Below, piece after piece: positions 1-32,172 of a DNA stretch of 32,172 bases. Each line of letters opens with the position of its first letter. Positions within the stretch are counted from its first letter, which is position 1. Where the stretch lies: NCBI GenBank assembly GCA_016220005.1, contig JACRIV010000037.1, forward strand, positions 1-32,172, in the 5' to 3' direction. The stretch comes from Deltaproteobacteria bacterium. GTDB taxonomy: Bacteria > Desulfobacterota > Deferrimicrobia > Deferrimicrobiales > Deferrimicrobiaceae. A model generated the notes under the pieces. The model was not told where the DNA came from and made no database searches. It was given only the letters and a program-made list of their open reading frames with translations. Made by a program: the position numbers and the translations under genes.

Positions 1-605
1 CGGTTCGCATCCCTTTCCGAAAGCCCGGCCCCCCGGATGATCCGGAGCGCCGTCTCCCAGGTCGTAAAGTCCTCCGGGGAGTGCGAATCGGTATTGTACA
101 CCAGGCGGGCGCCGCAGTTCACAGCCAATCGAGCGACATGGCCGTTGGTCAGGGAATGGCCCCGCCGCGCGGTGATTTCGAGGAGCACGCCTTTCTTTCC
201 GGCAAGCCGGCCTTCCGCCTCGGTGATCAGGCCCGGGTGCGCCAGGATGTCCGCCCCTGCCTTGATGGCCGCCATGTTCGTCCCCTTCGGCACCGGCTCC
301 ACGATCGTCTCTCCATGGACGGTGACGACCCTCGCCCCTTTTTCCCTTGCCAGTGCGACGAGGGGGGCGATGAGCTTCGGGGGGACGTGGGTAATCTCGA
401 CGCCGGGATAGACCTTCGCCGCGACCTTTCCCCGGAGCTCGTCGCAGACGTGCGCCATACGCTCGATCACGTACTCGATGTTGGAGGGATCCGCATGGTC
501 GGTGATCGCCAGGTGCGTGTAGCCGGCGGAGATCGCCCGGGAAACGACCTCGGCGGGGATCAGCTCTCCGTCGCTGAAGGTGGAGTGCATGTGAAGGTCG
601 ATCAT
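1..605 (-). CDS. PHP-domain phosphoesterase, histidinol-phosphatase-like (3' end beyond window)
   Basis: About 201 N-terminal residues are visible; the frame stays open to base 1, so the gene continues outside, and for that reason it is missing from the ORF track. The metal-binding motifs of the PHP superfamily are in order: HMHSTFSDG at residue 5, ITDHAD near 33, a glutamate in PGVEITH, VHGE, AHPG, and NTDSHSPED near the visible end. PHP proteins hydrolyse phosphoesters with a two- or three-metal centre; the compact start and the SDSH-like motif fit the YcdX / histidinol-phosphatase-like group, but the substrate cannot be read from sequence. The ATG overlaps the stop of the upstream receiver gene in ATGA, and GGAAGGGGAAACGA precedes it, so it is probably translationally coupled as the last visible gene of the miaB operon. 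Confidence 0.85.
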   Translation of the reverse strand, partial: MIDLHMHSTFSDGELIPAEVVSRAISAGYTHLAITDHADPSNIEYVIERMAHVCDELRGKVAAKVYPGVEITHVPPKLIAPLVALAREKGARVVTVHGETIVEPVPKGTNMAAIKAGADILAHPGLITEAEGRLAGKKGVLLEITARRGHSLTNGHVARLAVNCGARLVYNTDSHSPEDFTTWETALRIIRGAGLSERDAN

Positions 606-2158
606 TTCGTTTCCCCTTCCAGGTATTGGCGCACGACGCGGGCGAGGGCGTCCCGGATCTCGCCGGGGGACAGCTGCTCCATCTCCTGGACCTTGAGGAA
701 GCATCCCAGCTTCTCGACGCGGTTCTGGAACAGCCGCAGGGTGTTCTCCCCCAGGCCGAAATTGGTGAAGGTCTTGCCCATCACCGCCAGCACCACCCGC
801 GCGTCCGCGCCGCGGGTGTAGTCGGACACCGCCAGCAGACCCTCCAGGGAGCTCGAAACCTCATCCTTCAGGAAGGCGATGATCCCCACGGGCCTGGGGG
901 CGATCGCGTACCAGATCGGGGAGGTGCTGCGCAGGTAGGGAAATGCGTAGAGGCAGAGGGAGCTGTCCTCCCCCAGGCGGATCTTCCCGAACATCCCGAG
1001 GGGGAATCCCTCCTTGCGGCGCAAAGCGAAGAACGCGCTGTCCACCTCGAACTCGCGGAACTGCCCGAGGGCCATGACCACACCCTCCAGAAGCGACGGA
1101 TCGGGGAGGAAGAGAACGATCCGCCCCATGGCGCCGTTGGCATATGTTCCTCTCTCCTCCATTCGGCTCCTCAGGCGGGCCAGGTCCTCGGGAGGGAGAA
1201 ACTCGCTCTTCACGGGGAGTTTCTCGAAAAGCCCGATCTTCAGGACTCCCCTCTTCTTGAGATGGAGCAGGGTCTCGTAAACCGGCAGGTCGGGGAAGCT
1301 GCAGTTGTTGACGATATCGTCCACGCGGCTGCAGAATTCCGCGAGAAGGAGGATTTCGCGGACCACCCCCCCCGCTCCCGCAAGCGACCTCGCATCCTTC
1401 ACGATCAGGACCGACTCGTTGGGCGCGGGCCGCTGGCTCCCGAGCTTGACGAGCTCGTCGAACTGCCGCATCCCCTCCAGGACCGCGTGCTGGCTCGGCG
1501 TGAAGATCGTGCGCCGGACCCCCACTTTCCCCGGGATGAACCGGAACTTCCCTTCTTTCAAGGGGATCAGGCGGAAGAGGGCCTTCTCTCCGACGATGTT
1601 CTGCGTGACCGCCGAGACGATCTCGCCCTTTTCGATATAGATCGAGCCCGACATCCCCTCTCCCTCGACCTGGATGATCCCGCTCTTCGAGTTCAACGAC
1701 AGCATCTGCCAGAGATCGGGGAGAAAGACCTGGGAGAGGTTCCCGCTGATCTCGGAATCGCCCGAAAACACCTCCGAGAGGGAGTCCTGGAACAGGGCTC
1801 GCTGGATCCGGAGGAAGACCTCCTCCTCGTGGAAGGGCTTGCGGATGAACTCGTCCACGCCGGGTCGGAACCCCGAAACGCTCTTCTCCTTCTCGCTCAG
1901 GAAGAAGATGGGAATCGCCTTCGTGTTCGGATTGGCGCGCAGGATCTGCACGAGCTTGTCCGGGGAAAGGACGGCGACCGAGAGGTCCAGGAGCAGGATG
2001 TCCGGCCGCCGGAGAAGAGTCTCGGCGAGCGCCTTGCTGCCGTCCGCCGCCTCGATCACCTCCATCCCCTTCTCCTTCAGGAAGTGGCTCAAGTTCTGGC
2101 GGGATTTTTCGGAAGGATCGGCGAGGAGGACGGTTTTCACCGCGGTGGTTGCTGGCAT
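602..2158 (-). CDS. Response regulator: receiver + DUF4388 (PATAN) + divergent GTPase-like C-terminus
   Basis: 518 residues. Residues 8-125 form a receiver domain with the phospho-acceptor Asp in LLLDLS and the conserved Lys in IRKPF. Residues about 140-225 match the DUF4388/PATAN type (SGNLSQVFLPDLWQML, then SGSIYIEKGEIV), common in multi-domain signalling proteins of delta-type bacteria. Residues about 240-340 contain a winged-helix-like stretch. From residue 344 the order of elements resembles the MglA / COG2229 small GTPases (FGKIRL, LCLYAFPYLRSTSPIW, GIIAFLKD), but the P-loop position reads FLPDPSLLEG and the NKxD position VMGKTF, so nucleotide binding is probably lost. No DNA-binding or enzymatic output is obvious. 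It lies 12 bp after the degenerate GGDEF gene and overlaps the PHP gene by 4 bp. The C-terminal assignment is by eye. Confidence 0.8.
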   Translation of the reverse strand: MPATTAVKTVLLADPSEKSRQNLSHFLKEKGMEVIEAADGSKALAETLLRRPDILLLDLSVAVLSPDKLVQILRANPNTKAIPIFFLSEKEKSVSGFRPGVDEFIRKPFHEEEVFLRIQRALFQDSLSEVFSGDSEISGNLSQVFLPDLWQMLSLNSKSGIIQVEGEGMSGSIYIEKGEIVSAVTQNIVGEKALFRLIPLKEGKFRFIPGKVGVRRTIFTPSQHAVLEGMRQFDELVKLGSQRPAPNESVLIVKDARSLAGAGGVVREILLLAEFCSRVDDIVNNCSFPDLPVYETLLHLKKRGVLKIGLFEKLPVKSEFLPPEDLARLRSRMEERGTYANGAMGRIVLFLPDPSLLEGVVMALGQFREFEVDSAFFALRRKEGFPLGMFGKIRLGEDSSLCLYAFPYLRSTSPIWYAIAPRPVGIIAFLKDEVSSSLEGLLAVSDYTRGADARVVLAVMGKTFTNFGLGENTLRLFQNRVEKLGCFLKVQEMEQLSPGEIRDALARVVRQYLEGETK

Positions 2159-2170
2159 GGCGGCCTCGGC

Positions 2171-4033
2171 CTAAAAGTTGCCCTGGAGGAGATACATTTC
2201 CTGGACCTTTTCCATCATCGACTCCACCAGCCACTCGTCCGCCGTGTTGAACCCGCAGACCTCCTCCTGCCGCCCCGTGGCGAACAGTCCGTAGGCGCCG
2301 TTCTCCTTCAGGAAGAGGACGAACTCCTTCTCTCTCAGGCGCTCGTCGTCGGCGGTCACATAGAGAAGGTTCTTCGCGTCGAACCGGGTGCTTCCGGACT
2401 GCCCGAGGATGTAGATGTTGCGCCCTCCGGGAGGGACGGCCCCGAAGGAGAGAAAGATCTGCTTGAAGATCTCCGGCCGGGGGCCCGCGGCGATCACGAG
2501 GCCGCGGGACTCGCCGTCGGAGACCACGTCCTGGGCGATCGACTCGACCATTCTCAGGAAGACCTCCCTCGGGATGGAGAAGTGCCCGTTCCTCCCGAGG
2601 TCCCGGCGGACGCGGGTGAAATAGGGGACGTCCTCTCCTTTCCGGAGGAGGTCGTAGTACTCGGGCTTCCCCACCAGGGTCTCGAAAGCGTCCCAGAACG
2701 ATTTCTCCATGAGTCGGAGCCGGTGGAGGGGGCTCTTCTGCTGCCTGACGTACTTGTCGTCCGCGACCCGGCAGAGCTCCATGAAGTCCTTCCCGTCCCG
2801 GGGATACGTGGCGGACATGAAGAAGGGCTGCAGGGAGTATTCGCTCCCGAGAAACTGGATCCCTCCGACTTCCTTCACCGCCTTTCTCAAGCGCCGGACC
2901 GCCAGCATCGACCCGAAATGGTCCGTCTCGGGGAGCACGATGCAGAACCTGTCGGGCTCGACCCGCGCGATGAGGTCCGAGTCCCGCAGCGCCTTCCGGA
3001 TCGAGTCGACCATCGCCGCCAGCGCGCCGACCACCATGCTCTCCCTGGTCTGCTCCATGAGGAACGCGAAGTTGTCGATCGCGAGGAAGATCAGGGAAAG
3101 GGGGCGGCGGAACCTGCCCGATTTGTACCGCTCCTTCTCGAAATAGTCGGCGAGAAAGGCGGCGGAATAGGCCCGCGTTTCCGGATCGCGCAGGGCGATC
3201 TTCTCCATCCGTATCAGGCGGTCGACGGTCTTCAGGGAGGAAGCTGCGTAATCGGCGATGATGCGGGCGATGTAACGGTCGCTTTCGCCGTAAGGCTTCC
3301 GGTCGATCCGCTCGCCCAGCTTGACGAGCCCGATCGGCTTCTCCTGGTGGATGAGCGGTATATAGAGGGACAAGGCCGGCTTGCCGGAGGGCGGCGCGAG
3401 CTCTTCGGGCGACGAGGAGACGGGAAACGGCTTCGCCTTCCAGATCGAATCGGCCCACTCGGTCTGGGAGAGGAAGAACCGCGAACCCTCCCTGTCGATG
3501 CTGATGACCCCCCTCACCGAGGCGATCATCATCTCATCGGGGTCCGTGGGCGAGGAAAGCCAGATGACGCAGCTTTCCGCCCCCAGCTCGCGGACGAAGG
3601 TGTCGGTGATCTGGGCGAGAAGCTTGTCCTCGTCCTGCGAGGTCATGATCTTGAGGCACTGCTGGTAGAGCGAGGCGAGGGAATAATACTCGAGGCTTTC
3701 CGACAGAAGCCGCCCGGTGAGCGTGGGAGCGCCGTTGTCCTCCGGGTCGGCCCAGATGACCCATCGCGCGACTTCCCGGAGGGGCGGGTCCCCTCGGAAG
3801 AACAGGATCGGCGGACCGCTCTTCCCTTCCCTCCTAAGGACTTCCATGATCTCGGGCTGCGCGGTATCGATCGAGGCGACGATGGCGCTGTATGCGGACG
3901 GATCGGTCAGGTTGCCGGTCAGCGCGGATGGAGAGCGGAAATCGAACTCTACCGGATGCTCATAGACCACGAGCCGGAGCTCCCGTCCGTCCCCGGCGTC
4001 TTCCTGCAAGACCAGTATGCGTGCTACCCTCAT
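2171..4033 (-). CDS. GAF + degenerate GGDEF signalling protein
   Basis: 620 residues with no signal peptide or membrane segment, so probably cytoplasmic. Residues 1-110 look like a divergent receiver fold (RILVLQEDAG at the start, PPILFFRGD near 75) without a clear phospho-acceptor. Residues about 115-270 fit a GAF sensor (CLKIMTSQDEDKLLAQI, then LYIPLIHQEKPIGLVKLGE). Residues about 280-435 fit a GGDEF fold, with the metal-site Asp in LAIDNF, but the signature position reads EPDRF instead of GGDEF. The catalytic Glu is lost, so cyclase activity is unlikely. The last 180 residues contain a domain I do not recognise. It sits 11 bp after the nuclease gene and 12 bp before the receiver-DUF4388 gene, suggesting that the two act together. 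The upstream ribosome-binding site is weak. Confidence 0.75.
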   Translation of the reverse strand: MRVARILVLQEDAGDGRELRLVVYEHPVEFDFRSPSALTGNLTDPSAYSAIVASIDTAQPEIMEVLRREGKSGPPILFFRGDPPLREVARWVIWADPEDNGAPTLTGRLLSESLEYYSLASLYQQCLKIMTSQDEDKLLAQITDTFVRELGAESCVIWLSSPTDPDEMMIASVRGVISIDREGSRFFLSQTEWADSIWKAKPFPVSSSPEELAPPSGKPALSLYIPLIHQEKPIGLVKLGERIDRKPYGESDRYIARIIADYAASSLKTVDRLIRMEKIALRDPETRAYSAAFLADYFEKERYKSGRFRRPLSLIFLAIDNFAFLMEQTRESMVVGALAAMVDSIRKALRDSDLIARVEPDRFCIVLPETDHFGSMLAVRRLRKAVKEVGGIQFLGSEYSLQPFFMSATYPRDGKDFMELCRVADDKYVRQQKSPLHRLRLMEKSFWDAFETLVGKPEYYDLLRKGEDVPYFTRVRRDLGRNGHFSIPREVFLRMVESIAQDVVSDGESRGLVIAAGPRPEIFKQIFLSFGAVPPGGRNIYILGQSGSTRFDAKNLLYVTADDERLREKEFVLFLKENGAYGLFATGRQEEVCGFNTADEWLVESMMEKVQEMYLLQGNF

Positions 4034-4044
4034 GAACCGGGCGG

Positions 4045-4533
4045 CTACATCTTGTACTTGCTGAAGTCTTCAGGGTCCATCTTCTCGAGCAGTTCGGTCC
4101 ACTTGTCCTTCTCCGGGCCGGACCCTGAAGCCGCATCGACCCGGACGGCTTTTTCGATCACCGCGTCGTGGACCATGATGGGGGCGCCGAGGCGAAGCGC
4201 GATGGCGATCGCGTCGCTTGGCCGCGAGTCGATCGCGAGCGTCTTCCCTCCCGCCTCGAGGTGAAGGAGCGCATAATACGTGTTGTCCTTGATGTCCGTC
4301 ACCTCGATCCGGAGGAGCTTCACGCCGAGCTGGTCGATCACGCTCTTGAAAAGGTCGTGGGTCATCGGCCGGGGAAGCTTGACCTTTTCGAGACCCACCG
4401 CGATGGCGTTGGCCTCGAGGATGCCGATCCAGATGGGGAGGATGTTCTTGTTCTCCACATCCCGCAGTATGACGATCGGCGACTGGGTCGCCGGGTCGAT
4501 CGTGATGCCCACGACCTGCATTTCCTTAGTCAT
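4045..4533 (-). CDS. Bifunctional nuclease family protein (DUF151/BFN)
   Basis: 162 residues from the chosen start. The BFN/DUF151 fold is recognisable from MQVVGITIDP, ILRDVENKNILPIWIG, the invariant-looking EANAIA segment, PMTHDLF, and the SRPSDAIAIALR motif near residue 110. Family members are small proteins often found next to tRNA-modification or stress genes; some have RNase/DNase activity in vitro, but the cellular role is unsettled. The ORF track starts at 4551 (MRKEASM); I prefer the ATG at 4533 because GGAAGGAGG lies just upstream of it and conserved sequence begins at once. The start lies inside the last codons of miaB (8-bp overlap), which indicates translational coupling. The C-terminal 30 residues are a charged tail not needed for the fold. 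Confidence 0.88.
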   Translation of the reverse strand: MTKEMQVVGITIDPATQSPIVILRDVENKNILPIWIGILEANAIAVGLEKVKLPRPMTHDLFKSVIDQLGVKLLRIEVTDIKDNTYYALLHLEAGGKTLAIDSRPSDAIAIALRLGAPIMVHDAVIEKAVRVDAASGSGPEKDKWTELLEKMDPEDFSKYKM

Positions 4534-5848
4534 GGAGGCCTCCTTCCGCACCCGAAAGCGAGTGGGCCCCGGCGGACCGGATGCGCACCAGGCGGAACGG
4601 CTCCTGTCGGGCTGCGTCTGGGGAAAAGTTCACGACTTTGTAGCACCGCGTTCTTCCGGAAAGCCGTGCGGAATCCCTGGCGCTCGCCCCTTCCACGAGG
4701 ACCTCCATTTCCTCCCCCACGCAGGCGGCCAGGCGCATGCGAGTATGCCGGTCCTGAAGAGACTGGAGGCGGTAGAGCCGTTCGCTTGCCGTCTCCGCCG
4801 GGACGATGGAGGCCATGGCCGCGGCGCGTGTCCCCGGCCGGGGAGAGAACCGGAAGGAGAAACAGGAATCGTACCGCACCTCCTCCATGACGGAGAGGGT
4901 GTTCCGAAAGTCGGCTTCCTCCTCGCCGGGGAAACCCACGATGAAATCCGAGGAGAAGGCGATCCCCGGCCTCGCCCGTCGGAGCGCATGGACCTTCTTC
5001 AGGTATTCCTCCCGTGTGTACCCCCGCCCCATCGCGGACAGGATCCGATCGGATCCCGCCTGGATCGGGAGGTGGATGTGGGGGCAAAGCGTCGCGACCT
5101 CCTCGAAGAGCCCGATCGTCTCCGAGTCGAGGTCCCTCGCGTGGACGGTGAGGAAGCGGATCCGGGCGATCCCGGGAACGCGGGCGATCCGGCGCAGCAG
5201 AGCGGAAAAGGAGATCTCGCCTTCCTTCTTTCCGTAGGAGTTGACGTTCTGGCCGAGGAGGATCACCTCGCGCACGCCGCGGTCCGCAAGGGATCGTATT
5301 TCGTCCAGGATTTCCGCCGACGGCCGGCTGATCTCCCTGCCGCGGACGTAAGGGACGATGCAGTAGGCGCAATAGTTGTCGCACCCCTGCATGATCGTGA
5401 CCATCGCGCTCGCAGCGCCTTCCGCCAGGTACGGGAGCACGTCCCAGTGGCTCGTGTCTCCGGTGAAATCCACCTCGACGGAGGGCCTTCGCTCCTCCGC
5501 CCTCCGGACGAGCTCCGGCAGGCGCGCGATGTTGTGGGTGCCGAACACGATATCGACATGGGGTGCTTTATCCGATAAGGATGTCCCCTTTTGCTGCGCC
5601 AGGCAGCCGCCGACGGCCACGAGCCTCCCTCCGCGCGCCTTCTTCCACCGACGAAGGTGGCCAAGAGCGCTCCTGAACTTCTGGTCCGCCTTCTCACGGA
5701 TGACGCACGTGTTGAGCAGGACGAGATCGGCGTCCGCGATCGATCCGGTGGCCCTGTAATCGACCGCTTCCAGAAGGGAAAGCATCCGCGCCGAGTCCAC
5801 CGCGTTCATCTGGCAGCCGAACGTCTCGATGTATACGCGTTTCGACAT
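4526..5848 (-). CDS. miaB: MiaB, tRNA-2-methylthio-N6-dimethylallyladenosine synthase
   Basis: 440 residues, the family's normal length. This radical-SAM methylthiotransferase adds a 2-methylthio group to i6A37 in tRNAs that read UNN codons. The N-terminal UPF0004 domain supplies the auxiliary [4Fe-4S] ligands C12 (ETFGCQMN), C48 (LNTCVIREKA) and C82 (VGGCLAQ). The radical-SAM ligands are C156, C160 and C163 in QGCDNYCAYC, followed by VPYVRGRE, which marks MiaB rather than MtaB or RimO. A C-terminal TRAM-like region ends the protein. The usual FLTSHP motif reads FLTVHA here. The start is fixed by the conserved first residues (RVYIETFGCQMN). No Shine-Dalgarno precedes the ATG, and a promoter -10 box ends only 8 bp upstream. 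It is the first gene of a five-gene run. Confidence 0.95.
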   Translation of the reverse strand: MSKRVYIETFGCQMNAVDSARMLSLLEAVDYRATGSIADADLVLLNTCVIREKADQKFRSALGHLRRWKKARGGRLVAVGGCLAQQKGTSLSDKAPHVDIVFGTHNIARLPELVRRAEERRPSVEVDFTGDTSHWDVLPYLAEGAASAMVTIMQGCDNYCAYCIVPYVRGREISRPSAEILDEIRSLADRGVREVILLGQNVNSYGKKEGEISFSALLRRIARVPGIARIRFLTVHARDLDSETIGLFEEVATLCPHIHLPIQAGSDRILSAMGRGYTREEYLKKVHALRRARPGIAFSSDFIVGFPGEEEADFRNTLSVMEEVRYDSCFSFRFSPRPGTRAAAMASIVPAETASERLYRLQSLQDRHTRMRLAACVGEEMEVLVEGASARDSARLSGRTRCYKVVNFSPDAARQEPFRLVRIRSAGAHSLSGAEGGLHD

Positions 5849-5856
5849 AGGATTTT

Positions 5857-5884
5857 ATTATAACATCCGGGAAAGGCTATTCAA
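5857..5884 (-). promoter_or_regulatory. Sigma70-like promoter of the miaB operon, almost no leader
   Basis: On the minus strand TTGAAT (5884-5879), a 16-bp spacer and a perfect TATAAT (5862-5857) stand in an otherwise GC-rich gap. Only AAAATCCT separates the -10 from the miaB ATG, which puts transcription start within about two bases of the A of the ATG. The box match is seen directly; use as a promoter and leaderless translation are inferred. Confidence 0.7.
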
Positions 5885-5918
5885 TGAGGGCGCCTGACCG
5901 GAAGACCATCGTCTGGAT

Positions 5919-5944
5919 GGAGCCAAAGCATGGGCGCTTGCTCC
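5919..5944 (-). other. Imperfect hairpin after the CoA-transferase genes
   Basis: GGAGC and GCTCC flank a 16-base centre with four further pairs after two one-base bulges. It lies about 43 bp after the end of the CoA-transferase beta gene and before the miaB promoter, where the 15-kb operon should end. No T-run follows, so it is not a standard intrinsic terminator. The rest of the 138-bp gap shows nothing else clear. Confidence 0.3.
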
Positions 5945-5986
5945 AAGACAGGTGTTCCGGCGGAGCGAGAATCAAAAATGAGGCTC

Positions 5987-6793
5987 TCAGGCGATGGCGG
6001 TCATCTTTTCGCCCCGGATGATGATCCGGGAAGGGTCGATCTCGTCCCGCAGGAGGCGCAGCTCGTCCTCCGTCGGCGGGTGGATTTCCGTGACGGTCTC
6101 CGCGATCAGCGGCCTGAACGCCATGTCCCTGGTAACTTCCTCGACCGAGAAACCCCGAAGGACCGACAGGAGAGTCATCTCCTTCGTGCGTTCGTCGAAG
6201 CCGAAGAGCGCCCTCGAGGTGACGACCCGGTAAGGGCCGGTGTTCCTCGGCAGGCCGGCCGCCTCCCGCGCGCCGGGGCCGCTCAGGTAGCCGGGAGAGG
6301 TGATGAATTCGACCTTGGGGACGAAGCGGCGCCCCTCGTGCTTGATGACGATGATCGTCCTCCAGCAATGGGAGGCTACCTGGTTTCCGCCGCCGCTGCC
6401 CGCGAACCGCCTTTCCGGATTCTCGAAGGTTCCGCCCAGGTAGGTGGAGTTGATGTTGCCATACGGGTCGACCTGGAGCGCACCGAGCATCCCGTAGTCC
6501 ATGTATCCCGCGGCGGAATAGGAAAACGCCCAGTTCATGTTCAGCCATTGCAGGGACCGGAACGTGTTCTGCGGCCCCCCCATGGTTCCTCTCACGAACG
6601 GAAGGACCGACTGCGGGCCGATCGCGCCGAACTCGAAGAGCTGGATCACGTTGGGGACGTAGAGCTTCTGGGCGAGGATGGCGACGATCTGCGGGATCCC
6701 CCACCCCACGAAGATCGACTTCCCGTCCTCGAGGAGTCGCGCCGCCTGCGCGATCATGAACTCCGTGTCGGTGAACTCTACGGTACGCGGCAT
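5987..6793 (-). CDS. CoA-transferase, beta subunit (glutaconate CoA-transferase / GctB type)
   Basis: 268 residues, a class I CoA-transferase beta chain that works with the alpha chain encoded 11 bp upstream. The reaction passes CoA between carboxylic acids through a glutamyl-CoA thioester. A glutamate at position 54 in LFEFGAIGP matches the position of the catalytic Glu54 of Acidaminococcus GctB. This argues for a real transferase, unlike the IpdAB branch, which lacks that residue. Other family features are FVGWGIPQ near 28, a glycine-rich stretch around 75-110, and GGTFENPERRFAGSGGG near 130. GGGAGGG lies upstream of the ATG. As the last gene of the acyl-CoA operon it could activate isobutyrate, butyrate or a dicarboxylate, with acetyl-CoA or succinyl-CoA as donor; the substrate is not determined. 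Confidence 0.85.
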   Translation of the reverse strand: MPRTVEFTDTEFMIAQAARLLEDGKSIFVGWGIPQIVAILAQKLYVPNVIQLFEFGAIGPQSVLPFVRGTMGGPQNTFRSLQWLNMNWAFSYSAAGYMDYGMLGALQVDPYGNINSTYLGGTFENPERRFAGSGGGNQVASHCWRTIIVIKHEGRRFVPKVEFITSPGYLSGPGAREAAGLPRNTGPYRVVTSRALFGFDERTKEMTLLSVLRGFSVEEVTRDMAFRPLIAETVTEIHPPTEDELRLLRDEIDPSRIIIRGEKMTAIA

Positions 6794-6804
6794 CGCTTCC
6801 CTCC

Positions 6805-7776
6805 CTACCGATACCCCTCGATAATCGTGGCCCGGCTGCGGAGCTCCTTCATCTTTGCCGCGCCGACCCTCTTGTCGAGGAACTCCTCGTGGTCGGCGAC
6901 GCCGTAGATATTCTCTTCGAGATATTCCTGCATGCGCTCATCGTTCCGGATAGCATTCAGCCGGTCCACGTGCTCGAGGTCGATCTCGTACCGCGCCGGC
7001 ATCGCCCCCGGGTAGGCGCCGAACGGCGCGTGTACCACGGCGTCGACGAGGAAATAGGGGATCGTCGTGCGCATGGGGTCCTTGCGGAATTCGTCGGGAC
7101 TGACGATCTCTTCCGCCGACACGATGACCCTGTGGGATGCCATGGCGGCCTCGAGGGCGAAGAGGTTCGTCCCGAAGATGCGCGCGTCCCCGCGGACGTC
7201 CGCCTGGTGGACGTGGATGAACGCGACGTCCGGATTGAGGGCGGGGACGAGGCACACCGGCTGCCGCGTGTACGGGTCTTCGATCACCTTCGCCGCGGAG
7301 ACGGCGAGGTTGTCGGTGCCCAGGAGATCCCGTGTGGGCAGGAAGGAGACCCCCCGCGCCCCGGCGAGGATCCTCGAGGCCAGCCCCCCGTTGGTCCACT
7401 CATAGACCTTTACGCGTCCCTCGCATACCGCCTGCCCGATGTAGTTGCCGTATCCCAGGAACCCGACGTCGATGCGGGATGCGCACCCCGCCCCGGTGAG
7501 CAGGGCCGATTCGTGGAGCGTGAATTCCGCTCCGATCCAGAGGTCACGCTTCTTCTGCCGGATCACCTCCCGGATGAGGGACTGGGGGCCTCGCGTCAGG
7601 CTGGAGAAGTCGTAGACGATATAATCCCCGTCGCCGACGAAGCGGGACACCGCTTCTTTGGCGGAGCAGAGCTTGTCCGTCGGGTTCCGGCTCTTCCTGT
7701 CCCGGACGAACTCCCGGAATTCGTCCGGGTGCTCGAAACGGTACTCGACCTTCCCCTCTTTTCTGATCCGGCTCAC
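6805..7776 (-). CDS. CoA-transferase, alpha subunit (GctA type)
   Basis: 323 residues, the usual length of GctA-like alpha chains. Visible family features are the early VSRFVGDGDYIVYDFSS segment, LWIGAEFTLHESALLTGAG near 80-100, the GFLGYGNYIGQA stretch, LPTRDLLGTDN near 145, and PDVAFIHVHQADVRGDARI near 180-195, typical of the CoA-binding half. The C-terminus is an Arg/Glu-rich helix region. It starts with GTG inside GTGA, sharing bases with the stop of meaB, and AAGGGAAGAAGAA precedes it. The beta gene follows after 11 bp, so the two chains are probably made in equal amounts. Context ties it to the mutase / beta-oxidation operon, where a transferase spares ATP during substrate activation. 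Confidence 0.85.
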   Translation of the reverse strand: MSRIRKEGKVEYRFEHPDEFREFVRDRKSRNPTDKLCSAKEAVSRFVGDGDYIVYDFSSLTRGPQSLIREVIRQKKRDLWIGAEFTLHESALLTGAGCASRIDVGFLGYGNYIGQAVCEGRVKVYEWTNGGLASRILAGARGVSFLPTRDLLGTDNLAVSAAKVIEDPYTRQPVCLVPALNPDVAFIHVHQADVRGDARIFGTNLFALEAAMASHRVIVSAEEIVSPDEFRKDPMRTTIPYFLVDAVVHAPFGAYPGAMPARYEIDLEHVDRLNAIRNDERMQEYLEENIYGVADHEEFLDKRVGAAKMKELRSRATIIEGYR

Positions 7777-8801
7777 TTCTTCTTCCCTTTCCGGGCGGCG
7801 CGGCTCTCCAAGAGGTGGAACGCGAAGCTGTGGTCCACGACCTTTTCCACGATGGAATAAGGGTCCTTCCGCTTTCGCGCGATATCGTCGAGGATCGGAT
7901 CCAGGAGGTTGTTCCGGGCCAGGTCTTCCACCGCCTTCTCGATCAGCTTCTTCTTGAGGATCTCCAGCAGCTCCACCCTCGCCTTTCCCGTGCGGTAGAG
8001 GCTCAGGTTCTCCCCGCGATAGACGAACTGCCGGTGCTGCTCGATCCGCTCCGCCAGCTCGGGAATCCCGGTCCCGTCCTGGGCGACCGTCGCCAGCACC
8101 GGAGGGACCCAGTCTCCCTCCTGATACTCGTTCATCGAGACCATCGTTTCCAGTTCCCGGCGGGTCTTGTCCGCCCCCTCGCGGTCGTACTTGTTCACGA
8201 CGAAGATGTCGGCGATCTCCAGGATCCCCGCCTTGATGGCCTGGATGTCATCCCCCAGTCCGGGGACGACGACGACGACGTTGGTGTGCGCGACCTTGAC
8301 GATCTCCACCTCGTCCTGGCCGACTCCCACCGTCTCGATGAGGATGACCTCTTTCCCCATCGCGTCCATCACGTTGACGATGTCGATCGTCGACTTGGAG
8401 AGGCCTCCCAGGTGGCCGCGGGTGGCGAGGCTCCTGATGAAGACGCCCTCGTCGGAGGCGTGCTTCTGCATGCGGATCCGGTCTCCGAGTATCGCTCCTC
8501 CCGTGAACGGGCTGGTGGGGTCGACGGCGACGATCCCCACCGTCTTCCCCTGTTTCCTCAGATGCTCGATGAGGCAGTCCACAAGCGTCGACTTGCCGGC
8601 TCCGGGCGCGCCGGTGATCCCGAGTATATAGGCCCGTCCGGTGTGCCTGTAGAGGCGTGCGAGCGTCCGGTGCGCGGCGGGTATCTCGTCGTCGAGGTCG
8701 CGCATGAGGCGCGCGGCGGCGCGGACGTCGCCCGCCAGCACGTCTTTGACCGATACCGTCATCGACCGCTGCGCCCCGCTTTCCCCCATCTCAGGTTCCA
8801 T
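7773..8801 (-). CDS. meaB: MeaB-type G-protein chaperone of B12-dependent acyl-CoA mutase
   Basis: 342 residues from the ATG at 8801. It is a G3E-family P-loop GTPase: Walker A GAPGAGKST near residue 65, the VDPTSPFTGGAILGDRIRM block, IETVGVGQDEVEI (switch region), and NKYD for guanine recognition. MeaB-family proteins gate adenosylcobalamin loading and eject damaged cofactor from methylmalonyl-CoA or isobutyryl-CoA mutase. The mutase genes are about 3.4 kb upstream in the same operon. The start is uncertain: the ORF track uses GTG at 8822, ATGs lie at 8801, 8789 and 8762, and none has a good Shine-Dalgarno. The 8762 start would give 329 residues, the usual family length. Upstream lies the 350-bp non-coding gap with the inverted-repeat element, so this gene may be separately controlled. 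Confidence 0.9.
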   Translation of the reverse strand: MEPEMGESGAQRSMTVSVKDVLAGDVRAAARLMRDLDDEIPAAHRTLARLYRHTGRAYILGITGAPGAGKSTLVDCLIEHLRKQGKTVGIVAVDPTSPFTGGAILGDRIRMQKHASDEGVFIRSLATRGHLGGLSKSTIDIVNVMDAMGKEVILIETVGVGQDEVEIVKVAHTNVVVVVPGLGDDIQAIKAGILEIADIFVVNKYDREGADKTRRELETMVSMNEYQEGDWVPPVLATVAQDGTGIPELAERIEQHRQFVYRGENLSLYRTGKARVELLEILKKKLIEKAVEDLARNNLLDPILDDIARKRKDPYSIVEKVVDHSFAFHLLESRAARKGKKK

Positions 8802-8948
8802 ACCGGGTCGTGTCCGCAACACATCCGCAAGGCGCCCGCACCCGCCGTCGATGCGCGGTAGTCGCTATGCCTCGGCATGCCGCTTCCGCAGCGTCTTTGC
8901 GGCAGTGACTCACGCGCGGCACACGAGATCGGCGTGCGAGCCGCCGCA

Positions 8949-9074
8949 ACGGGGTGCCCCTCGCGGGGGCCTGAGCGACGAAGCGGGAGACAGGGAAGTC
9001 GGAGCAAGGAGCGACGGAGCCGCCGCCCGGCCAGGGACGGGCGGGCAAGGCGTCCCCCGCGAGGGGCACCCCGT
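8949..9074. repeat. Structured inverted-repeat element in the 8802-9154 gap
   Basis: Two perfect 21-bp arms (core GGGGTGCCCCTCGCGGGGG at 8951-8969 and its complement at 9054-9072) enclose 84 bp. Inside is a second hairpin, CCGCCCG (9023-9029) with CGGGCGG (9038-9044), and a purine-rich run. Beyond the arms, flanking bases also pair imperfectly. Similar 15-base words (CATGC..CTTCCGCA) sit outside at 8875-8889 and 9107-9121 in direct orientation. No convincing gene lies in the 353-bp gap; the short ORFs reported there have no family features. It could be a repetitive element, a structured RNA or a processing/termination region. Confidence 0.6.
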
Positions 9075-9154
9075 GAGGCGAGCGTAGCACGCGGGATCCC
9101 GGCAGCATGCGCCTTCCGCAAATAATACGTGGCCATATTTGTGAAACCACGCAC

Positions 9155-10300
9155 TTAGTTGCCCCGGATGAGCCGCCGCGCGATGATCAGGCGCTGAACC
9201 TCGGAGGTCCCCTCGCCTATCTCGCACAGCTTGGCGTCTCTCATGTATCGCTCCACGGGGTACTCCTGGATATAACCATATCCGCCGTGGATCTGCACCG
9301 CCTTTATTGTGGCGCGCATGGCCGCCTCGGAAGCGAAGAGCTTGGCGATCGCGGCCTCCTGGACGTAAGGGCGGCCCGCATCCTTCAGGTATGCGGCGCG
9401 TAAGGTGAGGAGCTCCGCCGCCTCGAGCTCCGTGGCCATGTCCGCAAGCATCCATTGGATCGCCTGGAACGACGAGATCGGCTGCCCGAACTGCCTGCGC
9501 TCCTTGGAGTACGCGATCGCCTCCGCCATGGCGCCCAGACCGATGCCTGCGGAAAGGGCCGCGATGGAGATCCGTCCTCCCGCCAGGTTGCGCATGGTGT
9601 CCCGGAAACCCGAATTGACCTCGCCGATGACGTTCCCCGGCTTGATCTCGAGGTCCTCGAACACGAGCTCCGCGGTATCGGAGGATCGCATCCCCAGTTT
9701 GTTCAGCTTCTTCCCGGTGGAAAGCCCCTTCGTCCCCGCCTCGACGAGGAAGGCGGTCACCCCGTCCCTCCCCTTCTCCCGATCGCTCACCGCAAGCACC
9801 ACGTACACCCCACCCACGTTACCTTGAGTGATGAACATCTTGCTTCCGTTGATGATCCAGCAGCCCCCCTTCCACTCCGCCTTCGTCCGCATGTTCAGCG
9901 AATCGGACCCGGAGCCCGGCTCGGTCAAAGCCCAGGCCCCGAGCATCCTGCCGGAGGCGAGCCCCGGAAGGTATTTCCTCCGGAGCGCCTCCGAGCCGAA
10001 CGCGAGGATGTGGGCCGTGCAAAGGGAGTTGTGGGAAGCCACGGTGAGCGCCAGCGAGCCGTCTCCCTTCGCGATCTCCTCCACGGCGATCGCGTAGCCG
10101 ACGGTGTCCATGCCGGACCCGCCGTACTCTTCGGGGACCATGGCGCCCATGAGGCCCAGCTCGCCGAGCTTGGCGACCGCCTCGAACGGGAATTTCCCTT
10201 CCTCGTCCCAAGCCCGTGCATGCGGGCGCACTTCCTTCTCGACGAAGGCGCGGATCATGTCCCGGAGGGCGGTCTGCTCCTGCGTGAGATCGAAGTCCAT
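9155..10300 (-). CDS. Acyl-CoA dehydrogenase (first of three)
   Basis: 381 residues, the full length of a short/branched-chain acyl-CoA dehydrogenase. This flavoprotein makes the alpha-beta double bond of an acyl-CoA and passes electrons to ETF. Seen are the N-terminal helical domain, ALTEPGSGSD near residue 130, the FAD-contact stretch WIINGSKMFITQG, KERRQFGQPISSFQAIQ in the C-terminal bundle, GGYGYIQEYPVER, and the catalytic base at E363 in GEGTSEVQR. GGGGAGAG precedes the ATG; the DUF35 gene ends 7 bp upstream. It is the most separate of the three paralogues in position, beside the thiolase-fold pair rather than the beta-oxidation block, so its substrate may differ. Chain-length preference cannot be read by eye. 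Confidence 0.92.
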   Translation of the reverse strand: MDFDLTQEQTALRDMIRAFVEKEVRPHARAWDEEGKFPFEAVAKLGELGLMGAMVPEEYGGSGMDTVGYAIAVEEIAKGDGSLALTVASHNSLCTAHILAFGSEALRRKYLPGLASGRMLGAWALTEPGSGSDSLNMRTKAEWKGGCWIINGSKMFITQGNVGGVYVVLAVSDREKGRDGVTAFLVEAGTKGLSTGKKLNKLGMRSSDTAELVFEDLEIKPGNVIGEVNSGFRDTMRNLAGGRISIAALSAGIGLGAMAEAIAYSKERRQFGQPISSFQAIQWMLADMATELEAAELLTLRAAYLKDAGRPYVQEAAIAKLFASEAAMRATIKAVQIHGGYGYIQEYPVERYMRDAKLCEIGEGTSEVQRLIIARRLIRGN

Positions 10301-10307
10301 CTCTCCC

Positions 10308-10868
10308 CTACCCCGCCGGGACGAAGTAGACGTCGGTCGGCCGAAGCTGCGAGTTTCTGCGGAACTTCGCCCGGATCTTCATCCCGATCTTGATGTCCTC
10401 CGGACCCCCTACCCCGATCAGCCGGGCGAGCAGGAGGGTGTCCACCCCCTCGAATTCAACGAGGACCAGGTGGAAGGGGGTTTCCTCCAGGAACTCCTCG
10501 CTTCCGTAGTAGCACGTGGTGAAGGTGTGAACGCGCCCTTCCTGCGGCAGTTCCACCCAGTCCGTCTCGCCCCCGCAGTGCGTGCAGTGGAGGCGCGGAG
10601 TGGCGTAAGTGTAGTCGCACTTCGCGCAACGGGTGCCAAGGAGTTTCCTGTTGGCGAGTCCCGCGAAGAACGGCGAGTCCTGGCCGTAGGAATGGATGTA
10701 TTCGACGTAATACGGGTATTTGACGACGATCGGAGACATCGTCTTCAGCACGGACAGATCCTTCGGGAAAGGGACGTTGAAGACCGTGGTCCCCGTCATC
10801 ACCTCTTCGAGCTTGGCCGCGGGGTTCCGCCGCGGGGCATTCTTCGCCTTCCCGTCGTTCTTCGCCAT
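10308..10868 (-). CDS. DUF35 / OB-fold zinc-ribbon acyl-CoA-binding protein
   Basis: 186 residues. A zinc ribbon formed by CAKC and CTHC (residues about 80-100) is followed by an OB-fold (GRVHTFTTCYYG, FHLVLVEFEGVDTLLLARL, IKIGMKIRAKF). DUF35 proteins partner thiolase-fold enzymes: archaeal acetoacetyl-CoA thiolase/HMG-CoA synthase, BbsA with BbsB, and ChsH2 with the aldolase Ltp2. They help hold the CoA moiety. The 60-residue N-terminal extension (MAKNDGKAKNAPRRNPAAK and onward) is basic at first and longer than in minimal family members. The ORF track begins at a GTG three codons earlier; I prefer the ATG at 10868, which lies 2 bp after the stop of the thiolase-fold gene with GGGGGTGG upstream. 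It surely forms a complex with that neighbour. Confidence 0.88.
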   Translation of the reverse strand: MAKNDGKAKNAPRRNPAAKLEEVMTGTTVFNVPFPKDLSVLKTMSPIVVKYPYYVEYIHSYGQDSPFFAGLANRKLLGTRCAKCDYTYATPRLHCTHCGGETDWVELPQEGRVHTFTTCYYGSEEFLEETPFHLVLVEFEGVDTLLLARLIGVGGPEDIKIGMKIRAKFRRNSQLRPTDVYFVPAG

Positions 10869-10870
10869 GG

Positions 10871-12157
10871 TTACCACCCCCGTTCCAGGATCGACACGGT
10901 GACATAGGTCCCCGTGCCCGCGTGGCTGTGGATCAGCCCTCGGTTGGCTTTCTTGAGCTGGAGCTCCGGCGACCCGTAATGCTTCTTGATCGTCCCCTGG
11001 ATCTGCCAGAAGGCGAACACCGCCTGCATGAGCCCGGTCGCCCCGACCGGGTGCCCGCAGGCGATCAGGCCGCCCGACGGGTTGACGGGGATCGTCCCCT
11101 TTCTTTTAAGCTTCAGCCCGTATTCGATCTGGGGCATGAACGGATGTCCTTCCTCGACGAACTTCCCTCCTCCGCCGTACTTGCAAAGCGCCAGGTCCTC
11201 GTAGGTCTGGATCTCCGAGGAAGTGTAGGCGTCGTGGAGCTCCACGAAGTCGATCTCCCTGATGGGATCCTTGATCCCCGCCATCCTGTATGCCTGCAGC
11301 CCCGCGGACCTTCCGGCCCGGAAGGAGTGGACCCCCGGGTACTTCAGGTTCTTGTAATCGCTCTTCTTCTCGTTGGGAGCAAGGATCACCTCACCGTGCG
11401 GCCTGTCGGCCATCCGCATCATGTCTGTCCCCGTGCCGACGCCGGTGATCTTCACCGGCCTGTCGGTCAGCTTGAAGGCGGTTTCCTCGTCGGCCAGGAT
11501 GCAGACCGCCGCCCCGTCGGACATGACGCAGATATCGAGCAGAGTCAACGGGTAGGCAACCATCTCCGCATTGCGCACATCCTGGATCGTGAGCCTCTTC
11601 CGTTTCTGGGCATAGGGGTTGTTGTACGCGTTCATGTGGTTCTTCACCGAGACCATCGCCATCTGCTCGACGGTGGTGCCGAACTCGTGGATGTGCCGGT
11701 TCACCATCATCGCGTAATAACCCGAGTAGAAGCCGCCGACGGGATAGTCGAAATTGACGTCCGAAGCGAGGGCGATGAACTCGTTCCCCTTCCATGTCTG
11801 GACGTGGGACATCGTCTCGAAGCCGAAGGCGACGCAGCAGTTCATCCGTCCCGATGCGACCGCTTCCCATGCTCCCTGGAAGCACAATCCGCCGGTGGCT
11901 CCGCCCCCTTCGATCCGCTTGTTCGGCTTTGGGCAAAGGCCCAGGTAATCCGTGGCCATGATCCCCGCCATGAGCTGCCGTGTGAAATGGTCCGAGAAAT
12001 AGGAACCGACCGAGCCGTCGATCATGTCGGGCCGGATCTTCGGGACGTCCCCCAACGCGTAGTCGAAAGCCTCCTTCACCATCTTCTGGAACGTCGCGTC
12101 CGGGCGCGCCTTCTCGAACTTGCTGACGCCCCCGGATACCATGTAGACAGGTCTCAC
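10871..12157 (-). CDS. Thiolase-fold protein lacking the nucleophilic cysteine, partner of DUF35
   Basis: 428 residues from the GTG at 12157, chosen because GGGAGGGGGGAG ends 3 bases before it and conserved sequence (RPVYMVSGGVSKF) follows; the ORF-track start at 12214 adds 19 unlikely residues. The fold is clear: KRIEGGGATGG, AVASGRMNCCVAFGFETM, FVELHDAYTSSEI and ACGHPVGATGLMQ. In an ungapped comparison with archaeal-type thiolases, VEAACASG corresponds to IEGGGATG here, so Gly86 replaces the nucleophilic Cys. The common HDCFT motif reads HDAYT, and the C-terminal CxG motif is absent (HSHAGTG). Claisen chemistry through an acyl-enzyme is therefore unlikely. Ltp2 of steroid degradation is a precedent: a Cys-less thiolase-fold protein that works as a retro-aldolase with a DUF35 partner. 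The substrate is unknown. Confidence 0.85.
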   Translation of the reverse strand: MRPVYMVSGGVSKFEKARPDATFQKMVKEAFDYALGDVPKIRPDMIDGSVGSYFSDHFTRQLMAGIMATDYLGLCPKPNKRIEGGGATGGLCFQGAWEAVASGRMNCCVAFGFETMSHVQTWKGNEFIALASDVNFDYPVGGFYSGYYAMMVNRHIHEFGTTVEQMAMVSVKNHMNAYNNPYAQKRKRLTIQDVRNAEMVAYPLTLLDICVMSDGAAVCILADEETAFKLTDRPVKITGVGTGTDMMRMADRPHGEVILAPNEKKSDYKNLKYPGVHSFRAGRSAGLQAYRMAGIKDPIREIDFVELHDAYTSSEIQTYEDLALCKYGGGGKFVEEGHPFMPQIEYGLKLKRKGTIPVNPSGGLIACGHPVGATGLMQAVFAFWQIQGTIKKHYGSPELQLKKANRGLIHSHAGTGTYVTVSILERGW

Positions 12158-12194
12158 GTGCTCCCCCCTCCCGATGTGTTGTGCGCGCTTCCCG

Positions 12195-12644
12195 CTATTT
12201 CCTGGGCTTGACATGCTCGCGGACGTAATCGACGATCTCCTGGAGCTTCGTTCCCGGCGTGAACACCCGGTCCACCCCCTTCTTCTTCAGCTTCGGGATG
12301 TCCTCGTCGGGGATGATCCCTCCCCCGAAGACCACGACTCCGTCCATCTTCTTCTCCCGGAGCATCTCCACGATCCTCGGGAAAAGGTAGTTGTGGGCGC
12401 CCGACAGGATCGAGAGGCCGATGCCGTCCACGTCCTCCTGGGCGGCCGCGTTCGCGATCATCTCCGGAGTCTGGTGGAGGCCGGTGTAGATGACCTCGAA
12501 TCCGGCGTCGCGGAGCGCCCTCGCGATGATCTTCGCTCCCCGGTCGTGGCCGTCCAGCCCCGGCTTCCCGATCAGGATGCGGACCTTCCGTGCCGGCTTC
12601 TTTCCTTTCGCGTCCGCCTGGCTCCTTGTCATTGCACTTGCCAT
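12195..12644 (-). CDS. B12-binding small subunit of acyl-CoA mutase (IcmB-like)
   Basis: 149 residues. After a basic tail of about 20 residues comes a cobalamin-binding Rossmann domain: [13 protein letters not shown] with the DxHxxG motif (base-off/His-on binding), then LSILSGAH (SxL region) and [12 protein letters not shown] (GG region). The closest relatives by pattern are stand-alone small subunits of isobutyryl-, methylmalonyl- and 2-hydroxyisobutyryl-CoA mutases. It follows the large-subunit gene after 23 bp, and GGGGGGAG precedes its ATG. Together the two make one adenosylcobalamin-dependent enzyme. Substrate choice lies in the large subunit, so this chain alone does not tell which mutase it is. 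Confidence 0.92.
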
Positions 12645-12667
12645 TGCGTCTCCCCCCTGTCGATTGT

Positions 12668-14347
12668 TTAGAACACTGCCGGATCGGTATAGGTGCCCAT
12701 CGTCTCCCGCAAAGCGTCGCAGATCTCCCCGAGCGTCGCGTATTCCCTGACCGCGTCGAGGAGGAGCGGCATGAGGTTCGCCTTCGAGAGCGACGCCTCC
12801 TTCAGCGCGTCGAGCCGGGCGCTCACCCGTTTCGCGCTGCGCTTCCTGCGCACCTCCTGGGTCCTTGCGACCTGTTTCTTCTCGACGCTCTCGTCGATCT
12901 TCAGGAGCGGGATGGGGATCTCCTCCTCCATCGTGTAGCAGTTGACGCCGACGATCTTCTTTTCCCTCGCGTCCACCAGCCTCTGGTAATGGAACGCCGC
13001 GTCCGCGATCTCCCGCTGCGGGTATCCCCGCTTGACCGCCGCGACCATGCCCCCCATATCGTCGATCTTTCCGATATAGGCCAAGGCCTTCTTCTCCATC
13101 TCACCGGTCAGTTTCTCGACGAGGAACGACCCCCCGAGAGGATCGATGGCGTTCGCGGCCCCGGACTCCTCGGCGATGATCTGCTGGGTGCGGAGCGCGA
13201 TCGTGGCCGCCTGTTCGGTGGGAAGCGCCAGCGTCTCGTCCATCGAGTTCGTGTGCAGCGACTGGGTCCCTCCCATCACCGCGGCAAGCGCCTGGAGGGC
13301 GACGCGGATGACGTTGTTGATCGGCTGCTGCGCCGTCAGGGTGCAGCCGGCCGTCTGGGTATGGAAACGCAGCTTCCAGGAGTTCTCGTCCCGGGCCTTG
13401 AACCGCTCCTTCATGATCCTTGCCCACATGCGCCGGGCGGCCCGGTACTTGGCGACCTCCTCGAAGAAGTCGATGTGGGAATTGAAGAAGAACGACAGCC
13501 GGGGTGCGAACTCGTCCACGGGGATCCCCGCCTCGATCCCCGCCCGGACGTAGGCGATCCCGTCCGCGAGCGTGAACGCCAGCTCCTGGACCGCCGTCGA
13601 GCCGGCTTCCCGGATATGGTACCCGCTGATGCTGATCGTGTTCCACTTCGGTACGTGATCCGTGCAGTAGGCCAGGATGTCCGTGATGATCCGCATCGAC
13701 GGCTCGGGCGGGAACACCCACGCGTGCTGGGCGATGTATTCCTTCAGGATGTCGTTCTGGATCGTCCCGCCGAGCTTCTTGAACGGAACGCCCTGCTTTT
13801 CCGCGACCCCGAGATACATCGCGAAGACCATCGCCGCGGGCCCGTTGATGGTCATCGAGGTAGTGACCTGGTCCAGGGGTATCCCGTCGAAGAGGATCTC
13901 CATGTCCTTCAGGGAGTCGACGGCCACCCCGCACTTTCCCACTTCCCCCTTCGCCCGGGGCGAGTCCGAGTCGTATCCCATGAGGGTCGGGAAGTGGAAC
14001 GCGGTCGACAGGCCGGTCTGCCCCTGGCTCAGGAGATACTTGAAGCGGGCGTTGGTGTCCTCGGCGGACCCGTATCCCGCGAACTGGCGCATCGTCCAGA
14101 GGCGCCCCCGGTACATCGAGGGCTGGACGCCGCGGGTGTACGGGTATTCTCCGGGAAAGGAAAAGTCCCTGTCGTAATCGAGCGCATCGAGGTCGTCGGG
14201 CGTGTAAAGCGCGGCGATCTCCTCGTCCGATACCGTGGAGAAGCGCTTGAGCCGCTCCGGGGCTCGGGAAAACGCCTTCGCCAGCGTTTCCTTCTCCCAA
14301 CGCTTCTTATGTTCCGCAATCGCGCGTGCCTTCTTCCTGTCATACAT
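12668..14347 (-). CDS. Acyl-CoA mutase large subunit with isobutyryl-CoA mutase signature
   Basis: 559 residues from the ATG at 14347 (AGGGAGAAG upstream); the ORF-track version is falsely extended into cobO. The TIM-barrel substrate domain of the B12 mutases is complete: [38 protein letters not shown] (Y243, H244) and TNSMDE. Numbering coincides with Propionibacterium MutB, where Tyr89 and Arg207 hold the methylmalonyl carboxylate. Here these are Phe89 and Gln207, the pair known from isobutyryl-CoA mutase (Phe80/Gln198 in IcmA). The expected reaction is isobutyryl-CoA to n-butyryl-CoA and back. AFHFPT at 116-121 differs from the common AFDLPT (His118 for Asp), so a somewhat different substrate remains possible, for example 2-methylbutyryl-CoA or a longer branched acyl-CoA. 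Flanked by cobO and its small subunit. Confidence 0.9.
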
Positions 14348-14373
14348 GGCTGCTTCTCCCTGCGGCCCTCGTG

Positions 14374-14913
14374 TTACCGCTCGATGCCGACGCGTGCATC
14401 GACACCGTTTGCGTAATAGTGTTTGACTTCCCGCATTTCCGTCACCAGGTCGGCGATTTCGATGAATGCCGGCGGCGCCCCCCTGCCCGTGAGGACCAGC
14501 TCCATCCCCGCCGGCTTCTCCTTCAGGACCTCGACCACCCCCTCGACGGGCAGCAGCCCGAAGTCGACCGCGCAATTGATCTCGTCCAGGACCACGATGT
14601 CCGCCTTCCCGTCCAGGATCACCCCCTTCGCCAGCTCCCATCCCCGGCGCGCGAGCCGGACGTCCTCCGGGTCGGGGGCCTTCCTGTTCACGAAGGTGTC
14701 TCTGCCCGCCTGGTGGATCTCCACGTAGGGGGCGAGCATCTTGACGCCTTCGAGCTCTCCGTAGTCGATCCATCCTTTCATGAACTGGACGATGACCGTC
14801 CGCAGGCCGTGGCCCGCCGCCCGGACCGCCAGCCCCAGGGAAGCCGTCGTCTTCCCCTTGCCGTTTCCGGTGTAGACCTGGATGTACCCTTTCTCGATGG
14901 CTCCTTTTCGCAT
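14374..14913 (-). CDS. cobO: Cob(I)yrinic acid a,c-diamide adenosyltransferase
   Basis: 179 residues, a CobA/CobO-type corrinoid adenosyltransferase. It transfers the adenosyl group of ATP to reduced cobalamin, making the adenosylcobalamin needed by the mutase encoded 26 bp downstream. The unusual P-loop GNGKGKTT is at residues 16-23, followed by VIVQFMKG, the [11 protein letters not shown] Walker-B-like stretch near 105, and LVLTGRGAP. No other cobalamin-biosynthesis gene is present in the window, so here it serves cofactor supply or repair rather than de novo synthesis. A GTG at 14916 directly precedes the ATG and could also start the protein. The upstream acyl-CoA dehydrogenase ends a few bases before, so the genes are cotranscribed. 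Confidence 0.92.
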
Positions 14914-14920
14914 CACCCGC

Positions 14921-16054
14921 CTACCGCATCAGCGACCGCGAGATGACGATCCGCTGGATCTCCGAGGTCCCCTCGTAGATCGTGGTGACCCGGACGTCCC
15001 TCAAGTGCCGCTCCACGGGGTATTCCCGGATGTAGCCGTAGCCGCCCAGGATCTGGACCGCCTTGTGGCAGGCCCGATTTCCCGCCTCGGAGGCGAATAC
15101 CTTCGCCATCGACGCTTCCTTCGTGAAATTTCTTCCCGTTTCCTTGAGGTGCGCGGCCCGGTAGACGAGCATCTGGGCGGCGTCCAGCTCGGTGGCGGCA
15201 TCCGCGACCATCGCCTGGATCGCCTGGAACCCGGCGATCGGTTGTCCGAACTGTTTCCGCTCCTTGGCATAGGCGATCGCCGCTTCGAGAGCGGCCCGCC
15301 CGATCCCGACCGCCTGGGAGGCAATCCCTATGCGCCCTCCATCCAGAGCGGTCATGGCGATTTTGAACCCCTCTCCGGGCGCCCCCAGCATGTTCCGCTT
15401 CGGAACACGGCACTCGTCAAAGGCAAGGGAAACGGTGTTGGAGCCCTTCAGGCCCATCTTGTGTTCGGCCTTGCCCACGGAGAATCCCGGCGCGCCGGGC
15501 TCCACGAGGAAGGCGCTGATCTTCCTCTCGTCTTTCCGGGTCAGGGCCATGACGATCGTCACCCCGGCGTAAGCGCCGTTGGTGACGAAGACCTTGCTTC
15601 CGTTCAGGACGAAATGGTCTCCGTCCTCCGTGGCGGTCGTCCGGATGCTTCCCGCATCCGAACCCGCGGAGGGCTCGGTCAGCGCGAAAGCCCCCGCGCC
15701 TATCCCATACGTCGCCAGCCCGGGGAGGAACTTCCTGCGTTGCTCCTCGTTCCCGAACCGGTAGATCGCCTCCCCCACCATGTTGGTCACGGCCATCCCG
15801 ACCGCAGTGGAGGCACACCCCGCGGCGACTTCCCGCAGGGCGATGCTGTAGGCAAGCGGTCCCGCCTCGGACCCGCCGCGGGAAGCGGGGAAGAGCATCC
15901 CCAGGAGACCCAGCTCGGCGAGCTGCCGCATGTTCTCTTCCGGGTAGCGGCTCTCCTCGTCGATCTCGGCCGCCTTCGGCGCGAAGGCCTTCCGGGCAAG
16001 CTGGCGGACCATCTCCTCGATCTGGATCTGCTCGTCGGATAGATCGAAGCGCAT
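14921..16054 (-). CDS. Acyl-CoA dehydrogenase (second of three)
   Basis: 377 residues, complete. Family features: AFALTEPSAGSDAGS near residue 125, FVLNGSKVFVTNG, KERKQFGQPIAGFQAIQ, GGYGYIREYPVERHLRD, and the catalytic base at E361 in YEGTSEIQR, the position used by short-chain and butyryl-CoA dehydrogenases. One loop is unusual: where most relatives, including its two paralogues, read PEEYGG, this protein reads PASRGG (residues about 55-61). It is 7 bp after the third dehydrogenase gene and directly before cobO. Having two adjacent dehydrogenases suggests one for straight butyryl-CoA and one for a branched acyl-CoA such as isobutyryl- or 2-methylbutyryl-CoA, but which is which is not decided by sequence. 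Confidence 0.92.
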   Translation of the reverse strand: MRFDLSDEQIQIEEMVRQLARKAFAPKAAEIDEESRYPEENMRQLAELGLLGMLFPASRGGSEAGPLAYSIALREVAAGCASTAVGMAVTNMVGEAIYRFGNEEQRRKFLPGLATYGIGAGAFALTEPSAGSDAGSIRTTATEDGDHFVLNGSKVFVTNGAYAGVTIVMALTRKDERKISAFLVEPGAPGFSVGKAEHKMGLKGSNTVSLAFDECRVPKRNMLGAPGEGFKIAMTALDGGRIGIASQAVGIGRAALEAAIAYAKERKQFGQPIAGFQAIQAMVADAATELDAAQMLVYRAAHLKETGRNFTKEASMAKVFASEAGNRACHKAVQILGGYGYIREYPVERHLRDVRVTTIYEGTSEIQRIVISRSLMR

Positions 16055-16061
16055 CGTTTCC

Positions 16062-17204
16062 TCAGTCCTTCAGGAGCGCCGACGAGATCACCATGCGCTG
16101 GATCTCCGAGGTCCCCTCGTAGATTTCGGTGATCTTGGCGTCCCGGAAATGGCGCTCGGCCGGGTATTCCTTGATGTACCCGTATCCGCCGTGGACCTGG
16201 ATCCCCTTCACGCCGGCCCGCATGGCGACCTCGGATGCGTACAGCTTCGCCATGGCGGATTCCTTCGAATGGCGCACTTTCCGGTCCTTCAGCCATGCGG
16301 CGCGGTACGCCAGGAGCCGCGCCGCGTCGATTTCGGTGGCCATGTCGGCGAGCATCCACTGGATCGCCTGGAAGTTCGCGATGGGCTGCCCGAACTGTTT
16401 CCGCTCCTTGGCGTAGGTAAGCGCGTCCTCCAGGGACGCCCGTGCGATGCCGATCGCCTGCGCGGCGATCCCGATCCGGCCCCCGTCCAGCGTGTGCATC
16501 GCGACCTTGAACCCGTCCCCTTCGTTCCCCAGCCGATTCTCCGCGGGGATCTTCACCTCCTCCAGGATGATGGAGGATGTGGCGGAGGCTCTTATTCCCA
16601 TCTTTTTTTCGTGTTTACCGACAGTTACACCTTTAGAATTCATGTCCAAGATGAAGGCCGTTATCCCTTTGTGCTGCTTCTCCTTGTCGGTCATCGTGAA
16701 CAGCACGCAGGCGTCCGCCTGAGGGGCGTTGGTAATGAAATTCTTGGTGCCGTTGACGACGTAGTGGTCGCTGTTCCGGACGGCCGTGGTCTTCTGCGAG
16801 CCCGCGTCGGACCCTGCGCCCGGTTCCGTGAGGCCGAAGCAGCCGAGCTTCCGCCCCGAGGCCAGCGGCGCGAGGTATTTCTTCTTCACCTCCTCGGTGC
16901 CGAACTTAAGGATCGGGTCGCACACGAGCGAGTTGTTGACCGACATGATGACCGCCGTGGAGGCGCACGCCCGGGCGATTTCCTCCATCGCAATGACGTA
17001 GCAGATATTGTCCATCCCGGCGCCGCCGTACTCCTCGGGCACGGCAACTCCCATCAGGCCGAGCTCCGCCATCTGCCCGACGAGTTCCTCCGGGAAACGG
17101 CTGGTCTCGTCCAGCTCCGCGGCCTTCGGAAGAACTTCCTTCTGCGCGAAATTGCGCGCCATCTCCTGGATCATCCGCTGCTCTTCGGTCAAGTCGAACA
17201 CCAT
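16062..17204 (-). CDS. Acyl-CoA dehydrogenase (third; butyryl-CoA dehydrogenase-like)
   Basis: 380 residues, complete and closest by pattern to short-chain acyl-CoA dehydrogenases: VPEEYGGAGMDN near 55, FGLTEPGAGSDAGSQKT near 125, KNFITNAPQADACVLF, GIRASATSSI, KERKQFGQPIANFQAIQ, and the base at E363 in YEGTSEIQR. It probably oxidises butyryl-CoA to crotonyl-CoA, feeding the crotonase 40 bp upstream. GGGAGGGAG precedes the ATG. A short AT-rich patch (about 16590-16650) interrupts the normal GC-rich codon use and includes the in-frame heptamer A AAA AAG, a known -1 slippery sequence; nothing shows that it is used. No etfAB genes are visible nearby, so electrons go to an ETF encoded elsewhere. 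Confidence 0.93.
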   Translation of the reverse strand: MVFDLTEEQRMIQEMARNFAQKEVLPKAAELDETSRFPEELVGQMAELGLMGVAVPEEYGGAGMDNICYVIAMEEIARACASTAVIMSVNNSLVCDPILKFGTEEVKKKYLAPLASGRKLGCFGLTEPGAGSDAGSQKTTAVRNSDHYVVNGTKNFITNAPQADACVLFTMTDKEKQHKGITAFILDMNSKGVTVGKHEKKMGIRASATSSIILEEVKIPAENRLGNEGDGFKVAMHTLDGGRIGIAAQAIGIARASLEDALTYAKERKQFGQPIANFQAIQWMLADMATEIDAARLLAYRAAWLKDRKVRHSKESAMAKLYASEVAMRAGVKGIQVHGGYGYIKEYPAERHFRDAKITEIYEGTSEIQRMVISSALLKD

Positions 17205-17244
17205 CGCGTCATCTCCCTCCCAGTGATATCGTGCCGGGTCGGCG

Positions 17245-18027
17245 TTATTTTCCGCCGAACACGGCCTTCCGCTTCTCCATGAATGCGGTCATCCCTTCGA
17301 TGCGGTCTTCGGTGGAAAAACCCACGGCGAACGCGTTCGCCTCGAGGGCGCACCCGTTTCCGAGGTCCAGGTCGAGTCCCCGGTTCATCGCCATCTTCGC
17401 GGTGCGGACCGCGACCGGCCCCTTGGAGAGGATCTTCGCGGCGACCTCCCGGGCGGCGTTCATCAGGTCCGCAGCCGGGACGACGCGGTTGACCAGCCCG
17501 ATCTCGAAGGCCCGCTGGGCGGTGATCGGGTCCCCCGTCAGCACGAGCTCCTTGGCCAGGTTCCGCCCCACGAGACGGGGGAGCCGCTGGGTCCCTCCGT
17601 AGCCCGGGATGATCCCCAGGTTGACCTCCGGCTGCCCGAATTTCGCGGTGTCGGCGGCGATCAGCAGGTCGCACGCCATCGCCAGCTCGCACCCTCCGCC
17701 CAGCGCGAAACCGTTGATCACCCCGATGACCGGCTGGGGGAGCCGCTCGATCTTTTCCAGGACGCTCTGTCCGAAAAGGGCGAATTCGAGCGCCTGAACG
17801 GGTGTGAAAGAGCGCATCTCCGAGATGTCCGCTCCCGCCACGAAGGCCTTCTCCCCCGCACCCGTGAGAAGGACAACGCCCGCGTCCTCCCTTCCCGCCA
17901 GGTCTTCAAAGGCCGCTTTCAGGTCGGTCATCGTCGCCGGGTTCAGGGCGTTCAGCGACTTGGGCCTGTTGATGACGATCGTTGCGATCCGGTCGGATAC
18001 GGAAAAGAGGAGATTGTCGTAGGCCAT
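17245..18027 (-). CDS. Enoyl-CoA hydratase (crotonase type)
   Basis: 260 residues, the standard crotonase length. It hydrates crotonyl-CoA to 3-hydroxybutyryl-CoA. The oxyanion-hole segments are AFVAGADISEM (61-71) and GFALGGGCELAMACD (107-121). The two catalytic glutamates are E114 and E134 (QPEVNLGIIPGYGG), matching the Glu pair of rat mitochondrial hydratase, so it is a hydratase and not an isomerase or hydrolase relative. GGGAGGAAAC precedes the ATG. It sits 10 bp after the 3-hydroxyacyl-CoA dehydrogenase gene and 40 bp before the third acyl-CoA dehydrogenase gene, in the usual order of a butyrate-oxidation or butyrate-forming cassette. Confidence 0.94.
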   Translation of the reverse strand: MAYDNLLFSVSDRIATIVINRPKSLNALNPATMTDLKAAFEDLAGREDAGVVLLTGAGEKAFVAGADISEMRSFTPVQALEFALFGQSVLEKIERLPQPVIGVINGFALGGGCELAMACDLLIAADTAKFGQPEVNLGIIPGYGGTQRLPRLVGRNLAKELVLTGDPITAQRAFEIGLVNRVVPAADLMNAAREVAAKILSKGPVAVRTAKMAMNRGLDLDLGNGCALEANAFAVGFSTEDRIEGMTAFMEKRKAVFGGK

Positions 18028-18037
18028 GTTTCCTCCC

Positions 18038-18895
18038 TTAAGCCTTCGGATAAGTGTAGAAGCCCCGCCCTGACTTCTTGCCGAGGTACCCGGCTTCGAC
18101 GTGCTTCTTCAGCAGCGGACAAGGACGGTACTTGGGATCCCCCAGCCCCTCCTGCAGCACCTTCAGGACCTCGAGGCAGGTGTCCAGCCCGATCAGGTCG
18201 GCAAGGGCCAGGGGCCCCATCGGGTGGTTCGCCCCCATCCGCATGATGGCGTCGATGTCCTCGGGCTTGCCCACGCCCTCCATAAGCGCGTAAACGGCCT
18301 CGTTGATCATCGGCATCAGGATCCGGTTCGCCACGAACCCGGGATAATCGTTTGCAGGGACCGGCTCCTTCCCGAGACGGCGGGATAGGTCCATGGTCGC
18401 ATCGAAGGTCTCCTGGGAGGTCTGGAGCCCTCGGATCACCTCGATCAGCTTCATCAGCGGCACCGGGTTCATGAAATGCATGCCGATGACCTTCTCCGGC
18501 CGTCCGGTCGCCGCGGCGATCCCGGTGATGGAGATCGACGAAGTGTTGGTGGCCAGGATCCTCCCGGCGGGGACGACCTCGTCCAGCTTCCTGAACAGCG
18601 CGAGCTTGAGCTCCTGCCGTTCCGTCGCCGCCTCGACGGCGAAGTCGCAGGACGCGAAGTCGGAAATGTTCGCCGTCGTCACCAGGTTGCCGATCATCCT
18701 TTCCTTGTCCGCCGCCGCGATTTTCTCCTTGCGGACCAGGATGTCCAGACCCTTCTCGATATTCGCCCGGCCCCTTACGAGGATCGCCTCCGAGACATCG
18801 TTGAGGAGGACCCGGAAGCCGCTCATAAGAGAAACCTGGGCGATGCCACCCCCCATCTGCCCCGCCCCCACCACGCCGATCGTCCGAACTTCCAT
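18038..18895 (-). CDS. 3-hydroxybutyryl-CoA dehydrogenase
   Basis: 285 residues from the ATG at 18895 (GGGAGGG seven bases upstream); the ORF-track version is falsely extended. NAD-binding Rossmann motif GAGQMGGGIAQ at 9-19. The catalytic residues fit the family: Ser in TNTSSISIT, His in GMHFMNPVP, and Asn in the later ANRILMPMINEAV helix. The end (KSGRGFYTYPKA) is typical of monofunctional enzymes of the Hbd/PaaH type. It oxidises 3-hydroxybutyryl-CoA to acetoacetyl-CoA. It lies between the thiolase (52 bp) and crotonase (10 bp) genes. Together with these and the dehydrogenases it makes a complete four-step beta-oxidation spiral for a C4 acyl-CoA. Confidence 0.94.
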   Translation of the reverse strand: MEVRTIGVVGAGQMGGGIAQVSLMSGFRVLLNDVSEAILVRGRANIEKGLDILVRKEKIAAADKERMIGNLVTTANISDFASCDFAVEAATERQELKLALFRKLDEVVPAGRILATNTSSISITGIAAATGRPEKVIGMHFMNPVPLMKLIEVIRGLQTSQETFDATMDLSRRLGKEPVPANDYPGFVANRILMPMINEAVYALMEGVGKPEDIDAIMRMGANHPMGPLALADLIGLDTCLEVLKVLQEGLGDPKYRPCPLLKKHVEAGYLGKKSGRGFYTYPKA

Positions 18896-18947
18896 CGGAT
18901 ATCCCTCCCGGAGATGATTCAGGCCCGAACCCTCCTTCTTATGTGGT

Positions 18948-20135
18948 CTATCGGCCGGGTTCTCGCTCCACCAGCATCGCGACCGCCTCGCCGCCGCCGA
19001 TGCACAGCGACGCGACGCCCAGTTTTTCGTCCCTCTCCTCCATGGCATAGAGGAGCGTCGTGAGGATCCGCGCCCCGGATGCCCCGATCGGATGGCCGAG
19101 AGCTACCGCCCCGCCGTGCACGTTGACCCGCTTCGGGTCGAGCGAAAGGCCCCGGATCGCAGCCAACGCGACTCCCGCGAATGCCTCGTTGATCTCGTAG
19201 AGCCCCACCTGGTCCTTGTCGACGCCCGCCTTGTGGAGGAGCTTGCGGATCGCGTCGATCGGGGCCACGGTGAACCACACCGGTTCGAGGGAAGCCGTGG
19301 CATATCCGAGGATCTTCGCGAGAGGCTTGATTCCACGTTCCCTTGCTCCTTCCGCGGACATGACGACGACCGCAGCGGCTCCGTCGTTAATGGTGGAGGC
19401 GTTCCCAGCGGTGACGGTGCCGTCCTTCTGGAACGCCGGCTTGAGAGTCGGAAGCTTGGTGACGTTTCCGCGGCCCGGCTCCTCATCCTCCTTGATAACC
19501 ACCGGATCTCCCTTCCGCTGGGGAATCTCGACTCCCACGATCTCCTTTTCGAACTTGCCTTCCTTGATCGCGGAGAGGGCCCGGGTATAGGACGTCGCGG
19601 CGTACTCGTCCTGGTCCTCGCGGCTGATGCGGTGTTCCCCGGCCAGGAGCTCGGCGCATTTTCCCATGTGGATGTCGTTGTAGGCGTCCCACAGGCCGTC
19701 GACGATCATGTGGTCGTAGATCGTGTCGTTGCCGAGACGGTACCCGTTGCGGGCCTTTCGCAGCAGGTAGGGAGCCTGGCTCATCGATTCCATCCCGCCG
19801 GCGACGACGACATCGAACTCCTCGGTGGCTACCGATTGGGCCGCGAGCATGACGGCCTTGAGCCCCGAGCCGCACATCTTGTTGATGGTCACGGCGCCGG
19901 CGGAAACCGGGATCCCCGCGTAGATCCCCGCCTGCCGGGCAGGAGCCTGCCCAATGCCGGCCGGAAGGCAGTTTCCCATGATGACCTGTTCGACCTCCTC
20001 CTTCCCGATTCCGCCGCGGGAGACCGCTTCCGCGATGGCGACCGCACCGAGCTTGGGGGCCGGGATCTCCCCAAGACCTCCCATGAAACTGCCGATGGCG
20101 GTCCTGGCTGCGCCGGTGATCACGACTTCCTTCAT
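18948..20135 (-). CDS. Acetyl-CoA acetyltransferase (thiolase II)
   Basis: 395 residues with all thiolase residues in place: nucleophile C88 in NKMCGSG, the NEAFAGV motif, H348 in [14 protein letters not shown] and C378 in CIGGGEAV, the same spacing as Zoogloea thiolase (C89, H348, C378). It cleaves acetoacetyl-CoA with CoA to two acetyl-CoA, the last step of the C4 pathway. AAAGGAGA precedes the ATG. It is the first enzyme gene of the operon, 41 bp after merR. Its intact catalytic set contrasts with the second thiolase-fold protein of the operon (10871-12157), which makes it unlikely that the second one is a spare thiolase. Confidence 0.95.
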
Positions 20136-20176
20136 GGCATTCTCCTTTGTCGGCGTTTTACCTTCCTCTGTGTCTT

Positions 20177-20575
20177 TCAGGTTTCCTGCTGCAATTTGCT
20201 GCGAAGCCTCGTCTGGTATTCCCGGATCTCCTTCTTGAGGGCGGTCAGCTGAAGGATCCGTTCGTCGACCTGCACGGCGCGCTCGTCCAGGATGGCGAGC
20301 AGCTTGGGGATCACCTCGCGGTTGTTCCGCTCCTGGCGGTAGATCTTCTCGAGCGCGACCAGCTCGGCAAGCGAAAGGCCCAGCACCTTGAGTCGATTGA
20401 TGAATTTCAGGCGGCGCACGTCGTCGTCGGTATAGACGCGCTTCCCGTTCTCGATCCTCCGCACGCTGTGCAGCAGGCCGATCTCCTCGTAATACCTTAT
20501 GGTTCGCTGGGTGAGGTTGACCATCCGGCTCAGTTCGCCGATCGGGTAGGTTTGCTTCGGTTCGGAGGACCCCAT
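20177..20575 (-). CDS. MerR-family regulator heading the acyl-CoA operon
   Basis: 132 residues. The N-terminal winged helix is typical: YPIGELSRMVNLTQRTIRYYEEIGLL, then RVYTDDDVRRLKFI, followed by a dimerisation coiled coil (residues about 80-130). No C-terminal metal-site cysteines are present, so this is not a metal sensor; a CoA-ester ligand would fit the context. MerR regulators of the LiuR type control branched-chain amino acid and acyl-CoA degradation in other proteobacteria. The ATG at 20575 is preferred over the GTG at 20584 because AAGGTGG lies at the right distance upstream. It is the promoter-proximal gene, so it is probably autoregulated with the operon. Confidence 0.88.
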   Translation of the reverse strand: MGSSEPKQTYPIGELSRMVNLTQRTIRYYEEIGLLHSVRRIENGKRVYTDDDVRRLKFINRLKVLGLSLAELVALEKIYRQERNNREVIPKLLAILDERAVQVDERILQLTALKKEIREYQTRLRSKLQQET

Positions 20576-20585
20576 AATCACCACC

Positions 20586-20595
20586 TTACGTTAAC
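20586..20595. promoter_or_regulatory. Possible MerR operator half-site in the leader
   Basis: TTACGTTAAC lies between the predicted transcription start (about 20597) and the merR ATG. It resembles one side of a TTACGT-TAACGTAA palindrome of the kind I recall for LiuR sites, but the other side (TGGC) does not match. The family assignment and function are inferred. Confidence 0.3.
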
Positions 20596-20603
20596 TGGCA
20601 ATG

Positions 20604-20632
20604 ATCGTATAAAAACCCCGATATCGTGTCAA
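20604..20632 (-). promoter_or_regulatory. Sigma70-like promoter of the merR-acyl-CoA operon
   Basis: TTGACA (20632-20627), a spacer of 17 and TACGAT (20609-20604) on the minus strand, in a local AT-rich stretch. The spacer contains the palindrome CGATATCG followed by GGGGTTTTTA. The normal 17-bp spacing is shorter than the 19-20 bp typical of MerR-activated promoters, which suggests repression or autorepression rather than twist activation. Confidence 0.7.
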
Positions 20633-20672
20633 CAGTATTTTCGGATGGCGGGGGACACTCCCGGCATTCTCG

Positions 20673-21725
20673 CTAGCCGCGCTTCTCTACGAACGCCTTG
20701 ATCCTTCCCGATACGTCGGGGAACTGGTTCCCCGCGGATTCGATATCGAGGGACAGGAACAGCAGCCCGCGTTTTTCCGCCTGCGCCGCCGTCTCCCGGT
20801 CTTCATCGTATTCGACTGCACGCGCCCCGGCCCGCAGCATCAGGATACGGTCCGCCCCGCACTCCGCGGCCCGACGGAACAGCCATTCCATCCTCTCCGG
20901 CCCCGCATATCGAACACGGAGGGAGGAGACCTTCTCCCGAAGCGCCCGCGCCAGGGCAAGGGCCATGTCTCCTCCCTCGGGGACGATCCCGGTGAAGTAC
21001 CGGTGGCCCCTCGCGAGATCGTCGCCCACGATGCCTGCATCCGCGCGGTCGAGGACCCGCATTACGGCCGCCGTGGCCGTTCCGCCGGCCAAGAACACCC
21101 TCGTCCGGAGGACGCGCCGTCCGCCGCTCTCCCTGCCCAGCGCTTCCCGCAGGATCGCGGTGTGCGCCCCTTTGGACAGGACCCAGCCCGCCTCGACAAG
21201 ATGCAGGTATTCGAGACCGGTGAAGCCGCCGGGGGATTCCGTCATCCTCTCCTCCAGGCGGGCGAAGGCCTTCCTATTTTCATTGTAGGCCCGGACGGCC
21301 TTATCGAGCGCCCCCTCGGTCACCTTCCTTACCGACATTCCTTCCGCCCACTCGCAAAGCTCCTCGACCCGGTCCAGGAGGGTCACCATCATCGCGGAGC
21401 CGCCCCTGTCTTCCGGTAAAACGAAACGGAAGACCGGCCGGGACTCACCGTCCAGCCGGATCTTTCCGCCGAAATGAATGTCGGATTGGGGGTCTGCCGG
21501 GACGACCCAGGCGTCGATCGTCTCGAGCAAGGACTCGCCCTCGCCTCCCCAGACGGAGACGGGGAGCATTCCCGCGGCATGGATCGCCTCTTCGGGGACG
21601 CAGCCCGAAAGGCATCCGACCGCCTTGCGGCCCGTGAGCGCCTTCCAGCGGGAAACCGCCCGGGCGGGGTCTGCGGAAACCTCCGCCGCTATGCGGAGCG
21701 CGTCCTCAACGCCTAGGGTGAACAT
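20673..21725 (-). CDS. Orphan 2-hydroxyacyl-CoA dehydratase D-like protein, cluster ligands missing
   Basis: 350 residues, somewhat short for the HgdB/FldB/BcrB family. Family landmarks are the start of the first domain (AVGCLSGCVPEEAIHAAGMLPVSVWG), the helix with YNENRKAF near 150, RVFLAGG near 208, GDDLARGHRYF near 235, and the closing LLFLSLDIES...RIKAFVE. In active members cysteines near YxCxY, DDLC and FCDP hold a [4Fe-4S] cluster; here these places read WVVPADPQSD, DDLARG and LRAGARAVEYD. No second subunit or ATP-driven activator gene (HgdC type) is next to it. It may be a CoA-binding or regulatory relic rather than a dehydratase. Its ATG lacks a strong ribosome-binding site; it follows the second structured gap. 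Confidence 0.7.
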   Translation of the reverse strand: MFTLGVEDALRIAAEVSADPARAVSRWKALTGRKAVGCLSGCVPEEAIHAAGMLPVSVWGGEGESLLETIDAWVVPADPQSDIHFGGKIRLDGESRPVFRFVLPEDRGGSAMMVTLLDRVEELCEWAEGMSVRKVTEGALDKAVRAYNENRKAFARLEERMTESPGGFTGLEYLHLVEAGWVLSKGAHTAILREALGRESGGRRVLRTRVFLAGGTATAAVMRVLDRADAGIVGDDLARGHRYFTGIVPEGGDMALALARALREKVSSLRVRYAGPERMEWLFRRAAECGADRILMLRAGARAVEYDEDRETAAQAEKRGLLFLSLDIESAGNQFPDVSGRIKAFVEKRG

Positions 21726-21736
21726 CGCTTGTCAGC

Positions 21737-21956
21737 GCCCCGTCGCGGCGGCTCGCGCCGCTCGTTCGGAAGGCGCAGCCGGAGGGGGGTCCGGCGCAGC
21801 GAGGAGCGAGAACACAATGATACAGTGGGTTCGAGCTGCGAGCCCGCCGCCGACGAGCAGGAGGAAAAGCGCGCAGGGAAGCGCGCGGCAGGCGGGCGAG
21901 GGGAGGCCACGCAGCCGGAGGCAGGACGCCGGAGGCGAAGTGGCCCGCGGCGGGGC
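21737..21956. repeat. GC-rich inverted-repeat element in the 21726-21972 gap
   Basis: GCCCCGTCGCGG (21737-21748) pairs with CCGCGGCGGGGC (21945-21956) with a single difference that is a G-U pair in + strand RNA. Inside are GCGCGC-N6-GCGCGC hairpin arms and a lone AT-rich island (acacaatgatacag). The word AGCGAGGAGCGA (21798-21809) matches AGCAAGGAGCGA in the 8949-9074 element at 11 of 12 bases. No gene is recognised in the gap. Confidence 0.5.
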
Positions 21957-21972
21957 ACGGACCCTCCGTCCA

Positions 21973-22650
21973 TCAATCTTTAGCCGGTTGGGTTCTCGCT
22001 CCCTGATACAGCACCGCGAGGATCAGCGCCTCTTTCTCTTCGGCCGAGTGGACGTGGTGCGGGATCGAGGAATTGTAGTAGATGCAGTCGCCCTCGTCGA
22101 GAAGGTCGGAGTACTTGTCGAGGAAGATCTCGACCCTCCCGGAAAGCACGTAAATGAACTCCTCGCCCTCGTGGGAGTTCCTCACGACGTTGCGGTCGAT
22201 CAGCGGCTTGAGCCTCACGAGGAACGGCTCCATCTTCCGCCCCGCCTTCCCCGCCCCGAGCGCCTCGTAGGTGTAGGCGGACTGCCCTCCCTCCTTGAGG
22301 CCGACCCGGGAGACGGTGGTCCGGTCCTCTCTCCGGACGATGGAGAACTCCCGCTCCTCTTTCCCGCCGATGAAGGCGGACACGTACGTGTCGAGCGCAT
22401 TGGCGATCTTCACGAGCGTACCGAGCGGCGGGGAGGTCATCCGGTTCTCGATCTGCGACAGGAGCGCCGCCGAAAATCCCGTCTTCTCCGCGAGCTGCTG
22501 CAGCGTGACGCCCCGCGCCTCCCGGAACTTCCGGATGTGGTCCCCTACCTGCACCTCGGGGTCGCCCGCGGCGGGCCCCCAGTCCCCCGACTCCTCCGCG
22601 ATTTTCGAAAGCAGGTCGTCCAGCGATTCGTCACGGGTGATTTCGGGCAA
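21973..22650 (-). CDS. XRE-family regulator with C-terminal cupin domain
   Basis: 225 residues. A helix-turn-helix of the XRE/SinR kind covers residues about 36-92 (IRKFREARGVTLQQLAEKTG, then LLSQIENRMTSPPLGTLVKIA). A cupin_2 domain follows (NSHEGEEFIYVLSGRVEIFLD, then GDCIYYNSSIPHHVHSAEE), with the usual metal/ligand His and Glu positions. Such regulators often sense a small metabolite made by neighbouring enzymes; one control target is probably the 2-oxoacid oxidoreductase operon in which it is the last gene. The start is TTG, supported by AAGGAGGGG eight to nine bases upstream, and it overlaps the end of the gamma-subunit gene by 20 bp. A leader of about 35 residues precedes the helix-turn-helix. 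Confidence 0.9.
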   Translation of the reverse strand: MPEITRDESLDDLLSKIAEESGDWGPAAGDPEVQVGDHIRKFREARGVTLQQLAEKTGFSAALLSQIENRMTSPPLGTLVKIANALDTYVSAFIGGKEEREFSIVRREDRTTVSRVGLKEGGQSAYTYEALGAGKAGRKMEPFLVRLKPLIDRNVVRNSHEGEEFIYVLSGRVEIFLDKYSDLLDEGDCIYYNSSIPHHVHSAEEKEALILAVLYQGARTQPAKD

Positions 22651-23182
22651 AGGATTCCCCCTCCTTCAGGGCGTTGACGTTCAGCGGGATGAACTTTTCG
22701 TATTTCTTCGAAATGACTTTCGGCAGGCAGTCGAAAAGGGTTTGCATGCGGACCACTCCGGTCCGGGACACGTACGCGCCGAGCGCCACCATCGAGGCGA
22801 GCTGCTGGCTGCCGACCACTTGGCGCGCGATATCGTTGGCGGGGATCGACAGGAGGCGAAGATCGGCGCGGTCGACCTTCGCGGGGTCCACGAGGGAGCT
22901 GTTGATGACGAGATCCCCCTCCTTCCTGATCAGGGGAAGATATTTCTCGAGGGAAGGCCCGTTCATGATGACGCACGCCATCGGGTACCCCACCACCGGC
23001 GAGCCGATCTCCTCATCGGAGATGACCACCGTGCAATTGGCGGTCCCGCCCCGCATTTCCACGCCGTATGCCGGGAAATAGGTGACGTGCCTGCCCTCCT
23101 CCATCGCGGCGAGAGAGAGGAGATTCCCGACCATCAGGATCCCCTGCCCGCCGAATCCGGCCATGGTGACGTCGGCGTTCAC
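22631..23182 (-). CDS. 2-oxoacid:ferredoxin oxidoreductase, gamma subunit (Vor/Kor type)
   Basis: 183 residues from the GTG at 23182, whose GTGA shares bases with the stop of the beta-subunit gene; the ORF-track frame is falsely extended upstream. The gamma-chain signature [15 protein letters not shown] starts at residue 8, followed by [28 protein letters not shown], typical of POR/KOR gamma chains that contact the CoA- and TPP-binding core. The end (RNHP) overlaps the XRE-cupin gene. Gene order ferredoxin-alpha-beta-gamma with overlapping stops and starts matches Vor/Kor operons of delta-type bacteria. Confidence 0.92.
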
Positions 23183-23958
23183 AGGAAGTCCGCCTGTTTC
23201 CGTTCCTTGTACACTCCGAGCGGAAAGTATTCCGACATCTCCCCCGATACCCTTTTCTGCGCGTCGACCGGCTTCATCCCCCAGTTGGTCGGGCAGGTGG
23301 AGAGGAATTCGACGATCGAGAACCCCATCTCCTTGAGCTGCATGTCGAACGCCTTGCGGACCGCCTCTTTCGCCTTGCGAATCTGGGCCGGCGTGCTGGT
23401 GGCGACCCGCGCCGAATAGGCCGTCCCTTCCAGCGTGGCGAGCAGTTCGGCCATCTTGATGGGATAGCCGTCCTTCCGGAAATCCCGGCCGTAAGGGCTG
23501 GTGGAGGTCTTCTGGCCGAGCATGGTGGTGGGGGCCATCTGCCCGCCGGTCATCCCGTAGGTGGTGTTGTTGACGAAGATGACCGTGATGTTCTCTCCGC
23601 GGTTCGCGGCGTGGACGACCTCGGAGGTTCCGATGGCCGCCAGGTCCCCGTCTCCCTGGTAAGTAAAGACGAACTTGTCCGGCTGGGCCCGCTTGACGCC
23701 CGTGGCGACCGCCGGCGCGCGTCCGTGGGGCGCCTCCGCCACATCGACGTCGATGTAGTCGTACAGGAACACCGAGCACCCGACGCAGGCCACCCCGATC
23801 GTCTTCTCCCGGAGCCCGTAAAGGTCGATGGCCTCGGCCACGATCCTGTGGGCGATACCGTGGTGGCATCCGGGGCAAAAATGGGTCTTGACGTCCACGA
23901 GGCTCTTCGGCCGGGCGAACGCCTGCTTCGTGAATCGTTCCCTGGTTTCCGTTTTCAT
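23179..23958 (-). CDS. 2-oxoacid:ferredoxin oxidoreductase, beta (TPP-binding) subunit
   Basis: 259 residues from the ATG at 23958, in an ATGA overlap with the alpha gene. Thiamine diphosphate site: GDGDLAAIG and, about 30 residues later, [16 protein letters not shown]. The N-terminal FCPGCHHGI and [12 protein letters not shown] cysteines belong to the beta chain of four-subunit enzymes and suggest cluster ligands. It decarboxylates a 2-oxoacid and, with the alpha and ferredoxin chains, yields acyl-CoA, CO2 and reduced ferredoxin. [11 protein letters not shown] is shared by 2-ketoisovalerate and 2-oxoglutarate enzymes, so this chain alone does not decide substrate; the VorB-like alpha subunit and the downstream isobutyryl-CoA mutase favour 2-ketoisovalerate. 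Confidence 0.92.
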
Positions 23959-25031
23959 TCCGCTCTTCCCGCCAGTTTCCGGATTTCCCGGTGGATCTCC
24001 TCGGGGGTGGGCATGGCGCAGGGCTTTCCCAGGAACCGGATCTTGTCGTGGCATGTGGTGCTCACCCGGACGTCCTCGAGCATCTGGCCGGTGTTCATCT
24101 CGATCACGAGGACGACGTCGCCCCGTTTTGCGACCGCGTCCACCTGGGCGGCGGGGAACGGGAAGACGGTGACAGGCCGGAGCATTCCTGCCGCGATCCC
24201 CTCCTTCCTTGCCCACTGGATCGCGGTCTTGCTCACCCTGGCCGCGGTCCCGAAGGCGACGATCGCTATCTTTGCGCCTTCGAGATGATACTCCTCGAAC
24301 CGGACTTCCTCCGCCTGCATCTGCAGGTATTTCCGGTGGAGCTTCCAGTTGTGCACTTCGATCGCGTTGTCCTTGAGGTACAGGGATTTCACGTTCTGCC
24401 GGTGGCGCCCCGCGCATCCCGTCAGGGCCCAGGGCTTATCCAGGGGGACGGTCGGGACGTACGGGACGGCCTCGAAGGGCTCCTTCATCTGGCCGACGAT
24501 CGCGTCTCCCAGGATCATGGCCGGCGTCCGGTACTTGTCCGCCAGATCGAAGGCGAGCATCGTCAGGGAATACATCTCCTGGACCGAATGGGGGGCGAGA
24601 ACGGGCATCTTATATCCCCCGTGGCCGCCGCATTTCACGGCCTGGAGGTAATCGCCCTGCGACGGCGCGATCCCCCCCAGTCCCGGCCCCGAGCGGGAGA
24701 TGTTCACGATGACGGCGGGCAGCTCCGAGCCCGCCATGTAGGAGAGCCCCTCCTGCATCAGCGAAATGCCCGGGCCGGAGGAGGAGGTCATCACCCGTTT
24801 TCCCGATGCCGCGGTGCCGAGGATGAAATTGATCGTGGCGACTTCGCTCTCCGCCTGGAGGAAGGTCCCCCCGATCGGAGGAAGGTGGGCGGACATGTAC
24901 TCGGGGATGTCGTTTTGCGGCGTAATGGGATAGCCGTAGTAGAAACGGCAGCCCGCCGCGATCGCCCCAAGGCAGATCGCCTCGTTCCCCTTCATCAGGA
25001 GCCGGCGCGAGGCCGTTTCCGCCAGGCTCAT
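23955..25031 (-). CDS. vorB: 2-oxoacid:ferredoxin oxidoreductase, alpha subunit (VorB-like)
   Basis: 358 residues from the ATG at 25031; the ORF-track start at 25289 runs through the ferredoxin gene in another frame. The pyrimidine-binding/transketolase-like alpha chain is clear: [70 protein letters not shown], and [18 protein letters not shown]. This series is typical of proteins named VorB, the alpha chain of 2-ketoisovalerate oxidoreductase; it oxidises branched 2-oxoacids from valine, leucine and isoleucine. 2-Oxoglutarate as substrate remains possible, because KorA and VorB are close. The ATG overlaps the ferredoxin stop (ATGA), with GGAG directly before it. Confidence 0.9.
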
Positions 25032-25237
25032 CTCCACACCTCGATGCAGACGTCGGGGCATCCCTCGGCGCAGACGGCGCAGCCCGTGCAATCGTCCGGC
25101 CGGGCGAAGAACGCCGCGGCGTAGCCCTGCTGGTTGATCTTCGTCCCGAGCCCGATGCAGTTTTTCGGGCAGGCGGGCACACACAGCTCGCATGCCTTGC
25201 ACCGCTCGAAGTCGATATCGATGCGTCCCGTCGCCGT
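25028..25237 (-). CDS. Ferredoxin subunit of 2-oxoacid oxidoreductase, ACG start (not in ORF track)
   Basis: 69 residues. Two [4Fe-4S] motifs are plain: CKACELCVPACPK near 13-25 and CTGCAVCAEGCP near 50-61, matching the delta (ferredoxin) chain that carries electrons out of the enzyme. The frame is open from the glpX stop to the alpha start, but holds no ATG, GTG, TTG or CTG before the first cysteine. ACG at 25237 is preferred: read as Met it gives MATGRIDIDFERC, the normal start of these chains, and GGGAGG lies eight bases upstream. The stop TGA overlaps the alpha ATG. Either a real non-AUG start or a one-base (ATG to ACG) change or error is present. Confidence 0.85.
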   Translation of the reverse strand, partial: TATGRIDIDFERCKACELCVPACPKNCIGLGTKINQQGYAAAFFARPDDCTGCAVCAEGCPDVCIEVWR

Positions 25238-25245
25238 TGCCTTGT

Positions 25246-25251
25246 CCTCCC
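25246..25251 (-). promoter_or_regulatory. Ribosome-binding site deciding the ferredoxin start
   Basis: GGGAGG on the minus strand, eight bases before the ACG codon at 25237. It is the only strong Shine-Dalgarno between glpX and the first ferredoxin cysteine, so it fixes the non-AUG start. Confidence 0.65.
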
Positions 25252-25285
25252 GTCCTCTTCCTTGCGAAGCCTTTCCTTGCTCCGA

Positions 25286-26242
25286 TCAATCGTACTTCGG
25301 CTTGAACTCGAAGTAATGGGTCGTGTCGATGGTGCGGATCGTCCTGGACTTGGACCGCATGACGATGGACTGCGTGTGCGCCCCCCCGCTGAAGAACCGG
25401 ACCCCTTTCAGGAAATCTCCGAACGTAACCCCGGTCGCGGCGAACATGACGTCGCTCCGGGCAAGGTCCTCCATCGTGTACACCTTGTTGAGGTCGTCCA
25501 CGCCCATCGCCTTGGCGCGCTCGCTCTCCTCCTTGTTGCGGAACTTGAGGATCCCATGGAAGTCACCGCCCAGGCATTTGAGCGCCGCGGCCGCGAGGAC
25601 CCCCTCCGGCGCGCCTCCCGTCCCCATGAGGACGTCGACGCCGGACTCCTCCTTCGCCGTCGCGATCGCCGCCGCGACGTCGCCGTCGCCGATGAGCTTG
25701 ATGCGGGCCCCCGCCTCCCTGCACTCCCTGATGAGGTCCTGGTGCCTGGGCCGGTCGAGGATGACGACGCAGAGGTCCTCGACGTATTTCCTGAGCGCCT
25801 TGGCGATGCTGCGCAGGTTCTCCGTGGGAGACGCCGTGATATCGATCGCGCCTCTGGCCTTCGGGCCCACCGCGAGCTTCTGCATGTAAGTGTCCGGGGC
25901 ATGGAGGAACCCGCCCTCCTCGGCGATCGCGATGACCGCCAGGGCGTTGTTCCCGCCGGTGGCGACGATGCTCGTCCCCTCCAGCGGGTCCACGGCGATG
26001 TCGACGCGGGGCGTCTCGGAGGCGCCCACCTCCTCGCCGATGAAGAGCATCGGGGCCTCGTCCCGCTCCCCTTCGCCGATCACGACGCGGCCCTTGAACT
26101 GGACATAGTTCAGGGCCTTCCGCATCGCGGTCACCGCGGCCTGGTCGGCGGCCACGTTGTCTCCGCGGCCCATCAGGCGCGCCGCCGCCAGCGCCGCCGC
26201 CTCCGTCACCCGGACCACTTCCAGCGCCAGATTCCGTTCCAC
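25286..26242 (-). CDS. glpX: Class II fructose-1,6-bisphosphatase
   Basis: 318 residues, the usual GlpX length. It removes the 1-phosphate of fructose 1,6-bisphosphate in gluconeogenesis. Family motifs: GRGDNVAADQAAV near 25, VVIGEGERDEAPML (55-67), VDIAVDPLEGT (80-90, Li-sensitive phosphatase-like metal site) and VLMGTGGAPEGVLAAAAL near 205. It starts with GTG behind GGGGAGGTAAAC and lies 2 bp after the thioesterase gene. Next to apgM it forms a small gluconeogenic set in an operon whose last genes make acyl-CoA and reduced ferredoxin, as expected in an organism that builds sugars from acetyl-CoA. Confidence 0.95.
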   Translation of the reverse strand: MERNLALEVVRVTEAAALAAARLMGRGDNVAADQAAVTAMRKALNYVQFKGRVVIGEGERDEAPMLFIGEEVGASETPRVDIAVDPLEGTSIVATGGNNALAVIAIAEEGGFLHAPDTYMQKLAVGPKARGAIDITASPTENLRSIAKALRKYVEDLCVVILDRPRHQDLIRECREAGARIKLIGDGDVAAAIATAKEESGVDVLMGTGGAPEGVLAAAALKCLGGDFHGILKFRNKEESERAKAMGVDDLNKVYTMEDLARSDVMFAATGVTFGDFLKGVRFFSGGAHTQSIVMRSKSRTIRTIDTTHYFEFKPKYD

Positions 26243-26244
26243 GT

Positions 26245-26664
26245 TTACCTCCCCTCCTCCGCCGATTTATCGACCAGGCGCGTGTTCATTGTGAGGTTTG
26301 CGGGGGCGCGTACTACTTTCCCTCGATCGTCCGTGAAGGCATGCAGCGTGGCTCCTTCCGCCAGCAGCTTTCCGTCCGATCGCGTAAGGCGGTATCCGAA
26401 GGTGATGCGGGCGCCTCGCATCTCGCGCACTTCCGCGTAAACCTTTATGACGTCGTCGTAGCGCGCGGGCGAACGGTAGCGGATCGAGGCCTCCACCACC
26501 GGAAGGAGCATCCCGGCCTCCGTGAGGTCCCGGTACGCCGTCCCTTTTTGCCGCATCAGCTCCGCGCGCCCCGTCTCGAACCACCTGAAGTAGTTCGCGT
26601 AGTACGCGACGCCCGCGGCGTCGGTGTCCGCGTAGAGCACCCGGACGTCGGCGACGTGCTCCAC
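26245..26664 (-). CDS. YbgC-like acyl-CoA thioesterase (hot-dog fold)
   Basis: 139 residues, a single 4HBT hot-dog domain. The active-site region ADTDAAGVAYYANYFRWFE (12-30) holds the Asp and the helix typical of YbgC/4-hydroxybenzoyl-CoA thioesterases. Later, VEASIRYRSPARYDDVI and FGYRLTRSDGKLLAEG form the sheet. It hydrolyses short acyl-CoA or acyl-ACP thioesters; the true substrate is not predictable. The start is GTG directly abutting the apgM stop, with AGGAG before it. In the Tol-Pal region such genes have another role; no tol genes are here, so a metabolic overflow function (release of CoA) is more likely. Confidence 0.88.
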   Translation of the reverse strand: MEHVADVRVLYADTDAAGVAYYANYFRWFETGRAELMRQKGTAYRDLTEAGMLLPVVEASIRYRSPARYDDVIKVYAEVREMRGARITFGYRLTRSDGKLLAEGATLHAFTDDRGKVVRAPANLTMNTRLVDKSAEEGR

Positions 26665-27957
26665 TTAGCTCCTATTCTCCTTGTCGAGGAGGTACTCCAT
26701 GAGGCGCGTGCCGATCTCTACGAACTGCCCCGTCGCCCGGGCATCGGCTTCCGTGTACCGTTTCCCGGAGAAGGAGGACAATCCCTTGGGGGCCGGATAG
26801 AAGACGAAGGGGACAGGCTCCTGGGCGTGCGTCCGGAGGGCCACCGGCGTGGGGTGGTCCGGCAGGAACAGGATGCGTAGGTCTCCGCCCTCCTTGGCCC
26901 GCGCGAGGAGGGGTGCGAGCATCTCCTTGTCGATCCGCTCGATGGCCCGCACCTTCTCCGGGGCGCTGCCGTTGTGCCCGGCCTCGTCGGGGGCCTCCAC
27001 GTGAATGAGGACGAAATCCCTGCTGTCCAGTTCCTTGAGGGCGTACTCGGCCTTTCCCCGGTAATTAGTGTCCACGTAGCCGGTGGCTCCGGGTACCTGG
27101 ACGATCCGGAGGCCGCAGTAGACTCCGATCCCCTTGATGAGGTCCACGGCGGCCACCACGGACCCGGTCAGCCCGTACTTTTCCGAGAAGGTCGCGATCC
27201 GTGGCGCCTTGCCCTGTCCCCACAGCCAGATGGAGTTGCCGGGAGGCTTCCCTTCTTCCCGGCGCTTCCGGTTCACGGGGTGATCCTCGAATACCTCTCG
27301 GGAGATCTCCATCAGGTCGAGGAGGAGCTCGGCCCCCTCCCCGCGGGGGAGGTACTCCGTGATCTTCTTCCCGTGGATGTCGTGGGGCGGTGTCGTCTCC
27401 ACGGCCTCGTTGCCGTTCGGCCAGACCATCAGGTTCCGGTAGCTTACGCCGGGATGGAACCGGACTCCCGCCTCCGCGACCCCGGGGGCAAGCGATTTCA
27501 AGAGCGGCTGGAGCGCCGACCCCTCGCCGACGCCGCCCCCTCTGTCCTCCACCCCCGCCTGGAGCGCCTTCAGAAGCTCGGCCGCCTCGGCGGAAGTGAT
27601 GTGCCCGGCGGAAAAATCCTCCATCTCGGTGTCGGCGCCCTCGTTCTTCAGGGTCACGACGTTGCACCGGACCGCGACGTCCTCCTTCCCGAGGGCGATC
27701 CCCATCGACGCAGCCTCCAGCGGAGACCTTCCCGTGTAGACCTCGCGGGGATCGTAGCCGATGATGCTAAGGTTCGACACGTCGCTGCCGGGGTACATCT
27801 CCTTTGGAACGACCTGGACCGTCCCTAAGGCGCCGTGGGATGCCATGTAATCCATGTTGGGCTTCACCGCGGCCTCCAGCGGGGTCCGGTTCCCGAGGGC
27901 GGTGATCGGCCAGTCGGACATGCCGTCCCCGATCAGGATGAGGTATTTCATCGCCAT
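26665..27957 (-). CDS. apgM: Cofactor-independent phosphoglycerate mutase, archaeal type
   Basis: 430 residues from the ATG at 27957 (AAGGAG upstream); the ORF-track version is falsely extended into thrC. It interconverts 3- and 2-phosphoglycerate. Alkaline-phosphatase-superfamily features: metal ligand in ILIGDGMSD (residue about 10), nucleophile Ser in SDVSNLSIIGYDP (about 60), VEAPDEAGHNG (near 320) and FLPDHPTP with the closing ligands (near 370), then a histidine in ALRTHAQEPVPF. Related to ThrH/phosphonomutase-like proteins, it is often found with hom and thrC. Some older annotations call such members homoserine kinase, and that role would fill the gap between hom and thrC in this operon. 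Confidence 0.9.
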   Translation of the reverse strand: MAMKYLILIGDGMSDWPITALGNRTPLEAAVKPNMDYMASHGALGTVQVVPKEMYPGSDVSNLSIIGYDPREVYTGRSPLEAASMGIALGKEDVAVRCNVVTLKNEGADTEMEDFSAGHITSAEAAELLKALQAGVEDRGGGVGEGSALQPLLKSLAPGVAEAGVRFHPGVSYRNLMVWPNGNEAVETTPPHDIHGKKITEYLPRGEGAELLLDLMEISREVFEDHPVNRKRREEGKPPGNSIWLWGQGKAPRIATFSEKYGLTGSVVAAVDLIKGIGVYCGLRIVQVPGATGYVDTNYRGKAEYALKELDSRDFVLIHVEAPDEAGHNGSAPEKVRAIERIDKEMLAPLLARAKEGGDLRILFLPDHPTPVALRTHAQEPVPFVFYPAPKGLSSFSGKRYTEADARATGQFVEIGTRLMEYLLDKENRS

Positions 27958-27968
27958 CCGTATCTCCT

Positions 27969-29024
27969 TCAGAAGCCCAGGACTTTCAACACTTCGCGCA
28001 ACTCCGGGGGGATGGTAACGGGCGCCACGGACTGGGCGATCGCGTTGTCCGGATCCTTGAGGCCGTGGCCGGTGAGCGTGCAGACGACCCGGTCCCCTTT
28101 TGCGAAGAACCCTTCCTTGCCCAATTTTATCACACCGGCGATGGAGGCCGCCGACGCGGGTTCGCAGAACACCCCCTCGGCCTCGGCGACGAGCTTGTAC
28201 GCCTCCAGGATCTCGGCGTCGCTCACCATCCGGATCGCCCCTCCCGACTCGTCCCGCGCGCTTTCCGCCTGCTTCCAGGAAGCCGGCCTGCCGATCCGGA
28301 TCGCGGTGGCGACCGTCTCCGGCTTTTCGATGGGGTATCCGCGGACGATCGGCGCGGCTCCCTCCGCTTGCCAGCCCAGCATCTTCGGGAGCCTCTTCAC
28401 CCTGCCCGCTTCCCGGTAGGCGCGGTAGCCCGCCCAGTAGGCCGTGATGTTCCCCGCGTTCCCCACGGGCAGGACGTGGTAGTCCGGAGCGTCGCCCAGG
28501 GCGTCGCAGATCTCGAACGCCGCGCTCTTCTGTCCCTCGATCCGGTAAGGGTTGATCGAGTTGACCAGCGTGACGGGATACTTTTCCGATATCTCCTTCA
28601 CCAGCATGAGCGACTCGTCGAAGTTCCCCAGGACCTGGATCACCCGCGCCCCGTGGATCATGGCCTGCGAGAGCTTCCCGAGGGCGATCCTCCCCTCGGG
28701 GATCAGCACGAAGGCCTTCATCTCCGCCCTTGCCGCGTAGGCCGCCGCGGAGGCCGAGGTGTTCCCCGTCGAGGCGCAGATGACCGAGTCGGATCCGTCC
28801 GCCTTGGCCTTCGACACCGCCATCGTCATCCCGCGGTCCTTGAAGGAGCCCGTGGGGTTCAGCCCCTCGCACTTGAGGAAGATCTCCGTGCCGGGGGCGA
28901 TCTGGGCCGCCAGGCCGGGCGCGGGGACGAGCGGTGTGTTCCCTTCGAGGAGCGTCACCACGCATTCGTCGGGGACCGGCGAAAGAAACGCGGCGTAATG
29001 GCGGATGACCCCTTCCCAGTGCAT
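27969..29024 (-). CDS. thrC: Threonine synthase
   Basis: 351 residues, the short (bacterial/archaeal) form. This PLP enzyme converts O-phosphohomoserine to threonine. PLP lysine in CEGLNPTGSFKDRGM (residues 52-66), the phosphate/PLP-binding loop SVICASTGNTSASAAAYAA, LPVGNAGNITAYW near 190 and CTLTGHGLKD near 320 are typical. AAGGGAAG precedes the ATG. It lies 17 bp after hom and 11 bp before apgM. Together with hom it completes the last part of threonine synthesis, except for homoserine kinase, which is not seen as a separate ThrB gene in the window. Confidence 0.95.
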   Translation of the reverse strand: MHWEGVIRHYAAFLSPVPDECVVTLLEGNTPLVPAPGLAAQIAPGTEIFLKCEGLNPTGSFKDRGMTMAVSKAKADGSDSVICASTGNTSASAAAYAARAEMKAFVLIPEGRIALGKLSQAMIHGARVIQVLGNFDESLMLVKEISEKYPVTLVNSINPYRIEGQKSAAFEICDALGDAPDYHVLPVGNAGNITAYWAGYRAYREAGRVKRLPKMLGWQAEGAAPIVRGYPIEKPETVATAIRIGRPASWKQAESARDESGGAIRMVSDAEILEAYKLVAEAEGVFCEPASAASIAGVIKLGKEGFFAKGDRVVCTLTGHGLKDPDNAIAQSVAPVTIPPELREVLKVLGF

Positions 29025-29041
29025 CGATTCGTCTTCCCTTT

Positions 29042-30364
29042 TCAGAGGTTGTTTTCGATCCGGATCATCCGCGTGCGGTCGAGGACGACCGGAAGCCGGT
29101 CGGTCTCCTCAAGGGCGGCGCGCATGTCGCTTTCCTTGGCATGGTGCGTCACGATGAAGATGGGGACCGCGCTCTCCTCTTTCCGTCCCTTCTGGATGAC
29201 CGACGAAATGCTGATGGAGTGCGCGCCCAGCACCCCCGCGATCTTGGACAGGACGCCGGGCTTGTCGATGACCTGGAACCTCAGGTAATACTCCGACCGG
29301 ACGCCGGCGAAGGGGGACACCGTGAGCTTCTCCCCCGCCTCGTGAGTGAAGAACCCGCTCGGCGGCATGCGCCCCGTGCCTCCCCGCCTCAAGTTGCGCG
29401 CGATCTCGATGACGTCGCTCGCCACCGCCGATGCGGTGGGCATCATCCCCGCGCCCTGCCCGTAGAAGAGCGAGGACCCCACGAAATCGCCCTTCACGTA
29501 GATGGCGTTGTTTGCGCCCCCGACGTCGGCAAGAAGGTGCTCGGCGGGGATCATCGTCGGGTGGACCCGCACCTCGACGCCGTCCCCCTTCTCCTTCGCG
29601 ATCGCCAGGAGCTTTATTCGGTATCCGAACTCCCGGGCGAAGGCGATATCGAGGACAGAGATGTCGCGGATCCCTTCCACGTAGATGCTCTTGAGGGGGA
29701 CGGTCCCGCCCGTCGCCAGCCATACGAGGATGGCGAGCTTGTGGGCGGAATCGATTCCGTCGACATCGAACGAGGGGTCCGCCTCGGCCAGGCCGATCCG
29801 CTGGGCCTCCGCGAGCACCTCCCCATATTCCTTCCCTTCGTTGGTCATCCTGCTCAGGATGTAGTTGCACGTCCCGTTGATGATCCCGTAGATCTCCTGG
29901 ATCCGGTTCCCGGCCAGCCCCTCCCGCAACGCCCGGATGATGGGGATGCCGCCGCCGACGCTCGCCTCGAACCCGAGGTCGACGCCGGCGGACAGCGCCG
30001 CCCGCGTGATCTCCGGCCCGTGCTCGGCGAGGAGTGCCTTGTTCGCGGTTACGACCGACTTCCCCTGCCGCATCGCTTCGAGGATTAATTCCTTCGCGGC
30101 CCCGGTCCCGCCCACGAGCTCGATGACGATCTGGATCTCCGGGTCCCGGACGACCTGGAACCCGTCTGCGGTCAATACTCCCTCGGGAAGAGAGATCCCC
30201 CGGTCGCGCTTGATGTCCAGGTCGGCGATGCGGCGGAGACGGACGGGCACGCCCACCCGCCGGCGCAGCAACTCCGCGTTAGAAAGGAGCAGCTTCGCCG
30301 TTCCCGTGCCGACGGTCCCGAAGCCGATGATTCCGACGCCGATTTCCTTCCGCGGAGCCGTCAT
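29042..30364 (-). CDS. hom: Homoserine dehydrogenase with C-terminal ACT domain
   Basis: 440 residues from the ATG at 30364, in an ATGA overlap with the aminotransferase stop; the ORF-track version is falsely extended. NAD(P)-binding motif [11 protein letters not shown] at 10-20; catalytic core [14 protein letters not shown] with the Lys near 105, [18 protein letters not shown] near 135, [12 protein letters not shown] near 160, and [17 protein letters not shown] near 195. The last 85 residues form an ACT domain ([20 protein letters not shown]), which normally senses threonine for feedback control. It reduces aspartate semialdehyde to homoserine. A lone monofunctional Hom, not fused to aspartokinase. 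Confidence 0.95.
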
Positions 30365-31557
30365 TTCGCCTTGACCTTCACCTGGGACTGCATCATCGCC
30401 TTGACGCCCCGGATCGCCTGCCGGATCCGGTGCTCGTTCTCCACGAGGGCGAATCGCACGAATCCCTCCCCGTGCTCGCCGAACCCGATCCCCGGCGACA
30501 CGGCCGTCTTCGCCTTGGTGAGCAGCAGCTTGGAGAATTCGAGAGACCCCATCTCCCGGTACGGCTCGGGGATGGGCGCCCAGACGAACATCGTCCCCTG
30601 GGGCTTCGGGAACTCCCATCCGATCCGCGCGAATCCGTCGACGAGGCAGTCGCGCCGCTTCCGGTAGACCTCCACGGCCTCTTCCACCACCCGGTACGGG
30701 CCGTTCAAGGCCACCGTCGCCGCGATCTGGATCGCCTGGAACATTCCGTAGTCCAGATAGCTCTTGATCCGGGTGAGCGCCGACACCATCCGCTTGTTGC
30801 CGATGACGAAGCCGACCCGCCAGCCCGGCATCGAGTATCCCTTGGACATCGAGTACAGCTCCACCGCCACATCTTTGGCTCCCGGAACCTGCAGGATGGA
30901 GGGCGCCTTGTACCCGTCGAACACGAGGTCCGAGTAGGCCAGGTCGTGGACGACCAGCACTTCGTGCTCCTTGGCGAAGGCGACCACCCGCTTGAAGAAG
31001 TCCAGGTCGACCACCTCGGTGGTCGGGTTGTGGGGGAACGAGATGATCATCACCTTCGGCTTGGGCCAGAGGGTCTTCATGGCGCGCTGGGCGCGGTCCA
31101 TGAAATCGCCCTCCCCGCTCGTCAGCGAGATGGACCGGACGTCGGCGCCGGCGATGATCACCGAGTAGGTGTGGATCGGGTACGTGGGGTTCGGCACCAC
31201 CGCGATGTCGCCCGGCCCCATGATGGCCATGATGAGGTGCGACAGCCCCTCCTTGGCCCCGATGGTGGCGATCGCCTCCGTGTCCGGGTCCAGGTCGACG
31301 TCGTACTTCCGCTTGTACCAGTTGCAGACGGCCAGCCGGAGCTTGGGGATCCCCCGGGAGGCCGAGTACCGGTGGTTGCGGGGATTGCGCGCCGCCTCGA
31401 TCAGCTTGTCGACGATGTGCTTGGGCGTCGGCAGGTCGGGATTCCCCATCCCGAGGTCGATGATGTCCTCGCCCGCCTTGCGCATCTTCGACTTCAGCTC
31501 GGTGACGACCGCGAAAACGTACGGCGGCAGACGCTTGATCCGTGGGAACTCTTCCAT
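30361..31557 (-). CDS. Class I/II aminotransferase, AlaC / LL-diaminopimelate aminotransferase-like
   Basis: 398 residues, PLP-dependent fold-type I. Landmarks are [14 protein letters not shown] near 35, [24 protein letters not shown] near 125, [11 protein letters not shown] (178-188), the Asp in [15 protein letters not shown], and the PLP lysine in [15 protein letters not shown]. The pattern fits glutamate-pyruvate aminotransferases (AlaC) and their relatives annotated as aspartate or LL-diaminopimelate aminotransferases. At the head of a hom-thrC operon it may supply aspartate or another amino acid, and it could also deaminate valine for the oxidoreductase further down; the substrate is not decided. 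GGAG lies eight bases before the ATG. First gene of the operon. Confidence 0.9.
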
Positions 31558-31586
31558 ATCTCGTCTCCAGGGAATTTAAAGAAGAT

Positions 31587-31615
31587 ATCGTATTTAATCG
31601 CGCCCGCTAAGTCAA
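31587..31615 (-). promoter_or_regulatory. Sigma70-like promoter of the aminotransferase-hom-thrC-vor operon
   Basis: TTGACT (31615-31610), a 17-bp spacer and TACGAT (31592-31587) on the minus strand, in an AT-rich stretch. The -10 is identical to that of the merR operon promoter. A leader of about 23 bases separates it from the first ATG. Confidence 0.7.
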
Positions 31616-31619
31616 TTTC

Positions 31620-31631
31620 CGCGGGCCCGCG
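31620..31631. other. Perfect 12-bp palindrome between hlyD and the aminotransferase promoter
   Basis: CGCGGGCCCGCG reads the same on both strands, 4 bp upstream of the -35 box and 16 bp after the end of the hlyD-like gene. It could be an operator or the stem of a poor terminator; only GAAATT follows, so no intrinsic terminator is evident. Confidence 0.4.
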
Positions 31632-31647
31632 AGGTTTGGCAAGCTGC

Positions 31648-32172
31648 CTATCGCAGTGTCAGGCTCTCGCGGGCGTACTTGACGATCGGGGAGAGGAAGA
31701 ACTCGATCACTCGGCGCTTCCCCGTCTTGACCTCCACGGCGACGGCCATGCCGGGAGCGAGGGGAACGGGCCGGCCCTCGGCCTGAATCGCCGTCTTTTC
31801 CAGGCCGGCCTTCATCTTGTATACGGGGCCCAGCTTCTCGTCCTCGACGGCATCGGGGCTGATGTGGAGAATTTTTCCCCGGATCGTCCCGTACTTCTGG
31901 AACGGGAAGGCGTCGAGCTTCACCTCCGCCTCCTGGCCGACTTTCACGAACCCGACGTCCTTGTTCAGGACCATCGCCTCCACGATCAGGGGCGTGCCGT
32001 CGGGGACGATGGAGACGATATCCTGGGCCGGCTTGACGATCCCCCCGATCGTGTACATCGCCAGCCCGTGGACAGTGCCGTGGACGGGAGAGGCGAGCCG
32101 CTCCAGCTCGTACCGTTTCCTTGCCTTGACGACCTCCCCTTCGACCGAATTGATCGATTTCTCCCGCTCCAC
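31648..32172 (-). CDS. HlyD-family membrane fusion protein, C-terminal part
   Basis: 174 residues visible; the 5' part is beyond the window, and the GTG at the edge is merely the first codon found. The order fits a type I secretion / ABC-export membrane fusion protein: the end of the coiled coil (VVKARKRYELERL), a lipoyl-like half (LASPVHGTVHGLAMYTIGGIVKPAQDIVSIVPDG), the beta-barrel (VNKDVGFVKVGQEAEVKLDAFPFQKYGTIRGKI approximately, in shorter parts) and the closing LAPGMAVAVEVKTGKRRVIEFFLSPIV. Such proteins bridge an inner-membrane ABC transporter and a TolC-like channel. The final LSPIVKYARESLTLR is typical of HlyD/PrtE types. The transporter partner is expected just upstream, outside this window. 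Confidence 0.9.
   Translation of the reverse strand: MEREKSINSVEGEVVKARKRYELERLASPVHGTVHGLAMYTIGGIVKPAQDIVSIVPDGTPLIVEAMVLNKDVGFVKVGQEAEVKLDAFPFQKYGTIRGKILHISPDAVEDEKLGPVYKMKAGLEKTAIQAEGRPVPLAPGMAVAVEVKTGKRRVIEFFLSPIVKYARESLTLR

Follow-up and report, generated by a model that had tools for sequence, protein, structure and literature searches.

A cysteine-less thiolase-fold protein with a DUF35 partner: a candidate acyl-CoA aldolase linked to isobutyryl-CoA mutase genes

The described protein closest to the one reported here is the archaeal acetoacetyl-CoA thiolase of Methanothermococcus (6esq, 6et9), which has a DUF35 partner, an HD motif and a GHxxGATG loop in common with it, and which possesses both a nucleophilic cysteine (EAACASG) and an HDCF motif. 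Two further thiolase-fold/DUF35 pairs, the steroid aldolase Ltp2-ChsH2 (6ok1) and the bile-acid aldolase CtSal-Shy (9myr), lack a cysteine at the nucleophile position. The genes of the former presumably have acyl-CoA dehydrogenase genes as neighbours (the igr operon), as is the case here. CtSal-Shy, with glycine at that position, is proven to perform a retro-aldol reaction on acyl-CoA; the catalytic residues of CtSal are Tyr302 and Cys304 of a YDCY motif, the activity of its C304A variant being undetectable, and those of Ltp2 are Tyr294 of YDHF and Tyr344 (PMC12329534).

We analysed a window of 32,172 nucleotides from a deltaproteobacterium of the family Deferrimicrobiaceae (assembly GCA_016220005.1, contig JACRIV010000037.1). 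It encodes a Cys-less thiolase-fold protein of 428 amino acids (THL; positions 10871 to 12157, minus strand) followed by a DUF35 protein (10308 to 10868, minus strand). We infer that an aldolase function, proposed for this pair in the original prediction, is the best available reading.

Sequence, fold and conservation of THL

The THL gene starts with GTG at 12157 behind a strong Shine-Dalgarno sequence (GGGAGGGGGGAGCAC-GTG) and stops at 10871. Both Pfam thiolase domains were detected in its product, with weak to moderate scores. A phmmer alignment to the 6esq thiolase placed Gly86 at the nucleophilic cysteine (KRIEGGGATGG versus TRVEAACASGS), HDAYT opposite HDCFA and, near the C-terminus, SHAGTG opposite NVGGTG. 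The N-terminal ACASG nucleophile was therefore absent from THL, as was the second catalytic cysteine, whether sought in HDCF (here Ala310) or in the C-terminal CxG (here SHAGTG). What persists of a thiolase is the fold and the GHP histidine, His369, which is invariant within a retained GHPVGATG loop; the motif residues thus read H308-D-A-Y, H369 and S411-H412-A-G-T-G. The original prediction had anticipated the glycine, the HDAYT motif, the missing C-terminal cysteine motif and the well-kept loop and fold, and the alignment agreed with it on each, as did the structural comparison on the fold.

An AlphaFold2 model of THL built on the family alignment (pLDDT 90, pTM 0.92) had weak loops at residues 58-60 and 135-141, both adjoining the invariant DHF and Tyr motifs. 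The top Foldseek match was the thiolase chain of the Methanothermococcus thiolase/DUF35/HMG-CoA synthase complex (6et9/6esq; TM 0.85 by query, 30% identity), which was also the best PDB match by sequence (2.9e-45). Fifth was ST0096 of Sulfolobus tokodaii (4yzo), another thiolase-like protein of solved structure in which the nucleophile is missing (RVDNTSGSGG); at 28% identity and with an HDMAT motif, it represents a separate family. Ltp2 and Sal ranked 32-34, and in both sequence and fold THL is closer to archaeal thiolases than to either.

Relatives of THL came from loci on 80 genome contigs and from 297 surveyed genomes belonging to the phylum of the window. Position 86 was glycine in 112 of 114 aligned proteins, and the two rows with cysteine both derive from a single ordinary Cys thiolase, split in two, that is encoded elsewhere in the window's own genome (contig C68); glycine is thus found in every one of the 112 family members, which were drawn from bacteria as well as archaea. 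A wider alignment of 48 members, reaching down to 40% identity, contained no invariant cysteine; its invariant residues include F54, D56, H57, F58, Y144, Y147, Y148, K172, R248, R252, H308, D309, A310, N359, H369, S411 and H412. In a maximum-likelihood tree, in which long outgroup branches call for caution, the glycine family formed one clade apart from ordinary thiolases (100/99). Gly86 is the conserved state of this family and not a sign of decay; a pseudogene is ruled out by the invariant active-site set.

By score and full-length match, THL belongs to the same family as NCBIfam NF004982 (PRK06365, 'thiolase domain-containing protein', a name without a function). Its own score of 686.4 bits did not reach the curated cut-off of 695 bits, and relatives in the same clade score 695-698 bits. 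It fell far below the cut-off of every lipid-transfer-protein and BbsB model, scoring 153 bits against that of the BbsAB benzoylsuccinyl-CoA thiolase (NF053628, cut-off 750 bits), whose Cys nucleophile it lacks. The THL pair is under strong constraint. The family is widespread and devoid of the thiolase cysteine, yet its conservation next to genes of branched-chain acid breakdown is strict, and it probably catalyses a different reaction, most likely a cysteine-independent C-C cleavage. The labels acetyl-CoA acetyltransferase and thiolase-domain protein given to such families are very unlikely to be right in view of the lost cysteine, and a non-existent thiolase may figure in the metabolic models of many uncultured anaerobes.

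The DUF35 partner and the gene cluster

The DUF35 gene begins with ATG at 10868, only 2 nt beyond the stop codon of THL; its product was assigned by Pfam (zf-ChsH2 and OB_ChsH2_C) and by conservation. Four zinc-ribbon cysteines are kept, together with a family-specific HSYGQDSPFF segment. A DUF35 gene lay directly downstream of THL in 63 of 72 loci in a first set and in 28 of 29 in a second. His59 of the window protein, within YIHSYGQDSPFF, was present in all 28 aligned partners and so is better conserved than the zinc ligands; it may reach into the THL active site. Chloroflexota copies (L063, L060, L069 and other Anaerolineae) have lost the zinc-ribbon cysteines, and zinc is therefore probably not essential to the pair.

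All genes of the cluster lie on the minus strand. Behind a MerR-family regulator at its head (20177 to 20584), the order of transcription is an acetyl-CoA acetyltransferase (18948 to 20135), which is the intact Cys thiolase that the original prediction had placed in the operon; 3-hydroxybutyryl-CoA dehydrogenase (18038 to 18895; PRK05808, 419.5 bits, cut-off 408); an enoyl-CoA hydratase of the crotonase type (17245 to 18027); ACAD1, a butyryl-CoA dehydrogenase type (16062 to 17204); ACAD2, a short-chain type (14921 to 16054); the mutase large subunit MutA (12668 to 14347); and the B12-binding small subunit MutB (12195 to 12644; TIGR00640, 170 bits). THL and DUF35 follow, then the short-chain acyl-CoA dehydrogenase ACAD3 (9155 to 10300), the mutase chaperone GTPase MeaB (7773 to 8822; TIGR00750, 336 bits, cut-off 241) and the alpha (6805 to 7776) and beta (5987 to 6793) subunits of a glutaconate-type CoA-transferase. 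The beta subunit keeps the glutamate of the ESG motif of 1poi_B (here EFG), which we take to be the catalytic residue of GctB. The predicted products suggest a context of branched-chain acyl-CoA oxidation with butyryl-CoA beta-oxidation. Upstream of the cluster is a lone HGD-D, a 2-hydroxyacyl-CoA dehydratase/benzoyl-CoA reductase-like subunit (20673-21725, minus strand).

ACAD1 and ACAD2 have tyrosine at the position of Tyr375 in MCAD (367 in SCAD), whereas ACAD3 has Gly362 there (IGEGTSEVQ). Glycine occupied this position in 42 of 43 scored dehydrogenases within 1.5 kb of a THL gene and in 7 of 28 elsewhere in the same loci; these are counts over related sequences, and four of the seven exceptions come from loci in which the THL gene was uncalled or lay just past 1.5 kb. 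In human isovaleryl-CoA dehydrogenase (IVD), space for a C3 methyl branch is created by this glycine (G406) together with A407, and in isobutyryl-CoA dehydrogenase the pocket tyrosine is also replaced (PMC12369846, PMC5798300). The ACAD3 substrate is thus presumed to be branched-chain. The catalytic Glu363 of ACAD3 stands in the usual place, where human IVD has alanine; the enzyme accordingly resembles a standard IVD without being one, and isovaleryl-CoA is unproven as its substrate.

Phenylalanine at the Tyr89 position of methylmalonyl-CoA mutase together with glutamine at the Arg207 position is, we assume, the signature of isobutyryl-CoA mutase. The window MutA carries both (Phe89, Gln207), as did every readable MutA beside THL, with numbering anchored on 1req and the Y89F mutant 5req. 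The residues of 2-hydroxyisobutyryl-CoA mutase (Ile90 and Asp117; isoleucine and aspartate in 4r3u) were not found in the window MutA, which has phenylalanine and alanine (Ala116) in their place. An acetone-activation operon built on that mutase, of the Desulfococcus/Desulfotomaculum type, is therefore ruled out. It had been considered because Desulfotomaculum arcticum, when growing on acetone, produces a DUF35 protein along with an acetyltransferase adjacent to it (PMC8084838), a pair that could not be equated with THL-DUF35.

The predicted link between the pair and IcmA-like genes proved real. MutB lay directly upstream of THL in 35 of 78 loci in the first set and 13 of 28 in the second, and within the phylum the F89-type DNA signature was present in 10 of 31 THL genomes versus 21 of 266 others (p 0.0004, uncorrected for kinship). 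Each of the 47 THL genomes tested had a mutase homologue of some sort, but the top-scoring one was of the methylmalonyl type in five Geobacteraceae and two Anaerolineae, and the link therefore does not hold everywhere. In L022, L023, L030-L033, L046 and L050, MutB directly precedes THL with no MutA nearby; G311 and G312, which were checked, encode their F89/Q207 MutA at a distant site. The association of the B12 subunit with THL thus seems closer than that with MutA.

Two further features of these mutase loci were observed. Residue 118 of MutA is histidine (AFHFPT) in the window and some other THL-linked mutases and aspartate (AFDLPT) in the rest, possibly a difference in the substrate pocket. 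In Nitrospirota clusters an MBL-fold hydrolase lies between MutA and MutB (L014:6914-7756 and equivalents); it is similar to YtnP-type lactonases, though it scores under the cut-off for that family.

A possible retro-aldol reaction and its alternatives

We tentatively propose, at rather less than even confidence, that the THL-DUF35 pair is a retro-aldolase for branched 3-hydroxyacyl-CoA. The pair would be an active acyl-CoA enzyme working without a covalent acyl-Cys: ACAD3 would form a branched enoyl-CoA, the crotonase would hydrate it to the 3-hydroxyacyl-CoA, and THL-DUF35 would split this by retro-aldol cleavage, the oxyanion being held at the place of the acyl-Cys. The conserved His308, His369, His412 and Tyr144, Tyr147 and Tyr148 are candidates for the acid/base and oxyanion set. 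Since a tertiary 3-alcohol is not oxidisable to the 3-ketone, ordinary thiolysis would be impossible and an aldolase would be needed, by comparison with the C17 alcohol handled by Ltp2. For this reason 3-hydroxyisovaleryl-CoA, the branched-chain intermediate barred from 3-ketoacyl thiolysis, is the likeliest single substrate, giving acetone and acetyl-CoA, although we regard so specific an assignment as doubtful; its cleavage would offer a carboxylase-independent finish for isovaleryl-CoA from leucine or isovalerate. The notion of a third, independently evolved thiolase-fold C-C lyase, based on His and not Tyr and serving a biotin-free leucine/isovalerate route in many bacterial phyla and some archaea without methylcrotonyl-CoA carboxylase (MCC) or HMG-CoA lyase, is likewise doubtful. 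Chemistry, substrate and direction are all putative.

The aldolase reading is favoured by the uniform Gly86 within one supported clade, by the invariant polar residues (Asp56, His57, Tyr144, Tyr147, Tyr148, His308, Asp309, His369 and His412), by the DUF35 gene directly downstream in most loci and by the precedent of Sal, a proven DUF35-paired retro-aldolase with glycine at the same position. It is favoured too by Bacillota operons, which comprise an acyl-CoA synthetase, THL, DUF35 and an ACAD and contain neither a Cys thiolase nor a 3-hydroxyacyl-CoA dehydrogenase. The pocket glycine of the adjoining dehydrogenases argues for a branched substrate. Branched-chain 2-oxoacid dehydrogenase-like genes favour the leucine/isovalerate route; reading by eye, we found them as neighbours of THL in Geobacteraceae, near the ACAD-THL genes of some Desulfuromonadales and in Nitrospirota clusters, together in the last case with methylcitrate-cycle genes.

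Of the 61 THL genomes, 5 have a true MCC and 56 do not, and HMG-CoA lyase exceeded its cut-off in 4 of 61, which would leave room for a route to acetone and acetyl-CoA. This argument from absence is weakened because for neither enzyme did the lack differ significantly from background within the phylum (HMG-CoA lyase, 1/10 versus 83/287, p 0.29; MCC, 0/10 versus 57/287, p 0.22). The acetone product is weakened by acetone carboxylase gamma, which occurs in only 5 of 61 THL genomes and so rules this carboxylase out as a general partner, and by an acetoacetate-CoA ligase (974 bits, cut-off 639) that closes the Bacillota operon L197:4656-11252 and fits acetoacetate better. The literature searched offered nothing directly on point, either for a combination of DUF35 with a mutase or for a leucine route that forms acetone. 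Elsewhere in the window's own genome, C68:3000-22900 (L210) holds HyuA-like ORFs, an acetone-carboxylase gamma-type protein and a transporter-like ORF (read by eye), as well as an ordinary Cys thiolase adjoining a DUF35, and is possibly an acetone or acetophenone carboxylase cluster.

The strongest co-location, that with isobutyryl-CoA mutase, is not directly explained by the leucine proposal, which it weakens. It would be addressed if the pair performed other enolate chemistry on an acyl-CoA without C-C cleavage, such as alpha-epimerisation, isomerisation, decarboxylation or thioester hydrolysis, in service of the mutase branch. Retention of both thiolase histidines (HD and GHP) with loss of both cysteines suits enolate stabilisation, and MutB stands directly upstream of THL even in the loci named above that have no MutA nearby. 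We nevertheless consider this unlikely: isobutyryl-CoA, being prochiral, has no use for an epimerase, coupling to a Gly-type dehydrogenase in loci with no mutase nearby is left unexplained, and we know of no thiolase-fold/DUF35 pair that performs such chemistry.

Adjacency to MutB and MeaB, with both cysteines gone, might also indicate a dead pseudo-thiolase that serves the mutase complex as a scaffold or regulatory partner. This is improbable given that a large polar active-site set, three histidines included, is invariant to about 40% identity, that the GHPVGATG loop would not be expected to persist, and that THL occurs without an adjoining mutase in Geobacteraceae, Bacillota and Chloroflexota.

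A retro-aldol cleavage of a different tertiary alcohol, HMG-CoA to acetoacetate and acetyl-CoA in leucine breakdown, would make the pair an analogue of HMG-CoA lyase. The scarcity of that enzyme in THL genomes and the ligase of L197 would fit, as would AtoDA-type CoA-transferases near THL in L200 and L203 and three Anaerolineae in which a true MCC operon lies divergently beside THL-DUF35 and the genome has no HMG-CoA lyase. The source of HMG-CoA is not obvious, however, as MCC is missing from most THL genomes and several Nitrospirota lack a close carboxyltransferase of any kind, so that this replacement was demoted as a lead and appears quite improbable. Moreover, the Anaerolineae MCC operon (L063:2941-6372) has its own CitE-like lyase and a RipB-like MaoC hydratase; as the L063 genome lacks an HMG-CoA lyase over cut-off, this suggests an HMG-CoA lyase of CitE type.

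A biosynthetic direction, in which an acyl-CoA enolate would condense with a ketone or acyl-CoA in an aldol or Claisen-like reaction, draws on the nearest fold belonging to the archaeal thiolase/DUF35/HMG-CoA synthase complex and on the reversibility of aldol reactions, but is decidedly improbable beside catabolic neighbours (dehydrogenases, CoA-transferase and BCKDH-like genes) and with no acyl-Cys for Claisen condensation. It is very improbable indeed that THL is a thiolase with a displaced nucleophile: at least 90% of the family retain Cys210, but SCP2 thiolase and BbsB have a cysteine at or next to that place in addition to the usual one, no cysteine is invariant, and Cys92 (GGLCFQ), which the original prediction had singled out as a potential nucleophile, is ruled out by being cysteine in only 85 of 114 proteins.

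Comparison with the Ltp2 and Sal aldolases

Were the pair an aldolase, a C-C bond step without biotin carboxylation would be added to branched-chain acid oxidation, and thiolase folds would have turned aldolase by more than one catalytic solution. THL pairs occur in isolates (Geomonas, Geomesophilobacter), where they are directly testable.

THL shares with Ltp2 and Sal the DUF35 partner and the lack of a cysteine at the nucleophile position. The prediction of a Cys-less pair that might be an aldolase holds insofar as the pair is real and CtSal likewise has glycine; its likeness to Ltp2 did not withstand comparison of the catalytic residues. The tyrosine of the YD[HC][FY] motif was absent from the THL family, which has HDA[YF] with His308 invariant. 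Tyr294 of Ltp2 (22% identity) is thus replaced by this histidine, and Tyr302 and Cys304 of Sal (23% identity, Foldseek rank 34) by His308 and Ala310; Tyr344 of Ltp2 would fall near Asn359, judged by spacing only. With neither dyad complete, THL is ruled out as an Ltp2/Sal enzyme, and the absence of the motif tyrosine and of the essential Sal cysteine weakens the aldolase proposal. So does the absence of a hydratase fused to the window DUF35, unlike in ChsH2 and in Shy, where the fused hydratase is of the MaoC type. Loss of the cysteine is common to THL and to Ltp2/Sal, the catalytic solution apparently being different; by analogy, THL may work like these aldolases without belonging to them.
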